Part shown: positions 1 to 64,000 of the stretch, one piece after another
Layout of the letters: the number at the start of each line of letters is the position of its first letter
Numbering within the stretch: the first letter of the stretch is position 1
From: [Pseudopropionibacterium] massiliense
Lineage (GTDB): Bacteria > Actinomycetota > Actinomycetes > Propionibacteriales > Propionibacteriaceae
Reading direction: 5' to 3'
Length of the DNA: 64,000 nt
NCBI RefSeq assembly: GCF_900607225.1
Contig: NZ_LR027842.1
Location: 708,088 to 772,087, forward strand
The notes under the pieces: model-generated
The model's input: only the letters and a program-made list of their open reading frames with translations
Databases searched by the model: none
Told to the model about the DNA's origin: nothing
Translations under genes and position numbers: made by a program

Positions 1-173
1 CAGTAACCCCTCCAGATGTGGCAGAGGAAATTGGATGCGGGGGTGGTGCTGGTTGGAGGAACGGTCTTGGAGACAGTGGTGCTGGGCGCCGCGCTGGCCT
101 CGGTCGGGAGGGTGAGCAGGGGGGTGGCGAGGGTGAACATGGCTGCGAGGGTGATCGTGATCTTGTGCTTCAT
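1..173 (-). CDS. Secreted protein with signal peptide, 3' end cut off by window
   Basis: Reading the minus strand from the ATG at 173 gives an N-terminus beginning MKHKITITLAAMFTLATPLL, followed by TLPTEASA-A. This is a basic n-region, a hydrophobic core and an AxA-type signal peptidase I site near residue 28. The exported part seen so far is Ser/Thr/Pro-rich and then reaches a Cys (NFLCHIW). The frame stays open to base 1, so the protein continues outside the window and its function cannot be told. The plus-strand frames over the same bases look like shadows. There is no strong Shine-Dalgarno sequence before the ATG. Confidence 0.55.
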   Translation of the reverse strand, partial: MKHKITITLAAMFTLATPLLTLPTEASAAPSTTVSKTVPPTSTTPASNFLCHIWRGY

Positions 174-371
174 GGTATGCTCTACTTTGAACAGGGATAA
201 AGATTAAATTTCAGTAAGCAGTCCCCGATATGGAGAAGGGAAGATCCCTTTTCGCTATCGATTCGGTGTGGGCTGTTTTCGTTGATCCCAATCAAACCTG
301 TCCCGCCGCATCGAGGCACGCGTACGTCAACTTTGGGAGATCGACGCAGCAGACGGTCTGGGTCGAACGGC

Positions 372-384
372 TAGATTGTGTGAC
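372..384 (+). promoter_or_regulatory. Candidate -10 element of a leaderless promoter
   Basis: TAGATT at 372-377 lies seven bases before the ATG at 385, which itself has no ribosome binding site. That spacing is typical of leaderless actinobacterial transcripts. No good -35 hexamer is visible, so this rests on the -10 and its position only. Confidence 0.35.
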
Positions 385-1035
385 ATGAACGAAGCCGAGA
401 TCCGTGTTCTGATCGCTGAGGACCACGACCAGGTGCGTGCCCGCATCCAACGCATAGTGGATGCCATGCCCGGGATCCTCGTGGTCGGGGCGGCCCCGAA
501 CGGGCTGACGGCCGTTTCCACCGCCAAACGCATCGACCCCGATGTGATCCTGATGGACATCAGCATGCCGGTGCTCGACGGCATCCAGGCCACCCGGCAG
601 ATCGTTGATCTGGGGCTCCGGGCGCGCGTCATCGCGCTCACATCGTTGGAGGACGATTACACCTTCCACGACGCGCTGCGTGCAGGGGTTGCCGGGTTCC
701 TGCTCAAGACCAGCTCCCGCGGCGAGATCATGCACGCCATCCAGCAGGTTCACCTCGGTGAGTCCATGCTCTCACCCAGCCTCATCACTCGGGTTCTGAC
801 CAACTATGAACGCGGGCACCGTCCCTCGAAAGCCATCATTGAACTGCCCGAGAAGGACCGGGACCTGCTCCGTCTGATCGCGCAGGGCCTGAGCAATCTC
901 GAAATCGCGGAGAAACTCTCGCTCTCGCCCGCGACGGTGAAGAGCTACGTCTCCAGGCTGTTGACCAAGCTGGGTGCCCGCGACCGAGCCCAGCTCGTGA
1001 TCCTGGCCTACCAGAACGGCCTCGTGGAAAGCTGA
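385..1035 (+). CDS. NarL/FixJ-family response regulator
   Basis: 216 residues. The N-terminal receiver domain (about 1-125) has the acidic pair after VLIAEDHDQ, the phospho-acceptor Asp in VILMDISMP, the conserved Thr in VIALTSL and the Lys in FLLKTSS. The C-terminal LuxR-type HTH (about 150-210) reads LLRLIAQGLSNLEIAEKLSL then SPATVKSYV. It is expected to bind DNA when phosphorylated by a sensor kinase, but no kinase gene adjoins it in the window, so it may be an orphan or have a distant partner. The ATG at 385 is preferred over an in-frame TTG at 376 because the receiver domain begins right after it. Confidence 0.9.
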   Translation: MNEAEIRVLIAEDHDQVRARIQRIVDAMPGILVVGAAPNGLTAVSTAKRIDPDVILMDISMPVLDGIQATRQIVDLGLRARVIALTSLEDDYTFHDALRAGVAGFLLKTSSRGEIMHAIQQVHLGESMLSPSLITRVLTNYERGHRPSKAIIELPEKDRDLLRLIAQGLSNLEIAEKLSLSPATVKSYVSRLLTKLGARDRAQLVILAYQNGLVES

Positions 1036-1068
1036 CGAAATCCCGGACGGAAGCGTCCCGGAACGACG

Positions 1069-1860
1069 TCACAGTGGCCGGACCGGGTTCCCGTCGAGCA
1101 CCGGGAGTCTTTCGCGAATGACGGCGACCTGCTCCGGATCGACATCGACGAAGGCCAGATCGGGTTTCGCCCCCAGCTCCAGCAGGACCTGCCCGGTGGG
1201 ATCCACCGCCATGGAGTGGCCGATTCCTGTCGGACCGGCGGCGGGGGTCTCCACATCACCCAGGAGTGCCTGATCCACCGCGATCACGAACGAGACGGAG
1301 TCCATGGCCCGGGCCGTCACCAGTGTTCGCCACTGGTGGAGCTTCCCCGGACCGGGCGCCCAGGACGCGCACACCACCATGACCGTTGCTCCTCCCAGCG
1401 CCAGGTCGATGAAATGGGTGGGAAACCTCACGTCGTAGCAGATGGCCAGCCCCAGCCCGTGCCCGCAGACCTCGATCGCCGTCGACCGCCGCCCCGGTGC
1501 GACGGTTTCTGATTCGCGATGACCGAGAGCGTCGAAAAGATGGATCTTGTCGTAGCGACCCTCGGATTTGCCCGTCGCCAGGAGCGTGTTGTGCACCCTG
1601 GCGCCGTGCGCCGTGGTGAACATGCCCGCGATGATGGTGATTCCGAGGTCACCGGCCACGCGTCGCACGGCCGAGGCCCACGGCCCGTCGAACGACTCCG
1701 CGGCCCGGGCAGGATCCTGCTGGAAGGAACACATGGTTGCCTCCGGGAACACCACCACGTCGGCCTCGTTCCGGGAGGCCCGGCGGGCCAGGTCGGCGGC
1801 CAGGGCCAGGTTTTCCCGGGGATCGACGGTGGAACGGAGCTGTGCCAGAGCGAAACGCAT
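1069..1860 (-). CDS. Carbon-nitrogen hydrolase (nitrilase superfamily)
   Basis: 263 residues when started at the ATG at 1860. An upstream extension of the frame would run into the divergent gene at 1958, and the family normally starts with a strand like MRFALAQLR. The Glu-Lys-Cys triad of the superfamily is present: Glu in VVFPEAT, Lys in YDKIHLFD and Cys in LAICYDVRFP. These enzymes hydrolyse amides or nitriles in the cytoplasm. The closest general type is the omega-amidase/Nit2-like group, but the substrate cannot be read from sequence. It is divergent from the nucleotidase gene, with a 97-bp gap that must hold both promoters. Confidence 0.88.
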   Translation of the reverse strand: MRFALAQLRSTVDPRENLALAADLARRASRNEADVVVFPEATMCSFQQDPARAAESFDGPWASAVRRVAGDLGITIIAGMFTTAHGARVHNTLLATGKSEGRYDKIHLFDALGHRESETVAPGRRSTAIEVCGHGLGLAICYDVRFPTHFIDLALGGATVMVVCASWAPGPGKLHQWRTLVTARAMDSVSFVIAVDQALLGDVETPAAGPTGIGHSMAVDPTGQVLLELGAKPDLAFVDVDPEQVAVIRERLPVLDGNPVRPL

Positions 1861-1957
1861 GTTTCCACTGTGACCGTGCACCATCCGTTGCACAACCCCG
1901 GGGTCCTCATCCGACGGAGGCGATAGGCTCGCTGCGACCCTGAATGAAGGAGCCCAG

Positions 1958-3625
<1,668 letters not shown>

Positions 3626-3634
3626 CATGAATCC

Positions 3635-4936
3635 GTGCGGGACTGGTTCGTCTTCTGGGGGCGTCTGCTGGCCGACACCGGCCGGGTGCTGCGCGACCAC
3701 TGGCCGCAGCTCGTCGGACTGTGCCTGATCGGGATCATCGGGCGCATGGGGTTCCTGTGGCTCGCCCTGTGGGGATCGAAGTTCCACGGGGCGGTCGGGA
3801 TGTTGATTCTGCCGTTGGCGCCGTTGAGCACCCTGATCAGTCTGATGCTGATGCTGCGGGTCACATCGGAGACGCTGTCGGCCTTCCGAGGAACCTACCG
3901 GGGATCCACGTTTCTGGAGCGGTGGTACTACCACTTCATGATCACGGCCCGGGTGCTGGTTCCCTTCATAGCCGCGTACGCCGCTCAGGGCATGTTGGCG
4001 GAAGACAGCCGCTACTACATCCAGGACATCTACTACGACGACAACACCAACTCCGTGGTTGCCGATTCAGCGGCACGGCTCGACTACGCGGAGGGGTGGT
4101 ACCTGCTGCTGTTGGTGGGCGTGACGCTGGTCCTTCGCAAGACCATCTCCATAACCGACATCTTCCGCCGGTCCACGGTCGCGGCGCTGGGGGCCATGTA
4201 TCTGGAGTCGCTGTGGGTCGTCACTCTCGCCAAAGCGTTTTTGTCGAAGCTCAAGGAGATCCTCCAGTGGATTCGGGAAAGAGCCGTCGTTGACAACCTC
4301 GCAAAGGCGTGGGAAGCGTTCTCCGCATGGCTGGGCCCGGTGGGGGATGCGCTTCGGGCCGCCGTCGAATGGGCAGCGGGTCTCGGCGGTGGATTCAGCA
4401 CGCTGGTCGTGATCCCCCTGGCGTGGCTCGCCATCGGAGCCGCGAATTACCAGGCCGACCTGGCGAGCAGCGAAATGCCCACTCCCAAGGGCGTGGCCAT
4501 GCGTCTGGGAAAGCTCTCGGAGCGTTCACGGCGGGTGCTCGCCGAGCTCGTCGAACCGGTCATCACCCCGCTGCACAATTTCTGGGGTGCGTTGTCACGG
4601 ATCACCGTCGCCGGACCTGCGCCCATCGTGATCTTCTGCCTGTCATTCGTCGTGGTGAACCAGTCACGGGTCGGGGTCGCGTGGTTGCTGCACGAAGCGA
4701 TCGGACCTCGCTCACCCACGCGCCACCTGGTGCTGATTCCCTACCTCGACGCGGCGTCGCAGCTCGTCGGTTCCGTGCTGGGAATGGCCCTTCTGGCGGC
4801 TGCCGTGAATCTCGTGGTCGGCGGGAGGCGGCTCGCCGATGCGTCGCGCGGCGGGCCGGGAGGTGCCGCCGCCGTCCCGAAGCGTGCCCTACAAGGGGAT
4901 GTACAGGTACACCGGGTGATGCCACCACAGCCGTAG
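3635..4936 (+). CDS. Multi-pass membrane protein of unknown function
   Basis: 433 residues from the GTG at 3635, just after the nucleotidase stop. Several hydrophobic segments are clear: LVGLCLIGIIGRMGFLWLAL near residue 30, a segment near 50-75, one near 150-165 (LLLLVGVTLVL), one near 250 and two at the C-terminal end. I recognise no catalytic motif or family. It resembles large actinobacterial integral membrane proteins annotated only as hypothetical. Its last 48 bases overlap the convergent gene that ends at 4889, so the two transcripts meet tail to tail. Confidence 0.7.
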   Translation: MRDWFVFWGRLLADTGRVLRDHWPQLVGLCLIGIIGRMGFLWLALWGSKFHGAVGMLILPLAPLSTLISLMLMLRVTSETLSAFRGTYRGSTFLERWYYHFMITARVLVPFIAAYAAQGMLAEDSRYYIQDIYYDDNTNSVVADSAARLDYAEGWYLLLLVGVTLVLRKTISITDIFRRSTVAALGAMYLESLWVVTLAKAFLSKLKEILQWIRERAVVDNLAKAWEAFSAWLGPVGDALRAAVEWAAGLGGGFSTLVVIPLAWLAIGAANYQADLASSEMPTPKGVAMRLGKLSERSRRVLAELVEPVITPLHNFWGALSRITVAGPAPIVIFCLSFVVVNQSRVGVAWLLHEAIGPRSPTRHLVLIPYLDAASQLVGSVLGMALLAAAVNLVVGGRRLADASRGGPGGAAAVPKRALQGDVQVHRVMPPQP

Positions 4937-5515
4937 CGCCTGCGGGACGACGTCCGTGGGCAGGGCGAAGGTGAGGCTCCTGGACCACGTTCTCGGACGA
5001 GGCGGTGTGGTCTCGGTGACCTCCGAGGTGAGGAGATTGAACGACGGCCCGGGAGTTTCCTCGGGTACGCAGGAGAGCGGAGCTATGCCGGCGTACGGGG
5101 AGCTGTGGACCTTGGCCTCCATGAAGCCGTACCGTACCCCGTCGGCCTCCAGCTGGACGCTGCAGTACGTCAGGATCTGATCCGGCTCCGCGGTGAACTC
5201 AAGGTCCACCTGCCACAGCTGCGCTCCCTCCTCCGCCGTGATCTTGCCGTTCTCGTTCTCGACCACCTGGACATCCGTCACCTGCACCGCGACCGTGATC
5301 TCGGCAGTGGCGCTCGTCTTGTTCACGGTGTCGGTCACGACGAACTCCTGGTGCAGTTCCCCCCTCCTGTCCTGTCCGCTGATGCGGTGGCCGTTATCAT
5401 CCCAGGGCAGGTAGAGGTTCACGAGGCGCTGGGAGCAGGCCAGCAGGGCACACACCAAAAGGGGCAGCAGGGCAATCACCCACCCGAGGTTGCGGGCCCA
5501 CCATGGGGATCTCAC
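4889..5515 (-). CDS. Membrane-anchored protein of unknown function, third gene of a three-gene set
   Basis: 208 residues. A signal-anchor (WVIALLPLLVCALLACSQRL, residues about 12-31) is followed by an extracytoplasmic domain of about 175 residues. The Cys at LLAC is not followed by a typical lipoprotein context, so an uncleaved anchor seems more likely. The start overlaps the stop of the upstream gene by 4 bases (ATGA), indicating translational coupling. It shares architecture with the two genes before it: a short cytoplasmic tail, one membrane span and a beta-rich outer domain. Function unknown. Confidence 0.65.
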   Translation of the reverse strand: MRSPWWARNLGWVIALLPLLVCALLACSQRLVNLYLPWDDNGHRISGQDRRGELHQEFVVTDTVNKTSATAEITVAVQVTDVQVVENENGKITAEEGAQLWQVDLEFTAEPDQILTYCSVQLEADGVRYGFMEAKVHSSPYAGIAPLSCVPEETPGPSFNLLTSEVTETTPPRPRTWSRSLTFALPTDVVPQALRLWWHHPVYLYIPL

Positions 5516-6177
5516 GCCTTGCCCTTCACACGCGGGGGGTCAACGGTGATGCGCCCAGTGCCCGCTGCGAGCTGCTCCGCCCGGGATTCGTCAATGCCCA
5601 GATCTATGCTCGCCACGTCAAAAGGGGCGGAGGTGAGGAGGGTCTTCTCCAGGAACAGGAGGAGTACGGCACCCTGCAGGGCGTCCGTCGGTAGTTCGAG
5701 GGCAAAGGTGCAGCCCAGGACCATGCCGGGCTGCCCCGGGCCGCAGGGCGGCACGGTGATGGCCTGGAAGTCACCGAAGTCGCGTCCCTGTGAATCCGAC
5801 AACTGAGGCGTCAGGAGCGAATGAGGTTCGTCCTTCGGCGTGAAGTCCACGTCGACCACCAACCAGATTCCCGAAGTCTTGGCCACATCCGGCCCGGACT
5901 GGACCTCTGTCGCGGAGCGGACCCGGGTCACCTTCACCGATCCCATGCGCAGCTCCACGGATTGGTCCATCATGCCCGCGCGAAAGAACGGTGCATTCCT
6001 GACGGATTCGCTGGTGGGGAGGTGGCTCGCCGCCCATGACCCGAACAGCAGGGCCACGACCAGGGCCGGGACCGTCACCCAGCGTGGCAACCGGCGTCGA
6101 CGGGACGGGGATTCCTGATCCGGGTCCGGATGCATTCTCCGGGGCGGTCCGGGAATTTCTCGGTCGATTGTGGTCAT
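5512..6177 (-). CDS. Membrane-anchored protein of unknown function, second gene of a three-gene set
   Basis: 221 residues. An Arg-rich cytoplasmic N-terminus of about 30 residues is followed by a single span (WVTVPALVVALLFGSWAA) and an outer domain with alternating beta-type hydrophobicity (GIWLVVDVDFTPKD). The pattern recalls DUF4352-like extracellular domains, but I cannot confirm that. It overlaps both neighbours by 4 bases, so the three genes form one coupled operon. Confidence 0.65.
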   Translation of the reverse strand: MTTIDREIPGPPRRMHPDPDQESPSRRRRLPRWVTVPALVVALLFGSWAASHLPTSESVRNAPFFRAGMMDQSVELRMGSVKVTRVRSATEVQSGPDVAKTSGIWLVVDVDFTPKDEPHSLLTPQLSDSQGRDFGDFQAITVPPCGPGQPGMVLGCTFALELPTDALQGAVLLLFLEKTLLTSAPFDVASIDLGIDESRAEQLAAGTGRITVDPPRVKGKA

Positions 6178-6845
6178 CTCTTCTTCAGCTCCTCCACGGG
6201 AAGGGTGACAGAGATTTTCGCCTCCCGTCCGGACCAGGATTTATCGCTGCCCAGGAAGGACTCACGATAGGTGTATCCGGACAGGGTCACCGTGACCTCC
6301 GTCGGCAGGGGTTCCGCCTCGTTCTGCCACCAGACGGCGAGGAGACGTTGGGGAAGGCCGGGTTGGAAACTCCCCTGCTTCTGGGTGTCCTGGAAGCGGT
6401 AGAGCTCTGCCAGATCGGCCGGGCCGTCAGGTTCGTCGTTCATCGTGACCAGGGGGACATCCGGATCCAGCGCGCGGGTGAGCAGTGCCGAGCTCACCTT
6501 GGTTTTGCCGGTGTTGACCACATCCAGGGAGATGAGCAGCAGGCGTTTTCCGCTCTTGGGACGGATCACCGGATCCAGATCGGTGGTGTGAAAGGCCTTG
6601 AGGAATGTCACGTCGAAGGGATCCGCGTGCGCCACTTCCCCGGGGGACACGGACGCGAGTGATTCGCCACGTTCGGCCAGGATGACGTCCCAGCCGCCGA
6701 GCAGGCTGATGGCCCCGATGATGATCAGAGCGGTGAGGACTCCCAGGCCTGCACGGGACCGGCGCTTGGTCGTGTGCGCCGTGGGCGTGGGCAGCGGTTC
6801 ATCGCCGGAATCCTGTTCCCGGCCGTGCTGAGGAGCCTGCTGCAT
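6174..6845 (-). CDS. Membrane-anchored protein of unknown function, first gene of a three-gene set
   Basis: 223 residues from the ATG at 6845; the frame could extend to 6899 but no better start is seen. A hydrophilic Lys/Arg-rich tail precedes one membrane span (LGVLTALIIIGAISLLGGW) and an outer domain containing LLLISLDVVNTGKTKVSSAL. Together with the DVDFTPKD-type strand in the next gene this suggests related, possibly paralogous, immunoglobulin-like or DUF4352-like folds. The role is unknown; a cell-surface or sensory function is only a guess from topology. Confidence 0.62.
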   Translation of the reverse strand: MQQAPQHGREQDSGDEPLPTPTAHTTKRRSRAGLGVLTALIIIGAISLLGGWDVILAERGESLASVSPGEVAHADPFDVTFLKAFHTTDLDPVIRPKSGKRLLLISLDVVNTGKTKVSSALLTRALDPDVPLVTMNDEPDGPADLAELYRFQDTQKQGSFQPGLPQRLLAVWWQNEAEPLPTEVTVTLSGYTYRESFLGSDKSWSGREAKISVTLPVEELKKR

Positions 6846-6912
6846 CGCCACGCACAGAATTCTACGACCCCGTCCGGCGGGCGGGCCGGGGTGGCCCACC
6901 CGCCGAGTCCGG

Positions 6913-7427
6913 TCAGCTGCCGCGGACGCTCGCCCTGCGGATGAGTGCGGCGGTGCCGGCCAGCGCCAGAACGGTGACCAGGGCCATGGAGCCCCCCAAC
7001 CAGCCGGTGTGGAAGTGTGCAGCGAACCGGGCCCAGTCCCAGCAGAGGCTGATGAGCCAGACGGCGGTCATGAGGATGATCATGGTGGTTGCCGCGTGGA
7101 GCAGCAGGCCGAGCGTTCCCCGCCAGAGCCAGGCTGCGGCCACCGACGCCCCCACAGCCATCGTCGTCAGCAGCGACAGCGGGGTGAGCCACCAGAAGGT
7201 GGACCAGCCCCCGTGATCCAACAGGCCCGTTCCGAAGATGGGTTGACCGATGAACCAGCCCCCGGTGACACCTTCCAGCACCAGCATGCAGGCCAGGAGC
7301 AGGGTGTTGTGGACGACCGCCTGGAGATGGTGGAGCAGGTTTCCCAGGACGACGTCACGCCGGGTGATTCCGACGGCGGTCGCCAGGGGGAAGCAGGTGG
7401 CCGGAGCGGTGATGGCGGAGGCCGTCA
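6913..7427 (-). pseudogene. ABC transporter permease fragment fused to ATPase remnant
   Basis: The frame 6913-7509 (198 codons) joins two different proteins. Its first 27 residues (MDATARTLFYDILLADCTGH and on) are the D-loop region of an ABC ATPase. From about 7427 onward it becomes a hydrophobic permease (FPLATAVGITRRDVVLGN, then several membrane spans) of the kind paired with YtrA-type regulators. The ATPase tail and the permease N-terminus appear to have been removed by one deletion that kept the frame. The result is not a complete permease. Confidence 0.7.
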
Positions 7428-7987
7428 GGGAGATGATGATGGTGCGGGGATGCCCGGTGCAGTCGGCGAGCAGGATGTCGTAGAACAGGGTGCGGGCCGT
7501 GGCGTCCATGCCGAGGTAGGGTTCGTCGAAGATCGTGATGGGGGCGCGGGAGGCCGTTGCGATCAGGATGGCGGGCGGAGAGCTGGCCGCGCGACAGTTA
7601 GTTTCTTGAGCGTCCGTTTGCGGGGGATGCCGAACTCCCCGGCGATCCGATGTGCCAGGCCGATGTCCCAGGTCTCGTAGAGTGCGGAGCCGAGCTGCAG
7701 GATGTGTTCCAGCCGGTACTCGTCGGGGTAACGCTGGGTGTCGCGGATGAAACAGGTGCGGGCCAGGACGGGGCGTTCTCGCGCGGATTGCGCCCGAGCA
7801 CCCGGATGGTTCCGGACGTGGGGCGTTCCTGCGCCGTGACCAGCGACATGGTCACGGTCTTCCCGGCGCCTTTGCGTCCGAGCAGACCGGTGACGACGTC
7901 CTGGCGGAACTCCAGGTTCAGGTCGTCGACGGCGGTGACGGTGCCGAAGCGTTTAGTCACGCCGTCGAGGGTGATGGCGGCGGTCAT
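7428..7987 (-). pseudogene. ABC transporter ATP-binding protein, frameshifted
   Basis: The start MTAAITLDGVTKRFGTVTAV is an ordinary ABC ATPase N-terminus, beginning at the ATG at 7987, which overlaps the stop of the GntR gene by 4 bases. The Walker A reads GRKGAGKT. After VLGRNPRENA the frame is lost; the continuation VLARTCFIRDTQRYPDEYR is in another frame. A further shift precedes the signature-like SRGQLSA, and Walker B (ITIFDEPYLGMDA) is back in the frame that runs into the permease fragment. At least two frameshifts plus the downstream deletion make this a decayed gene unless the assembly is wrong here. Confidence 0.75.
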
Positions 7988-8343
7988 GGGCTGACCTCTT
8001 TCTGGATGAGGGCGATCAATTCCCGCCCGCCGATGCCGAGGGTTGCCGCCTCGGCGATCAGCGGTCGGACGTACCGGTCAACCAGGGCCTGGCGTCGCTG
8101 CTCGATCAGGCGGAGCCTGGCACCGTCGGCGACGAACATCCCGATTCCGCGGCGTTTGATCAGGACGCCCCGCTCGACCAGCAACGCGATTGCGCGGTTC
8201 GCGGTTGCCGGGTTGATGCGGTGGAACACGGCGAGTTCGTTGATCGACGGCGCCTTCGCGCCGTCGGGGTAGGTGCCCGCGACGATCTCGGCACACAGCT
8301 GGTCGGCCAGCTGCATGAAGATGGGGGTGGAGTCGTCGAACAC
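7984..8343 (-). CDS. GntR-family (YtrA subfamily) transcriptional regulator
   Basis: 119 residues from a GTG at 8343 preceded by AGGAGGG. The winged-helix GntR domain (about 10-78) shows MQLADQLCAEIVAGTYPDGA, the recognition region NPATANRAIALL and the wing KRRGIGMFVADG. The short C-terminal tail lacks a large effector domain, as in the YtrA subfamily. These repressors usually sit first in an operon with ABC transporter genes and bind an inverted repeat over their own promoter. Both are true here, although the transporter genes downstream are broken. The regulator itself looks intact. Confidence 0.88.
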   Translation of the reverse strand: MFDDSTPIFMQLADQLCAEIVAGTYPDGAKAPSINELAVFHRINPATANRAIALLVERGVLIKRRGIGMFVADGARLRLIEQRRQALVDRYVRPLIAEAATLGIGGRELIALIQKEVSP

Positions 8344-8354
8344 TAACCCTCCTG

Positions 8355-8372
8355 GTTAGTTGGTGAACTAAC
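8355..8372. promoter_or_regulatory. Inverted-repeat operator for the YtrA-type regulator
   Basis: GTTAGTT (8355-8361), four bases, AACTAAC (8366-8372) is a perfect dyad immediately upstream of the ribosome binding site of the GntR gene. A partial extra half-site ACTAACC lies at 8342-8348. YtrA-like repressors bind dyads of this type, so autorepression is the natural reading. Confidence 0.7.
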
Positions 8373-8398
8373 TAACCTACTAGGTGGTTTCGTCCAGG

Positions 8399-9085
8399 TC
8401 AAGAAACCGGCGGCCGGGGCCGCCCGCGCCTCCGCGCCGCGAGCACGATTCCGATGCCGGCGCCCGCCAGCGCGATCGCCCCGAGGGTGAGCCACAGCCA
8501 GTTCAGGTCCGGGTCGGCGGATGCGGTGGCCCGTAGACCCTCCCTGAGGTACATGTCCTTCGGGTCGGACCACGTGACGGTGTTGCCCTCGATCCTGCCG
8601 CTGCCGCTGGCTGTCAGCACGCGACCCGGAAAGGTCACGCGAACCTCGAAGTCGGTGAACATGCTCGCCGACTCCGTGGAGGCGCCACCGGATCCGCTGG
8701 AATACCTGAAGGTCCATTCCCTTCTGGTCTCGTCGTAGGTGATGATCTGGGCCTGGTCAGGAGCCGGACCAATCAGTCTCTTGTGGTTGATGGGCAGCTC
8801 GCCCGTGAACCGGCAGGCGTGGAACAGGTCGTCCTCGTACGGGGCCTGCGCGAGCTCCTCCGGGGTTTGCGCGTGTTCCACGACCGCTTGGCAGATGTTC
8901 TCCACCGTGATTTCTCCGGGAGCGTGTACACCGTTCTCCGGTTTCCGGACCCCGATGTTCCAGTTCAACCTGACATGCTCCTTGTCGACCATGTCGTACT
9001 CCACCCGATACCTGACGCAGGAGGTGAGTCCCAGCAGGAGGGGAAGGAGCAGGAACAGGATGCCGAATCGTCGTTGTTTCGTCAT
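8399..9085 (-). CDS. LppM-like lipoprotein with C-terminal membrane anchor
   Basis: 228 residues. The N-terminal signal peptide ends in a lipobox (LLGLTSC, Cys near 22). The body is a beta-rich domain starting RYRVEYDMVDKEHVRLNW, and the C-terminus has a hydrophobic span (WLWLTLGAIALAGAGIGIVL) followed by a basic tail. This layout matches the LppM/DUF3153 family of actinobacterial envelope proteins, whose biochemical role is not settled. It is separated from the GntR promoter by 55 bases and transcribed in the same direction. Confidence 0.72.
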   Translation of the reverse strand: MTKQRRFGILFLLLPLLLGLTSCVRYRVEYDMVDKEHVRLNWNIGVRKPENGVHAPGEITVENICQAVVEHAQTPEELAQAPYEDDLFHACRFTGELPINHKRLIGPAPDQAQIITYDETRREWTFRYSSGSGGASTESASMFTDFEVRVTFPGRVLTASGSGRIEGNTVTWSDPKDMYLREGLRATASADPDLNWLWLTLGAIALAGAGIGIVLAARRRGRPRPPVS

Positions 9086-9147
9086 GACGAGAATCTACCG
9101 GCAGGAGAGACGTGTTGGACGTGATTCGCGATTTGTCCAACCGTACG

Positions 9148-9216
9148 CACGAAACGCCGTGGGGAACGGCTCTCGCGACGCTCATGTGTCGGGTACCGGT
9201 TCCACGGCGTTTCGTG
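9148..9216. repeat. Long inverted repeat downstream of the polyol PTS operon
   Basis: CACGAAACGCCGTGG (9148-9162) and its exact complement (9202-9216) flank a 39-base loop. It lies just past the stop of the last PTS-operon gene (9228) and upstream of the lipoprotein gene. A termination or mRNA-stabilising role is possible, but no U-tract follows on either strand and the loop is long. Confidence 0.5.
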
Positions 9217-9227
9217 AACGGGTGGGC

Positions 9228-10556
9228 TCAGACCCAGATTCTCTCGAAAACCTCCGCCACCAGGTCCTCGAACAGCCCCAGCTCCCACGCGACGTCCAGG
9301 GCCGTGTAGCGGGAGCGGTAGTACATGGCCCTGGGGAACAGGGCCCGCACGTCCTCGCGCGTCACCCCGATGTCCTCCGGGCGCGACGGGGCGCCCGCGC
9401 GGCGGAGCCGGTCGGCCAGCAGCGCCGTCGGGACGAGCTGTGCCCGCAGCCGCTCGGTGACCCCGGGCCATCCCGCGGCCAGCGGCCTCAGCCGGTCGGC
9501 GAGCTCCGCTCCGGCGAGGTATTTCGCTCGTGTCTCGCGCACCGCGTGATCGGCCAGGGCCCCCTCGAAACGGCGCCGGATGTCGGCCTCGATCCCGGGC
9601 CACGGCGCACGCCGCGCCGCGACGGCGTCGACGTCGATCCCCGAAAGGTCCCGGCCGATGAGGGCCTCGTGGAAGGCGCACATGGCCAAGGAGCCGACGG
9701 CCACCTTCGCCCCGTGCGACAACGGCACATCGAGATCGGCGCCCAGGTGGGCCAACTCCCACAGGTGGCTGAAGTAGTGCTCGGCTCCCGAGGCGGGGCG
9801 GGTCCCGCCGTAGGCCTGCATCGCCAGCCCGGACAGGCACAGCCCCTCCACGAGCCCCCGGAAGGCGTCGGGTTGCCCCGCTGCGAGGGCGTCGGGATCG
9901 GACAGGGCCGTGGCCACCCCCGACTGCACCAGGCGCCACACATCGGCGTCGATGGGTTCAACCCCGGTCACGTCGGCCAGGATCCAGTCGGCGCCACCGG
10001 GGATCTTTGCCGCCAGGTCGCCATAGCCCGAGGCCGTCAGGTACGCCGGGGCAGCCGCCGCGACGTCCAGGTCCATGACGATCACCGCCGGGGCCTTGCA
10101 GGCGCGGGTGACCTTCACCCCCTGGCTGCTCATTGGCGCCCCGGAACCGGGGTAGCCGTCCATCGACGCGGCGGTGCCGACGCAGGCGTAGTCCCGGCCC
10201 AGTTCGAAGGCCGCCAGCTTCACCAGGTCGTTGAGGGTTCCCGCCCCGACCGCCACCGGCACCGCGTCCCCCAGTGACTCCCGGATCCGGTCGGCGTTGT
10301 CCTGGGACGCGTACAGCACCGGGCGGCCCGGGAAGACCAGCGGTTCGGCGACCGCGGCCCCTGAGTCGCGCAGCGACTCCTGGACGGCCTGCCCGGCCAC
10401 ATCGAAGGTGTTCTCGTCGGCGATGACCTTGAAGGGCCCGGAACCGAGGTGGGTGGTGATCAGCTCGCCGGCCGATGACAGCACCCCGCGGCCCACCGAC
10501 GCGGCGACCGTGTCGGTGGCGCGGGCGAGCGCGTCGCGCAGGATGTCGTCAGGCAT
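9228..10556 (-). CDS. Glycerol-1-phosphate dehydrogenase-like (AraM/EgsA) iron-type alcohol dehydrogenase
   Basis: 442 residues. The nucleotide-binding half contains VPVAVGAGTLNDLVKLAAFE and the substrate/metal half contains GTAASMDGYPGSGAPMSSQG, then SGAEHYFSHLWEL and SHGAKVAVGSLAM. These are hallmarks of sn-glycerol-1-phosphate dehydrogenases in the dehydroquinate-synthase-like/iron-ADH superfamily; the Asp and two His of the metal site fall in these motifs. It is the last gene of a glucitol-type PTS operon, its start overlapping srlB by 8 bases. It is therefore likely to oxidise the polyol phosphate delivered by the PTS or a breakdown product, rather than make archaeal-type lipid precursor. 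The exact substrate is inference. Confidence 0.8.
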   Translation of the reverse strand: MPDDILRDALARATDTVAASVGRGVLSSAGELITTHLGSGPFKVIADENTFDVAGQAVQESLRDSGAAVAEPLVFPGRPVLYASQDNADRIRESLGDAVPVAVGAGTLNDLVKLAAFELGRDYACVGTAASMDGYPGSGAPMSSQGVKVTRACKAPAVIVMDLDVAAAAPAYLTASGYGDLAAKIPGGADWILADVTGVEPIDADVWRLVQSGVATALSDPDALAAGQPDAFRGLVEGLCLSGLAMQAYGGTRPASGAEHYFSHLWELAHLGADLDVPLSHGAKVAVGSLAMCAFHEALIGRDLSGIDVDAVAARRAPWPGIEADIRRRFEGALADHAVRETRAKYLAGAELADRLRPLAAGWPGVTERLRAQLVPTALLADRLRRAGAPSRPEDIGVTREDVRALFPRAMYYRSRYTALDVAWELGLFEDLVAEVFERIWV

Positions 10557-10911
10557 TGCCGATCACCAGCCGCGTGCCCGCGGCCAGGGCGGGCTCGGGA
10601 TGCGATCCACCGAGGTGCAGCGCGCCGGGCAGTCTCGGCTCCGAGGCGCCGTCGAAGACCAGGGTGACGTGTCCGAGCGCACCCAGGTTCTTCTCCGCGA
10701 CATCCCCGATGGCGGTGATCCGCCACTCCTGGTCGCCGATCAGCACCGGCTGGCCGACGGCCAGCGGGCTCGTCAGCTCCGATGCGTCGATGACGAAGCA
10801 GTACGAGCGCAGCTCCTCGGGGGCGTTGCCCGCGAAGGTGATGGCCATCTGCTCCGCGAGGAAGTCACTGGCATCCGGCCCGACTTCGATGATGGTGGTT
10901 GAGTAGCCCAT
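10549..10911 (-). CDS. srlB: PTS glucitol/sorbitol-type EIIA component
   Basis: 120 residues, matching the short EIIA(Gut) family. It begins MGYSTTIIEVGPDASDFLAE and contains the region SPLAVGQPVLIGDQEWRITA and then GDVAEKNLGALGHVTLVFDG. The His in the LGHVTL segment belongs to the family's characteristic C-terminal motif. It takes phosphate from HPr and passes it to EIIB. It lies between srlE and the dehydrogenase gene in the same transcript. Confidence 0.88.
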   Translation of the reverse strand: MGYSTTIIEVGPDASDFLAEQMAITFAGNAPEELRSYCFVIDASELTSPLAVGQPVLIGDQEWRITAIGDVAEKNLGALGHVTLVFDGASEPRLPGALHLGGSHPEPALAAGTRLVIGNA

Positions 10912-10945
10912 GGGGAAATCCTTTCAGGTTGTTCTGGTCGGGTGG

Positions 10946-11974
10946 TCAGGACTGCGGGTAGAGGCCGATGCTGGCAAGCCAGGCGATGGCGACGCGCGGA
11001 ACGCCGTTGAGGAACCGCGAGTACAGCACCGCGGGAACGCCGACCTCGATGGTCTCGGGTTCCGCCTCCGCGAGCCCCATGCCGACGGGGATGAAGTCGC
11101 AGGCGTTCTGGGTGTTGATGGCGAACAGCGCGGGCAGCGACAGCTGGGGCGGGATGTTGCCCTTGCCGATCTCCACGCCGATGAGGGTGCCAATGATCTG
11201 GGCGATGACCGCTCCGGGGCCGAGCAGCGGCGACAGGAAGGGCAGGGAGCAGATCAGACCCAGCGCCATCAGGCCCCAACAGCTGCCGGCGAGGGGGGTC
11301 AGCAGGTGGGAGAACCAGTCGCCCAGACCCGAGGCCTGGATGATGCCGATCAGCATCGCGACGAAACCCATGAACGGCAGGATGGTGTTGATCATCATCT
11401 GCACGGCGTTGCGGCCGGCCTGGTAGAACACCGCGATGACCTTGCCCGCTCCCAGTCCGATCTTCTCCAGCAGCGACTTCTTCTGCTTCGTGGCCATCTG
11501 CTCGGTGAGTTTCATGGGGCGGCCGTCCTCCCGGGTGGGAACGGACCTCTCCGCCGGCGTGGTGGCCGCCGCGGCCTGCGCCCCGGCGGCCTCGTCGGCA
11601 TCCGCGGGACGCACCTGGTCGACCCCGACGGCGGAGACGTAGATGCCCTCGTGGATGTGCTGGGCCAGGGGACCGGTCTTGCCGGTGGGCACGACGTTGA
11701 TGGTGGGGATGCCCTTCTTCGGGTAGAGCCCGCAGCGCAGCGAACCCCCGCAGTCGATGACCACGCAGAAGTGCTCGTCGTCGGGCACCCGGGTGTTGAA
11801 CCCGTTGACGGGCTCCGCGCCGGACAGCTCGGCGATCCTGTCGACCACCTCGGGTTTCTGCCCGCCGCCGACGATGTAGACGACCTTGTTGCGTTTCTCG
11901 TCCGGGGTGATGGTCAGGGGGCCACCGTAGCCGCCGGGACCCTTGGAGACGGTGATCGTGCGGAACTCAGACAT
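10946..11974 (-). CDS. srlE: PTS glucitol/sorbitol-type EIIB component (SrlE)
   Basis: 342 residues. The N-terminal EIIB domain contains the segment [20 protein letters not shown] with the Cys that carries phosphate in this family. A linker rich in Ala/Pro (about 185-205) leads to a C-terminal membrane part with spans such as [20 protein letters not shown] and [20 protein letters not shown]. The protein transfers phosphate to the incoming polyol during transport together with SrlA. Its start overlaps the end of srlA by 8 bases, indicating coupled translation of the two membrane components. Confidence 0.88.
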
Positions 11975-12551
11975 GAGCGTGCACCTCCTTCGACAACGTG
12001 ACGCCCTGCTGTTTCGCGACGTAGGCGGTGGTGAAATCCGTCACCCAGCCGCCGAAGAAGTTCAGGACGGCGCCGAGCAGCAGGTAGCGGATGGCGAGGT
12101 CGCCGGTGGGCAGCTGCAGGGTGATGATGCCCTGCGCGATGCCCGCCCACACGAACAGCTCGCCCGGGTTGTTGTGCGGGAACAGGCCGTTGTTGGTGTG
12201 CACCATCTGGGCGACGGAGGCGTAGTAGCCGGGTTTGTACGCCTCGGGCAGGAAACGGCCGAGGGTGAAGGCCGCCGGGTTGGTCAGGAAGAAGGCCCCG
12301 ATCCACGGCAGGATCAGGTAGCGGCTGATCACGTTGCGGCCTGCCTTCGCGGCGAGCCTGTTGATGCGTTCCTCCCCGATCAGGGCGATCAGGGAGTTCA
12401 TGGCGATCAGCAGCATCAGGACGAGCGGCACGATGTTGGTCATCCAGCTCAGGAACGTTTCCGCTCCCTTCCGGAAAAGCCCGACGAACCATTCCGCTGC
12501 CAGGACCATCCCGTCCTGGGCGGCGGCCATCCAGTTCAGAAAGTCGGACAT
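11967..12551 (-). CDS. srlA: PTS glucitol/sorbitol-type EIIC component (SrlA)
   Basis: 194 residues with several hydrophobic helices, including [20 protein letters not shown] and the conserved loop [20 protein letters not shown]. The segment [20 protein letters not shown] is typical of EIIC(Gut). It forms the membrane channel with SrlE. A Shine-Dalgarno-like AAGGAGTTG precedes the ATG at 12551. The gap of about 105 bases to gutM upstream shows no separate gene. Confidence 0.88.
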
Positions 12552-12656
12552 CTCAACTCCTTTCGGGTGTTTTCGGGCATGACAGGCCTGCCAGGCCCCG
12601 GTGGGAACCCGGGCTGCCGTGCCCGGGGCGTGAAGAGGTGGAGAGGGAGGGGACCG

Positions 12657-13124
12657 TCAGTCCGCGGCCGTCCTCGGGGTCCTGCGGCGGAAGGTGCCCT
12701 TGACCCGGTCGACGGTGCGGGCCAGTGCGCTCGGCGGCTCGGGGGCCTGGCCGCCGGCGGTGATGATCCGGTAGTTCTCGCGGGCGTTCGCGACGGCGTG
12801 GCGGACCTGCCTGCCGTGGCGGGCGGCGTCGGCCGGGTCGATGTCGGCGATGCCCTGGCCCGTGAAATCCTCGAACCCGCGGAACCGGGCCATCACCGTG
12901 ACCCCGTTCAGCCGGTGGCCCTCGGTGATCACGCCGTCGGCGTCGATGCCGAACAGGACGATCGCGCCCTGCACGATGCCGCCCTTGAACCGTCCCATCA
13001 CCACCCGCCCGCGGCGGCGCATGGCGACGAACAGTTTCGTGAACGACTGGGTCTGCTTGAAGGACAGGTAGGACTGCAGCACCCAGGCGGCGCCCAGGGC
13101 CGCGAGAAAGATCCAGAACGTCAT
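12657..13124 (-). CDS. gutM: Glucitol operon activator protein (GutM-like)
   Basis: 155 residues. One N-terminal membrane span (MTFWIFLAALGAAWVLQSYL) is followed by the family core with GRVVMGRFKGGIVQGAIVLF and ITEGHRLNGVTVMARFRGFE. GutM-family proteins are found next to glucitol PTS genes and were described as positive factors for the operon. The membrane anchor suggests an indirect role here, for example on transport. It lies 4 bases after the stop of the PRD regulator and before srlA. Confidence 0.82.
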   Translation of the reverse strand: MTFWIFLAALGAAWVLQSYLSFKQTQSFTKLFVAMRRRGRVVMGRFKGGIVQGAIVLFGIDADGVITEGHRLNGVTVMARFRGFEDFTGQGIADIDPADAARHGRQVRHAVANARENYRIITAGGQAPEPPSALARTVDRVKGTFRRRTPRTAAD

Positions 13125-13128
13125 CGTC

Positions 13129-15006
13129 TCAGCTTTCTGTGAGCGGATTGGTGGCGAGGAAGTAGTAGAACTCCTCGAAGGTGGTCAGGTGCGAGATCCG
13201 GGTCAGCAGGTCCCGGCGGGTGCCGAGCCGCAGCACGGCGTCGTAGACGGGCACGAGGACGCTCTCGCCGCGGCGCGGGTCCTGCGGAACCCCCAGCAGG
13301 ATGATCAGCCGCACCCCGTCCTCGTCGGGTTGGCGGGGAACCACGCCGACGGCCAGCAGCACGCCGGAGCCGGTGGTGAGGGTGGTGTGGGGGAACCCGA
13401 CCCAGGAGTCGAGCTGGGTGGGGGAGAGCCGTTCGCGTTCCCGGATGCGTTCCCCGAAGCCCTGCTCCACCAGGCCACGGGCCTCGAGATGGGCGGTCAT
13501 GTAGTCGACGGCGTCCGCGTAGTCGGTGCCGGGCGGCAGCGCGAAGAAGTGCTGCTCGTCGAGGGCGCCGGCCAGGATGCCGCCGTCCGAACCGGGGAGC
13601 CGCAGATGGTGGCGGTCCAGTTCCCGGGCCAGGGCGCGGCGATCCAGGATGTGACCCACGCGCAGGACCGGCACCGGGGCGGAAACCGGACGGTCATCGG
13701 TGGTGACCACCAGGTCGACCCCGGTCAGCTCGTCCTCCGTGACGGCGGACGGCAGCAGCAGGTACTGGGTCGCCGAGGGCAGCAGCCTGGACAGCTGGAG
13801 CCTCACCAGCTCGGCCGTGACCCGGCCCGTCGAGGTGATGACCGCGACCCGCAACGACAGCCGCGGGTTGCGGTCCACGGCCTCCAGGAACACCTGGAAG
13901 TAGGCGGTCAGGAAACCCAGCTCCGAGCCGTCGACGGGCAGCCCCACCCGCTCCTCGATCACCCGCGCGGCAACCGTCGCCATGCGGTGGGCGACGGGGA
14001 ACTCCTGGCCGATGCTGGCCACCCCCGAGTCGTCCACCCAGATCCGGTAACGCATCCGGTTGATCATGTAGGCCAGGTGCCTGGTGAACTCGGCGAGCTG
14101 TGGGGCGCCCGTCAGGTCGATCTGCATCTCGGCGTGGATGGCCCCCAGGGCCCGTTCCACCAGCTCCTCGATGGGTCCGCCGTGGTCGCCGAGGCCGTCG
14201 GTGAGCTCGCTGTCGCTCGGTGCGCGCATGCCCGCGATCGGAAGCGCCAGGAAGGTCACCTCGTCGCCGGTCAGCTCAACCCCGTCGACGGCCAGGCGTC
14301 GGGCGAGCCGCTCGGCGAGCGCATGGGCGGGGGTGCCCGGCAGCTCCCGGTACCGGGCGGGCAAGGTCCCCAGGGGGCGGGACTGGCGGACCCGGTCCGT
14401 GGCCACGACGGCCCAGCGGGTCAGTTCGGGGACGTGGACGGGATCCAGCCCGGCATCGGTGATCAGCCCGGCCACCGCCTGCTCGATCCGCTGCCAACTC
14501 GGGTGGTGGTCGTAGGCGGTGGGGTAGTGGTGTCGCAGGATCAGCAGGCGCTGCTGCAGCTCCGGGCCGCGCAGCACCAGGCCGACGTGCGGGCGCCCCT
14601 CGATCTCCAGCTCCCACTCGCCGACGTGCTCCCGTACCCGGTTGAGATCCGCCACCACCGTCGTGCGGCCCACCGACATCTCCTGCGCCAGCTCCTCGAT
14701 CCTCACGGGCCGGGTGGCGCGGAACAAACGGGCGACGATGAACGAGGCCCGGGCGGCCGGGTCGTTGAAGGAGGTGCTGGAGGCCAGCCTGGAACGGACG
14801 GCCCGGTAGCGGGGCGGGTCGGCCACCAGCAGGCGGTAGCGACCCTCCACCAGGGTGATGGAGGCGGCCTGGCCGAGCAGGTCCTGCAGCGAGGCCATCT
14901 CCCCGGCGACGGTGCGGCGGCTCACCCCGAGCAGGGCGGCGAACTCATCGGGCGAGGTGGCGCGCGTGGACTCCAAGGCGTTGAGGATCTGTGCTGCCCT
15001 GCTCAC
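13129..15006 (-). CDS. PRD-containing PTS-regulated transcriptional activator (MtlR/BglG type)
   Basis: 625 residues from a GTG at 15006. Order of domains: an N-terminal HTH (residues 1-60, LLGVSRRTVAGEMASLQDLL), a second HTH (about 95-130, RIEELAQEMSVGRTTVVADL), two PRD domains (about 170-400), an EIIB-like domain (about 405-490) and an EIIA(Mtl/Fru)-like domain (about 495-620). The last carries a candidate phosphorylatable His in VGFPHTTL. Such proteins activate PTS operons when their PRDs and PTS-like domains sense the phosphorylation state. It sits inside the operon it presumably controls, between the GpsA-like gene and gutM. Confidence 0.88.
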   Translation of the reverse strand: MSRAAQILNALESTRATSPDEFAALLGVSRRTVAGEMASLQDLLGQAASITLVEGRYRLLVADPPRYRAVRSRLASSTSFNDPAARASFIVARLFRATRPVRIEELAQEMSVGRTTVVADLNRVREHVGEWELEIEGRPHVGLVLRGPELQQRLLILRHHYPTAYDHHPSWQRIEQAVAGLITDAGLDPVHVPELTRWAVVATDRVRQSRPLGTLPARYRELPGTPAHALAERLARRLAVDGVELTGDEVTFLALPIAGMRAPSDSELTDGLGDHGGPIEELVERALGAIHAEMQIDLTGAPQLAEFTRHLAYMINRMRYRIWVDDSGVASIGQEFPVAHRMATVAARVIEERVGLPVDGSELGFLTAYFQVFLEAVDRNPRLSLRVAVITSTGRVTAELVRLQLSRLLPSATQYLLLPSAVTEDELTGVDLVVTTDDRPVSAPVPVLRVGHILDRRALARELDRHHLRLPGSDGGILAGALDEQHFFALPPGTDYADAVDYMTAHLEARGLVEQGFGERIRERERLSPTQLDSWVGFPHTTLTTGSGVLLAVGVVPRQPDEDGVRLIILLGVPQDPRRGESVLVPVYDAVLRLGTRRDLLTRISHLTTFEEFYYFLATNPLTES

Positions 15007-15052
15007 CTCGGCTCCTTTGCTCGTTCGTCGTTGGGTGGATGGGGGTCTGGGA

Positions 15053-16126
15053 TCAGGCCTGACCGGAACCGTCGCTGCCGAAGAAGCTGTCCCAGGGGAC
15101 GGCCACGGGCTGGTCCAGGCCGACCACCTCGTAGAGGTGACGCAGCAGCGGGAACCTCTCCGGGGGCACGATGCCGCGTTCGGTCAGGCGGACCACGGCC
15201 CGGCCGATCACGACGATGGCCGCGGCACCCTCCAGGGTCACGCCGGGCATCTGGGCGCGGGCCTGGCTGAAGGTCATCCCCGACCCGACCAGCCGGCCGC
15301 ACCTGACGTTGCGTCCGCCCATGGAGGTGACGAAACAGTCGCCGATCCCGGGCAGCCCGATGGGGGTGGTGGGTTTGCCGCCCAGCAGCTCCATGAACTG
15401 GATCATCTCCACGGAGGCCTGCCCGAACAGGGCCGCCCCGTAGTTGTAGTTGACGTACCGGTCCCCGGCGGCCTCGCCCATCGCATCGAGCAGGCCCTGC
15501 ATGAAACCGGCGCCGAAGGCGTAGCAGTTCTTCGTCGCCGCGCACACCTCGACGCCCACGAAGTCGGTGTTGGTCCACACGTGATAGAAGTCGGTGGCGA
15601 ACAGTTCGCGCCAGCGCGCCAGGACCTCGGGGTCATCGCCGGTGAACACGACGCTGGTGTGGCGGTGCACCGCCACCTCGCCCGCGATGGAGGGGCCCGC
15701 GATCGCGGAGACGCTCACCCGGGAACGCAGCTCCTCGGGGAGGCGGGAGGCGAGTGCCCGGGGCAGGATGGTGAGGTTGCCGTCGTCGTCGGCCTGCATT
15801 CCCTTGGCGAGGGCTATCACGTGCATTCCGGGGCGCAGCAGGGAGGCGAACTGGTCGCCGGCCCAGTCAACCCCGAACGAGTTGACCCCGCTCATCACGA
15901 GATCGACCCCCTCGAAGGCCTTCGGGGCGTCCTCCAGTTGATGGGCGGTCACCCCCTCGGGCACCTTCAGGCCCAGGTTCGGATGAACCCCCGTTTCCTG
16001 GATGGACGTGATGATCTCCCGGTCGAGGTGGGTGCCGACGAGGCGCACCTCGTGGCCGTTGTCGGTCAGGGGGGTGGCCAGGGCGGTGGCCATGATTCCC
16101 GAGCCAAGCACGGTGATGACTGCCAT
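15053..16126 (-). CDS. GpsA-like NAD(P)-dependent glycerol-3-phosphate dehydrogenase, polyol operon member
   Basis: 357 residues. The Rossmann N-terminus reads MAVITVLGSGIMATALATPL, with the family motifs MSGVNSFGVDW, AKGMQADDDG and the catalytic-Lys segment CAATKNCYAFGAGFMQGL. The C-terminal helical domain contains GIGDCFVTSMGGRNVRCGRL. It is clearly a GpsA relative but diverges from housekeeping GpsA, and as first gene of a glucitol-PTS operon it probably acts on the imported polyol phosphate or a triose/glycerol phosphate. The AraM-like dehydrogenase at the other end of the operon gives the set two glycerol-phosphate-dehydrogenase folds. No sorbitol-6-phosphate dehydrogenase is present. 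Confidence 0.82.
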   Translation of the reverse strand: MAVITVLGSGIMATALATPLTDNGHEVRLVGTHLDREIITSIQETGVHPNLGLKVPEGVTAHQLEDAPKAFEGVDLVMSGVNSFGVDWAGDQFASLLRPGMHVIALAKGMQADDDGNLTILPRALASRLPEELRSRVSVSAIAGPSIAGEVAVHRHTSVVFTGDDPEVLARWRELFATDFYHVWTNTDFVGVEVCAATKNCYAFGAGFMQGLLDAMGEAAGDRYVNYNYGAALFGQASVEMIQFMELLGGKPTTPIGLPGIGDCFVTSMGGRNVRCGRLVGSGMTFSQARAQMPGVTLEGAAAIVVIGRAVVRLTERGIVPPERFPLLRHLYEVVGLDQPVAVPWDSFFGSDGSGQA

Positions 16127-16283
16127 GGTTCCTTCTTCCTCGCGCTGCCTTGCGCGGATCGGCTGGTTTCTCCGACGCTAGTCGGCGCAGCCGGGAAAAA
16201 GCCACGGGAATTGGGCCGGGGTTCTGCACGCGGGTTGCGACGAAGCGGCCTAATCCGTCGTCATCCCGCCCGGGGCAGTGGGG

Positions 16284-16979
16284 TCACAGGTGTTTGAGGG
16301 CCTCACGGCGGCTCAGTCCGCTCAGCCGTGGCCCGCGCGTCTCGACGAAGGCCCGCACCCAGTCCGGGTCGACGCGGGCGTGCTGCCGCAGCGCCCAGCC
16401 GATGGCCTTGCGGATGAAGAACTCGGAACCGTGCCGCGACCCCTCCAGGTTGGAGTCGACGGCGTGGCCGAGCAGGTCCAGGTCGGTGGCGGCCTTGCGC
16501 TGCAACTGGCAGATGATGGAGACGCGCCGCAGCCACATGTCGTCATCCGTGGCCCAGCCCCACACCACGGCCCGCGCCCCGGACGTGGTCGCGACCACGT
16601 CCCCCACCAGGGGGGAGGCGATCCCGTCGACGACGTCCCACCACGCCCCGGTCGTGGCGAGGTGCCGGTACAGCTCCAGGGCGCCGAGGTCCTGCCAGTC
16701 GCGGGCGCTGCGGTGTCCCGCGATCTCCAGCGCCGCGTACCACTGTTCCCGGTGGGTGACCCCGTCCCACAGCTCCCGGATGGCCCGTTCCCACTGGTCG
16801 CGGCCGGCCAAGGGGTGCTGCTTCAGCAGTCCCCTGGTGATGCGCCGCACCTCAGGCAGCCGCACCCCGTGGAAGGGCAGCGCCGACTTCATGTAGGCCT
16901 GCTCCCGGGCGGCCTTCCCGGGATCACCGGCGGCGGCGAGCGCGCCGCGGATCTCGTCGACGAGCTGCACGGAGTCCAT
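16284..16979 (-). CDS. AlkD-like DNA alkylation repair protein (HEAT-like repeats)
   Basis: 231 residues, nearly all helical. It begins MDSVQLVDEIRGALAAAGDP and includes the AlkD signatures YMKSALPFHGVRLPEVRRI, TGAWWDVVDGIASPLVGDV, DDDMWLRRVSIICQLQRK and FFIRKAIGWALRQHARVDPD. AlkD removes cationic alkylated bases (3-methyladenine, 7-methylguanine) without flipping the base. The Trp and Asp in WWDVVD match the conserved active-surface residues. It is a monocistronic minus-strand gene. Confidence 0.88.
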   Translation of the reverse strand: MDSVQLVDEIRGALAAAGDPGKAAREQAYMKSALPFHGVRLPEVRRITRGLLKQHPLAGRDQWERAIRELWDGVTHREQWYAALEIAGHRSARDWQDLGALELYRHLATTGAWWDVVDGIASPLVGDVVATTSGARAVVWGWATDDDMWLRRVSIICQLQRKAATDLDLLGHAVDSNLEGSRHGSEFFIRKAIGWALRQHARVDPDWVRAFVETRGPRLSGLSRREALKHL

Positions 16980-17266
16980 GGGGCCAATCTAGCGTGCGGA
17001 CATCGAGTGATGTCTTCTCCGACGAGCTGCCGGCGAGGATCCAAAGGGCCGGTACCGGACGGTTTCGCTTGCCCACTCGTCGTCTGCTCGCGCTGTAGCG
17101 CTGGCGTTCGACGGTTGGGCCGGCGGATGGCGGGAAGGCCAGCGGATGGCGGGAGGACCGGCGCTCGGGAGTGTGGGTGGGGACGAAAGGGGTTGTGTTT
17201 CACGTTGCTCGAACGGCTGACCAGGTTGGTTGACCAGCATGAACCAGAAGAGGGACAATCGGTCCC

Positions 17267-17491
17267 GTGAAAACGGTGAAGGTCCAGGAGGCGAAGACGC
17301 ACCTGTCGGCTCTGCTGGTCGAGGTGGAGAAGGGTTCCGTCATCAACATCGCCCGGGGTGAGCGGACGATCGCGCGGCTGGTGCCGGTTGACGCCGGTGA
17401 GCGTGAACTGGGGTTCGGGGGCTATCGGTTGCCGGACACCTTCTTCGACGAGCTGCCCGACGAGGAGTTGAGGGCCTGGGAGGGGGCGTGA
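17267..17491 (+). CDS. Phd/YefM-family antitoxin
   Basis: 74 residues from a GTG at 17267. The N-terminal Phd fold reads KTVKVQEAKTHLSALLVEVE then GSVINIARGERTIARLVPVD. It binds DNA for autoregulation, and the acidic C-terminus (PDTFFDELPDEELRAWEGA) wraps the toxin. Its stop overlaps the toxin start by 4 bases. The upstream non-coding stretch contains a 13-bp direct repeat GCGGATGGCGGGA at 17123-17135 and 17142-17154, possibly part of the regulatory region. Confidence 0.87.
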   Translation: MKTVKVQEAKTHLSALLVEVEKGSVINIARGERTIARLVPVDAGERELGFGGYRLPDTFFDELPDEELRAWEGA

Positions 17492-17880
17492 ACGGCTATC
17501 TGCTCGACACCCATGCCCTCGTGTGGGCGGTCAACGAGCCTGCCCGGCTGGGAGGAGAAGCGTTGGAGGTGGCGCGTGACCGGGCGAACCGTCTCGTGGT
17601 CTCCGCGGCCAGCGCGTGGGAGCTGTTCGCCAAGCACCGCATCGGCAAACTTCCCGGCGCGGGGCCGTGGCTCGATGTGCTCGAGGATCACGTCGCGCGT
17701 CTCGGCGCGGAGATGTTGCCGATCACGTGGCACCACGCCCGGTTGGGCGGCCGGCTCGAGTGGGCGCATCGCGACCCGTTCGATCGGATGCTCGCCGCTC
17801 AGGCGATCCGGGAATCCCTGATCCTGGTGACGGTCGATCCCGTCTTCTCGGAACTTCCCGGGTTGCGGGTGCTCTGGTGA
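17488..17880 (+). CDS. PIN-domain toxin (VapC type)
   Basis: 130 residues, the usual size. The PIN acidic residues are visible: Asp in YLLDTHALVW, Glu in SAASAWELFAKH, Asp in AHRDPFDRMLAAQA and Asp in LILVTVDPVF. Such toxins are Mg-dependent RNases that cleave tRNA or rRNA. The gene is coupled to the antitoxin by an overlapping start (GTGA). All catalytic residues are kept, so the module should be active. Confidence 0.87.
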   Translation: MNGYLLDTHALVWAVNEPARLGGEALEVARDRANRLVVSAASAWELFAKHRIGKLPGAGPWLDVLEDHVARLGAEMLPITWHHARLGGRLEWAHRDPFDRMLAAQAIRESLILVTVDPVFSELPGLRVLW

Positions 17881-17979
17881 ACGCTGCCCGTCCGATAGTG
17901 CGGGACCCGGTGGTCATCCGTGGGTCGGCGTGCCGGGAGCGGGTTTCAGGAGGCCCGGCGATCCGGCTGAACGCATCCC

Positions 17980-18010
17980 GGCGTCTGTCAAGAGGATCTT
18001 GACAGACGCC
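17980..18010. repeat. 31-bp palindrome upstream of the HTH gene
   Basis: GGCGTCTGTCAAGA (17980-17993), three bases, and its exact complement (17997-18010). The right arm contains the TTGACA -35 element of the following promoter. It could be an operator or the terminator of the toxin-antitoxin transcript; no U-tract follows on the plus strand. Confidence 0.6.
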
Positions 18011-18034
18011 AGGATGTAAACTTAGTCTTTACAC
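17999..18034 (+). promoter_or_regulatory. Leaderless promoter with overlapping TGTAAA-N7-TTTACA dyad
   Basis: TTGACA at 17999-18004, an 18-base spacer and TAGTCT at 18023-18028. The ATG of the HTH gene follows 6 bases later at 18035 with no ribosome binding site, so the mRNA is probably leaderless. The dyad TGTAAA (18015-18020) / TTTACA (18028-18033) covers the -10 and start site and looks like a binding site for an autoregulator, plausibly the HTH protein itself. Confidence 0.6.
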
Positions 18035-18700
18035 ATGTCGACCGACGATGTGACCACCGAAGAGCTCGTGAAGCGCCTTCGGAAGGTCAGCTCCCTGGTG
18101 GCGGCCGAGCTCGCCGCCGCCGACGATCCGGACGCCCCGGGGGGTGAGGTGACCCACTCCCTGGCCGCCGCGCGCTCGCTCCAGTCCCTGACCGACGAGA
18201 TCCTGGCCCGGCTCGTCGCCGCGGCCCGCAGGAGAAGGGTCACCTGGCAGGCCATCGGCGATGCCTTGGGCACCAGCCGCCAGGCGGCCTTCCAGCGTTT
18301 CGGCAACCCGACCGACCCACGAACAGGAAAGCCCATGAAGAAACCCACCGATTCCGAACTACGCGCCGTCGTCGAGAAGGCGGAAGCGTTTCTGGATGCC
18401 ATCGAGAAACACGAATGGCAGAGGGCCCACGACCTGGCCGGACCGCGCGCCGGGTGGCAGCTCGACGCCGAAAGACTGGCCGACGCCTGGGCGCAGGTGA
18501 TCGCGCTGGGCGGAGAACTCGAACGACGCGGAACCCCCACCCCCCTGGCCCTGTCGGGCGGGGTCATCGTGGTGGAGGAACCCCTCCACATGGAGGCCGC
18601 CGACCTCGTGGCCCGCGTCAGCTACAACCGCGACGGCGACATGGTCGGCCTGTGGTTCCTGCCCTCGGGGCAGGCGCTTGCAGGGGAGGAGCCGCAATGA
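18035..18700 (+). CDS. HTH protein with C-terminal DUF3887-like domain
   Basis: 221 residues. The N-terminal part (1-90) ends in a helix-turn-helix, VTWQAIGDALGTSRQAAFQRF, of a type common in actinobacterial autoregulators. A basic linker (TGKPMKKPTD) leads to a C-terminal domain (about 105-215) with FLDAIEKHEWQRAHDLAGP and VARVSYNRDGDMVGLWFLPSG, which fits the DUF3887 fold. The stop overlaps the next start (ATGA), so it is coupled to the CPBP protease. The family often accompanies membrane protease or peptidase genes, but its ligand is unknown. Confidence 0.8.
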   Translation: MSTDDVTTEELVKRLRKVSSLVAAELAAADDPDAPGGEVTHSLAAARSLQSLTDEILARLVAAARRRRVTWQAIGDALGTSRQAAFQRFGNPTDPRTGKPMKKPTDSELRAVVEKAEAFLDAIEKHEWQRAHDLAGPRAGWQLDAERLADAWAQVIALGGELERRGTPTPLALSGGVIVVEEPLHMEAADLVARVSYNRDGDMVGLWFLPSGQALAGEEPQ

Positions 18701-19695
18701 CCACCGGCGGGCGGCGGGGTGTCCCCACCCGGGCGCTCGGTGTGTTCCTGCTGGTGAGCTTCGGGGTGGCCCTGTTCCTGGACGGCGTGATGGCCGCGAC
18801 CGGCGGGCTGGGGACACCGCATGCCAAGGGGATGCTGGCGCTCCGGATGTTCACCCCCGCCCTGGCCTCCTGGGTGGTCTGCCGATTCGTCACCCACGAG
18901 TCCTGGCTGCGGGCGAGCGGACTCACCCTGCGATCCCCCGGTCCCGGGGGAGGTCGCGGGTGGCCCCGGATCCTCGGTTTCGCGACGATCGGGGTCGGCG
19001 TCGTGGTGGCCGCGCTCGCCCTGCTGCTGGCGCTGGTCGTCGGGGCCGGGTGGTTCAGCCCGGACTGGGCCCTGACCTCGTTCACGAACCGCCTGCGCGA
19101 CATCGCCCCGGACGGGCCGCTGCCACCCGTTGCGGTGATCTGGGTGCTCACGGTGGTGGCGAACGTGTTCGCCGCCTACACGGTCAACGGCCTGGTCGCC
19201 CTGGGCGAGGAGACCGGGTGGCGTGGCTGGCTCCAGTCGGCCCTCGAGCCCCTGGGACCGGGGAGGGGAATCGCGCTCACCGGCACGATCTGGGGTCTGT
19301 GGCACGCGCCCCTGATCGTCATGGGCTACGAGTACGGCGGCAGGCTCCCGGCGGTGGCCGGCATCGCCCTGTTCACATGCCTGTGCGCCGGCCTCGGCAC
19401 GCTGCTGTCCTGGCTTCGCGTCCGCTCCGGCAGCGTCATCCCGGCCGCCGTCACCCACGGCGCCTTCAACACCTTCGCGGCCCTGCCCGCGATGCTGGTG
19501 GCGCCCGGGGATGGGCTGGACCTGGCGCTGGTGGGCCTGATCGGATGGCCCGCGGCGGTGCTCTTCGGAGCTCTGGCCGTCCTCGTGCTGGGAACGGGGC
19601 ACCGGGGCGATCGTCAGAGACGAGCGGAATTGAACGATGAATGGGGAAACTCTCCCCGGATCGCCGGGAGATGCAGCGGAAACGTCGTACCGTGA
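18697..19695 (+). CDS. CPBP-family intramembrane glutamic protease (Abi/CAAX type)
   Basis: 332 residues, about eight membrane segments. The CPBP motifs are present: EETGWRGWLQ (motif 1), WGLWHAPLIVMGY (motif 2, FxxxH type) and AAVTHGAFNTFAALP (motif 3). These proteins cleave within the membrane or act in bacteriocin self-immunity and prenyl-protein maturation. Translation starts at the ATG at 18697, overlapping the HTH gene. It is the middle gene of a three-gene plus-strand set. Confidence 0.87.
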   Translation: MTTGGRRGVPTRALGVFLLVSFGVALFLDGVMAATGGLGTPHAKGMLALRMFTPALASWVVCRFVTHESWLRASGLTLRSPGPGGGRGWPRILGFATIGVGVVVAALALLLALVVGAGWFSPDWALTSFTNRLRDIAPDGPLPPVAVIWVLTVVANVFAAYTVNGLVALGEETGWRGWLQSALEPLGPGRGIALTGTIWGLWHAPLIVMGYEYGGRLPAVAGIALFTCLCAGLGTLLSWLRVRSGSVIPAAVTHGAFNTFAALPAMLVAPGDGLDLALVGLIGWPAAVLFGALAVLVLGTGHRGDRQRRAELNDEWGNSPRIAGRCSGNVVP

Positions 19696-20561
19696 AACCC
19701 GTGAAGCTGGAGATCCTGCACACGGGAACGGTGATCGTCGACGAAGCCCTTCCCTATCACCGGACGACTGATCGCGCACTGGCCTGGACACACCTGGCCC
19801 GCGGGCGGAGTCATCTGGTGGAGGTCCCCGTCTCCTGCTACCTCGTGGAGGCTCCCGGTGGTCTGGTCCTGATCGACACCGGCCGGCACACGGACAACCG
19901 CACGTGGCCGGGACAGGTGAGGAATCTTCGCCACCAGTACCTGGTCAACAGGGCTCGTCTGCCCGAGGGGCAGGCCATTCACGAACAGCTCGAGGCCAGA
20001 GGACTGCGTCCCCGGGACATCGACCTGGTGCTCCTGAGTCACCTCCACTGCGACCACGCCGACGGATTGCGCCTGGTGCGGGACGCCCCGAGGATCATGG
20101 TCGCCGCCACAGAGCTGCGTGCCGCGGAGAAGGACCGGGCGCGGTATCTTCCCCACGAATGGGCCGGAGTGGATCTGCAGACCTTCGGTTGGAACACGAG
20201 GCTGGGACCCGTCCAGCGCGCGTGGGACGTCTTCGGCGATGGCGCCGTCCTGATGGTCTCCGTCCCCGGACACGCATGGGGGCTGTGCGCCACGATCCTC
20301 CGGGGAGGAGAAGCCGGGGACTCGTCGCCCGGCGAGGACTCCCTGTTGGGAGAGGACCCGCGCGACGTCGTCATCCTGTCCAGCGACGCCGGCTACGGGC
20401 GTCCCTCCTTCGAACAGGGACTGCGGCCCTCCGTCGTCGTCGACGCCGCGCTGGCCCAGCGATCCCTGGACTGGGTGCGTGCTGCAGCCGGGGACCCGCG
20501 GGTCAGGGCGCTCATCGCCAATCACGACCCGGAACAGCGGCCGCGGGTCATCGAGTTCTGA
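19692..20561 (+). CDS. Metallo-beta-lactamase-fold hydrolase (lactonase-like)
   Basis: 289 residues if started at the GTG at 19692, which overlaps the CPBP stop. An in-frame GTG at 19701 or the ATG at 19641 are alternatives. The metal motif HLHCDHADG (HxHxDH) is clear, with further ligands in SVPGHAWG and LSSDAGYG. The domain layout (LIDTGRHTDNRTW, then LVLLSHLHCDHADGL) resembles the AttM/AiiA group of N-acyl homoserine lactonases. That match is to a fold family, and many members hydrolyse other esters. Confidence 0.8.
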   Translation: MKPVKLEILHTGTVIVDEALPYHRTTDRALAWTHLARGRSHLVEVPVSCYLVEAPGGLVLIDTGRHTDNRTWPGQVRNLRHQYLVNRARLPEGQAIHEQLEARGLRPRDIDLVLLSHLHCDHADGLRLVRDAPRIMVAATELRAAEKDRARYLPHEWAGVDLQTFGWNTRLGPVQRAWDVFGDGAVLMVSVPGHAWGLCATILRGGEAGDSSPGEDSLLGEDPRDVVILSSDAGYGRPSFEQGLRPSVVVDAALAQRSLDWVRAAAGDPRVRALIANHDPEQRPRVIEF

Positions 20562-20658
20562 GCGGGTGGGGACGTCCCGCGGCGGGGCGAGTCACGGCGG
20601 TCGGTCCGCTGCGGCCTGTCTGGGCTTCGCGGGAGCAGCTGGTGGGCATCACGTTAAC

Positions 20659-20688
20659 TTGTGCTTCTCGAGAAATGCCGTGTAGAGT
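20659..20688 (+). promoter_or_regulatory. Promoter of the tRNA-Thr/tRNA-Met/rpmG transcript
   Basis: TTGTGC (20659-20664), an 18-base spacer, TAGAGT (20683-20688), ending 13 bases before the mature tRNA-Thr. Confidence 0.6.
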
Positions 20689-20701
20689 GTGCCGACGGCT
20701 G

Positions 20702-20774
20702 GCCCCTATAGCTCAGTAGGCAGAGCGTCTCCATGGTAAGGAGAAGGTCTGCGGTTCGATTCCGCATGGGGGCT
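20702..20774 (+). tRNA. tRNA-Thr (GGU)
   Basis: 73 bases. The acceptor arms GCCCCTA and TGGGGGC pair with one G-U, the D-arm is GCTCAGTAGGCAGAGC, and the anticodon arm TCTCC/GGAGA encloses the loop ATGGTAA with anticodon GGT. The T-loop is TTCGATT. CCA is not encoded. Confidence 0.95.
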
Positions 20775-20810
20775 CTGTTCTTGTCCGGGAGCTCTTGGGC
20801 GAGAACATTC

Positions 20811-20886
20811 GACGGGGTAGCTCAGTCGGTAGAGCAAGCGGCTCATAATCGCTGTGTCGCGGGTTCAAGTCCCGCCCTCGTCACCA
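20811..20886 (+). tRNA. tRNA-Met (CAU)
   Basis: The acceptor GACGGGG pairs with CCTCGTC. The anticodon arm AGCGG/TCGCT encloses CTCATAA, so the anticodon is CAT. The T-arm is GCGGGTTCAAGTCCCGC and the gene ends in an encoded CCA. The regular acceptor pairing at position 1 fits an elongator rather than an initiator tRNA. Confidence 0.93.
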
Positions 20887-20937
20887 GAAAGCCGAGACCG
20901 GCGCGCATCCGCGCCACGACACGGAGGGAAACTGATC

Positions 20938-21108
20938 ATGGCCAAGAAGGGGCAGGACGTCCGTCCGAAGATCACGCTTGCCTGCACCGAGTGCAAGGAA
21001 CGCAACTACATCACCAAGAAGAACCGCCGCAACGATCCCGACCGGATCGAGCTCAAGAAGTACTGCCCGCGCTGCCGCACCCACCGCGCGCACCGCGAGA
21101 CCCGCTGA
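20938..21108 (+). CDS. rpmG: 50S ribosomal protein L33, zinc-binding form
   Basis: 56 residues with both CxxC pairs of the zinc ribbon, CTEC and CPRC. It is the zinc-containing (C+) paralogue; a Cys-free copy is encoded at 26795-26962. It follows tRNA-Met in one transcript, the usual actinobacterial arrangement upstream of the dehydratase and secE-nusG genes. GGAGGGAA precedes the ATG. Confidence 0.95.
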
Positions 21109-21121
21109 GCCGCACCCTTCC

Positions 21122-21160
21122 GGTGAGGGCCGCACCCGCAAGGGGCGGCCCTCACCATTT
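21122..21160 (+). terminator. Rho-independent terminator after rpmG
   Basis: GGTGAGGGCCGC (21122-21133) pairs perfectly with GCGGCCCTCACC (21145-21156) and is followed by ATTTT. Confidence 0.8.
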
Positions 21161-21178
21161 TCCCGGTAGCCTTCCCCC

Positions 21179-21610
21179 ATGCCGATTTCCGCTGAGCACG
21201 CGGGCCGGACCTATCCTCCGGCGCCCGCCTATCGCGTCAGCCGCGCAAAGATCGCAGAGTTCGCGCGCGCCATTCAGGACGACAACCCCGCCTACTCCGG
21301 CGACCATCCCATCGCCCCGCCGACCTTCGCCGCCGTCATCGCGGCCCAGGCGTGGGACTCCCTCTTCGGCGACGAGGAACTGGGCCTGGCCCTGCACCGC
21401 ACAGTCCACGCCGACCAGGCATTCGACTTCCACCGTCCTCTGCGCGAGGGCGACGACGTCGTGGCCCGGCTCACCATCGAACGGGTCCGCAACCGCGGCA
21501 ACCTCGACGTGGTCACGATCCTGGTGGCGTTGACCGTCGACGGCGAGGCCGTCTGCGACGCCCGCTCCACCCTGATGCACACCCGCGAGGAGGAGGCCCC
21601 CCGTGACTGA
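21179..21610 (+). CDS. MaoC-like dehydratase, HadA type (UPF0336)
   Basis: 143 residues. It begins MPISAEHAGRTYPPAPAYRV and has the hot-dog-fold region FARAIQDDNPAY and APPTFAAVI. In mycobacteria HadA is the stabilising partner of HadB in the 3-hydroxyacyl-ACP dehydratase of FAS-II. The position between rpmG and secE is conserved across Actinobacteria. In an organism without mycolic acids the exact acyl substrate is unknown. It overlaps the next gene by 8 bases. Confidence 0.88.
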   Translation: MPISAEHAGRTYPPAPAYRVSRAKIAEFARAIQDDNPAYSGDHPIAPPTFAAVIAAQAWDSLFGDEELGLALHRTVHADQAFDFHRPLREGDDVVARLTIERVRNRGNLDVVTILVALTVDGEAVCDARSTLMHTREEEAPRD

Positions 21611-22016
21611 ACGCGAGATCCAGGTGGGGCAGGAACTACCGGCCCTGGAGATCCGGGTCACCAGGTCGGTGGTGGTGCGCTACGCCGGTGCCTCCACCGA
21701 CTTCAACGAGATCCACTTCTCCGACCGCCACGCCCGCGCCATCGGCCTGCCCGGGGTGCTGGCCCACGGCATGTGGACGATGGGCGCCGGGCTCGGTCTG
21801 GTCACCCGCTGGATCGGCGACCCGGCCCGCATCGGACGCTACTTCGTGAGGTTCACCCGCCCCGTGGTGGTTCCCGACACCGACGAGGGCACACTGGTGC
21901 GCTTCACCGGTACCGTCACCGCCATCGCCGACGGGGTGGCCACCGTCAACCTCACCGCCACGTGCGGGGACGACGCGGTGCTGGGGGCCGCGAAGGCGCA
22001 GGTGCGCATTGACTGA
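21603..22016 (+). CDS. MaoC-like dehydratase, HadB type (catalytic subunit)
   Basis: 137 residues from a GTG at 21603. The catalytic hydratase-2 motif is seen as YAGASTDFNEIHFSDRHARA (Asp and His of the dyad in DFNEIH), followed by GVLAHGMWTMG. It probably forms a heterodimer with the upstream HadA-like protein and dehydrates 3-hydroxyacyl thioesters. Starts and stops overlap on both sides, so hadA, hadB and murB are translationally coupled here. Confidence 0.88.
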   Translation: MTEREIQVGQELPALEIRVTRSVVVRYAGASTDFNEIHFSDRHARAIGLPGVLAHGMWTMGAGLGLVTRWIGDPARIGRYFVRFTRPVVVPDTDEGTLVRFTGTVTAIADGVATVNLTATCGDDAVLGAAKAQVRID

Positions 22017-23031
22017 GCCGCTCGCGAACCACACCACCTTCCGGCTCGGCGGGCCCGCGCGGCGTTTCGTCGAGGCCGAGACCGACCAGCAGCTCATCGA
22101 CACCGTCGCCGACTGCGATTCCCGGGGCGAACCGGTCCTGGTCCTCGGCGGCGGCTCCAACGTTCTGATCGCCGACGAGGGCTTCGACGGCACCGTGGTG
22201 AAGATCGCCACCCGGGGGGTCCGCATCGAGACCGCGGACTGTTCCGGGGCCCAGCTGGAGGTCGCCGCGGGGGAGGTCTGGGACGATCTCGCCGCCCGGG
22301 CCGTGACCTCGCAGTGGTCCGGGACGGAGACCCTCTCCGGGATACCCGGGTCCGTGGGGGCCGTCCCGATCCAGAACGTCGGCGCCTACGGGACCGAGGT
22401 CTCGAATCTCATCCAGCGGGTCCGCACCTGGGACCGGGCCGAGGGGGTCATCCGCACCTTCGCGGCCGCCGAGTGCGGTTTCGGCTACCGCGACTCCCGG
22501 TTCAAGCGAGAGAAGGGACGCCACCTGGTTCTGCGCGTCGACTTCCAGCTGCCGCTGGGGGAGATGGGGCAACCCGTCCGCTACCCCGAACTGGCCCGCG
22601 CCCTCGGCGTCGAGGTGGGGCAGCGCACCCCCGCGGCCCGGGTGCGGGAGACGGTGCTCGCCATTCGGCGGAGGAAGGGCATGGTCCTGGACGAGAACGA
22701 CCACGACACCTGGTCCGCAGGTTCCTTCTTCACCAACCCGGTCCTCACCCCGGAGCAGGCGGTCTCCCTGCCCGCGGAGGCTCCCCGTTTCCCGGCCGGG
22801 GAGGGAATCAAGACCAGCGCCGCCTGGCTGATCCAGCACGCCGGATTCCCCGCGGGCCACGGAACCGGTCCGGCGAGACTGTCCACCCGGCACGTGCTGG
22901 CGCTCACCAACCGCGGGCACGCCACCACCGCCGACGTCCTCGCCCTCGCCCGCGAGATCCGCGACGGCGTGCGGGAACGTTTCGGCATCACCCTGGTCCC
23001 CGAGGTGAACCTCGTCGGGGTGAGCATCTGA
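22009..23031 (+). CDS. murB: UDP-N-acetylenolpyruvoylglucosamine reductase
   Basis: 340 residues from a TTG at 22009 that overlaps the dehydratase stop. The FAD-binding N-domain has HTTFRLGGPA and VLGGGSNVLI. The catalytic region reads SGIPGSVGAVPIQNVGAYG, with the active-site Arg in YRDSRFK and the Ser in SAGSFFTNPV, and the C-domain ends VPEVNLVG. It reduces the enolpyruvyl group in peptidoglycan precursor synthesis using NADPH. Lack of the extra loop places it with type II-like MurB only tentatively. Confidence 0.94.
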   Translation: MTEPLANHTTFRLGGPARRFVEAETDQQLIDTVADCDSRGEPVLVLGGGSNVLIADEGFDGTVVKIATRGVRIETADCSGAQLEVAAGEVWDDLAARAVTSQWSGTETLSGIPGSVGAVPIQNVGAYGTEVSNLIQRVRTWDRAEGVIRTFAAAECGFGYRDSRFKREKGRHLVLRVDFQLPLGEMGQPVRYPELARALGVEVGQRTPAARVRETVLAIRRRKGMVLDENDHDTWSAGSFFTNPVLTPEQAVSLPAEAPRFPAGEGIKTSAAWLIQHAGFPAGHGTGPARLSTRHVLALTNRGHATTADVLALAREIRDGVRERFGITLVPEVNLVGVSI

Positions 23032-23120
23032 TCAGGGATTTCGGACCGTGCCGGGTATGCGGTAGGGTATGGGTCTGGCGAGGCTGGTCGCGCCTTGAAC
23101 AAGGTGTGCGGCCGCGTCGA

Positions 23121-23193
<73 letters not shown>

Positions 23194-23268
23194 CGAAGCA
23201 GATGCTTCCAACGCCTGCCACCCAGTGGGTGGGCAGGCATTTCGTTTGTTGACCGAAAGGGACCGCGC

Positions 23269-23742
23269 GTGAGCGACGACAAGACTCGGCAGGACGGGGA
23301 CGACCTCCCCGAGGCTGACCCCGTCGCCGACGACGAGGTGATCGCCGATCTGGAGGACCAGTTCGACGAGGAGACCTCCGAGGACGGCGCGGAGGACGAC
23401 GACGCCGAGGAGGACGAGTCCGCGGAGGACGACGGGAAAACGTCGAAGGTGGTGTCACGCAGGACAGCGAAGGCCCCCGTGAAGAAGACCTCCGCCACCA
23501 AGAAGAGGCGAGATTCGGAACGCGGGGAGCACGACCCCTACAGGGCGAAGAACCCGGTGCAGTTCGTGCGCCAGTCCGCGGCCGAACTCAAGAAGGTCGT
23601 GTGGCCCAGCTGGGGGGAGCTCACCGTGCTGTTCTCAGCGGTCCTGCTGTTCGTGTTGTTCATCATCGCCTACGTCATGCTTCTCGACAACGGCTTCGGT
23701 TGGGCCCTGCTCAGCCTGTTTGGAGGAACCCCCAGTGAGTGA
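23269..23742 (+). CDS. secE: Preprotein translocase subunit SecE
   Basis: 157 residues from a GTG at 23269 preceded by GAAAGGGA. The conserved part is the C-terminal 65 residues: FVRQSAAELKKVVWPSWGEL followed by a single membrane span (VLLFVLFIIAYVMLL). Ahead of it is an unusually long, very acidic then basic low-complexity extension of about 90 residues (EDQFDEETSEDGAEDDDAEE). SecE clamps SecY in the protein-conducting channel. It overlaps nusG by 8 bases. Confidence 0.94.
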   Translation: MSDDKTRQDGDDLPEADPVADDEVIADLEDQFDEETSEDGAEDDDAEEDESAEDDGKTSKVVSRRTAKAPVKKTSATKKRRDSERGEHDPYRAKNPVQFVRQSAAELKKVVWPSWGELTVLFSAVLLFVLFIIAYVMLLDNGFGWALLSLFGGTPSE

Positions 23743-24520
23743 GAACACCGACGACTTCGAGATCGACCTGGGGGAGCTGCCCACCTCCAGCGACGAGGTC
23801 GAGATCGACCTCGGCCCGCTCGACGAGGAGAACGAGCCCCAGGAGGAGATCACCCTCGCCGACGATGCGGAGGAGGACGAGCCCGAACAGCCGGAGACCG
23901 ACGACGCCACCGCAGCGGCCGTCGCGAAGCTCCGTGAGGAGCTGGAGTCCAAGTTCGGCGAGTGGTACGTCATCCACACCTATTCGGGCATGGAGAACCG
24001 GGTCAAGCAGAACCTCGACTCCCGCGCCGCCTCCCTGAACATGGAGGACTACATCTTCGAGACGATCGTTCCCACCGAGGAGGTCGTCGAGGTGCGCAAC
24101 AACACCCGCAAGACAGTCACTCGCTGCGTACTGCCCGGCTACGTACTGGTGCGGATGGAGCTGACCGATGACTCGTGGGCGACGGTGCGCCACACTCCCT
24201 CCGTGACCGGTTTCGTCGGCCACGGCCAGACCCCCATCCCGCTCAGCCTGGACGAGGTGGTCAGCATGCTGACTCCTTCCGTCGTCGCGAAGGCGGCCTC
24301 CAAGGCCTCCGCCACCGTGGCGCGCGCGAAGAAGAAGGTGGAGATCGTCGATTTCGCGGTCGGCGATTCCGTGATGGTGACCGACGGCCCCTTCACCGGG
24401 GTGCACGCCACGATCACCGAGATCAGCGCCAACCAGCAGCGGTTCCGGGCCCTCGTCGAGATCCTGGGCCGCGAGACCCCCGTCGACCTGGAGTTCAAGC
24501 AGGTCGAGAAGGTCGGTTAG
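23735..24520 (+). CDS. nusG: Transcription termination/antitermination factor NusG
   Basis: 261 residues from a GTG at 23735 behind GGAGGAA. An acidic N-terminal extension of about 75 residues is followed by the NGN domain (WYVIHTYSGMENRVKQNL to GFVGHG) and a C-terminal KOW domain (FAVGDSVMVTDGPFTGVHAT). It binds RNA polymerase and connects to Rho and to S10. Coupled to secE. Confidence 0.95.
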   Translation: MSENTDDFEIDLGELPTSSDEVEIDLGPLDEENEPQEEITLADDAEEDEPEQPETDDATAAAVAKLREELESKFGEWYVIHTYSGMENRVKQNLDSRAASLNMEDYIFETIVPTEEVVEVRNNTRKTVTRCVLPGYVLVRMELTDDSWATVRHTPSVTGFVGHGQTPIPLSLDEVVSMLTPSVVAKAASKASATVARAKKKVEIVDFAVGDSVMVTDGPFTGVHATITEISANQQRFRALVEILGRETPVDLEFKQVEKVG

Positions 24521-24616
24521 GTTCCCGCCCGTCCGGGACCCTACAATGGCGCGTTGCGTCGCGACCCGGGTGAACCCGGCGTGACCGTTTCAAACCCAAA
24601 CCCATAAGGACCCAAC

Positions 24617-25045
24617 ATGCCTCCCAAGAAGAAGGTCGCAGCCCTCGTCAAGGTTGCCCTGCAGGCCGGCTCCGCCACCCCTGCACCGCCGGTCGGTACC
24701 GCCCTCGGCCCGCACGGCGTCAACATCATGGAGTTCGTCAAGGCGTACAACGCCGCGACGGAGTCCCAGCGTGGCAACGTCATCCCCGTCGAGATCACCA
24801 TCTACGAGGATCGCACGTTCACCTTCATCACGAAGACCCCGCCCGCTGCCGAACTCATCAAGAAGGCCGCCGGAATCCAGTCCGGTTCGGACAACCCGCT
24901 GAAGAACAAGGTCGGCAAACTCACCAAGGACCAGGTGCGCGAGATCGCCACGATGAAGCTGCCGGACCTCAACGCCAACGACGTCGAGGCCGCCAGCAGG
25001 ATCGTCGAGGGCACCGCCCGCTCCATGGGCGTCACCGTCGAGTGA
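24617..25045 (+). CDS. rplK: 50S ribosomal protein L11
   Basis: 142 residues, standard length. Typical segments are [35 protein letters not shown] and the C-terminal RNA-binding part [14 protein letters not shown]. It forms the GTPase-associated centre with L10/L12. A TACAAT at 24542-24547 could be the -10 of a separate promoter in the nusG-rplK gap. Confidence 0.96.
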
Positions 25046-25129
25046 CGCACCCCCTGGCAGGGAGACGAATCCCGGACCAGAACTGGTGGATCAGCCCGCG
25101 AGGCTGACGACAGAGAACGGAACCAGAAG

Positions 25130-25828
25130 ATGAAACACAGCAAGGCTTACAAGGCCGCCGCCGACAAGCGCGACGGCTCCCAGCTGCACACGCCCGAGGC
25201 GGCGGTGAAGCTGGTCAAGGAAATGGCTTCGGCCAAGTTCGACGAGACCGTCGAGGTCGCGGTGCGTCTCGGCGTCGATCCCCGCAAGGCGGATCAGATG
25301 GTGCGCGGCACGGTCAACCTTCCCAACGGCACTGGCAAGACGGCTCGGGTCCTCGTCTTCGCCTCCGGTGAGAAGGCCGAGGCCGCGATCGCAGCGGGCG
25401 CCGACGAGGTCGGCGTCGACGACCTCGTCGAGAAGATCTCCGGCGGCTACCTCGACTTCGACGCCGTCGTCGCCACCCCGGACATGATGGGCAAGGTCGG
25501 CCGGCTGGGTCGCATCCTCGGCCCGCGTGGCCTGATGCCGAACCCGAAGACCGGCACCGTCACCATGGACGTGGCCAAGGCCGTCTCCGACATCAAGGGC
25601 GGCAAGATCGAGTTCCGGGTGGACCGGCACGCGAACCTGCAGTTCATCATCGGCAAGGCCTCGTTCACCGAGCAGCAGCTCGTCGAGAACTACTTCGCGG
25701 CCTTGGAGGAGATCCTGCGCCTCAAGCCGGCCGCGTCCAAGGGGCGCTACGTGAAGAAGGTCGCGATCTCCGCCACCATGTCGCCCAGCGTTCTGGTCGA
25801 CGGCACGGTCACCAAACCGGTTGAGTGA
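25130..25828 (+). CDS. rplA: 50S ribosomal protein L1
   Basis: 232 residues. Family segments include [40 protein letters not shown] and [16 protein letters not shown]. It forms the L1 stalk and in many bacteria represses its own operon. It ends at a strong terminator, and rplJ does not follow directly as it usually would. Confidence 0.96.
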
Positions 25829-25835
25829 GCCACTG

Positions 25836-25879
25836 ACGGTGAAGGGGCGGGCACCACCCGGTGTCCGCCCCTTCACCGT
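25836..25879 (+). terminator. Terminator of the rplKA transcript
   Basis: A 15-bp perfect stem, ACGGTGAAGGGGCGG (25836-25850) with CCGCCCCTTCACCGT (25865-25879), starts 8 bases after the rplA stop. No long U-tract follows, as is common in high-GC genomes. Confidence 0.75.
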
Positions 25880-25911
25880 CGCCCGGGCAGGAAATGAGCG
25901 GGCCGGGAAGA

Positions 25912-26022
25912 TCAGGATGAGATGGACAATCGACCGCCACGCCTGCCCAGCAGCTCACGGAAGCCGCTGCCCTCCGGTTCCTTCAACAGGATGGCGGCAA
26001 TCGCAGACGGGTCGACGATCAT
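25912..26022 (-). pseudogene. Truncated VapC (PIN) toxin remnant
   Basis: The ATG at 26022 opens a frame starting MIVDPSAIAAILLKEPEGSG, the characteristic start of a PIN-domain VapC toxin (MIVD-SA-xAIL). It stops after 36 residues at 25912, whereas the family has about 130. Only the first catalytic Asp is left, so it cannot be an active RNase. The start overlaps the stop of the antitoxin-like frame by 4 bases, as in a normal vapBC pair. Confidence 0.55.
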
Positions 26023-26168
26023 CGCGGCAACCCCGTCCCGGGGTCGTAGAGGGCATCGAAGTCCAGGGCGCCGCCGGAGGCCGTGAGTTCGGCATGCACC
26101 CGGTCCAGGAGCTGATCGAACCGCTCTGTGAGTTGTTGGTGACGGACGCTCCGGTCGGCGTGTTCCTC
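26019..26168 (-). pseudogene. Antitoxin (VapB-like) C-terminal remnant
   Basis: Just upstream of the VapC remnant, a frame ending at 26019 reads [20 protein letters not shown], then DFDALYDPGTGLPR. This looks like the C-terminal toxin-binding part of an antitoxin. No start codon with a DNA-binding domain is found before it; the frame runs toward the rpmE gene with low-quality sequence. It is read as the 3' end of a broken vapB gene. Confidence 0.4.
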
Positions 26169-26223
26169 TCGGGGCGGGTTCCGTGGTGCGCCGCCGGGGT
26201 GTCCTCCGCGAGGGTTGGCGGGG

Positions 26224-26472
26224 TCACCTCGTCCTGCCGTAGCGCTGCTGGAACTTCTCGACGCGTCCCGTGATGCTGAGACTGCGCGCCTTGCCCGTGT
26301 AGAAGGGGTGGCTGTCGGCGGTTATCTCCACGTCGACCAGGGGGTAGGTGTTGCCGTCGCTCCACTCGATCGTCTGCCTGGAAGTCATCGTCGATCGGAT
26401 CAGGTACATGACCCGGGTGGTGATGTCGCGGAAGACGACGGGGTGGTAGTCGGGGTGGATGCCTGGTTTCAT
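26224..26472 (-). CDS. rpmE: 50S ribosomal protein L31, type B (zinc-independent)
   Basis: 82 residues. [16 protein letters not shown] opens the type B L31 family, followed by [20 protein letters not shown] and [11 protein letters not shown]. It lacks the CxxC zinc ligands of type A. Such paralogues replace zinc-binding L31 when zinc is scarce and are repressed by Zur. It is transcribed divergently from rpmB-rpmG2 with a Zur-like dyad between them. Confidence 0.93.
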
Positions 26473-26510
26473 CGTGGGCCTTCGCGGGTCGGATTGGAAG
26501 TTCTATTGCG

Positions 26511-26531
26511 ACTCATTATCATTATCGATGT
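26511..26531. promoter_or_regulatory. Probable Zur box in the divergent rpmE2/rpmB promoter
   Basis: An AT-rich sequence, ACTCATTATCATTATCGATG plus T, stands in an otherwise GC-rich intergenic region. It contains the ATAATGATAAT-type core (reading the minus strand) usual for Fur/Zur sites. The flanking genes are the classic zinc-starvation ribosomal paralogues, which supports Zur rather than Fur. Confidence 0.65.
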
Positions 26532-26556
26532 TAGTTCGTGCAACCCGAGGAGTCCC

Positions 26557-26793
26557 ATGTCGCGTCACTGCCAGGTCACGGGGGCCGCGCCCGGTTTCGG
26601 TCGCAACGTCCCCTGGTCGAGGAAGAAGACCAACCGCCGTTTCAACGTCAACGTCCAGAAGAAGCGTTACTGGGTGCCGTCGCTGGGGCGGCGGATCAGG
26701 CTCACGGTTTCCGCCAAGGGCATCAAGGTGATCGATGCCCGGGGCATCGACGCGGTGGTCGCGGACCTCATCGCCCGGGGAAGGAAATTCTGA
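26557..26793 (+). CDS. rpmB: 50S ribosomal protein L28, zinc-independent paralogue
   Basis: 78 residues from an ATG at 26557 behind CCGAGGAG. The family sequence is [20 protein letters not shown] followed by [17 protein letters not shown] and [11 protein letters not shown]. It begins with a single Cys and lacks paired CxxC ligands. The start of rpmG2 follows by 1 base, so the two are an operon controlled from the Zur-like site. Confidence 0.93.
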
Positions 26794-26794
26794 G

Positions 26795-26962
26795 ATGGCC
26801 AGGAAGAACGACCTGCGCCCGCTGATCAAGCTGCGCTCCACCGCGGGAACCGGCTACACCTACGTGACCCGGAAGAACCGCCGCAACGATCCCGACCGGA
26901 TCTCGCTGCGCAAGTACGACCCCATCGTCCGGCGCCACGTCGAGTTCAAGGAGACCCGCTGA
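26795..26962 (+). CDS. rpmG: 50S ribosomal protein L33, zinc-independent paralogue
   Basis: 55 residues. It shares the core [20 protein letters not shown] with the L33 encoded at 20938, but all four zinc-ligand Cys are replaced ([17 protein letters not shown]). This is the C-minus form expected under zinc limitation. Second gene after rpmB. Confidence 0.94.
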
Positions 26963-27331
26963 CGGCCCGGCTCTCAGGACTGCCCAGAGCGAAAGGTGCA
27001 GGCGGCTGTGTCGCTCAACCATGCGGCCGGCCCGGAGCCCAGTGCGGAGACCTTCGCCCGTCCGATCTCTCGTTCCGGGTGTTGGCCTCCCGCGGCCCCA
27101 CGAGCAGCATGAGGAACAGCCTGGCCAAAGCGTCCAGGTAACTCGTCACCGACGATGAAACCGCAGGTTTGCTGTGATTCAGGTCGTCGTTTTGCTGTGG
27201 TTGATCCCGCAGGTTTGCTGGTCTCTGTGGGTTGCTTCGGCAGGCTCGCCGGTGGCCGGTGAGAAATGGGCCCGGCGTCGAGGCCGGGAGAGGCGGGCAG
27301 GTGCTCGGGATGAAGGCGTGAGGCGGTGTGC
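26963..27331. other. Intergenic stretch without a recognisable gene
   Basis: No frame here looks coding. CCGCAGGTTTGCTG occurs twice (27161-27174 and 27207-27220), with a related TTTTGCTGTGG between, suggesting a small degenerate repeat. No clear terminator for rpmG2 was found. Confidence 0.4.
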
Positions 27332-28585
27332 CTACGGCCCGAGCAGCGCGAGGGGGATCACCGCCACACCATCTCTCCGCCGGTAGGCGGTGGTGCCAGT
27401 GGTGAGGATCACCAGGTCGGACACGTCCTCGGGCAGGCGGGAGCGCAGCCAGGTGAGGTGTTGAACGTCCGAGTCCGTCACCGAGGCGGCCAGCTTGACC
27501 TCAATGGCGACGATGCGCCCGTCGCGGGCCTCGGTGATCAGATCGATCTCGTGATCGCCGTTGCGGGTGCGTAGATGACCCACCCGGGCCCGTGCCGCCT
27601 CGGCTGCCACCCGCACGGTGAGGGTGGCGAGGGCCTCGAACAAGGGGCCGGCGAGGTGGGAATGGCGGGGGGTGGTCATGGAGGAGGCGGTCGCGCCCAG
27701 CAGCGAGGCCGCCAGGGCGGGGTCGGCCAGTTGGTGTTTCGGGGCCTGCTGCAATCTTGCGAAGGGGCTGCGGCTGGGGCTCCAACCCGGAACCGGGTCG
27801 AGCAGCCAGAGCTGGGTGAGGCGATCACGGTAGGCCTGGGTGGTGTCCCGGGTCGGTTGCTGGCCATCGCCGCCGGTGGTGGCGTCAAGGAGTTTGGAGT
27901 AGCTGGTGGTGGTCGAGGACGCGGCGGCGTATGCCGCGAGCCAGCGGCGCAGCGTTTCGGGTCGGCGCACGCCATAGCCCAGATCCGGCAGGTCGCGATC
28001 AATCACGCGCTGGATGTAGGTGGCGAGTTGTTCGGTTCGCGGGTCGGGGCCGAGGCCCATGATGCCGGGAAATCCGCTTGCCTCAATGGCGTCGAGATAG
28101 TCCACCAGGGAGTAGGACGTGTGGCCCCCGATCTCGGCCGAACAGGGCGGCTCTGCCGTCAGCAGGGAGGCGAGCGAGACGGTGGGGAGGAGTTGCCCAC
28201 GCTCGTGGATGGCCATGGGGCGCATGCGCAGCGACAGGATGCGACCCGCGCCGCTGTGGGTCCCCTGCGCAGTGGCGGGCGTGGCGGAGCCGGTGAGCAG
28301 GAAACTGCCCGGATCCGCTCCGTTGTCCACCTCCCTGCGCACGAGATCCCAGACCTCGGGCATCCGGGACCATTCATCGAGCAACGTCGTTCCCGGCCTG
28401 TGGATCCCGTCGGGGTCGGCCTCGACGAGGGCGCGCTGGTCCGGGCGATCCAGGAGGAAAACCCTCGTGGCGCGCTGAAGTGCCGTGCCGGTCTTCCCCA
28501 CCCCCTTCGCCCCGTCCAGCGCAATGGCGGGCGCTTGGGGAAGGAACGTGTCCAGCAGCTCGTCCACGGTGCGGCGAAGATACAT
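27332..28585 (-). CDS. AAA-type ATPase with DUF4143 domain
   Basis: 417 residues from the ATG at 28585; the open frame extends further upstream but over the complement of the VOC gene. The P-loop is ALDGAKGVGKTGTALQRA, the Walker B/sensor part TTLLDEWSRMPEVWDLVRRE, and SFLLTGSATPA fits the AAA_14 fold. The C-terminal half has DUF4143 features and a restriction-endonuclease-like pattern, RTRNGDHEIDLITEARDG then VAIEVKLAAS (E-x-D, E-x-K). These proteins are widespread, often in accessory DNA, and of unclear role. Confidence 0.85.
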   Translation of the reverse strand: MYLRRTVDELLDTFLPQAPAIALDGAKGVGKTGTALQRATRVFLLDRPDQRALVEADPDGIHRPGTTLLDEWSRMPEVWDLVRREVDNGADPGSFLLTGSATPATAQGTHSGAGRILSLRMRPMAIHERGQLLPTVSLASLLTAEPPCSAEIGGHTSYSLVDYLDAIEASGFPGIMGLGPDPRTEQLATYIQRVIDRDLPDLGYGVRRPETLRRWLAAYAAASSTTTSYSKLLDATTGGDGQQPTRDTTQAYRDRLTQLWLLDPVPGWSPSRSPFARLQQAPKHQLADPALAASLLGATASSMTTPRHSHLAGPLFEALATLTVRVAAEAARARVGHLRTRNGDHEIDLITEARDGRIVAIEVKLAASVTDSDVQHLTWLRSRLPEDVSDLVILTTGTTAYRRRDGVAVIPLALLGP

Positions 28586-28595
28586 GACCACCTCT

Positions 28596-28635
28596 AGTCG
28601 ACATCCAGCAGGCAATCCAGTCGACATCCAGCAGG
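28596..28635. repeat. 17-bp direct repeat upstream of the DUF4143 gene
   Basis: AGTCGACATCCAGCAGG occurs at 28596-28612 and 28619-28635 with a 23-base period, immediately before the DUF4143 start. It may be a regulatory site or a small duplication. Confidence 0.5.
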
Positions 28636-28734
28636 ATGAGGATCTCCGGGTGATGCGCGATTCCGGACCCTCGGAGGCGCATCGGGGTACGCCATCCCAT
28701 GCCGGAGGATGGGTCACCGGGTGTCGCGACGCCT

Positions 28735-29118
28735 TCAGAGATTCGTCGTGTCGGTGGCGCAGACGCGGAGGCGGTGTCCGTCTGGATCGGTGGCGACGAA
28801 GGTGTAGCCGAAGGCGAGCTCGGTGGGCTCGAGCGCCATGGGAAATCCGAAGCCGCTCCAGGAACGGTGAAGGCGGTCGACGTCCTCGCGGGTGGCCTGG
28901 CTCATGGACAGCTCGACGCTGCCCGGGGTGCCGACGGCCGCCGGATCGATACCTCCACGCGCCTGCAGGCCGAGGGTGACGTCCTCGGTCAGGGCGAAAA
29001 CCGTGAAGTCCTCGAAGGTTTCGACGGGTTTCTTGCTGAGGGCCCGGCGATAGAACGCGGTGCTGGCATCCACGTCCTCGACGTAGAGGATGACGCTGGT
29101 GGGGGCGAATGCGGTCAT
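28735..29118 (-). CDS. VOC-family (glyoxalase/bleomycin-resistance fold) protein
   Basis: 127 residues with two beta-alpha-beta-beta-beta modules. ILYVEDVDASTAFYRRAL begins the first and FGYTFVATDPDGHRLRVCA ends the second. Metal-binding residues typical of glyoxalase I are only partly kept, so this may be a binding or resistance protein rather than a glyoxalase. It is divergent from the WYL regulator at 29218 (99-bp gap), a pairing that suggests control by that regulator. Confidence 0.85.
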   Translation of the reverse strand: MTAFAPTSVILYVEDVDASTAFYRRALSKKPVETFEDFTVFALTEDVTLGLQARGGIDPAAVGTPGSVELSMSQATREDVDRLHRSWSGFGFPMALEPTELAFGYTFVATDPDGHRLRVCATDTTNL

Positions 29119-29217
29119 GAGAGGTTTCCTTCCCGTTCAGGGCGCTGGTCGGTTGTCCGAGAAGGTACGGGCCGTGGGTGACATCCCCTGTCATGTTCGT
29201 GTGACAGTCTCGGATCC

Positions 29218-30186
29218 ATGAGGGCGGACCGGTTGTTGTCGATGATCTGGTTGTTGCGCGCCCACGGCGGTCTCTCGACCGGGGAACTGGCGCAACGACT
29301 GGAGGTCTCGCGCCGCACGATCCTGCGGGACGTGGAGGCGTTGTCGGCTGCCGGGGTCCCGGTGTACTGCCAGCGCGGTCCCGGGGGTGGGGTCAGGTTG
29401 CTGCCGGGGTATCGCACCGATGTGACCGCGTTGAGTGAGGACGAGAGCCGGGCGCTCTTCGCGGCACTCTCGTCGTGGGGTGCGGACGCGATGGGATTGA
29501 GCGCAGCCTTCGTGTCGGGGGTTCGCAAGTTGCTCGCCGCTGTCCCGGACGCGCATCGCGACCGGGCGGCGGCCGCGGCGTCGCGAATCGTGATTGATCC
29601 GAACGGCTGGCTGCCCCAACCCGATGCCCTGCAACCCGGTGAGGCGTTCGCAACGATGGAGACGGCCGTGTTCGCGCGGAAGAAGGTGCGCCTCGACTAC
29701 CGGTCCTCCCGAGCGGCCGTGCAGAACCTGGTGGTGGAGCCGCACGGGTTGGTGAGCGCGGGCAGTGACTGGTACCTGTGCGCGACCAGCGACAAACGCG
29801 TGCGATTCCTCAAGATGGCCCGCATCAGGACCGCCACTCTGCTCGCAACGCCATGCACGGACCACGCGGTGGATGTCGCAGCGGCCTGGAAGCGGCATCG
29901 TGTTCGCTTCCTCAACCGGTTCACACCGGTGGTCGTGACGGGGTGGCTCCGGGCGGACCGGTGGGAGGATGCCCGGGAGTGGGCGATCCGTGTCGATGAA
30001 ACCGAACCTGGTGACGATCCGCCCGAGGGGGAGTGGTGTCCCGTGAGCCTGGAGTTCATGGACGATCTCCACGCGCTCACGATCCTGCTTCGTCTCGGCC
30101 CCGGCATCCGCGTCGAAGCGCCGTCGGAGATCAGGGCCGAACTGCTGGCCCATCTCGACCGGATCGCGGGTCTCTACCATCGCTGA
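29218..30186 (+). CDS. YafY-type transcriptional regulator (HTH plus WYL domain)
   Basis: 322 residues. The N-terminal winged HTH (1-60) reads GGLSTGELAQRLEVSRRTIL, followed by VYCQRGPGGGVRLLPGYRT. The WYL domain (about 140-215) shows VRLDYRSSRAAVQNLVVEPH and the variant motif SDWYLCATSDKRVRFLKMAR. A C-terminal extension domain follows. WYL domains sense small ligands or nucleic acids. Its likely targets are its own promoter and the divergent VOC gene. Confidence 0.88.
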   Translation: MRADRLLSMIWLLRAHGGLSTGELAQRLEVSRRTILRDVEALSAAGVPVYCQRGPGGGVRLLPGYRTDVTALSEDESRALFAALSSWGADAMGLSAAFVSGVRKLLAAVPDAHRDRAAAAASRIVIDPNGWLPQPDALQPGEAFATMETAVFARKKVRLDYRSSRAAVQNLVVEPHGLVSAGSDWYLCATSDKRVRFLKMARIRTATLLATPCTDHAVDVAAAWKRHRVRFLNRFTPVVVTGWLRADRWEDAREWAIRVDETEPGDDPPEGEWCPVSLEFMDDLHALTILLRLGPGIRVEAPSEIRAELLAHLDRIAGLYHR

Positions 30187-30725
30187 GCCACCCGGAGGCA
30201 CGTCCGGGTCGGCATCCTGAACCCTCCCCGAAAGCCTGTGATCAGGCTCTCACGAATCCTCGGGGTCAAGGACGGCAACGCGGCCCGGTGGGTGCTCGGC
30301 GCCCAATCGACGCAATCCCCGGGATTCGATTCGGTGAACTGCTGGGATATCACGCCTCCGGGTTGGCGTTCTTGTCGTGTGGGTCCCATCGTGTCCCATG
30401 GAGGACGCCGTAATCCTCGGCCCCGGAGATTTCCATTCCGATTTCTTATTCCGATCGGAAAATGTGCCATAAAGAGTTGCCGCCGGGGAGTCACGCTGTA
30501 ATGATGGTAGGGCCTGAAGGTCTCCCGGGCAGGGGCGGTGTGGCGGGGACCGTCGTGGTGGTGGACCGGCAGAGTTGCATGACGAAGGGCGCGCGGGAAC
30601 GTGTGCATCCCCGGGGCGATGTGGCCCGGCGCGTCACCAGGGCGGCCACAGCAACCGGGCCTGTCGCCGCGACCTCTCGCTGAAGAAGAAGTTCAAATCG
30701 TTCCAACCCCATGCAAGGAGGCAAA
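30187..30725 (+). other. Long non-coding upstream region of the alcohol dehydrogenase gene
   Basis: About 540 bases with no convincing gene. A local AT-rich stretch at 30430-30475 holds ATTCCGAT twice and the 12-bp palindrome TTCCGATCGGAA (30449-30460), a plausible operator. If the promoter lies here, the dehydrogenase mRNA has a leader of roughly 200 bases. A strong AAGGAGG precedes the ATG at 30726. Confidence 0.45.
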
Positions 30726-31781
30726 ATGAAGGGCTACGCGATGCTCAGGATCGGCGAGGTCGGATGGATCGAGAAGGAGGACCCGAAGTGCGGGCCGATG
30801 GATGCCATCTGCCGTCCGATCGCGCTGGCGCCGTGCTCCTCCGACATCCACACCGTCTACGAGGGCGGCGTGGGGGAGCGTCACAACATGATGCTCGGCC
30901 ACGAGGCGGTCGGTGAGGTCGTCGAGGTGGGATCCATGGTCGAGGACTTCAAGGTCGGCGACCGGGTCATCATCCCCGCCATCACCCCCGACTGGTCCTC
31001 GGTGGCCGCCCAGGAGAGCTACGCCATGCACTCCGGTGTCCCGCTCGGCGGCTGGAAGTTCTCCAACACCAAGGACGGCGTCTTCGCCGAGCTGATCCAC
31101 GTCAACGATGCCGACGGAAACCTGGCCCTCCTGCCGGAGGGGATCTCCCCCGAGGTCGGCGCGATGCTCTCCGACATGGTCACCACCGGGCTTCACGGTG
31201 CCGAGCTCGCCAGCATCGAGCCCGGCGACGTCGTCGCCGTCATCGGTATCGGACCGGTTGGCCTGATGTCCGTGGCCAGCGCGTCCGTTCTCGGCGCGGG
31301 CCGCCTGTTCGCCGTCGGGTCGCGGCCCAAGTGCATCGAGGTCGCCCAGGAATACGGCGCAACCGACATCATCAACTACCGCGAGGGTGGGATCGTGGAA
31401 CAGATCATGGAGGCCACCAAGGGCCAGGGCGTCAACCGGGTCATCGTCGCCGGCGGAGACCTCGACACCTTCCAGCAGGCCTTCGACATCCTGAAGGTGG
31501 GCGGTCGGGTCGCGAACGTCAACTACCTGGGGGAGGGCGAGAACATCAAGATCAGCCGCGAGTCGACCCTGGTGGGCATGGGCCACAAACACTTCGTCGG
31601 TGGCCTGACCCCCGGCGGTCGCAACCGCATGGACAGGATGGCCAACCTCGTCCTGGCCGGGCGCATCCACCCCGAGAAGATGATCACCCACCGCTTCACC
31701 GGGATCGAGCACGTCGAGGACGGCGTGGAGCTCATGCGCACCAAGCCGCGCGATCTCATCAAACCCGTCATCCTGGTCTGA
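30726..31781 (+). CDS. Zinc/NADP-dependent secondary-alcohol (isopropanol-type) dehydrogenase
   Basis: 351 residues. The protein starts MKGYAMLRIGEVGWIEKEDP and has the medium-chain zinc ADH layout: catalytic zinc ligands Cys in LAPCSSDIHTVYEGG, His in MLGHEAVGEVVEVG and Asp in LSDMVTTGLHGAEL. The Rossmann motif is AVIGIGPVGLMSVASA and the NADP-type loop VGSRPKC. Start, spacing and these loops resemble the secondary-alcohol dehydrogenases of Clostridium beijerinckii and Thermoanaerobacter closely. The expected reaction is 2-ketone/secondary-alcohol interconversion with NADPH. It has its own terminator and no operon partner. Confidence 0.88.
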   Translation: MKGYAMLRIGEVGWIEKEDPKCGPMDAICRPIALAPCSSDIHTVYEGGVGERHNMMLGHEAVGEVVEVGSMVEDFKVGDRVIIPAITPDWSSVAAQESYAMHSGVPLGGWKFSNTKDGVFAELIHVNDADGNLALLPEGISPEVGAMLSDMVTTGLHGAELASIEPGDVVAVIGIGPVGLMSVASASVLGAGRLFAVGSRPKCIEVAQEYGATDIINYREGGIVEQIMEATKGQGVNRVIVAGGDLDTFQQAFDILKVGGRVANVNYLGEGENIKISRESTLVGMGHKHFVGGLTPGGRNRMDRMANLVLAGRIHPEKMITHRFTGIEHVEDGVELMRTKPRDLIKPVILV

Positions 31782-31847
31782 GGACCCCTCCCGGCGAGGG
31801 GCTTCCCGGAGCCCGTCGATCCGGGCCCGAGACGAGCACCCCGGAAA

Positions 31848-31891
31848 CCGGTTGGTCCGACCCGCACGTTTCAGCGGGTCGGCCCAACCGG
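31848..31891. terminator. Bidirectional terminator between convergent genes
   Basis: CCGGTTGGTCCGACCCGC (31848-31865) pairs with GCGGGTCGGCCCAACCGG (31874-31891) with one G-U and an 8-base loop. It lies between the dehydrogenase (+) and the gene ending at 31926 (-). Confidence 0.75.
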
Positions 31892-31925
31892 TCCTCTGCG
31901 GACGGCGCCCCATCCGCGGAGCCCG

Positions 31926-32759
31926 TCAGGGGTTGCGGTTCCCGGCGGCGTAGGGGGCCTCCGGACAGATGTCCAGGACCTCCCGTTCGGGTTCGATCAT
32001 GGCTTTCTCGTGCTGGCAGCGCCAGCGGCTGTTTTCCTTGATGCCCGGGACGGTGTGGCCGTCGTCGATCACGTCGCCCTCGCGCATCAGGTAGATGCCG
32101 GTGTTGTAGAGCAGCCCCGAGACCCCGTCCGGGTCGAGCCCCCGGAAATGACACTGGAGATCGGGCACCCCGAAGATGCCCAGACCGCGGGTGTCCATGA
32201 GGAACTCGTCGTCACCGTTGCTGATCCTGAAGAACCGCACGTTGAAGAAGCCGTAGTAGGTGTAGCCCTCGCGCTGGACCTCCAGCCATCGGCGGGGTTC
32301 GAAGAAGGCATCGGCGGCGCCGGAGTACAGGGCGATCGGGTCGGTGAGCTCCACCAGGGCCGAGGCGAGGGTGCGGAACAGCCGTAGCCGGTCCTCGAAG
32401 GCCAAGGCGCGGGCCAGGAACTCGAAGGTGGACAGGAAGTGACGGCCCTGGGACAGCACGTCCTTGACGTCGGGAAAGTCCCAGCTCTGCTGGAGTGCCG
32501 TTTCGTACCTGGAGGGATCGGAGAAGTCCTTGGACGTGGCGAGGAAGGCCTGCGCCGGAACTCCCGACCGGTCCGCGTAGTCGAAGCGGTGCTCCGGGAA
32601 GGCGAAGAAGACGGGAGGCCCGCCGTCGCCGATGACATCCGTGGGACCGAACTCGCGGGACAGGTACTCGCGCCAGGCGCCCACGTCGATGGCCGGTGGG
32701 GCTGCGTAGATGCCCTCCATGACGAACGGGTCGGGTGGGAAGCGGCGGGAATCCTGCAT
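31926..32759 (-). CDS. DUF4261-like cytoplasmic protein of unknown function
   Basis: 277 residues, no membrane segment or signal peptide. Segments such as DPIALYSGAADAFFEPRRW and RGLGIFGVPDLQCHFRGLDP suggest the DUF4261 family, but the match is from memory of general pattern only. The gene is alone on the minus strand behind a bidirectional terminator. No catalytic motif is evident. Confidence 0.6.
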   Translation of the reverse strand: MQDSRRFPPDPFVMEGIYAAPPAIDVGAWREYLSREFGPTDVIGDGGPPVFFAFPEHRFDYADRSGVPAQAFLATSKDFSDPSRYETALQQSWDFPDVKDVLSQGRHFLSTFEFLARALAFEDRLRLFRTLASALVELTDPIALYSGAADAFFEPRRWLEVQREGYTYYGFFNVRFFRISNGDDEFLMDTRGLGIFGVPDLQCHFRGLDPDGVSGLLYNTGIYLMREGDVIDDGHTVPGIKENSRWRCQHEKAMIEPEREVLDICPEAPYAAGNRNP

Positions 32760-32968
32760 GCCCCCTTCCTAACAGATGGAGGGTCCCGGGGCGTGGCGCA
32801 CCCCTCCGGCTGAAACCGCTGGCATGCTGCCCCGGCCGGAAGGAAGCCCATGCCCCTCGACCACATCACCCGAACCCTGCCCCTGCTCGGCGCCACCGGG
32901 CACGGAGAGATGCGGGCCGGGGAGGGCTCCAGGGCGGGCATTGCCGGCCGTTGATCAGGGATCAGCGT

Positions 32969-34642
32969 TCACCGCGGTACGGTCCGGGCGGCAACCCGTC
33001 CCCGGTCGAACTCGAAGACCCGGTCCGCCGAGTCGAGGTGCTCCAGGCGGTGCGTGATCTCGATGACGGTCAACCCGGGGAGGTCGCGCTCCAGGTTGGT
33101 CCGGATGCGGGCCTCCAGGTCGGTGTTCAGATTGGCCGTGAACTCGTCCAGCACCAGCACCCTCGGGTTCACCAGCAGCGCCCTGGCCAGGCAGAGGCGT
33201 TGCAGCTGCCCTCCCGAGAGCTCCCGCCCGTCGCGGCCCGTCCGGGTCGCCAGACCCTGCGGCATGGCCCGCACCTCGTCGGCCAGCTCGGCGCCCGCCA
33301 GGACCCGCCACAGGTCCTCGTCAGTGGCCTCGGGTGCGCCCAGCCTCAGGTTCTCGGCGATGGTGGCATCCAACACCTGCCCGCGCTGCGGCACCAGGAC
33401 GATGGCGCGGCGCAGGGAGTCGAGGGTGTATTCGCGCACGGAGGTTCCGTCGATCAGGATGTCGCCGCCGGCCAGCTCGTCGTAGCGGAGCAGCAGCTGC
33501 GCGGTCGTCGACTTGCCCGACCCGCTGGCACCGACGAACACCGTCCGCCCGCCCGCGTTCGCGGTCACCGAGACCCCGGACAGGGCCGGGTTGCCGGGCA
33601 GGGCACCCGGGTAGCGGTAGTCGACGTCGCGCCACTCGATTCTCGGTGACGCGTCCAGGCGCAGCTCTCGCGGGCCGTCCGAGACCGCCTCGGGGGCGTG
33701 GCACAGTTCCCAGAGCCGCCTCGCCGCGCTCAGCGAGTGGTCGAGGTACCCGACGGCGTCCTCCACGCCCCGCGGACCCTCGAACAACCGCAGCGACGCG
33801 GCCGCCAGGGCGGCCACCAGCAGCGGATCGAGGTGCGCCGAGATCCCGGTCCACACGACCGAGGCCGCGGAGACCAGGGTCAGCGCCAGGTTCGCGCCGC
33901 GCCGCAGACCCTTGAAGACCAGCGGCGGCAGGGCCGCATCGCGCACCCGGGTGCCGAGTGCGTCGAGTTCCTCGACCCGGCTGCGCTGGTGGCCGTAGGA
34001 GAGGACCTCGTCGATCCCGTAGACGGAATCGGTGGCGTGCGCGGTCAGCTGCCCGCGCAGCCGCAGCCCCTCCGCGGTCGAACGGAGCGACCGTCGCAAC
34101 CCCACGAACGGCACCACCAGCAACGCGACCGCGATGCAGGCCGCAGGGATCGCGACCAGGCCCCAGCCGGCCAGCGACCCCACCGTCACCAGGGCGGCGG
34201 CCGGCACCACGAAGGCCGATACCACCGGCGCGAAGGTGTGGGCGTAGACCACCTCGATGCGGTCCACGTCGCGGGTGAGTGTCGGCAGCAGGTCGCCGGA
34301 ACGGTTCCGGAGCACCACGGCCGGGGCCTTCGGCCACAGCGACGCGAAGGCGTGACCGCGCAGCAGCTCCAGGGCCTTGAAGGCGACGTAGTGACCCGTG
34401 AACTGTTCCGCGTAGTAGGCCAGCGCCTTGGCCAGCGCGACCACCACGATCCAGAAAAGCAGTCCGCCGATGGGGTGACCGGATGCGAAGGACGCGACCA
34501 GCAGCCCGGCCAGCCCGAACAGCACCAGTTCGAGGCCCAGGTTGATGCAGCGCAGCACGGAGGAAACCAGCAGCGGCGGATGGACCGGGCGGGTGATGCC
34601 GGTCAGCCAACGGATCAGTCCAGGGGTGTTCGGGGTCTTCAT
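32969..34642 (-). CDS. ABC exporter half-transporter, second subunit (CydC-like)
   Basis: 557 residues from an ATG at 34642 that overlaps the stop of the first subunit by 4 bases. Six membrane segments (about 20-310) are followed by an ATPase domain (about 330-555) with Walker A FVGASGSGKSTTAQLLL, signature ELSGGQLQRLCLARALL and Walker B VLVLDEFTANL. The domain order and paired arrangement match heterodimeric exporters such as CydDC, which export cysteine/glutathione. No cytochrome bd genes are nearby, so the substrate is uncertain. Confidence 0.82.
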   Translation of the reverse strand: MKTPNTPGLIRWLTGITRPVHPPLLVSSVLRCINLGLELVLFGLAGLLVASFASGHPIGGLLFWIVVVALAKALAYYAEQFTGHYVAFKALELLRGHAFASLWPKAPAVVLRNRSGDLLPTLTRDVDRIEVVYAHTFAPVVSAFVVPAAALVTVGSLAGWGLVAIPAACIAVALLVVPFVGLRRSLRSTAEGLRLRGQLTAHATDSVYGIDEVLSYGHQRSRVEELDALGTRVRDAALPPLVFKGLRRGANLALTLVSAASVVWTGISAHLDPLLVAALAAASLRLFEGPRGVEDAVGYLDHSLSAARRLWELCHAPEAVSDGPRELRLDASPRIEWRDVDYRYPGALPGNPALSGVSVTANAGGRTVFVGASGSGKSTTAQLLLRYDELAGGDILIDGTSVREYTLDSLRRAIVLVPQRGQVLDATIAENLRLGAPEATDEDLWRVLAGAELADEVRAMPQGLATRTGRDGRELSGGQLQRLCLARALLVNPRVLVLDEFTANLNTDLEARIRTNLERDLPGLTVIEITHRLEHLDSADRVFEFDRGRVAARTVPR

Positions 34643-36399
34643 CGGGCAACCGCCGTTTCGAGGGGTAGCAGGACGCCGTCGCGCAGCTCGTGGGCCGCGT
34701 CGGCGATGGAGAGGAGGGAACGGCGATGGGTGACCATCAGCACCGTCCATTCGGGACCGATCCCGGCCAGGGCCTCGATGATGGCCGCCTCCGAGACCAC
34801 GTCCACCTGACTGGTCGGCTCGTCCAGAAGGAGGATGCGGCGACCCGACAGGAAGGCCCGGGCCAGGGACAGGCGCTGCGCCTGCCCGCCCGAGATCAGC
34901 TGACCGCGCTCGCCGACGTCGGAATCCAGGCCCTGCGGCATCCGCTCCACATCCTCGGCCACGTGGGCGCGGCGCAGCGCCTCCCACAGCTCGTCATCGG
35001 TGGCCCCGGGGTTCGCGATGCGCAGGTTGTCGGCGACGGTGCCCGAGAACAGCCACGTGGACTGCGCGACGCAGGCCGAGATGCGGCAGACCTGCTCCGG
35101 TTCGAGCGCACCCAGGTCCCGGCCGTCGAGCACGACCGCTCCCCGCTGGGCGGGCAGGGTGCCCCGGAGCAGTGACAGCAGCGTCGATTTCCCGGCCCCG
35201 GAGGGCCCCATGATCGCCACCTTGGCCCCGCGGGGCACCTCGAGGTCGAGGCCGTTCAGGACGGGCCCGCGCCCGTAGTCGTGGTGGACGCCTCGCAGGC
35301 TGATGGCGGATTCGGTCGGCGCGGCCCCGGAGGCCGCGGCGGGACGCTCGGCGGGGACGTGCGACAGCTGCCGCTCGATGGCGCGCTGCGAGGCCACCCC
35401 GCCCATGCCGATGTAGAAGAACCCGGCCACCTGCACCAGGGGCTCCAGCATCAGGGTCAGCAGCAGGGCCACCGAGAGGCCCTGCCCCGGGGTGATCGCG
35501 CCCGCCGCGAGGCGGGAGCCGATCAGGTGCACGGACCAGCAGATCAGCAGCAGCGAGAAGGCGCCGTCGAGGACGATGATCACCACCTGGTTGCCCGCCA
35601 GCAGCCGCATGATGGCCCGGCGATTGGCCTCGCCCTGGGCGCGCAGCCGTTCCTCGGTCCGCCTGCCAGCGCCCAGCAGGCGGATGGGGATCAGGTTGCG
35701 CAACGCGTCCAGGTACTGCACGGCCAGGCGGCCGCGTTCCTTGCGGGAGGCCGCCGAGACCTTGCGGAACAGCCGCATGAATCCCCAGATCGCCAGGGGA
35801 ACCAGGGGGCAGACGGCCATGATCCCGAGACCGAGCAGCGGGTCCAGGGAGGTGACGTAGGCCAGGGTGAGGAAGGGGATGGCCAGAGCAGCGAGGGTCG
35901 CTCCCAGGTAGACCTGGCGGTACTCGGACATGCGCTCCGCGTTGTCGGTCATGAGGGTCACCAGCTGGGCGGGGGAAGGATTTGCCGCGGGGGCGGGGCG
36001 GCGGTGCCCGCGGCCGCGCCACGGCCGGGGGCCGGGGGCGGTGTGGGGCGCCGTCGTGGCGGAATCGTCGGCCGGGGTCGTGGGACGCACGGCGGCACGG
36101 AAATGGGCATCCAGCAACCGGGCCCTGAGACGGCGTTCCTCCTGGCGGGCCGACCAGCCGCCGAACACCACCTCGGCGAAGGCGCAGCAGGCCGCCGCCA
36201 AGGCGATCAACCCGGCCCACAGCCAGGTGGCCGCATCCACGGGCCGTCCCCCGAGCGCATCTCCCCAGGCCTGTCCGATGATCACGAGGGCCGTTCCCGT
36301 GAATGCCGCGGATCCGATCCGGAGGGCGCCGACCAACCACGTCGCACGCTTCCCGGATTTCGAAACGGATGCATTGCCCATTTCATGTTTATTAGGCAT
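34639..36399 (-). CDS. ABC exporter half-transporter, first subunit (CydD-like)
   Basis: 586 residues from an ATG at 36399 with AGGAGG at ideal spacing; a longer open frame upstream is ignored for that reason. A membrane domain with a Pro/Arg-rich insert around residues 105-125 precedes an ATPase domain with Walker A IMGPSGAGKSTLLSLLR, signature LISGGQAQRLSLARAFL and Walker B ILLLDEPTSQVD. Both ATPase sites of the pair look catalytically complete. It is coupled to the second subunit and forms a two-gene operon inserted between the rplKA and rplJL blocks. Confidence 0.82.
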   Translation of the reverse strand: MPNKHEMGNASVSKSGKRATWLVGALRIGSAAFTGTALVIIGQAWGDALGGRPVDAATWLWAGLIALAAACCAFAEVVFGGWSARQEERRLRARLLDAHFRAAVRPTTPADDSATTAPHTAPGPRPWRGRGHRRPAPAANPSPAQLVTLMTDNAERMSEYRQVYLGATLAALAIPFLTLAYVTSLDPLLGLGIMAVCPLVPLAIWGFMRLFRKVSAASRKERGRLAVQYLDALRNLIPIRLLGAGRRTEERLRAQGEANRRAIMRLLAGNQVVIIVLDGAFSLLLICWSVHLIGSRLAAGAITPGQGLSVALLLTLMLEPLVQVAGFFYIGMGGVASQRAIERQLSHVPAERPAAASGAAPTESAISLRGVHHDYGRGPVLNGLDLEVPRGAKVAIMGPSGAGKSTLLSLLRGTLPAQRGAVVLDGRDLGALEPEQVCRISACVAQSTWLFSGTVADNLRIANPGATDDELWEALRRAHVAEDVERMPQGLDSDVGERGQLISGGQAQRLSLARAFLSGRRILLLDEPTSQVDVVSEAAIIEALAGIGPEWTVLMVTHRRSLLSIADAAHELRDGVLLPLETAVAR

Positions 36400-36609
36400 G
36401 CTTAACCTCCTGCAACACGGTGTCTCAAAGATAGCCGATGTGGTCGCTCGTGCCAACACCTCGGAGTGTCCGCGGCCTCTGGGGTTTGAGGGTGGGGCGC
36501 CGTTCGAGGTGTGTGGCCGGTCGCTCCCGGTCGACGAGGTGTGTTCGAGACGGGCGGATGATCGGGTTCGGCCCGGTGCCGTCTGATCGGTGGGGTCCCG
36601 GAGGCTGAT

Positions 36610-36638
36610 TTGTGGCCCGTCGGGTTCTCGCCTAGAAT
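36610..36638 (+). promoter_or_regulatory. Promoter of rplJL
   Basis: TTGTGG (36610-36615), a 17-base spacer, TAGAAT (36633-36638), ahead of the L10 leader. Confidence 0.6.
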
Positions 36639-36639
36639 C

Positions 36640-36808
36640 TTGCACGCCGAAGACCGCAGGTGACGCAAGTCTCAATTCCCCCGCACGGGGAGCCCGCGCA
36701 GGTGACCGCAAGCCAGCAGGCATCTTTCCTGCCCGCCCCGCGCCGCCGGCGTCGGGGTTTCTTCATCTTCTGGGGTCGAGGGCGACAACAGTTATGGAAG
36801 GAGACCCA
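36640..36808 (+). ncRNA. Ribosomal protein L10 leader
   Basis: The 170-base leader between the promoter and rplJ contains GAAGACCGCAGGTGACGCAA at 36649 on, a second GCAGGTGACCGCAAGCC element and a GC-rich hairpin, as in the actinobacterial L10 leader that binds the L10(L12) complex for feedback control. The assignment is by position and by the repeated CAGGTGAC-GCAAG motifs; I did not fold it. Confidence 0.65.
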
Positions 36809-37420
36809 ATGGCGAGGCCGGAGAAGGCTGCCAAGGTAGCGGAGCTGGGACAGAAGTTCACCGATTCCGCCGCCGTGGTGCTGACCGAGTACCGCGGTCT
36901 CACCGTCAAGGACCTGCAGGATCTGCGCCGGTCCCTCGGTGGGGACGCCACCTACGCCGTTGCGAAGAACACCCTGGCCCTGCTCGCGGCCCGGGAAGCC
37001 GGTATCGACGGCATCGAGTCGACGCTCGTCGGACCAACCGCGTTCACCTTCATCACCGGCGACATCGCCAAGGTGACCAAGGGGCTGCGCGACTTCGCAA
37101 AGGCACATCCGTTCCTGGCTATCAAGGGAGGCGTTCTCGAGGGCAGGTTCCTCGACGCCAAGGCGGTCCTCAAGCTTGCTGACCTCGAATCCCGCGAGGT
37201 CCTGCTGTCCAAGATGGCTGGCGCCATGAAGGGCAGCCTGGCGAAGGCCGCAGGCACCCTGGCAGCTCCGCTGTCGAAGAGTGCCCGCCTGTTCGGCGCG
37301 CTGCAGAGCGCCGCCGAGGAGAACCCGGACCTGATCGGTGGAGCCGGCTCGGCGCCTGCCACCGAGGCCACGAACGAGGACGCCGCCGCCGGCGGCGTCA
37401 CCCCGGCCGACGAGGCCTGA
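36809..37420 (+). CDS. rplJ: 50S ribosomal protein L10
   Basis: 203 residues from an ATG at 36809 behind AAGGAG. Family segments are [38 protein letters not shown] and [12 protein letters not shown]. The C-terminal Ala-rich tail anchors L7/L12 dimers. It is the first gene after the L10 leader. Confidence 0.96.
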
Positions 37421-37494
37421 GCAGCATCCGCTGCGGAAAAGAAATCCGTCGCAGCGTGACTGCTTGCGATGCTTGATCGAAAGGAACGCCCATC

Positions 37495-37893
37495 ATGGCG
37501 AAGCTCACCAAGGAAGAGCTCCTTGACGCCTTCAAGGAGATGACCCTCATCGAACTGTCCGAGTTCGTGAAGCTGTTCGAGGACACCTTCGACGTCACCG
37601 CCGCCGCCCCGGTCGCCGCCGTGGTTCCCGGCGCCCCCGCGGCAGGCGGCGGCGACGCCGGTGCCGCGGAGGAGGCCGACTCCGGCAAGGTCGACGTCAT
37701 CCTCACCTCGGGTGGCGACAAGAAGATCGCCGTCATCAAGGAGGTGCGCGCCCTGACCAGCCTCGGCCTGAAGGAGGCCAAGGACCTGGTGGAGTCCGCC
37801 CCGAAGCCTGTTCTCGAGCAGGTCGAGAAGGATGTCGCGGAGAAGGCCAAGGCTGCCCTCGAGGCTGCCGGCGGCTCCGTCGAGCTCAAGTGA
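37495..37893 (+). CDS. rplL: 50S ribosomal protein L7/L12
   Basis: 132 residues. The N-terminal dimerisation domain [20 protein letters not shown], an Ala/Gly-rich hinge ([16 protein letters not shown]) and the C-terminal factor-binding domain ([20 protein letters not shown]) are all present. Multiple copies per ribosome recruit elongation factors. Confidence 0.96.
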
Positions 37894-37922
37894 TCCCGGC
37901 TGGGAAACCGGCTTCGATCGCC

Positions 37923-37958
37923 CAGGAGGCCCGCCCCGTGTCAGGGGTGGGCCTCCTG
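37923..37958 (+). terminator. Terminator after rplL
   Basis: CAGGAGGCCCGCCCC (37923-37937) pairs with GGGGTGGGCCTCCTG (37944-37958) with one G-U and a 6-base loop, 30 bases past the rplL stop. Confidence 0.75.
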
Positions 37959-37986
37959 TCGTGTGTATCGCGGGTACGGTCGAGGA

Positions 37987-38643
37987 ATGGGATGTCGACT
38001 GGCCTGGGGTGTTGCGGTGGGTCTGTGGGCCGCGGCCGAGATCGTTGAAGCCGTGGCGGCGCGATGCCTCGTGGGGAGCGCCACCCGGGAGGCCGTGGTG
38101 GTGCTCCCCGGTTTCCGCAACGAGGATCCGTCGCGGATCAACGGGGTCAATCGGTGGCGGGTCGGTGTCGCGCTGCGAACGGCCGGGCTTCTGGGACCGG
38201 ACACCTGCATCATCGCCTCGGGCGGGGATCCCGCCGGGGTCGGGGTGGCGGAGGCGGATCTGCTGGCCGCCGAGCTTCGTCGCCGGGGATTCACCGGCGA
38301 GATCATCACCGAGACGCAGTCGCGAACCACGTGGGAGAACGCCCGGCGGGTATTGCCGCTGCTGGGTCCGGCCCGCTGCGTAGCGGTCGCCTCCAACCCG
38401 TTGCACGGGCTGAAACTGCGGCTTCACCTCGCGGCCCTGGAGCCGGGAATCCGCCAGCGATTCGTCGCGGCGCAGGACTACCGCCCCCTTGAGCTGGGCC
38501 CGCTGCGGGTGCTCTCGGCCGTCATCGGGGTGGGGGACCTGCTGCGTCTGCTCCGGGGCAGGCGCCGGGATCGTCCCGGACGGGAAACCCCCGGTTTTGT
38601 CGGCCGGGTGCTGGGCGGTTGGCTGGCGCGCCGGTTCGGGTGA
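37987..38643 (+). CDS. YdcF/DUF218-family protein
   Basis: 218 residues from the ATG at 37987; an in-frame GTG at 37963 would add 8 residues. A short N-terminal hydrophobic segment (LAWGVAVGLWAAAEIVEAVA) may be a signal-anchor. The DUF218 core shows AVVVLPGFRNEDPSRINGVN, ASGGDPAGVGVAEADLLAAE, ITETQSRTTWENARRV and VAVASNPLHGLKLRLHL. Relatives include the vancomycin-sensitivity protein SanA and SAM-binding YdcF. It sits between rplL and rpoB, each behind its own signals. Confidence 0.8.
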   Translation: MGCRLAWGVAVGLWAAAEIVEAVAARCLVGSATREAVVVLPGFRNEDPSRINGVNRWRVGVALRTAGLLGPDTCIIASGGDPAGVGVAEADLLAAELRRRGFTGEIITETQSRTTWENARRVLPLLGPARCVAVASNPLHGLKLRLHLAALEPGIRQRFVAAQDYRPLELGPLRVLSAVIGVGDLLRLLRGRRRDRPGRETPGFVGRVLGGWLARRFG

Positions 38644-38744
38644 TGCGGGCCTCGCGGACCGGATCGGCAGGCCCCGGGACGACCGCGTTGCACTGGAGCC
38701 CTGGTCCGCTACCATGTTCACTGCGGTGGTTTCGCATCGTGCGT

Positions 38745-38773
38745 TTGCTTCCGAAGGTTTCGTGGCCTATAGT
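38745..38773 (+). promoter_or_regulatory. Promoter of rpoBC
   Basis: TTGCTT (38745-38750), a 17-base spacer, TATAGT (38768-38773). The transcript would begin about 85 bases before rpoB. Confidence 0.65.
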
Positions 38774-38865
38774 GGTTTGTTGCCCTGCTCTGCAATCGTG
38801 CCCGTGATTTGACGCGGGTCCTTTGCTGTGCGACGAACCAGCCGCGTTCCCGGAAGGACCGAATC

Positions 38866-41800
38866 TTGGCCGCCTCGCGCTCTGCGTTGAAGAACACCAA
38901 TGTCGTCTTGCCCAGTGGTCGGATCTCATTCGCGAAGATCCACGAACCGCTTGAGGTCCCCAACCTGCTCGATCTTCAGATCAACTCCTACAACTGGCTC
39001 ATCGGAAACGAGGCCTGGCAAGCCGATGTCGAGGAGCGCCTGGCCGCTGGCCGCACCGACGTGAACACCCGCTCCGGGCTGGAGGAGATCTTCTCCGAGA
39101 TCTCCCCCATCGAGGATTTCAACGAGACGATGTCGCTGTCCTTCCGCGACCACCGTTTCGAGGAGCCCAAGCACTCCATCGAGGAGTGCAAGGACCGCGA
39201 CGTCACCTACGCCGCCCCGCTGTTCGTGACCGCCGAGTTCGTCAACAACGAGACGGGCGAGATCAAGTCGCAGACCGTGTTCATCGGCGACTTCCCGCTG
39301 ATGACCGACAAGGGCACCTTCATCATCAACGGCACCGAGCGCGTCGTCGTCTCGCAGCTCGTCCGCTCCCCGGGCGTCTACTTCGAGATCACCCCGGACA
39401 AGGGATCCGACAAGGACATCTACTCCTGCAAGGTGATTCCCTCCCGCGGCGCCTGGCTGGAGTTCGAGATCGACAAGCGCGACATGGTCTTCGTGCGCCT
39501 CGACCGCAAGCGCAAGCAGAACGTCACGGTCCTGCTCAAGGCCCTCGGTTGGAGCGAGGACCGCATCCTCGAGGAGTTCGGTGAGTTCGAGTCCATGCGC
39601 ATGACGCTGGAGAAGGACACCGTCAACACCCAGGACGAGGCACTGCTGGACATCTACCGCAAGCTGCGTCCCGGCGAGCCCCCGGCACGCGACGCCGCCC
39701 AGGCGCTGTTGGAGAACTACTATTTCAACCCGAAGCGCTACGACCTGGCGAAGGTCGGCCGCTACAAGATCAACAAGAAGCTCGGACTCGACCTGCCCTT
39801 CGACAGCCAGGTCCTCACCATGGAGGACATCGTCGCGGCCATCAAGTACGTCGTGGCCCTCCACGAGCACAAGGAGGAGCTGAACGGCCTGCCCGTCGAG
39901 GCCGATGACATCGACCACTTCGGCAACCGCAGGCTTCGCACCGTCGGCGAGCTGATCCAGAACCAGCTGCGCACCGGCCTGGGGCGCATGGAGCGCGTCG
40001 TCCGCGACCGCATGACCACCCAGGACATCGAGGCCATCACCCCGCAGACCCTCATCAACATCCGCCCCGTGACGGCGGCGTTGAAGGAGTTCTTCGGCAC
40101 CTCGCAGCTGTCGCAGTTCATGGACCAGAACAACCCCCTCGCCGGGCTGACCCACAAGCGCAGGCTCTCCGCGCTCGGCCCGGGTGGCCTCTCCCGCGAC
40201 CGCGCGGGCATGGAGGTGCGCGACGTCCACAGCTCGCACTACGGCCGCATGTGCCCCATCGAGACCCCCGAGGGCCCGAACATCGGCCTCATCGGTTCGC
40301 TCGCCTCGTTCGCCCGCGTCAACGCCTTCGGGTTCATCGAGACCCCATACCGGCGCGTCATCGACGGCAAGGTCACCGACCAGATCGACTACCTGACCGC
40401 CGACGAGGAGGACCGGTTCTCCATCGCCCAGGCCAACGCGGCCCTGGACGCCGAGGGCCGTCTCACCGAGGAACGCGTCCTGGTGCGCATCAAGCACGGT
40501 GACGTCGACACCATCCCGGCGGCCGATGTCGAGTACATGGACGTCTCACCCCGGCAGATGGTCTCGGTGGCCACCGCGCTGATCCCGTTCCTCGAACACG
40601 ACGACGCATCCCGGGCGCTGATGGGAGCGAACATGCAGCGCCAGGCGGTGCCGCTGATCCGCAACGAGGCCCCGTTCGTCGGCACCGGCATGGAGTACCG
40701 CGCGGCCGTGGACGTCGGTGACGTGACCCTCGCGAAGAAGGCCGGCGTGGTCTCCTCGGTCACGGCCGACATCATCGAGATCGCCAACGACGACGCCACC
40801 TACTCCTCGTACCGGCTCGAGAAGTTCGTGCGCTCCAACGCGGGCACCTGCATCAACCAGCGTCCGCTGGTCGCGACGGGGGACCGCGTCGAGGTCGGTA
40901 CCCCGCTGGCCGACGGTCCCTGCACCGACCAGGGCGAGCTGGCGCTCGGCAAGAACCTCCTCGTGGCGTTCATGCCGTGGGAGGGCCTCAACTACGAGGA
41001 CGCGATCATCCTGTCGCAGCGTCTCGTGCAGGACGACGTCCTGACCTCGATCCACATCGAGGAGCACGAGGTTGACGCCCGCGACACGAAACTGGGCGCC
41101 GAGGAGATCACCCGCGACATCCCCAACGTCTCCGACGAGATGCTGGCCGACCTCGACGAGCGCGGCATCGTCCGCATCGGCGCCGAGGTCTCGGCCGGCG
41201 ACATCCTCGTCGGCAAGGTCACCCCGAAGGGCGAGACCGAGCTGACCCCGGAGGAGCGCCTGCTGCGCGCGATCTTCGGGGAGAAGGCCCGTGAGGTCCG
41301 TGACACCTCGCTGAAGGTGCCGCACGGCGAATCCGGCACCGTCATCGGGGTTCGGGTCTTCGACACCCGCGACGACGACGAACTGCCGCCCGGGGTCAAC
41401 CAGCTGGTGCGGGTCCACGTCGCCCAGAAACGCAAGATCAGCGATGGGGACAAACTCGCCGGCCGCCACGGGAACAAGGGCGTGATCTCGAAGATCCTCC
41501 CCGTGGAGGACATGCCCTTCCTGGCCGACGGCACCCCCGTCGACATCGTCCTCAATCCTCTCGGTGTCCCGTCCCGGATGAACATCGGGCAGGTTCTGGA
41601 GAACCACCTCGGGTGGATCGCCAAGACCGGCTGGGACATCACGGAGGTCAAGGAGGCCTGGGCTGATCGGCTGCGCGAGGTCGGGCTCGGCCACGTCGAC
41701 CCGGATTCCAGGGTCGCGACCCCCGTCTTCGACGGCGCCGACGAGAGCGAGATCACCGGTCTGCTGGAGAACTCGCTGACCACTCGCGACGGGGAACGTC

Positions 41801-42339
41801 TCATCGACGGCGGCGGCAAGGCCCAGCTGTTCGACGGTCGTTCCGGCGAGCCCTACCCGGAGAGGACCGGCGTCGGTTACATGTACATGCTGAAACTGCA
41901 CCACCTCGTCGACGACAAGATCCACGCCCGCTCCACCGGCCCGTACTCGATGATCACCCAGCAGCCGCTGGGCGGTAAGGCGCAGTTCGGTGGCCAGCGG
42001 TTCGGCGAGATGGAGGTGTGGGCGCTCGAGGCCTACGGTGCCGCCTGGGCCCTCCAGGAGCTGCTGACCATCAAGTCCGACGACGTTCCAGGCCGTGTGA
42101 AGGTCTACGAGGCCATCGTCAAGGGCGAGAACATCCCCGAACCAGGCATCCCGGAGTCCTTCAAGGTGCTCGTCAAGGAGATGCAGTCGCTGTGTCTGAA
42201 CGTGGAGGTCCTCTCCGGGGACGGCCGCGTCATCGACCTGCGGGACTCGGAGGACGACCTGCGCAACGCCGAGGACTTCGGCATCGATCTCGGAAGACGT
42301 CCCGGAGGCGACCACTTCCTCGACGTCACCGAAGTCTGA
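38866..42339 (+). CDS. rpoB: DNA-directed RNA polymerase subunit beta
   Basis: 1157 residues from a TTG at 38866, chosen because GGAAGGA lies at correct spacing and the product then starts like other actinobacterial RpoB proteins ([10 protein letters not shown]). The rifampicin-binding cluster is wild type: [20 protein letters not shown] then RLSALGPGG, with the usual Asp, His and Ser residues intact. The C-terminus has [20 protein letters not shown]. It forms the catalytic centre with beta'. Confidence 0.96.
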
Positions 42340-42432
42340 GTCTGACTCAGTCACGCCGGTGACCCGGCACCAGTAAAACCTCTCAGATTTCAGGCACAGG
42401 CACCCGCCGGGGCGGCGGGGGAAAGAGAACCA

Positions 42433-46383
<3,951 letters not shown>

Positions 46384-46398
46384 ACCTTCCCTCACACG

Positions 46399-46425
46399 GG
46401 GCGGGCATCATGGTGATGCCCGCCC
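46399..46425 (+). terminator. Terminator of rpoBC
   Basis: GGGCGGGCATCA (46399-46410), loop TGG, TGATGCCCGCCC (46414-46425), 15 bases after the rpoC stop. Confidence 0.8.
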
Positions 46426-46536
46426 GGCTTCGTTCGTCGGACGGTGTGTGTACGGGGTGCCAGGAGCCGGGGGCTTCGATGGCTCGGCTGGTTTCCTGAG
46501 AGTTTCTGCGTGAGGGTGGCGGACTGTTCCGAGGTC

Positions 46537-46992
46537 TCACACGGATGAGAGTGAGGTTCTGCTCTCGGGCCGTAGCGGCAAGCCTCCGGGGCGGATCAGC
46601 GACTCGCTCGTCTCTTCCGCGGTGGCGGGATACGGAACCCGGGAAGCTTTCGCGCTCCGGGTCCCACTGAGACCGAGTTTTCGCATGGCTCGGTCCACCG
46701 CTCCCGGAGTTGCATCCACCCCTGTCCGTCGCAGCGCTTCCAGCATGCGTCGGCGCCCGTAGAAACCTTCGGGCGTCAGGCGCGCGTGCCCATGGGCATC
46801 GGTCGTCCAGACCAGGTTCCGGATGGCCTCCAGCACTTTTTGGTCGCTGATCGCCCGGGCCGATGGCTTACGGGTTTTCCATGCCCGGTAGGTTCTTGCG
46901 GCGATCCCGTATCCCTGCTCCCGCAGGACCCGACAGATCGACTCGACCGCGATCCCCTCGCGTCGCATGTCATCGATGAAGGCGATGATCAA
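46537..46992 (-). pseudogene. IS3-family transposase OrfB, N-terminal fragment
   Basis: The start MIIAFIDDMRREGIAVESIC and LREQGYGIAARTYRAWKTRK, followed by LTPEGFYGRRRMLEALRR, is the HTH region typical of IS3 OrfB. Identity is lost after AMRKLGLSGTRSAKASR. The remaining 30 or so residues are not transposase, and the D-D-E catalytic core is absent. It overlaps orfA by 4 bases, the arrangement used for programmed frameshifting. Confidence 0.8.
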
Positions 46993-47300
46993 GGATTGTG
47001 GGGGTCGAGTTCCCCCGCGAAAAAAGTTGTTGCTGCTTGCAGGATCGCAACGTCCTCCCGCAGGCGGGAGTTCTCCAGCCGCAAGCGACGGATCTCCTCG
47101 CGTGCCTGAGTGGTCATTCCCTCTCGGACACCCGTATCAATCTCGGCCTGAATAGCCCAGCGGCGCAGGGTTTCGGCCCCGATTCCTTCCTCACGGGCCA
47201 CGGCGGCGCATGCAGCGGTCAGCGACGGGTACTGCTCACGGTACCCGCGTAGTAGTCGTAACGCCCGCTTCTTCACAGCGGGATCGAGTCGTTTCGGCAT
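46989..47300 (-). CDS. IS3-family transposase OrfA
   Basis: 103 residues from the ATG at 47300 (MPKRLDPAVKKRALRLLRGY). The HTH EEGIGAETLRRWAIQAEID is followed by a leucine-zipper-like helix, EEIRRLRLENSRLREDVAIL, and FFAGELDPHNP. This frame is intact, but without a complete OrfB it cannot transpose the element. Confidence 0.82.
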   Translation of the reverse strand: MPKRLDPAVKKRALRLLRGYREQYPSLTAACAAVAREEGIGAETLRRWAIQAEIDTGVREGMTTQAREEIRRLRLENSRLREDVAILQAATTFFAGELDPHNP

Positions 47301-47329
47301 GACGCCATCCTTCCTCGCTCGAAAGGAAC

Positions 47330-47519
47330 CGGCACAAAACTTGATGCGGTTCACACCATGAGGCTTGTTCACTGATCATGACCACCCGGTAGAGCTCTCC
47401 CGGCCGGGGTGAGAGCGGGGTTGGTTGCGGAGCAGGCCTCCATGTACTCACGTTACTCCAGAATCCTCCTCAGGAATCGCAACCCAAATAAATACGGCAC
47501 AAAACCTTGGGCGGTTTAC
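47330..47519. repeat. Pair of IS-end-like sequences in the same orientation
   Basis: CGGCACAAAACTTGATGCGG at 47330 (the IS3 remnant end) is matched by CGGCACAAAACCTTGGGCGG at 47495, each continuing into a TTCAC/TTTAC stretch. The second has no transposase next to it and is probably the solitary end of another, deleted copy. Confidence 0.55.
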
Positions 47520-48513
47520 CTCGCGGGTGGATACGCCCATGAAGGCATGTCGGTTTGCTCCGGTGATTGCTAAGAGCAGTAAGCGGTTGCGAGGCGTATT
47601 CTAGGGGGAAAGCGCGAGTCGGAGGAGTTTTTTCGAAAAGGTGGATATCTTTGGCTTGCCGTCCGTAAATACGACACTCTCAGTGTTTTATGGCTGGTGA
47701 ATCTTCAATGATTGTGATGCGGTTCGAGCGTCAGTTGTAGTGCAAGATGAAATGTCAATCGGAGGTGGGGTCGCGCGAGTTTGCAAGTGTGATACAAGGC
47801 CGGTTTCACGGGGGTTTGCCGGCGACGGGAGTGGAGGGGTTGACATGGCTCGTGAGGTGTGTTTTCCTATGGGGGAAAGCTGAAGTGCGAGGAACTCCTC
47901 CTGGGGTCCACGGGTCTTGGTGGCCGTTGTGAACATTGTTTGGCTTGAAATCCTGTCGACAGGAGCGTTGCGTCGCGATGATGGAACAAGCTGAATCGTC
48001 AACCATAAAACTGGATGAAGAATTGAATATGCGGCGAGTTGCGTTGGGCGTGTAGTGTGCTGACTCTCTTGGGTGAGTCGCCATCATGGCTGCCCGGGGG
48101 ATCCTGCGTGTGATGCACTGCAGGGTTCGTCATTGAAACCATGCAGTTGAGATGTGTGCAGGACCAAGGTTCGCTGTACCCTGTCAAGTAAGTTAGCTGC
48201 CAAGAAGTGTGTCGTGGACGCGGAAAACTCCTTCAGTATCTCGGGGATTCCTCATCGATCTGTATTCTCGGGTGAGATGCCTTTGTCGGGAAGTCGCGAT
48301 CCCGAGTGGCGGGTTCGGTGTGTTGCTTGCCGCGGTCGGTGATAATGTGTTGAATCTCCTGTTGATCTGTCGTTCTGAATCTTGAAATCTTGGACGTCGC
48401 TGAGTTCTGTGCTGGCCGTCCAAGTGTTTCCACGGAAAATGTGGATGTTGTGATCCGATCCGGGATGAAAAATTCTGGTCGGTAGTACCGTGAGGTGTTC
48501 TAGGGAGGAACCT
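47520..48513. other. AT-richer non-coding region upstream of the lanthipeptide genes
   Basis: About 1 kb clearly less GC-rich than the flanking core genes. No convincing gene was found. A 24-codon frame at 47981-48055 (MEQAESSTIKLDEELNMRRV, then ALGV and a stop) resembles the start of a ribbon-helix-helix antitoxin but is too short. The promoter of the synthetase gene must lie near the end of this region; no canonical -35/-10 pair is evident. Confidence 0.45.
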
Positions 48514-51153
48514 GTGCCGAAGCGTATCGAGTATTTTCAGGGGTTGAGGAAGGGTTCGCCTTTTTATGGTCGGCCGCGGCCGTTTGTCGAGTTGCAGGCT
48601 GGTGGTTTGGTGGATCGGCGGTTGCAGTCGGTGGGGTTGCCGGCTGGGTGGTTGGTGCAGTCCTGGAAGGGCTGGGAAGGCTGGACGCCCCGGGACTGGC
48701 AGCCGCGCATGCAGGGGTGGAAGGTTCATGTGTCGGCGACGCCTGGGTGTGCTGTGGAGACTTTGGCTCGGACCACGAGGGTGTGTGTGGATTTTGGGGT
48801 GTCGTTTAAGTTCCTGCCGACGTTGGCGGAGTTGACGGAATCATCGTCGAAGAATCAGGCTCGTGGCGCGGCGGGTAAGTTCATCACGATCTATCCGGAT
48901 GATGATGACCAGTTGGGGGAGTTGCTGGGTGTGTTGGCTGGTGTGTTGAGGGGGCAGGAGGGGCCGTATATTCTGTCTGATCTCAGGTATGTCCCGGATG
49001 CTCCTGTGTTCGTTCGGTATGGAGCGATTATGGGTGTGCAGATGCCTGATGTGGATGATGAACTGGTTGAGTCGATTGTTGATCCCCGTTCCATGCGGTT
49101 GATACCTGATCATCGTGACCCGCGTGTTGTGATTCCTGATGGGGTGGATGTTCCGGAGTTTCTTCGGTCGGCGTATGAGGCGTCGCAGCAGTCGTGTGTG
49201 TCCCGGTTGGATGATTTCGTGAGTATCAAACCGTTGAGTTTCAGTAATGCGGGTGGGGTGTATCGTGCGGAGTTGCCTGGCGGTGAGTTCAGGATTCTGC
49301 GGGAGGCCAGGCCGCATGCCGGGTTGGACGGTAGGAACCGGTGCGCGTTGCAGCGTCAGTTGGTTGAGGAGGAGGTGCTGCGGGATCTTGTCGGGGTGAA
49401 GGGTGTGCAGCAGCTTCGGGGGGTGTTCACCGCGTGGGAGCACCGCTACCTGGAGGTGGATTACATTCCCGGTGTGACGTTGTCATCGTGGATGGTGCAG
49501 AACACTCATTTGCAGGAGAATGATCCCGTGGGGTATGCCCGTCAGGCAGTGGCTGTTGTGGATCAACTCATCGCGATTGTTGAGGCGATTCATCGGCGTG
49601 GTTGGGTGTTTGGTGATCTTCATCCGGGGAATGTGTTGGTCTCCGATGACGGGACGGTGACGATGCTCGATCTGGAGGATGCCAGCAGGGTGGACTCCGA
49701 ACGTGAAATTGGTGTCAGGGTGTTTGAGTATTGTGCTGACGAGTCGGCGGATGCTGTGCAGGCCGACTGGTTCGCGGTGGCGCGTTGCATCATGATGTTG
49801 TATCACGCTGATTTTGAGATTGAGGCGGTGTCGCCGGCGTTTTGGGATCGGTGTCGCCGGAGGGTTCGTGAGGTGTACGGCGAACGGGCGGCTGAGCAGC
49901 TGGTGTTGGTGGAGGGCCGCTATGCGGCTGGTATTCGTCCGGTGACGGCCTGTGATGTCACTGTTGATGTGCCGTCACGGCGGTTGGGTGTGGATTCCGG
50001 GATTTCGGGGTTGTTGAGTGGGATTGAGTGGTCACGACAGTTCGGTCCGGATGGGGCGTTTCCCGGTGATATCGGCCAGCTCACGGCGTGTAGTCATGAG
50101 GTGATCACGACCGGGCGTGCTGGTGTGGTGTTGGCTCAGCAGCGTGTCGGTGCTCAACCCGCCGACAGTGATGTGGATGCGTTGCGGAAGGCTGCTCGGG
50201 AGTGGCCGGGTCAGGAAGCGCCGGGGTTGTTGGATGGTTTGGCCGGGGTGGCGTTGACGCTCAGCGAGGTGGACGCCCACCAGGATGCCGTGGCCGCTGC
50301 CGGTGAGGCGCTTGAGCGGGCTGTGGGGCGTCGCAGGTTGGATCTGGCTGCGGGGCAGGCGGGAGTGATCCTGGCCGCGTTGGAGGTCGCGAAAACGGTC
50401 GGGGACTCAGAGCTGATGGATCGGGCGGTTGCGGCGTATCGCAGGTTGGATGCCTGCCTCACGCCGGACGGGTCGGCGTGGACTTCGTTGTGTCGTCGGC
50501 GGGGTTTGTTCTGGGGATTGACCGGGGTCGCGTTGACGGACCTGGTTGCTCATGCGGTCACCGGCGCTGAGGAACCTCTTGCCAGGGCAAGGGTCCGGGT
50601 GCGTGCGGATCTGGATGCGTGCGTGACCATGGCTACCGGTGAGGTGATGGTTGATGACCGCGAGAAGAAGCGGGTGCTTCCCTACATCGAGTGGGGATCC
50701 GCGGGTTTGCTGCTGATCGCTTCGGCGCTTGAACGCATCACCGGTGAACCGGTGCTGACCCCACAGGAACGTGACGGGATCATCAAGGCCTGTTCTTCGG
50801 AGTTCTACATCTACCCGGGTTTGGATCACGGTCGTGCCGGCATCCTGGTCACGCTGACAGCCGCCGGAGAACACTATCGGGCAGAGGCCGATCGGCAAGC
50901 GGGTCTGCTGCTCGACAGCCTCCTGACCCACGGCGAAAACGCTTGTGTGATCGGTGACGGGATGATTCGTCTCAGTTCTGATCTGGGTACCGGTGCTGCC
51001 GGGGTCGCGTTGGCCCTGCACGCCTACCGGTCACGGCACCCCTATGTGGGTTTGCCGGTCGGCACCCGCACAGCCGCGCTGCTACACCAGCCGGCGGTTT
51101 CACAGCTTGGCTCGGAGACACGCGACCTCGTCGGGGTCGTACCGAGTCACTAG
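48514..51153 (+). CDS. Class III lanthipeptide synthetase (LanKC)
   Basis: 879 residues from a GTG at 48514 with AGGGAGGAA just before it. The three LanKC domains appear in order. First is a lyase-like N-terminal region (about 1-200). Second is a Ser/Thr-kinase-like domain (about 215-480) with ILREARPHAG at 261-270, the catalytic loop GDLHPGN at 367-373 and the metal-binding DLE at 386-388. Third is a LanC-like cyclase domain (about 500-879; GLLDGLAGVALTLSEVDAHQ, YPGLDHGRAGILVTL). The Cys/His zinc ligands of LanC and of class IV LanL are absent, which points to class III. It should phosphorylate and dehydrate Ser in the precursors encoded just downstream and form lanthionine or labionin. Codons rich in T and G set it apart from the core genes, suggesting acquisition. 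Confidence 0.92.
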   Translation: MPKRIEYFQGLRKGSPFYGRPRPFVELQAGGLVDRRLQSVGLPAGWLVQSWKGWEGWTPRDWQPRMQGWKVHVSATPGCAVETLARTTRVCVDFGVSFKFLPTLAELTESSSKNQARGAAGKFITIYPDDDDQLGELLGVLAGVLRGQEGPYILSDLRYVPDAPVFVRYGAIMGVQMPDVDDELVESIVDPRSMRLIPDHRDPRVVIPDGVDVPEFLRSAYEASQQSCVSRLDDFVSIKPLSFSNAGGVYRAELPGGEFRILREARPHAGLDGRNRCALQRQLVEEEVLRDLVGVKGVQQLRGVFTAWEHRYLEVDYIPGVTLSSWMVQNTHLQENDPVGYARQAVAVVDQLIAIVEAIHRRGWVFGDLHPGNVLVSDDGTVTMLDLEDASRVDSEREIGVRVFEYCADESADAVQADWFAVARCIMMLYHADFEIEAVSPAFWDRCRRRVREVYGERAAEQLVLVEGRYAAGIRPVTACDVTVDVPSRRLGVDSGISGLLSGIEWSRQFGPDGAFPGDIGQLTACSHEVITTGRAGVVLAQQRVGAQPADSDVDALRKAAREWPGQEAPGLLDGLAGVALTLSEVDAHQDAVAAAGEALERAVGRRRLDLAAGQAGVILAALEVAKTVGDSELMDRAVAAYRRLDACLTPDGSAWTSLCRRRGLFWGLTGVALTDLVAHAVTGAEEPLARARVRVRADLDACVTMATGEVMVDDREKKRVLPYIEWGSAGLLLIASALERITGEPVLTPQERDGIIKACSSEFYIYPGLDHGRAGILVTLTAAGEHYRAEADRQAGLLLDSLLTHGENACVIGDGMIRLSSDLGTGAAGVALALHAYRSRHPYVGLPVGTRTAALLHQPAVSQLGSETRDLVGVVPSH

Positions 51154-51235
51154 CTCCCCACCCCCACAACACCAAATGGGGTGCGGTGAGCTGTCCAAAT
51201 CCAACACCGAAAACCTGTGGGAGGAGGTGAAAATC

Positions 51236-51370
51236 ATGGCCAACGTTCTCAACCTTCAGTCTGACGCCGTTGAGGTGACCCAGGAAACCAAGTGGTCCTT
51301 CAGGAGCTGGGGCTGGGCCTGCGGTGGTGGCGGTTCGTACAGGAGCTTCTACTACTGCGAGTGGTGGTGA
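51236..51370 (+). CDS. Class III lanthipeptide precursor, copy 1
   Basis: 44 residues behind GGGAGGAGGTG. The leader MANVLNLQSDAVEVTQETK contains VLNLQ, matching the LxLQ helix that class III synthetases recognise. The core of about 25 residues is aromatic and has two labionin-type motifs: S21-x2-S24-x4-C29 (SFRSWGWAC) and S34-x2-S37-x3-C41 (SYRSFYYC), separated by GGGG and ending EWW. The predicted product has two ring systems like labyrinthopeptins, with five Trp and three Tyr. The cleavage site is uncertain; no protease is encoded nearby. Confidence 0.9.
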   Translation: MANVLNLQSDAVEVTQETKWSFRSWGWACGGGGSYRSFYYCEWW

Positions 51371-51385
51371 GGTGGTTCATCACCT

Positions 51386-51541
51386 GTGGAGTTGAGGGAT
51401 CGGGTTGATGGGGCCGGGTGGTCGTGTCGCTTGGTTCTCTCGGACGGTGGTGTGCTGGAGCTTCGGTTCTGGTGGGCCCCGTATGTGGCGGGTGGTTGGC
51501 GATGGGTGTCGCCGGTCGCCAACCATCCGTCTCTGGTTTGA
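51386..51541 (+). CDS. 51-residue mini-ORF after precursor 1
   Basis: A GTG at 51386, 15 bases after the precursor stop and preceded by GAGGTGG, opens a frame beginning MELRDRVDGAGWSCRLVLSD and continuing GGVLELRFWWAPYVAGGW to a stop at 51541. The alternating hydrophobic pattern looks like a small beta-sheet protein. It is repeated after precursor 2. I recognise no family. It could be an immunity, chaperone or processing factor, or the remnant of a larger gene. Confidence 0.45.
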   Translation: MELRDRVDGAGWSCRLVLSDGGVLELRFWWAPYVAGGWRWVSPVANHPSLV

Positions 51542-51635
51542 TGAGTGCCGCTCGAAATTGATTCTTGAACGAGGCAGCACTGGAGAGCATACCCCATTGT
51601 GTGGTCGTCGATGCATGTGGGAGGAGGGGAAAATC

Positions 51636-51770
51636 ATGGCCAACGTTCTCAACCTTCAGTCTGACGCCGTTGAGGTGACCCAGGAAACCAAGTGGTCCTT
51701 CAGGAGCTGGGGCTGGGCCTGCGGTGGTGGCGGTTCGTACAGGAGCTTCTACTACTGCGAGTGGTGGTGA
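51636..51770 (+). CDS. Class III lanthipeptide precursor, copy 2
   Basis: The 44-residue product is identical to that of copy 1, including the VLNLQ leader motif and both S-x2-S-xn-C motifs. The ribosome binding site differs slightly (GGAGGAGGGG). Identity at DNA level across the gene indicates a recent duplication or gene conversion, which raises precursor dosage rather than diversity. Confidence 0.9.
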   Translation: MANVLNLQSDAVEVTQETKWSFRSWGWACGGGGSYRSFYYCEWW

Positions 51771-51785
51771 GGTGGTTCATCACCT

Positions 51786-51968
51786 GTGGAGTTGAGGGAT
51801 CGGGTTGATGGGGCCGGGTGGTCGTGTCGCTTGGTTCTCTCGGACGGTGGTGTGCTGGAGCTTCGGTTCTGGTGGGCCCCGTATGTGGCGGGGGGTTGGG
51901 GGTGGGGGTTGTCTGTCGCCCACCACCCCGTCTCTGGTTTGATGAGTGCCGCTCGAATTGATTCTTGA
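51786..51968 (+). CDS. 60-residue mini-ORF after precursor 2, frameshifted C-terminus
   Basis: The same first 40 residues as the mini-ORF after precursor 1 (MELRDRVDGAGWSCRLVLSD on). A 1-base insertion in a G-run near 51900 then gives a different tail (GLSVAHHPVSGLMSAARIDS) and a later stop at 51968. Either this copy or the first has lost the original C-terminus, so at most one may be functional. Confidence 0.4.
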   Translation: MELRDRVDGAGWSCRLVLSDGGVLELRFWWAPYVAGGWGWGLSVAHHPVSGLMSAARIDS

Positions 51969-52126
51969 ACGAGACGGTGCTGTGGGGCAAGAGACTGTTT
52001 CTCCCGTGCTGTCGGGATTCGGTTTCTGGCTGAAGAAATTGGGGGAGATGGCTGTACGGCTTTGCGGATATCACTATCGGTGAGTCGTTTGGATGTGGTG
52101 GTTGCCGTGAGGAGGCGGGGGAAGTG

Positions 52127-54097
52127 ATGGTGGCTTCGGGTTTTGCGAGGCGGTCGGATTTGTCTCGTATGGGTCCGTCCGATGGTGGGGCTGTGCCTCG
52201 GCGGGCATTGCCGGAGCCTCGGCGACAGGTTTTGCCTGAGATCGCTCGGGATTTTCCGGATTCTCGGGTCCGGCCGCCCGAGGAGGGGTCGCGTGGTCGC
52301 TCTCGGGGTGGTGGGCCGGTTGCAGCTTTTCTTGCTGATCCGCCGAGGGGTGGTTTTCGTCGTTTGGTGAGGGTTTTGCGGTTGGAGCCGGGGGCGTTGG
52401 TTCTGGTTTTTGTTGGGACGGTGTTGTCGTCTCTTGTGTCGTTGGTTCAGCCTTTGTTGGCGGGGTCGATTGTGGGGGTGTTGCAGGGTGGGGGCTTTTT
52501 GGCTGCGCTTCCGTTTGGGGTGGTTTTGGCTGGGTTGGCTGTTTTCGCTTCCGGGGTCACGGCTGTTGTGAATGTTGTGGGCGCGAAGGCTGGTAATCGT
52601 ACTGTGCGTGCTTTCCGGGATGAGTCTGCTGCGATTGCGTTGCGGGTGCCTGCGGACAAGTTGGTGCAGCATCCGACGGCTGATCTGGTTGCTCGGTGCA
52701 GTATTGATTCGGAGCATTTGAGTAAGGTTTTCAGTCAGGGGCCTGTGCAGGCTTTGGGTGGGGTTGTGATGGTGGTGGGGGCGTTGTTCCAGATGGCTGT
52801 GTTGGATCCGGTGCTCACCATTTCGGCGGTTGGTTTGACGGTCACGTGTTTGGTTTTCATCATTGTGATATCGAACAGGTTGACGTCTTTTTCGTTTCAT
52901 CGGCAGGAGGCTCAGGGGGCGTATGTCGCGGAGGTGACTCGTGCGTTGGATTCGGTGTTGACGTTGCGGGCTTTCGTGGCTGACAAGTTTGCTGTGCGGC
53001 GTTTGGACAAGTCGAGTCAGGAGCTTCTCGAGGCAGCGAATCGGGGAGATCGGGCGCATGCGTTCATGTCTCCGGTGGTGACGATTTGTGTGCAGGCGAC
53101 GTTGTTGGTGATTGTGTGTATCGCGGTGGTGCGGGTGCAGGCGGGGGTTTTGTCTGTTGAGCAGTTGGTGTCGTTTTTCATGTATGTGATGTTGATCATC
53201 ACCCCGATCACCGGGAGTGCGGGAACCGTGATGGATATGGCGGAGTGTTTGGGGGCGTTGCGGCGGATCATTGATTTGCGTGCGGTGACGGACCAACCCG
53301 CATCCCGGATCCAGATCAGGCCTGTTGATGCTCAGGTTGGTGGTGTGCCGTCGGTGGGGTCTGGTTTGGTGGGTGAGGTTGGTTTCCGTGATGTGTCGGT
53401 GCGGTACCCGCAGGCGGGTGGTGGGAATCGTGAGTACGCGTTGTCGGGTGTGTCGTTCAGTGTTCCGGCTGGTTCCTGGGTGGCGATGACCGGTTCGTCG
53501 GGTTCGGGTAAGTCGACGGTGTTGTCGTTGTTGGAGAAGTTCATCGTTCCCACGGAGGGGACGATCGTGGTGGATCGGGTGCCGCTTGGTGAGCACGATG
53601 ATGATGGGTATCGGCGTCAGGTCGGCTACATCGAGCAGGCGTGTCCGTTGTTCAGTGGGACGGTGCGTGACAACCTGCTGTTGGGACGCGACATTGATGA
53701 TGACCGGTGTTGGGAGATCATTCGTCAGGTTGGTTTGGGTGAGACGATCAGTGCCCGTGAGGGTGGGTTGGACACGCCGGTGGGGGAGTCGGCGTATGCG
53801 TTCTCCGGTGGCGAACGCCAGCGGTTGGCGATAGCCAGAACCCTTGTCGGTCAGCCACGCATGTTGTTGTTGGATGAGATCACCTCCGGTCTTGATGTGG
53901 TGAACCGGGAACAGATCATGAACCTCATCCGAACCACGATGGGGGGGATCACCACCTTCGCTGCCGGACACGGCCACTTCGGCATGAACATCGCCGACCT
54001 GGTCCTCGTACTCGACAAGGGCCGGTTGGTCGAGTTCGGACCCCCCGCCGAAGTACACCGACGCTCCGCACTGTTCCGGTCTCTCGTAGCAGCCTGA
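52127..54097 (+). CDS. ABC exporter of the lanthipeptide cluster (LanT, no peptidase domain)
   Basis: 656 residues from the ATG at 52127; a GTG one codon upstream is equally possible. A Pro/Arg-rich tail of about 75 residues precedes a six-span exporter domain (about 85-370) and an ATPase with Walker A MTGSSGSGKSTVLSLL, signature AFSGGERQRLAIARTL and Walker B MLLLDEITSGLD. There is no C39 peptidase domain, as is usual in class III clusters, so the leader must be removed by another enzyme. It shares the T/G-rich codon use of the synthetase gene and lies 360 bases after the second precursor. Confidence 0.9.
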   Translation: MVASGFARRSDLSRMGPSDGGAVPRRALPEPRRQVLPEIARDFPDSRVRPPEEGSRGRSRGGGPVAAFLADPPRGGFRRLVRVLRLEPGALVLVFVGTVLSSLVSLVQPLLAGSIVGVLQGGGFLAALPFGVVLAGLAVFASGVTAVVNVVGAKAGNRTVRAFRDESAAIALRVPADKLVQHPTADLVARCSIDSEHLSKVFSQGPVQALGGVVMVVGALFQMAVLDPVLTISAVGLTVTCLVFIIVISNRLTSFSFHRQEAQGAYVAEVTRALDSVLTLRAFVADKFAVRRLDKSSQELLEAANRGDRAHAFMSPVVTICVQATLLVIVCIAVVRVQAGVLSVEQLVSFFMYVMLIITPITGSAGTVMDMAECLGALRRIIDLRAVTDQPASRIQIRPVDAQVGGVPSVGSGLVGEVGFRDVSVRYPQAGGGNREYALSGVSFSVPAGSWVAMTGSSGSGKSTVLSLLEKFIVPTEGTIVVDRVPLGEHDDDGYRRQVGYIEQACPLFSGTVRDNLLLGRDIDDDRCWEIIRQVGLGETISAREGGLDTPVGESAYAFSGGERQRLAIARTLVGQPRMLLLDEITSGLDVVNREQIMNLIRTTMGGITTFAAGHGHFGMNIADLVLVLDKGRLVEFGPPAEVHRRSALFRSLVAA

Positions 54098-54192
54098 TGA
54101 ATATCAAGCAGACAGAAGGTGCGTTGTTTGCGGGCTTTCTTGAGTGTGTCGTGGTCAAAGACTTCGCTGATGGATGTGTCGATGCGTTGTGA
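54097..54192 (+). CDS. 31-residue ORF coupled to the exporter gene
   Basis: The exporter stop TGA shares its A with an ATG (TGATG). The frame reads MNIKQTEGALFAGFLECVVV, then KDFADGCVDAL and a stop. The overlap would allow re-initiation. There is no known family and no labionin motif. It may be a small immunity peptide or chance. Confidence 0.3.
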   Translation: MNIKQTEGALFAGFLECVVVKDFADGCVDAL

Positions 54193-54262
54193 AGTGTGAG
54201 ACCTGACTTGGCTCATGTTTGGTGTTTTTGGGGTTGGAGGGGGTGTTGGCTAGGGGTTTTGG

Positions 54263-54676
54263 TTGGTGTGGTGTGCACTAATCGGGGGTGTTCTAGCCTG
54301 TTGGGGTGAGTCCGTATGTGAGGACGGTCTGGAGAAACTCTCCCCCCTACGCAAACTCACCACCACCCCACCACCAACCCTGATAGTCATCTCCGCCAAA
54401 GACGCCCGCGTCAACCCCCGCCAAGGACTCACATGGACACTCCACACCCGAACACTCGGCGCAAACACCACCCTCTGGTACGACCCCAACGGCACCCACG
54501 ACACCAGCACCCCCACCAAAACCAACCCCATCACCACCTGGGTCACCACCACACTCGAACAACAAGAGGAGTTCCCCGCGAAAACCGCAGAACAATCTCG
54601 TCCGAGCGATCTCGCCGGCCGGGTCATGCGGGATGGTACGGGGTCCTCCGAGATCATGTTTGACCCCGACAACTGA
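54263..54676 (+). other. Possible gene fragment downstream of the lanthipeptide cluster
   Basis: An open frame from a TTG at 54263 to 54676. From about 54330 it reads like protein with C/A-ending codons (GLTWTLHTRTLGANTTLWYD), the reverse of the T/G-rich use in the cluster. Its first 25 codons do not look coding and there is no internal start. It is best read as the 3' part of a foreign gene joined here by rearrangement. Its end overlaps the -35 of the str-operon promoter. Unrecognised. Confidence 0.35.
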
Positions 54677-54688
54677 GCGTTGTAGCCT
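54660..54688 (+). promoter_or_regulatory. Promoter of the str operon (rpsL-rpsG-fusA)
   Basis: TTGACC (54660-54665), a 17-base spacer, TAGCCT (54683-54688). It leaves a leader of about 205 bases before rpsL. Confidence 0.6.
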
Positions 54689-54897
54689 TACCGAATGTGT
54701 CCGCCGCGAGCGGGCACCTTGTGCGTGCCCTGGCATGACCCCGAGGATCCTTGAGTTGCGAAGAAGTCCACGGGTCTGTGCGGAGTTCGCACAGCAGCCG
54801 CACCAGTGATGCTCACGGAAACGGTGACCCGGGACGCTCCTTGGGGACGGCTGCGAGCCAGGGATACCCATCCAGACAACGAAAGTGATACCAACAG

Positions 54898-55269
54898 GTG
54901 CCAACAATTCAGCAGCTGGTCCGCAAGGGCCGCACCGACAAGGTCAGCAAGAACAAAACGCCCGCTCTCAAGGGCTCTCCGCAGCGTCGTGGTGTCTGCA
55001 CGCGCGTCTACACCACCACCCCCAAGAAGCCGAACTCCGCCCTGCGCAAGGTTGCGCGTGTCCGTTTGAGTTCCGGCATCGAAGTCACCGCCTACATCCC
55101 GGGCGTCGGCCACAATCTGCAGGAGCACTCGATGGTGCTCGTGCGCGGTGGTCGTGTGAAGGACCTGCCCGGCGTTCGTTACAAAATCATCCGCGGCGCC
55201 CTCGACACCCAGGGTGTCAAGGGCCGCAAGCAGGCCCGAAGCCGTTACGGCGCGAAGAAGGAGAAGTAA
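54898..55269 (+). CDS. rpsL: 30S ribosomal protein S12
   Basis: 123 residues from a GTG at 54898. Family segments are [40 protein letters not shown] and [18 protein letters not shown]. The streptomycin-relevant lysines (in TPKKPNS and RVKDLPG) are the sensitive type. The stop overlaps the rpsG start by 1 base. Confidence 0.96.
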
Positions 55270-55739
55270 TGCCTCGCAAGGGACCCGCGCCCAAGCGCCC
55301 CGTCATGGTCGATCCGGTCTACGGCTCCCCGCTGGTGAGTCAGCTCGTCAGCAAGATTCTGCTCGACGGCAAGAAGACCGTTGCCCAGTCCATCGTCTAC
55401 AACGCCCTCGAGGGCACTCGCGCCAAGACCGGGCAGGATCCCGTCCAGACCCTGAAACGTGCTCTCGACAACGTCAAGCCCTCCATCGAGGTCAAGTCCC
55501 GCCGTGTGGGTGGCGCCACCTACCAGGTGCCGATCGAGGTCAAGCCGGGTCGTCAGACCACGCTTGCCATGCGCTGGCTCGTCAGCTTCTCCCGGGCCCG
55601 TCGCGAGAAGACCATGACCGAGCGGCTGATGAACGAGATCCTCGACGCATCCAACGGTCTCGGCGCTTCCGTGAAGCGCCGCGAGGACACCCACAAGATG
55701 GCCGAGGCCAACCGCGCCTTCGCCCACTACCGCTGGTGA
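55269..55739 (+). CDS. rpsG: 30S ribosomal protein S7
   Basis: 156 residues: [20 protein letters not shown] start, [20 protein letters not shown] and [13 protein letters not shown] end. It nucleates assembly of the 30S head. Translationally coupled to rpsL. Confidence 0.96.
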
Positions 55740-55805
55740 TTGCCTGGCCCCCGGGTTTCCCGGGGGCTCTCACCGCTTCACAGACTTCTTCAGCAAAGGA
55801 CTACA

Positions 55806-57905
55806 GTGGCCAAGATCGACCTGTCCAAGGTTCGCAACATCGGCATCATGGCGCACATCGACGCCGGCAAGACCACCACAACCGAGCGCATCCTCTTCTA
55901 CACCGGCAAGTCCTACAAGATCGGTGAGGTCCACGACGGCGCCGCCACCATGGACTGGATGGAGCAGGAGCAGGAACGCGGCATCACCATCACATCCGCC
56001 GCCACCACCGCCTTCTGGCACGACACCCAGATCAACATCATCGACACCCCGGGGCACGTCGACTTCACCGTCGAGGTGGAGCGCTCCCTGCGTGTGCTCG
56101 ACGGCGCGGTCGCGGTGTTCGACGGCGTCGCGGGCGTGGAGCCGCAGTCGCAGACGGTGTGGAGGCAGGCAACCAAGTACGGCGTGCCGCGCATCTGCTA
56201 CATCAACAAACTGGACCGCACGGGCGCATCCTTCGATCACTGCGTCAAGACCATTCGTGAACGTCTCAACGCCACCCCGGTGCTGCTGCAGTTGCCGATC
56301 GGCGCGGAGGCCAACTTCCGGGGGCAGGTCGATCTGGTCGCCATGAAGGCGAACATCTGGCCGCTCGAGGTCACCAAACCGGCCCTCGACGACTACGAGG
56401 TCACGGACATCCCCGCCGACATGGTGGAGGCCGCCGAGCTGGCCCGGGCCGAGATGCTGGAGACCATCGCCGAGAACGACGACGAGTTCATGGAGCTGTG
56501 GCTGGAGGACCCCGACGCCATCACCGTCGAGCAGCTCAAGGCGGCCATCCGCCGCGGCGTGCTGTCCTCCGCCTTCACCGCGGTGGTGTGCGGCACGTCG
56601 TTCAAGAACAAGGGCGTGCAGCCGCTGCTGGACGCCGTCGTCGACTACCTGCCCTCGCCGCTGGACGTGCCCGCCATCGAGGGCTTCAAACCGGGTGACG
56701 AATCCGTCGAGCTGTCCCGCAGGCCCTCCGAGGACGAGCCGCTGTCGATCCTGGCGTTCAAGGTCGCCGCGGATCCGCACCTGGGCAAGCTGACCTTCAT
56801 CCGCATCTACTCCGGTGTCCTGAAAGCCGGTTCGCAGGTGCTGAACGCCACCAAGGGCAAGAAAGAACGCATCGGCAAGATCTACCAGATGCACGCCAAC
56901 AAGCGTGAGGAGATCGACTCGATCGGCGCGGGCATGATCTGCGCGGTGATGGGGCTGAAGGACACCACCACCGGTGAGACCCTCTGCGATCCCGCACACC
57001 CGATCATCCTGGAGTCGATGGAGTTCCCGAATCCCGTCATCGAGCAGGCCATCGAGCCGAAGTCGAAGTCGGATCAGGAGAAACTGTCGGTGGCCATCCA
57101 GCGGCTCGCCGAGGAGGACCCGACCTTCCGCGTGCACACCGACGAGGAGACCGGCCAGACCATCATCGCGGGCATGGGTGAGCTGCACCTCGAGGTGCTG
57201 ATCGACCGCATGAAGCGCGAGTTCAAGGTGGAGGCCAACATCGGCAAACCGCAGGTGGCCTACCGCGAGACGCTGCGCCGCAAGGTGGAGAAGGTGGAGT
57301 ACACCCACAAGAAGCAGTCCGGTGGTTCCGGCCAGTTCGGCCGCGTCATCATCGATCTGGAGCCCACCGAGGCGGGTTCGGGCTACGAGTTCGTCAACGC
57401 CGTCACCGGCGGGCGCATCCCGAAGGAGTACATCCCCGCGGTCGACGCCGGCATCAAGGAGGCCATGCAGTTCGGTGTGCTGGCCGGTTACCCGGTCGAG
57501 GACATCAAGGTCACCTTGACCGACGGTGCCTACCACGATGTCGACTCCTCGGAGCTGGCGTTCAAGCTGGCCGGTTCCATGGCCTTCAAGGAGGCCGCCC
57601 GGAAGGCCGACCCGGCGATCCTGGAACCGATGATGGCCGTCGAGGTCACCACCCCCGAGGACTACCTCGGAACCGTGATCGGCGACCTGAACGCCCGCCG
57701 CGGCCACGTCCAGTCGATGGATGAGCTGCACGGCAACCGCGTCGTGCGCGCCCTGGTGCCGCTGTCGGAGATGTTCGGCTACGTCGGTGACCTGCGCTCG
57801 AAGACCTCGGGCCAGGCCTCCTACTCCATGGAGTTCGACTCCTACGCCGAGACCCCGAAGAACATTTCGGAGGAGATCGTCGCCAAGGCTCGCGGAGGCG
57901 AGTGA
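55806..57905 (+). CDS. fusA: Elongation factor G
   Basis: 699 residues from a GTG at 55806 behind AAAGGA. The GTPase motifs are [13 protein letters not shown] (P-loop), RGITITSA (switch I region), DTPGHVDF and NKLD. Domains II-V follow, ending at the C-terminal [11 protein letters not shown]. It drives ribosomal translocation. The gene ends at a 16-bp hairpin, so tuf is transcribed separately. Confidence 0.96.
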
Positions 57906-57922
57906 TTCGCTGAGCTGAAACC

Positions 57923-57957
57923 CAACCGGCCCGGGACCCACGGTCCCGGGCCGGTTG
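57923..57957 (+). terminator. Terminator of the str operon after fusA
   Basis: CAACCGGCCCGGGACC (57923-57938) pairs perfectly with GGTCCCGGGCCGGTTG (57942-57957) around a 3-base loop. Confidence 0.85.
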
Positions 57958-58095
57958 CCTTCCCGGACGGTTTTGCCGCCCTCGTGCGCACAGGGACGGG
58001 CGCCTCCGGCGCGCTGGATGGCATCCCACAGGAGTGGCCCCGCTCGCACAGGGGCGGGCGGGGCCGGGAGGGGAGGGGAAAGGAGTCTCGGGTTG

Positions 58096-58506
58096 TCAGT
58101 CCACCAGGGTCAGGTCGTCGAGCTGGTCCGTCTCGCCGTGTTTCGGGTCGGTCTCCATGCGCCTGGGGGTGTTCCGGGCCCGGGTCAGGGCATCGACGGC
58201 GCGGGGATCCCCCAGGTCGGCGGCTTTCTGCAGCCAGTTCTGCGCGACGGCGTGGTCCCCCTGTTCCTGGAGGATCCCGCTGAGGAGCAGCATGCCGTCG
58301 GTGTTGCCCAGCAGGGCTGCCCGGAAGAACCACTGGGTGGCCTCGTCGCGGTCCGCGGGGTTGTTGACCAGGAGACCCAGGTTGACCATGGCGTCGGATC
58401 GCCTCTGCGCCGCCGCCATTCGCCACCAACGCGCAGCCTGCGTGTTGTCGCCTCGCCCGTAGGCCTTGAAACCGAGGTCAATCAGTGCTTCGACGTCCTG
58501 TGACAT
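58096..58506 (-). CDS. Sel1-like repeat (TPR-like) protein
   Basis: 136 residues from an ATG at 58506. The sequence MSQDVEALIDLGFKAYGRGD is followed by repeated helix pairs: QAARWWRMAAAQRRSDAMVN, then EATQWFFRAALLGNTDGMLL and VAQNWLQKAADLGDPRAVDA. These are Sel1-type repeats, which serve as protein-binding scaffolds. Fragments of the same gene family and of its upstream region occur at 58707-58740 and 60000-60252. The tail DQLDDLTLVD is acidic. Confidence 0.75.
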   Translation of the reverse strand: MSQDVEALIDLGFKAYGRGDNTQAARWWRMAAAQRRSDAMVNLGLLVNNPADRDEATQWFFRAALLGNTDGMLLLSGILQEQGDHAVAQNWLQKAADLGDPRAVDALTRARNTPRRMETDPKHGETDQLDDLTLVD

Positions 58507-58711
58507 GTGATGGAGACTAACCCGGCACCTGGTTGAGCAGAATGGCCGTGAGACGTCCCAAGACGGGGAGAAAAACCACCAACAAAGATAAAAGCGCTTG
58601 TCAGAGCCGATTTGGCTGTTTGGGGTTGAGAAGTGGCGGTGCTCCTCGGTCGGACAAAAGGAGGACGCAGGGATCCCGCGCGTCGTGCACCGAGGGCAAT
58701 GCGACAGGAGA
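58452..58711. repeat. Duplicated Sel1 5' end and upstream region, copy A
   Basis: The first codons of the Sel1 gene plus about 200 upstream bases recur, imperfectly, at 60000-60252. Shared landmarks include GGTCGGACAAAAGGAGGACG, GTGCACCG-GGGCAATGCGACAGG and the AAAGCGCTTGTCAG/AAAGTGCTTGTCAG box. Next to this copy, 58707-58740 repeats an internal Sel1 stretch (coding for SD-MVNLGLL). Confidence 0.7.
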
Positions 58712-58858
58712 CCCAGGTTGACCATGGTGTCGGACCCCGTCGGGGCCAGGGCAGTCGCACCCCGGCGGCCGGTGGCCCCATCCCACGCTCCCATCGGCCG
58801 GCGAGGCAGTCGACACCGCGATGTCCACATCATGGTCATCGCGGTGCCGGGGCGGGAG

Positions 58859-59872
58859 TCAGGCGCCGAGTCCCCAGATCGAGGCCGCGCCCGGCGCAGT
58901 GAAGCGGAAGCCGGAGGCGAGCAGCGCCTGGGGGACCGCACGCTGGGAGGCGCCGAGCAGCTCGGCGAGCATACTGCCGATGCTGCTGGTACCGCCGGCC
59001 GCCCCGGTCCTCCTCGCCCGGTTCAACAGGACCTGAGGCACCACCGCTGGCGAGGGTGGGCCGCAGGCACGGGACAGCAGCCGGTGGAGGTCGCGGTTGC
59101 GCAGGGGCTCGGGTGCGGTCAGGTTGACCGGCCCGCAGACGTCGTCGTGCTCGATGGCCCATAGGAGCCCGGCCGCGGCGTCCTCCAGCCCGATCCACGG
59201 CTGCCACTGGTCGCCGCGGCCGAGTCGGGCCCCCGCCCCCACCCGGTAGGCCGCGCCGAGGATCCTGCCCAGCCCGCCCAAGGGGCTGACCACCAAGCCC
59301 GTGCGGGACTGGACCGTGCGCAGCCCGACCCGTGCCGCCGGGCCCGCGGCGGCCTCCCAGCGCTGGCACAGCTCGGACAGGAATCCCTCGCCCGGACCGC
59401 ACGTCTCGGTTAAGATCTCATCCCCCCGGTTCCCATAGAAGCCGGTGGCCGACCCACTCAGCAGGACCTCGGGCCGCACCGCCGGGGGCAGGCCCGCGGC
59501 GACCCGGGCGATGAGGGCGGTGGTGGACAGGCGCGAGGCCGCGAGCACGCGACGGCGCGCAGGTGTCCAGGGACGCGGCGCGATTGGGGCGCCCGACAAG
59601 CACACCACGGCTCTTGCTCCCTCCAGGGTTCCGGGCGCCAGGAGGTGCTCGGCGGGGGCCCACCAGGCGTGCTCCCTACCGGAGGCATCGACCTCGAGGC
59701 CTTCCCGCGGCGCCCTGCCCGGTCCGCTGCGGTGGAGGATCCGGATCTTCCAGCCGCTGTCCCGAGCCATGTCCGCCAAGCGGGATCCGATGAGGCCCGC
59801 CCCGGCCACGACGAGCAGCCCCGGGCCGCTGCGCCGGTCGGGCGATGCTGCGGGAATGTCATGAGTGCCCAC
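58859..59872 (-). CDS. TIGR01777-family NAD-dependent epimerase/SDR (YfcH-like)
   Basis: 337 residues from a GTG at 59872. The extended-SDR glycine motif appears as VVAGAGLIGSRLADMARDSG, followed by VVCLSGAPIAPRPWTPARRR, SGSATGFYGNRGDEILTE (catalytic YxxxR-like region) and the C-terminal DUF1731 segment, AAGGTSSIGSMLAELLGASQ then RAVPQALLASGFRF. The family resembles nucleoside-diphosphate-sugar epimerases, but its substrate is unknown. It interrupts the two Sel1-related repeat copies. Confidence 0.87.
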   Translation of the reverse strand: MGTHDIPAASPDRRSGPGLLVVAGAGLIGSRLADMARDSGWKIRILHRSGPGRAPREGLEVDASGREHAWWAPAEHLLAPGTLEGARAVVCLSGAPIAPRPWTPARRRVLAASRLSTTALIARVAAGLPPAVRPEVLLSGSATGFYGNRGDEILTETCGPGEGFLSELCQRWEAAAGPAARVGLRTVQSRTGLVVSPLGGLGRILGAAYRVGAGARLGRGDQWQPWIGLEDAAAGLLWAIEHDDVCGPVNLTAPEPLRNRDLHRLLSRACGPPSPAVVPQVLLNRARRTGAAGGTSSIGSMLAELLGASQRAVPQALLASGFRFTAPGAASIWGLGA

Positions 59873-59999
59873 TGACCCACTTTAGGCCCGCGGCCAGCCC
59901 CTGGCCCCGTCTGGGCCCTTGGTGCCGGAGGCGGTGATCGACCGGATCGGCGACCTGACGCGCTTCAACGTCACCGAGGTGTCCGAACTCGCCCACGCC

Positions 60000-60252
60000 G
60001 CCTCGCCCGTAAGCCTTGAAGCCGAGGTCAGTCAGTGTTTCGACGTCCTGTGACATGGGATGGCGACTGACCGGGTCTGCTTCGGACCGGGAGGGCCGTG
60101 AAACACCCCAAACGCGGGGACAAACCACCCAAAAAAGAGCAAAAGTGCTTGTCAGGGCGGGTTTGGGTGGTTTGGGGGGCGGTGCTGTCCGGTCGGACAA
60201 AAGGAGGACGCGGGAATTCCGCGCGTTGTGCACCGGGGGCAATGCGACAGGG
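60000..60252. repeat. Duplicated Sel1 5' end and upstream region, copy B (decayed gene)
   Basis: On the minus strand an ATG at about 60053 opens MSQDVETLTDLGFKAYGRGG, almost the N-terminus of the intact Sel1 protein. After 20 residues it runs into unrelated sequence. Upstream bases match copy A. The remainder of this Sel1 gene has been lost; adjacent bases 59915-59985 encode on the plus strand an unrelated fragment, VPEAVIDRIGDLTRFNVTEV. Confidence 0.65.
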
Positions 60253-60291
60253 GCGGGGAAGGTTCCAGGGCGGGATCAGTAACGTAGTCGC

Positions 60292-60759
60292 ATGAGAATT
60301 GGAATCACCAGCGACCACGCTGCCCACGATCTGCGCATCGACCTGATTCCCCGCCTGAGGGAGCTCGGTTACGACGTGGTGGACCGCGGACCAGCCACGT
60401 CCGAGCGCACCGACTATGCGAAATGGGGGGTGCAGCTGGCCCGGGAGGTGGCCGCCGCGCGTTTCGACGTTGGAATTGCGATCTGTGGCTCCGGCATCGG
60501 CATTTCCATCGCCGCCAACAAGATCAAGGGGATCCGGGCGGCCTGCGTATCCGAGGCTTACTCGGCCGCGATGAGCCGGCGCCACAACAACGCGAACGTC
60601 CTTTGTTTCGGCTCCCGAGTGGTGGGTCCCGACGTCGCCCTGGCCATTTGCGAGGCCTTCCTGGGGGCCTCCTTCGAGGGTGGGCGTCACGCCGGACGGG
60701 TGGCGCAGCTCCGGCAGCTCGACGCTGGGGATGTGTCCTTCCTGGGCGAAGGTTGTTGA
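60292..60759 (+). CDS. rpiB: RpiB/LacA/LacB-family sugar-phosphate isomerase
   Basis: 155 residues. MRIGITSDHAAHDLRIDLIP carries the substrate-phosphate site of the family (DHA). The catalytic Cys is in GIAICGSGIGISIAANKIKG, and SEAYSAAMSRRHNNANVLCF gives further ligands. Ribose-5-phosphate isomerase B interconverts ribose-5-P and ribulose-5-P. Related LacAB or allose enzymes cannot be excluded. Confidence 0.85.
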   Translation: MRIGITSDHAAHDLRIDLIPRLRELGYDVVDRGPATSERTDYAKWGVQLAREVAAARFDVGIAICGSGIGISIAANKIKGIRAACVSEAYSAAMSRRHNNANVLCFGSRVVGPDVALAICEAFLGASFEGGRHAGRVAQLRQLDAGDVSFLGEGC

Positions 60760-60784
60760 AAGGGATTGGGATACGGCCCTGAGT

Positions 60785-60812
60785 TTGACTTCCGGGGCCG
60801 GGCCGATAGCAT
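60785..60812 (+). promoter_or_regulatory. Promoter of tuf
   Basis: TTGACT (60785-60790), a 16-base spacer, TAGCAT (60807-60812), about 120 bases before the GTG start. Confidence 0.6.
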
Positions 60813-60934
60813 TACACGGGTATGCGCCCGGGTAACAAGCTTGGGTGCCGGACCCCTGGTGTGACCCATAGCTCAGGGGTGCACCAGATTAATGGCCACG
60901 CACGGTGCGTGGTTGGACCAAGAAGGAGCCCTAC

Positions 60935-62134
<1,200 letters not shown>

Positions 62135-62158
62135 TCCTCGCCTGACAGGCAACGAGGG

Positions 62159-62186
62159 AGGGGCCCGCACGAGAGTGCGGGCCCCT
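62159..62186 (+). terminator. Terminator of tuf
   Basis: AGGGGCCCGCAC (62159-62170), loop GAGA, GTGCGGGCCCCT (62175-62186), followed by TTCCC. A perfect 12-bp stem. Confidence 0.85.
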
Positions 62187-62284
62187 TTCCCGTGTTTCCG
62201 TGTATTTGGAAAGGCGGCTGAACCGTCCCGCGGGCATCGGTGAACGGAGTGCGTCGCGAAACCAGCGGCGGTTGTCGGAAACAT

Positions 62285-63553
62285 TCAGCCGAGGGTGCGG
62301 CGGAATGCCCTCAACCAGCCGAGACGGCCCCCGGAGTTCTGCTGGTTCTCCTCCTGCCCGTGATGTTCCGAACTTTCCGAGGGGGGCAGAAGCTGGGCCT
62401 CCTTCTCGTCGGCCTGCTCAGCCTCCCAGTCGGCTTTGACCTGCTCGACGAAGTCCTGGCGCTGCTCCTGGGGAGGAGCGGTGGCGGTGTCCGGTTCCAG
62501 GCGCGTGCGGGGCAGGGCGTAAACCGCCTGGGTTTGCAGCCAGTTGATGAGTTGTTCGCGCAGCATGCAGCGCAGCTCGAACAATCTTCCGGAGTTCGTC
62601 GCGGAGACGACGGCGCGAATCCGGACCGAGCCTCCCGTGGCGTCCATGACCTGGAGGGCAACGGTGCGGCCGTCCCACAGGTCCGTGGTCTTGACCAGAC
62701 GCAGCAGCTCGATCCGCATGGCCTCCACGGGAACCAGCCAGTCCAGGTCGAACTCGATGACCCCCGTTTGTCGCGGTTCCTCCCGGCTCCAGTTCTCGAA
62801 GGTTTTCGTGGTGAACAGTGTCGACGGCACGATCCAGCGCCGCTCGTCCCAGCTCCTCAACACCACATAGGTGAGGGTGATTTCCTCGACGGTTCCCTGG
62901 TTGTCGTCCGTGACGACGATGTCGCCGACGCGCAGGGAACCGGTGAAGGCGATCTGGAGTCCGGCGAAGACGTTCGTGAGCGACGACTGCGCCGCGAGAC
63001 CTGCAACCAGCGAGACCAGACCGGCGGAGGCCAGCAGGGAGGTTCCGATGGCCCGGAACTGGTCGAAGGTGAGCAGTGCTCCGGCGGTGGCCCCGATCCA
63101 GACCACCCCGATCAGCACCCGGGCGATGACCTGCATCTGGGTGCGGATGCGCCGGAACTGAGGGGTTTCCCGGGCGTTTTTCTTGCGAGCGAGGATGGCG
63201 TCCTCGATGGTTCTGATGACCCCCGTCATGCCGTATGCGGCGGCGAAGATCATCACAATCAGGAAAACGTGCTCGAAGTTCGCCCGCCACGACGGCGCCG
63301 CCTGCCACGGGGTGGGGGCGCTGGCGATCAGCACCCCCATGCCGGTACCGAAGACGGTCAGGATGAGGCGCTGGGGGAGTCGCAGGTTCCGGCTGAGGAA
63401 ACCCAGGTCCTCCTGGTGCCTGGCCAGTTGCCGCATGATGATCGAGATGATCACGGAGATGACGACGCCGGCCAGGAATCCGATAGCCGCGTATCCGAGA
63501 ATGGTCAACAGATCCAAGGCCACTTCGGTGGCGGTTTCGTCGGTGGGAAGCAT
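62285..63553 (-). CDS. MscS-family mechanosensitive ion channel
   Basis: 422 residues from the ATG at 63553; the frame is open further upstream but without membrane-protein character. Membrane spans lie at about 15-40, 70-90, 100-125 and 150-190. The pore helix and MscS beta domain read AGLVSLVAGLAAQSSLTNVF, AGLQIAFTGSLRVGDIVVTD and the strand GTVEEITLTYVVLRSWDERR. A cytoplasmic C-terminal extension is Gln/Glu-rich (EQVKADWEAEQADEKEAQLL). The channel should release osmolytes during hypo-osmotic shock. Convergent with tuf across a terminator. Confidence 0.9.
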   Translation of the reverse strand: MLPTDETATEVALDLLTILGYAAIGFLAGVVISVIISIIMRQLARHQEDLGFLSRNLRLPQRLILTVFGTGMGVLIASAPTPWQAAPSWRANFEHVFLIVMIFAAAYGMTGVIRTIEDAILARKKNARETPQFRRIRTQMQVIARVLIGVVWIGATAGALLTFDQFRAIGTSLLASAGLVSLVAGLAAQSSLTNVFAGLQIAFTGSLRVGDIVVTDDNQGTVEEITLTYVVLRSWDERRWIVPSTLFTTKTFENWSREEPRQTGVIEFDLDWLVPVEAMRIELLRLVKTTDLWDGRTVALQVMDATGGSVRIRAVVSATNSGRLFELRCMLREQLINWLQTQAVYALPRTRLEPDTATAPPQEQRQDFVEQVKADWEAEQADEKEAQLLPPSESSEHHGQEENQQNSGGRLGWLRAFRRTLG

Positions 63554-63591
63554 GCAGACAACCGTAGCCGCTGCTTCCTGTGGGTGGCCTT

Positions 63592-64000
63592 TCAGCCGCG
63601 TTTCTGAATGCTGGCCCACTCGTCCCGCAGCCCCACCGTGCGGTGGAACAGCAGCGGGGTGTGGTCGTCGGCGGCGAAGTATCCGAGCCGCTCGAACTGC
63701 ACCACCTCTCCCGGGGCGGCGTCAGCCAGCGCGGGCTCCACCTTCGCGTCGGTGAGCAGCTCGCGGGATGCGGGGTTGAGGTCGTCAAGGGCCTCGCCGG
63801 TGCGTTCCCCGGGGGCCTCGGCGGTGAACAGCCTGTCGTACAGGGCGACGGTGGCGTCCAGGGCGTGCGGGGCCGAGACCCAGTGCATCGTCGACTTCAC
63901 CTTCCGGCCGTCGGCGGGGGTGCCGCCCCGGGACTCCGGGTCGAAGCTGCAACGCACCTCGACGATGTTGCCCGCCTCGTCCTTGACCACGTCGCGGGCG
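63592..64000 (-). CDS. glnS: Glutaminyl-tRNA synthetase, C-terminal part (cut by window)
   Basis: The visible 135 codons form the beta-barrel anticodon-binding domain of a GlnRS/GluRS-type enzyme: EVRCSFDPESRGGTPADGRK, KSTMHWVSAPHALDATVALY and VQFERLGYFAADDHTPLLFH. The frame is open through base 64000, so the catalytic part lies outside. Presence of GlnRS is variable in Actinobacteria, many of which use GatCAB instead. Confidence 0.9.
   Translation of the reverse strand, partial: ARDVVKDEAGNIVEVRCSFDPESRGGTPADGRKVKSTMHWVSAPHALDATVALYDRLFTAEAPGERTGEALDDLNPASRELLTDAKVEPALADAAPGEVVQFERLGYFAADDHTPLLFHRTVGLRDEWASIQKRG

Follow-up and report, generated by a model that had tools for sequence, protein, structure and literature searches.

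Labyrinthopeptins carry additional cysteines that form a disulfide. Their labionin-type S-x2-S-xn-C pairs and LxLQ-type leader, as given in the available parts of two sources (PMC13380574, PMC5719810), are shared by a cluster in the stretch of [Pseudopropionibacterium] massiliense DNA analysed here (64,000 nucleotides, referred to as the window), whose core differs in having only two cysteines and a GGGG spacer and in being more aromatic. An earlier sequence-only reading had called this cluster labyrinthopeptin-like. That description holds only for the ring motif; the closest printed gene order found is that of class III clusters from Brevibacterium (PMC5719810, in the portion available). Like the window, these clusters combine a LanKC synthetase, one or two precursors with twin Ser/Ser(Thr)/Cys motifs, and ABC components; some also include a PF00326 prolyl oligopeptidase, and proline occurs in only one of six of their leaders. 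The likeness is one of gene order and description, and the window differs in having lost its peptidase. The flavipeptin cluster is likewise a class III system with a cluster S9 peptidase (FlaP), as are the sister loci of the window, but FlaP cuts after Pro(-12), whereas the window has a proline-free leader and only a remnant of the S9 gene (PMC10885120, PMC8960859, both from partial texts). Finally, ThurKC from Bacillus thuringiensis resembles the window LanKC in its three-domain fold and its lack of Cys zinc ligands; it differs in carrying Lys257 and Ser726/Phe770/Asp771 where the window enzyme has Arg263 and Glu726/Asp771/His772 (PMC10604976, available text).

Judged by its genes, the cluster very probably makes a secreted, small, Trp-rich peptide locked by rings, a general type already known. 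The LanKC (lyase-kinase-cyclase) gene occupies positions 48514..51153 on the forward strand and encodes 879 amino acids from a GTG start codon preceded by an RBS-like GGGAGGA. Its assignment to class III, as first proposed, is borne out by a score of 631.8-631.9 bits against the curated NCBIfam model NF038151 (cut-off 575), compared with 297.3 bits for the class IV synthetase model, which is below that model's cut-off of 650. The Pfam families RamC_N and Pkinase are matched above cut-off, and LANC_like falls marginally short (23.0, cut-off 23.2). Downstream, an ABC exporter that joins membrane and ATPase domains in a single polypeptide (52124..54097, forward strand; PF00664 and PF00005 above cut-off) has no C39 peptidase domain among its Pfam matches, in agreement with the peptidase-free exporter originally described. 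This protein is 90% identical to its homologue in locus L037 of genome G026. Values of dN/dS are 0.17-0.22 for the LanKC against three close homologues and 0.13-0.20 for the exporter against three homologues, so that both genes, as judged from these alignments, are under purifying selection. A degraded LanKC or exporter was considered and excluded by the open frames, the retained lyase and kinase residues, and the dN/dS values, the one exception being a clade-wide Arg263.

Two precursor genes on the forward strand (51236..51370 and 51636..51770) encode the same 44-residue protein, in which the leader MANVLNLQSDAVEVTQETK, carrying VLNLQ, precedes the predicted core WSFRSWGWACGGGGSYRSFYYCEWW; the border between the two is placed by prediction. 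Each gene lies, together with its ribosome-binding site and downstream DNA, in a unit of a direct repeat (51216..51515 and 51616..51915, forward strand; 300 nt, 97% identity, 400 bp spacing), a tandem duplication that, by its sequence, is recent. The earlier claims of two precursors with an LxLQ-type leader, of two S-x2-S-xn-C motifs, and of five Trp, three Tyr, GGGG, SFRSWGWAC and SYRSFYYC in the core are all accurate. Shuffling the 25-residue core 200,000 times produced a pair of strict S[^C]2S[^C]2-5C motifs in a fraction of only 0.00027, and the pair recurs in 31 of 37 distinct precursors drawn from 12 clusters including the window; together, the shuffles and this recurrence exclude a chance origin. 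The strict pair is missing in the other six, and 34 of 37 have two motifs if Thr is permitted. These precursors were picked by leader pattern, so that an LxLQ-like leader in 37 of 37 holds by construction and others may have been missed; the motif and junction counts are independent of that choice. The set leaves out a truncated L037 copy, a 34-residue frame in L110, short motif-less frames in L111, one member of an L106 gene pair distinguished solely by the start chosen, and the precursors of L086 (G112, at a contig end).

The sequence-only reading had made the occurrence of its precursor in related clusters a test of itself. The leader, the junction, and the twin motif do recur there, with Lys at the leader/core junction in 34 of 37 precursors, but the aromatic GGGG core is absent from all other clusters read. 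A genome-wide search with the precursor covered the window's own genome, and the precursor has no NCBIfam or Pfam match up to an E value of 1. Leaders are almost constant across clusters and cores are highly variable, sharing little but the motif even where the LanKCs of two clusters are 83-87% identical; an alignment by eye sets WSFRSWGWAC-GGGG-SYRSFYYC-EWW, following the junction Lys of the window, against ASNRSWGFC-HN-SYQSYVFC-LVK in L109. The available text of a published survey describes very limited core variation within class III subfamilies (PMC11251773). Clusters hold from one to nine precursor rows, with nine in L106, and identical copies occur in the window, L005, L037, and L038. 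A truncated fifth precursor lies beside the four identical copies in L037 (G026; 8585-8659, reverse strand), as would be expected if precursor copies come and go by recombination. Elsewhere, a LanKC-associated precursor in L041 (5139-5321, G035) has an MSYLLDLQ leader and a run of 18 serines in its core; we know of no class III core like it.

The favored interpretation, which we consider likely, is that of a class III cluster whose LanKC makes two labionins in an exported, leader-cleaved peptide that is probably antibacterial. From the chemistry and the labionin to the cut site, production, mature peptide, and activity, the proposed route is a prediction. The VLNLQ leader would dock on the LanKC, whose kinase domain would phosphorylate Ser21, Ser24, Ser34, and Ser37 of the precursor and whose lyase domain would remove the phosphates to leave four dehydroalanines. 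Within each S-x2-S pair, the cyclase would then couple the second Ser to its Cys (Cys29 or Cys41), and attack by the resulting enolate on the first Ser would give two labionins linked by GGGG. For the predicted 25-residue core, the computed mass is 3083.27 Da, which fourfold dehydration would lower to 3011.23 Da ([M+3H]3+ 1004.75). The same genes might instead form plain lanthionine rings of the SapB type, each linking Cys to the first Ser, an alternative that we regard as unlikely. Motifs of this form can yield either product, and in some class III peptides the ring formed is lanthionine, not labionin (PMC7268733, PMC11251773, as far as these texts are available); a precursor from L106 scores 32.3 bits with the SapB/AmfS model, above its cut-off of 25. 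However, 31 of 37 precursors retain all four serines of the two pairs, more than lanthionine formation alone would require. Under the labionin reading, the modified peptide would be exported by the ABC protein, and its leader would be cut beside the conserved Lys19.

Leader removal is the step at which the window departs from its relatives. The gene order LanKC - precursors - ABC - S9 is found in 10 of 11 sister loci, the last gene encoding a prolyl-oligopeptidase-type protein that probably cuts the leader in those clusters. This S9 gene lies behind the exporter in L005, L037, L038, L017, and L040, and was found by tblastn in L106, L107, L108, L110, and L111; it is near full length in L017, L037, L038, L040, L106, L107, L108, L110, and L111. 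The remaining locus, L109, has neither this exporter nor an S9 gene in the 15 kb fetched, within which there is a 35% match over 175 residues to another ABC protein. In L005, a paralogous cluster in the window's own genome, the C-terminal part of the S9 gene is in another frame, and this break may be real or a sequencing error. The window itself keeps only the last 79 codons of the gene (54329..54565, forward strand), which match residues 577-655 of the intact-length L037 protein at 81% by tblastn and lack the region of the catalytic Ser. It therefore has no intact cluster S9 gene of the FlaP/LanPB type and is not the minimal complete class III system that had been proposed.

Directly upstream, the remnant adjoins a scar formed by the last 129 bp of an insertion sequence present in several copies (54200..54328, forward strand); matches of 127-129 bp at 100% identity occur at seven further positions in the genome. 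In three copies that were read (L126, L127, and L128), this end runs on into a transposase-like frame, which we take to be a transposase. The abutment of the two pieces suggests a deletion mediated by the insertion sequence. On the other side of the cluster, between rpoC and the LanKC gene, orfA/orfB-like frames mark a transposase remnant (46662..47340, reverse strand), presumably of IS3 type, that is 75% identical in DNA to a stretch upstream of a G026 LanKC, with weaker matches in other genomes of the genus. The earlier description of the region had left out both the S9 remnant and the flanking insertion-sequence pieces.

With its cluster S9 gene gone and that of the paralogue frame-broken, maturation may fail in this strain. 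Another S9 peptidase, an M1 peptidase, or the damaged S9 protein of the paralogue would be needed in trans; the genome has ten S9 matches above cut-off besides the remnant, the L005 gene among them, and one M1 peptidase. Proline-directed cutting was rejected as the only rule. Pro at -5 occurs in 24 of 37 precursors and is absent from those of the window and of L037, where the S9 gene is intact in length, and its absence favors a cut at Lys(-1), although this is unproven. The deleted S9 gene, the insertion-sequence pieces on both flanks, and the frame-broken paralogue are also what would be expected if the window copy were a dying cluster that yields no mature product and faces decay. That prospect appears doubtful, since the LanKC, the exporter, and both precursor copies have open frames, the precursor duplication is recent, and dN/dS is 0.13-0.22, though this measure is blind to recent loss. 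Gene content, motif conservation, peptidase loss, and purifying selection can all be read from the DNA, and the cluster is probably a class III lanthipeptide system that still works or did so until recently. One source describes actinobacterial class III clusters as usually protease-free (PMC7268733, in the text available), whereas the branch described here mostly carries a cluster protease.

The product of such a system would probably be a secreted amphipathic peptide that acts on neighboring Gram-positive bacteria. To our knowledge, Propionibacteriaceae form no aerial hyphae, which counts against a role as morphogen. A function like that of a morphogen or biosurfactant, in place of an antibacterial one, is rather improbable even though SapB-type class III peptides act in this manner (PMC13380574, available text), because cores that differ greatly among clusters with near-identical enzymes would better suit competition.

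The placement of the cluster between rpoC and rpsL was correctly recognized from the outset, with rpoC ending at 46383 and rpsL starting at 54898. Both gene ends are on one contig in 34 of 39 genomes of the genus, and the gap between them, measured by hand, is below 450 bp in 14 of these and spans 1.4-14 kb in the other 20, so that the interval is an insertion-prone site in the genus. This cluster occupies it in only two of the 34 (G000, the window's own genome, and G026). Thirteen other rpoC-rpsL stretches (L093-L105) were viewed by eye for their frames, and a clade LanKC is present in none of these 13 genomes. An initial view that the window and L038 lie at different sites was wrong, as both are between rpoC and rpsL, and window positions 54329-54897 match L038 at 86% as far as rpsL. 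The LanKC and ABC genes of the window are nevertheless closer to those of L005 and L037, at other sites, than to those of L038 at the same site (fork support 94/94 for LanKC and 89/94 for ABC, neither starred), a pattern suggestive of exchange between sites. Rfam gave no match at its gathering threshold between 46300 and 55300, and promoter and terminator scans gave no excess over shuffles.

Four LanKC-type genes are present in the window's own genome, three of them above the cut-off of 575. Besides the window gene, these are L005 (C1:3115902; 619.9 bits, 86% identical to the window LanKC) and L014 (C1:3135379; 578.1 bits), which by eye has an adjoining transporter-like frame; the fourth, L015 (C1:2679238), scores 426.3 bits. 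Weak matches to the model occur in 12 of 14 control genomes, and one control has a match above cut-off. Within L015, a small frame (7687-7815, reverse strand) has two S-x2-S-x3-C motifs (SEASVIFC and SHWSWTFC) and no LxLQ leader. A further locus of the genome, L016, is of class II: its LanM gene (3324-6533) scores 633.8 bits against a cut-off of 304, and two different Cys-rich small frames lie upstream of it (2574-2783 and 2812-3042), perhaps a two-peptide lantibiotic. Neither frame exceeds an NCBIfam cut-off; one reaches 16.5 bits with a mersacidin/lichenicidin model (cut-off 23.5).

Beyond the window gene itself, LanKCs 60-87% identical to it are found in four of 39 genus genomes (the G000 paralogue, two in G026, and one each in G035 and G020). 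A scan of contigs, from which own-genome or very near records may have been excluded, gave one locus at 73% (CAMCJC010000021.1, an uncultured Propionibacteriaceae bacterium). Among 198 genomes of the family, 16 match at E <= 1e-30, seven of them, beyond the four of the genus, having LanKCs at 50-53%; in a class-wide sample of 394 genomes, 68 reach E <= 1e-40, with identities of 29-42% outside the window's genome among the matches listed. In a tree of 23 LanKCs, the 12 clade members included (of 13, L086 being left out) form one clade with 100/100 support. As far as these searches extend, the branch is found only in Propionibacteriaceae and is little described. Text searches, a sequence search of papers being impossible, revealed among the matches listed no paper recognized as describing this family.

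The branch differs, on the alignments examined, from other LanKCs at two active sites. ThurKC is the best match of the window enzyme both by sequence and by the fold of its predicted model, and catalytic Asp368, DLE386-388, and the lyase residues Lys70/His72 are retained. The canonical beta-3 Lys of the kinase domain is replaced by Arg263. Arginine at this position is found in 13 of 13 clade members and in one of 42 distinct LanKCs outside the clade, the latter being a nonrandom set of best-scoring loci returned by searches (45 rows minus the repeats L132, L143, and L147) that includes two class IV-like rows (L121 and L122). The one outside case is L123 (G304), and the LanKCs of L086 and L089 have incomplete N termini. 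When Lys257 of ThurKC was replaced by Ala, degraded fragments of the peptide resulted (PMC10604976, available text), and in light of this result and the clade-wide Arg, kinase activity should not be assumed. At the zinc-ligand columns, defined after the same source (NisC C284/C330/H331), the window has Glu726/Asp771/His772. The earlier claim that LanC zinc ligands are lacking is thus right for both cysteines (E726 and D771), but the histidine is retained. The clade mostly has Glu/Asp-Asp-His in place of Cys-Cys-His, with Glu/Asp first in 12 of 13, Asp second in 11 of 13, and His third in 13 of 13; the class IV-like L121 and L122 have Cys at these columns. A bolder proposal, that the branch has reworked both sites into a kinase that uses Arg for the near-universal beta-3 Lys and, in a cyclase type regarded as metal-free in class III, a former zinc site at which Glu/Asp-Asp-His binds metal or forms a catalytic dyad, with fast-diversifying twin-labionin products, seems quite improbable.

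The fold matches of the modeled LanKC include PAK1 K299R entries. The beta-3 Lys is commonly mutated to kill kinases, and PAK1 K299R is used as a dead mutant. A clade-wide change from Lys to Arg in an enzyme under purifying selection thus probes how indispensable this residue is. Zinc-free class III cyclase action and labionin formation have been named as open problems (PMC10604976, in the text available), which the ThurKC mutants settle only partly (PMC10604976). A natural clade with different residues at the same columns and up to nine precursor rows per enzyme offers a ready comparison set for these questions. Furthermore, because related precursors occur with and without a cluster peptidase, leader removal becomes testable in this family.
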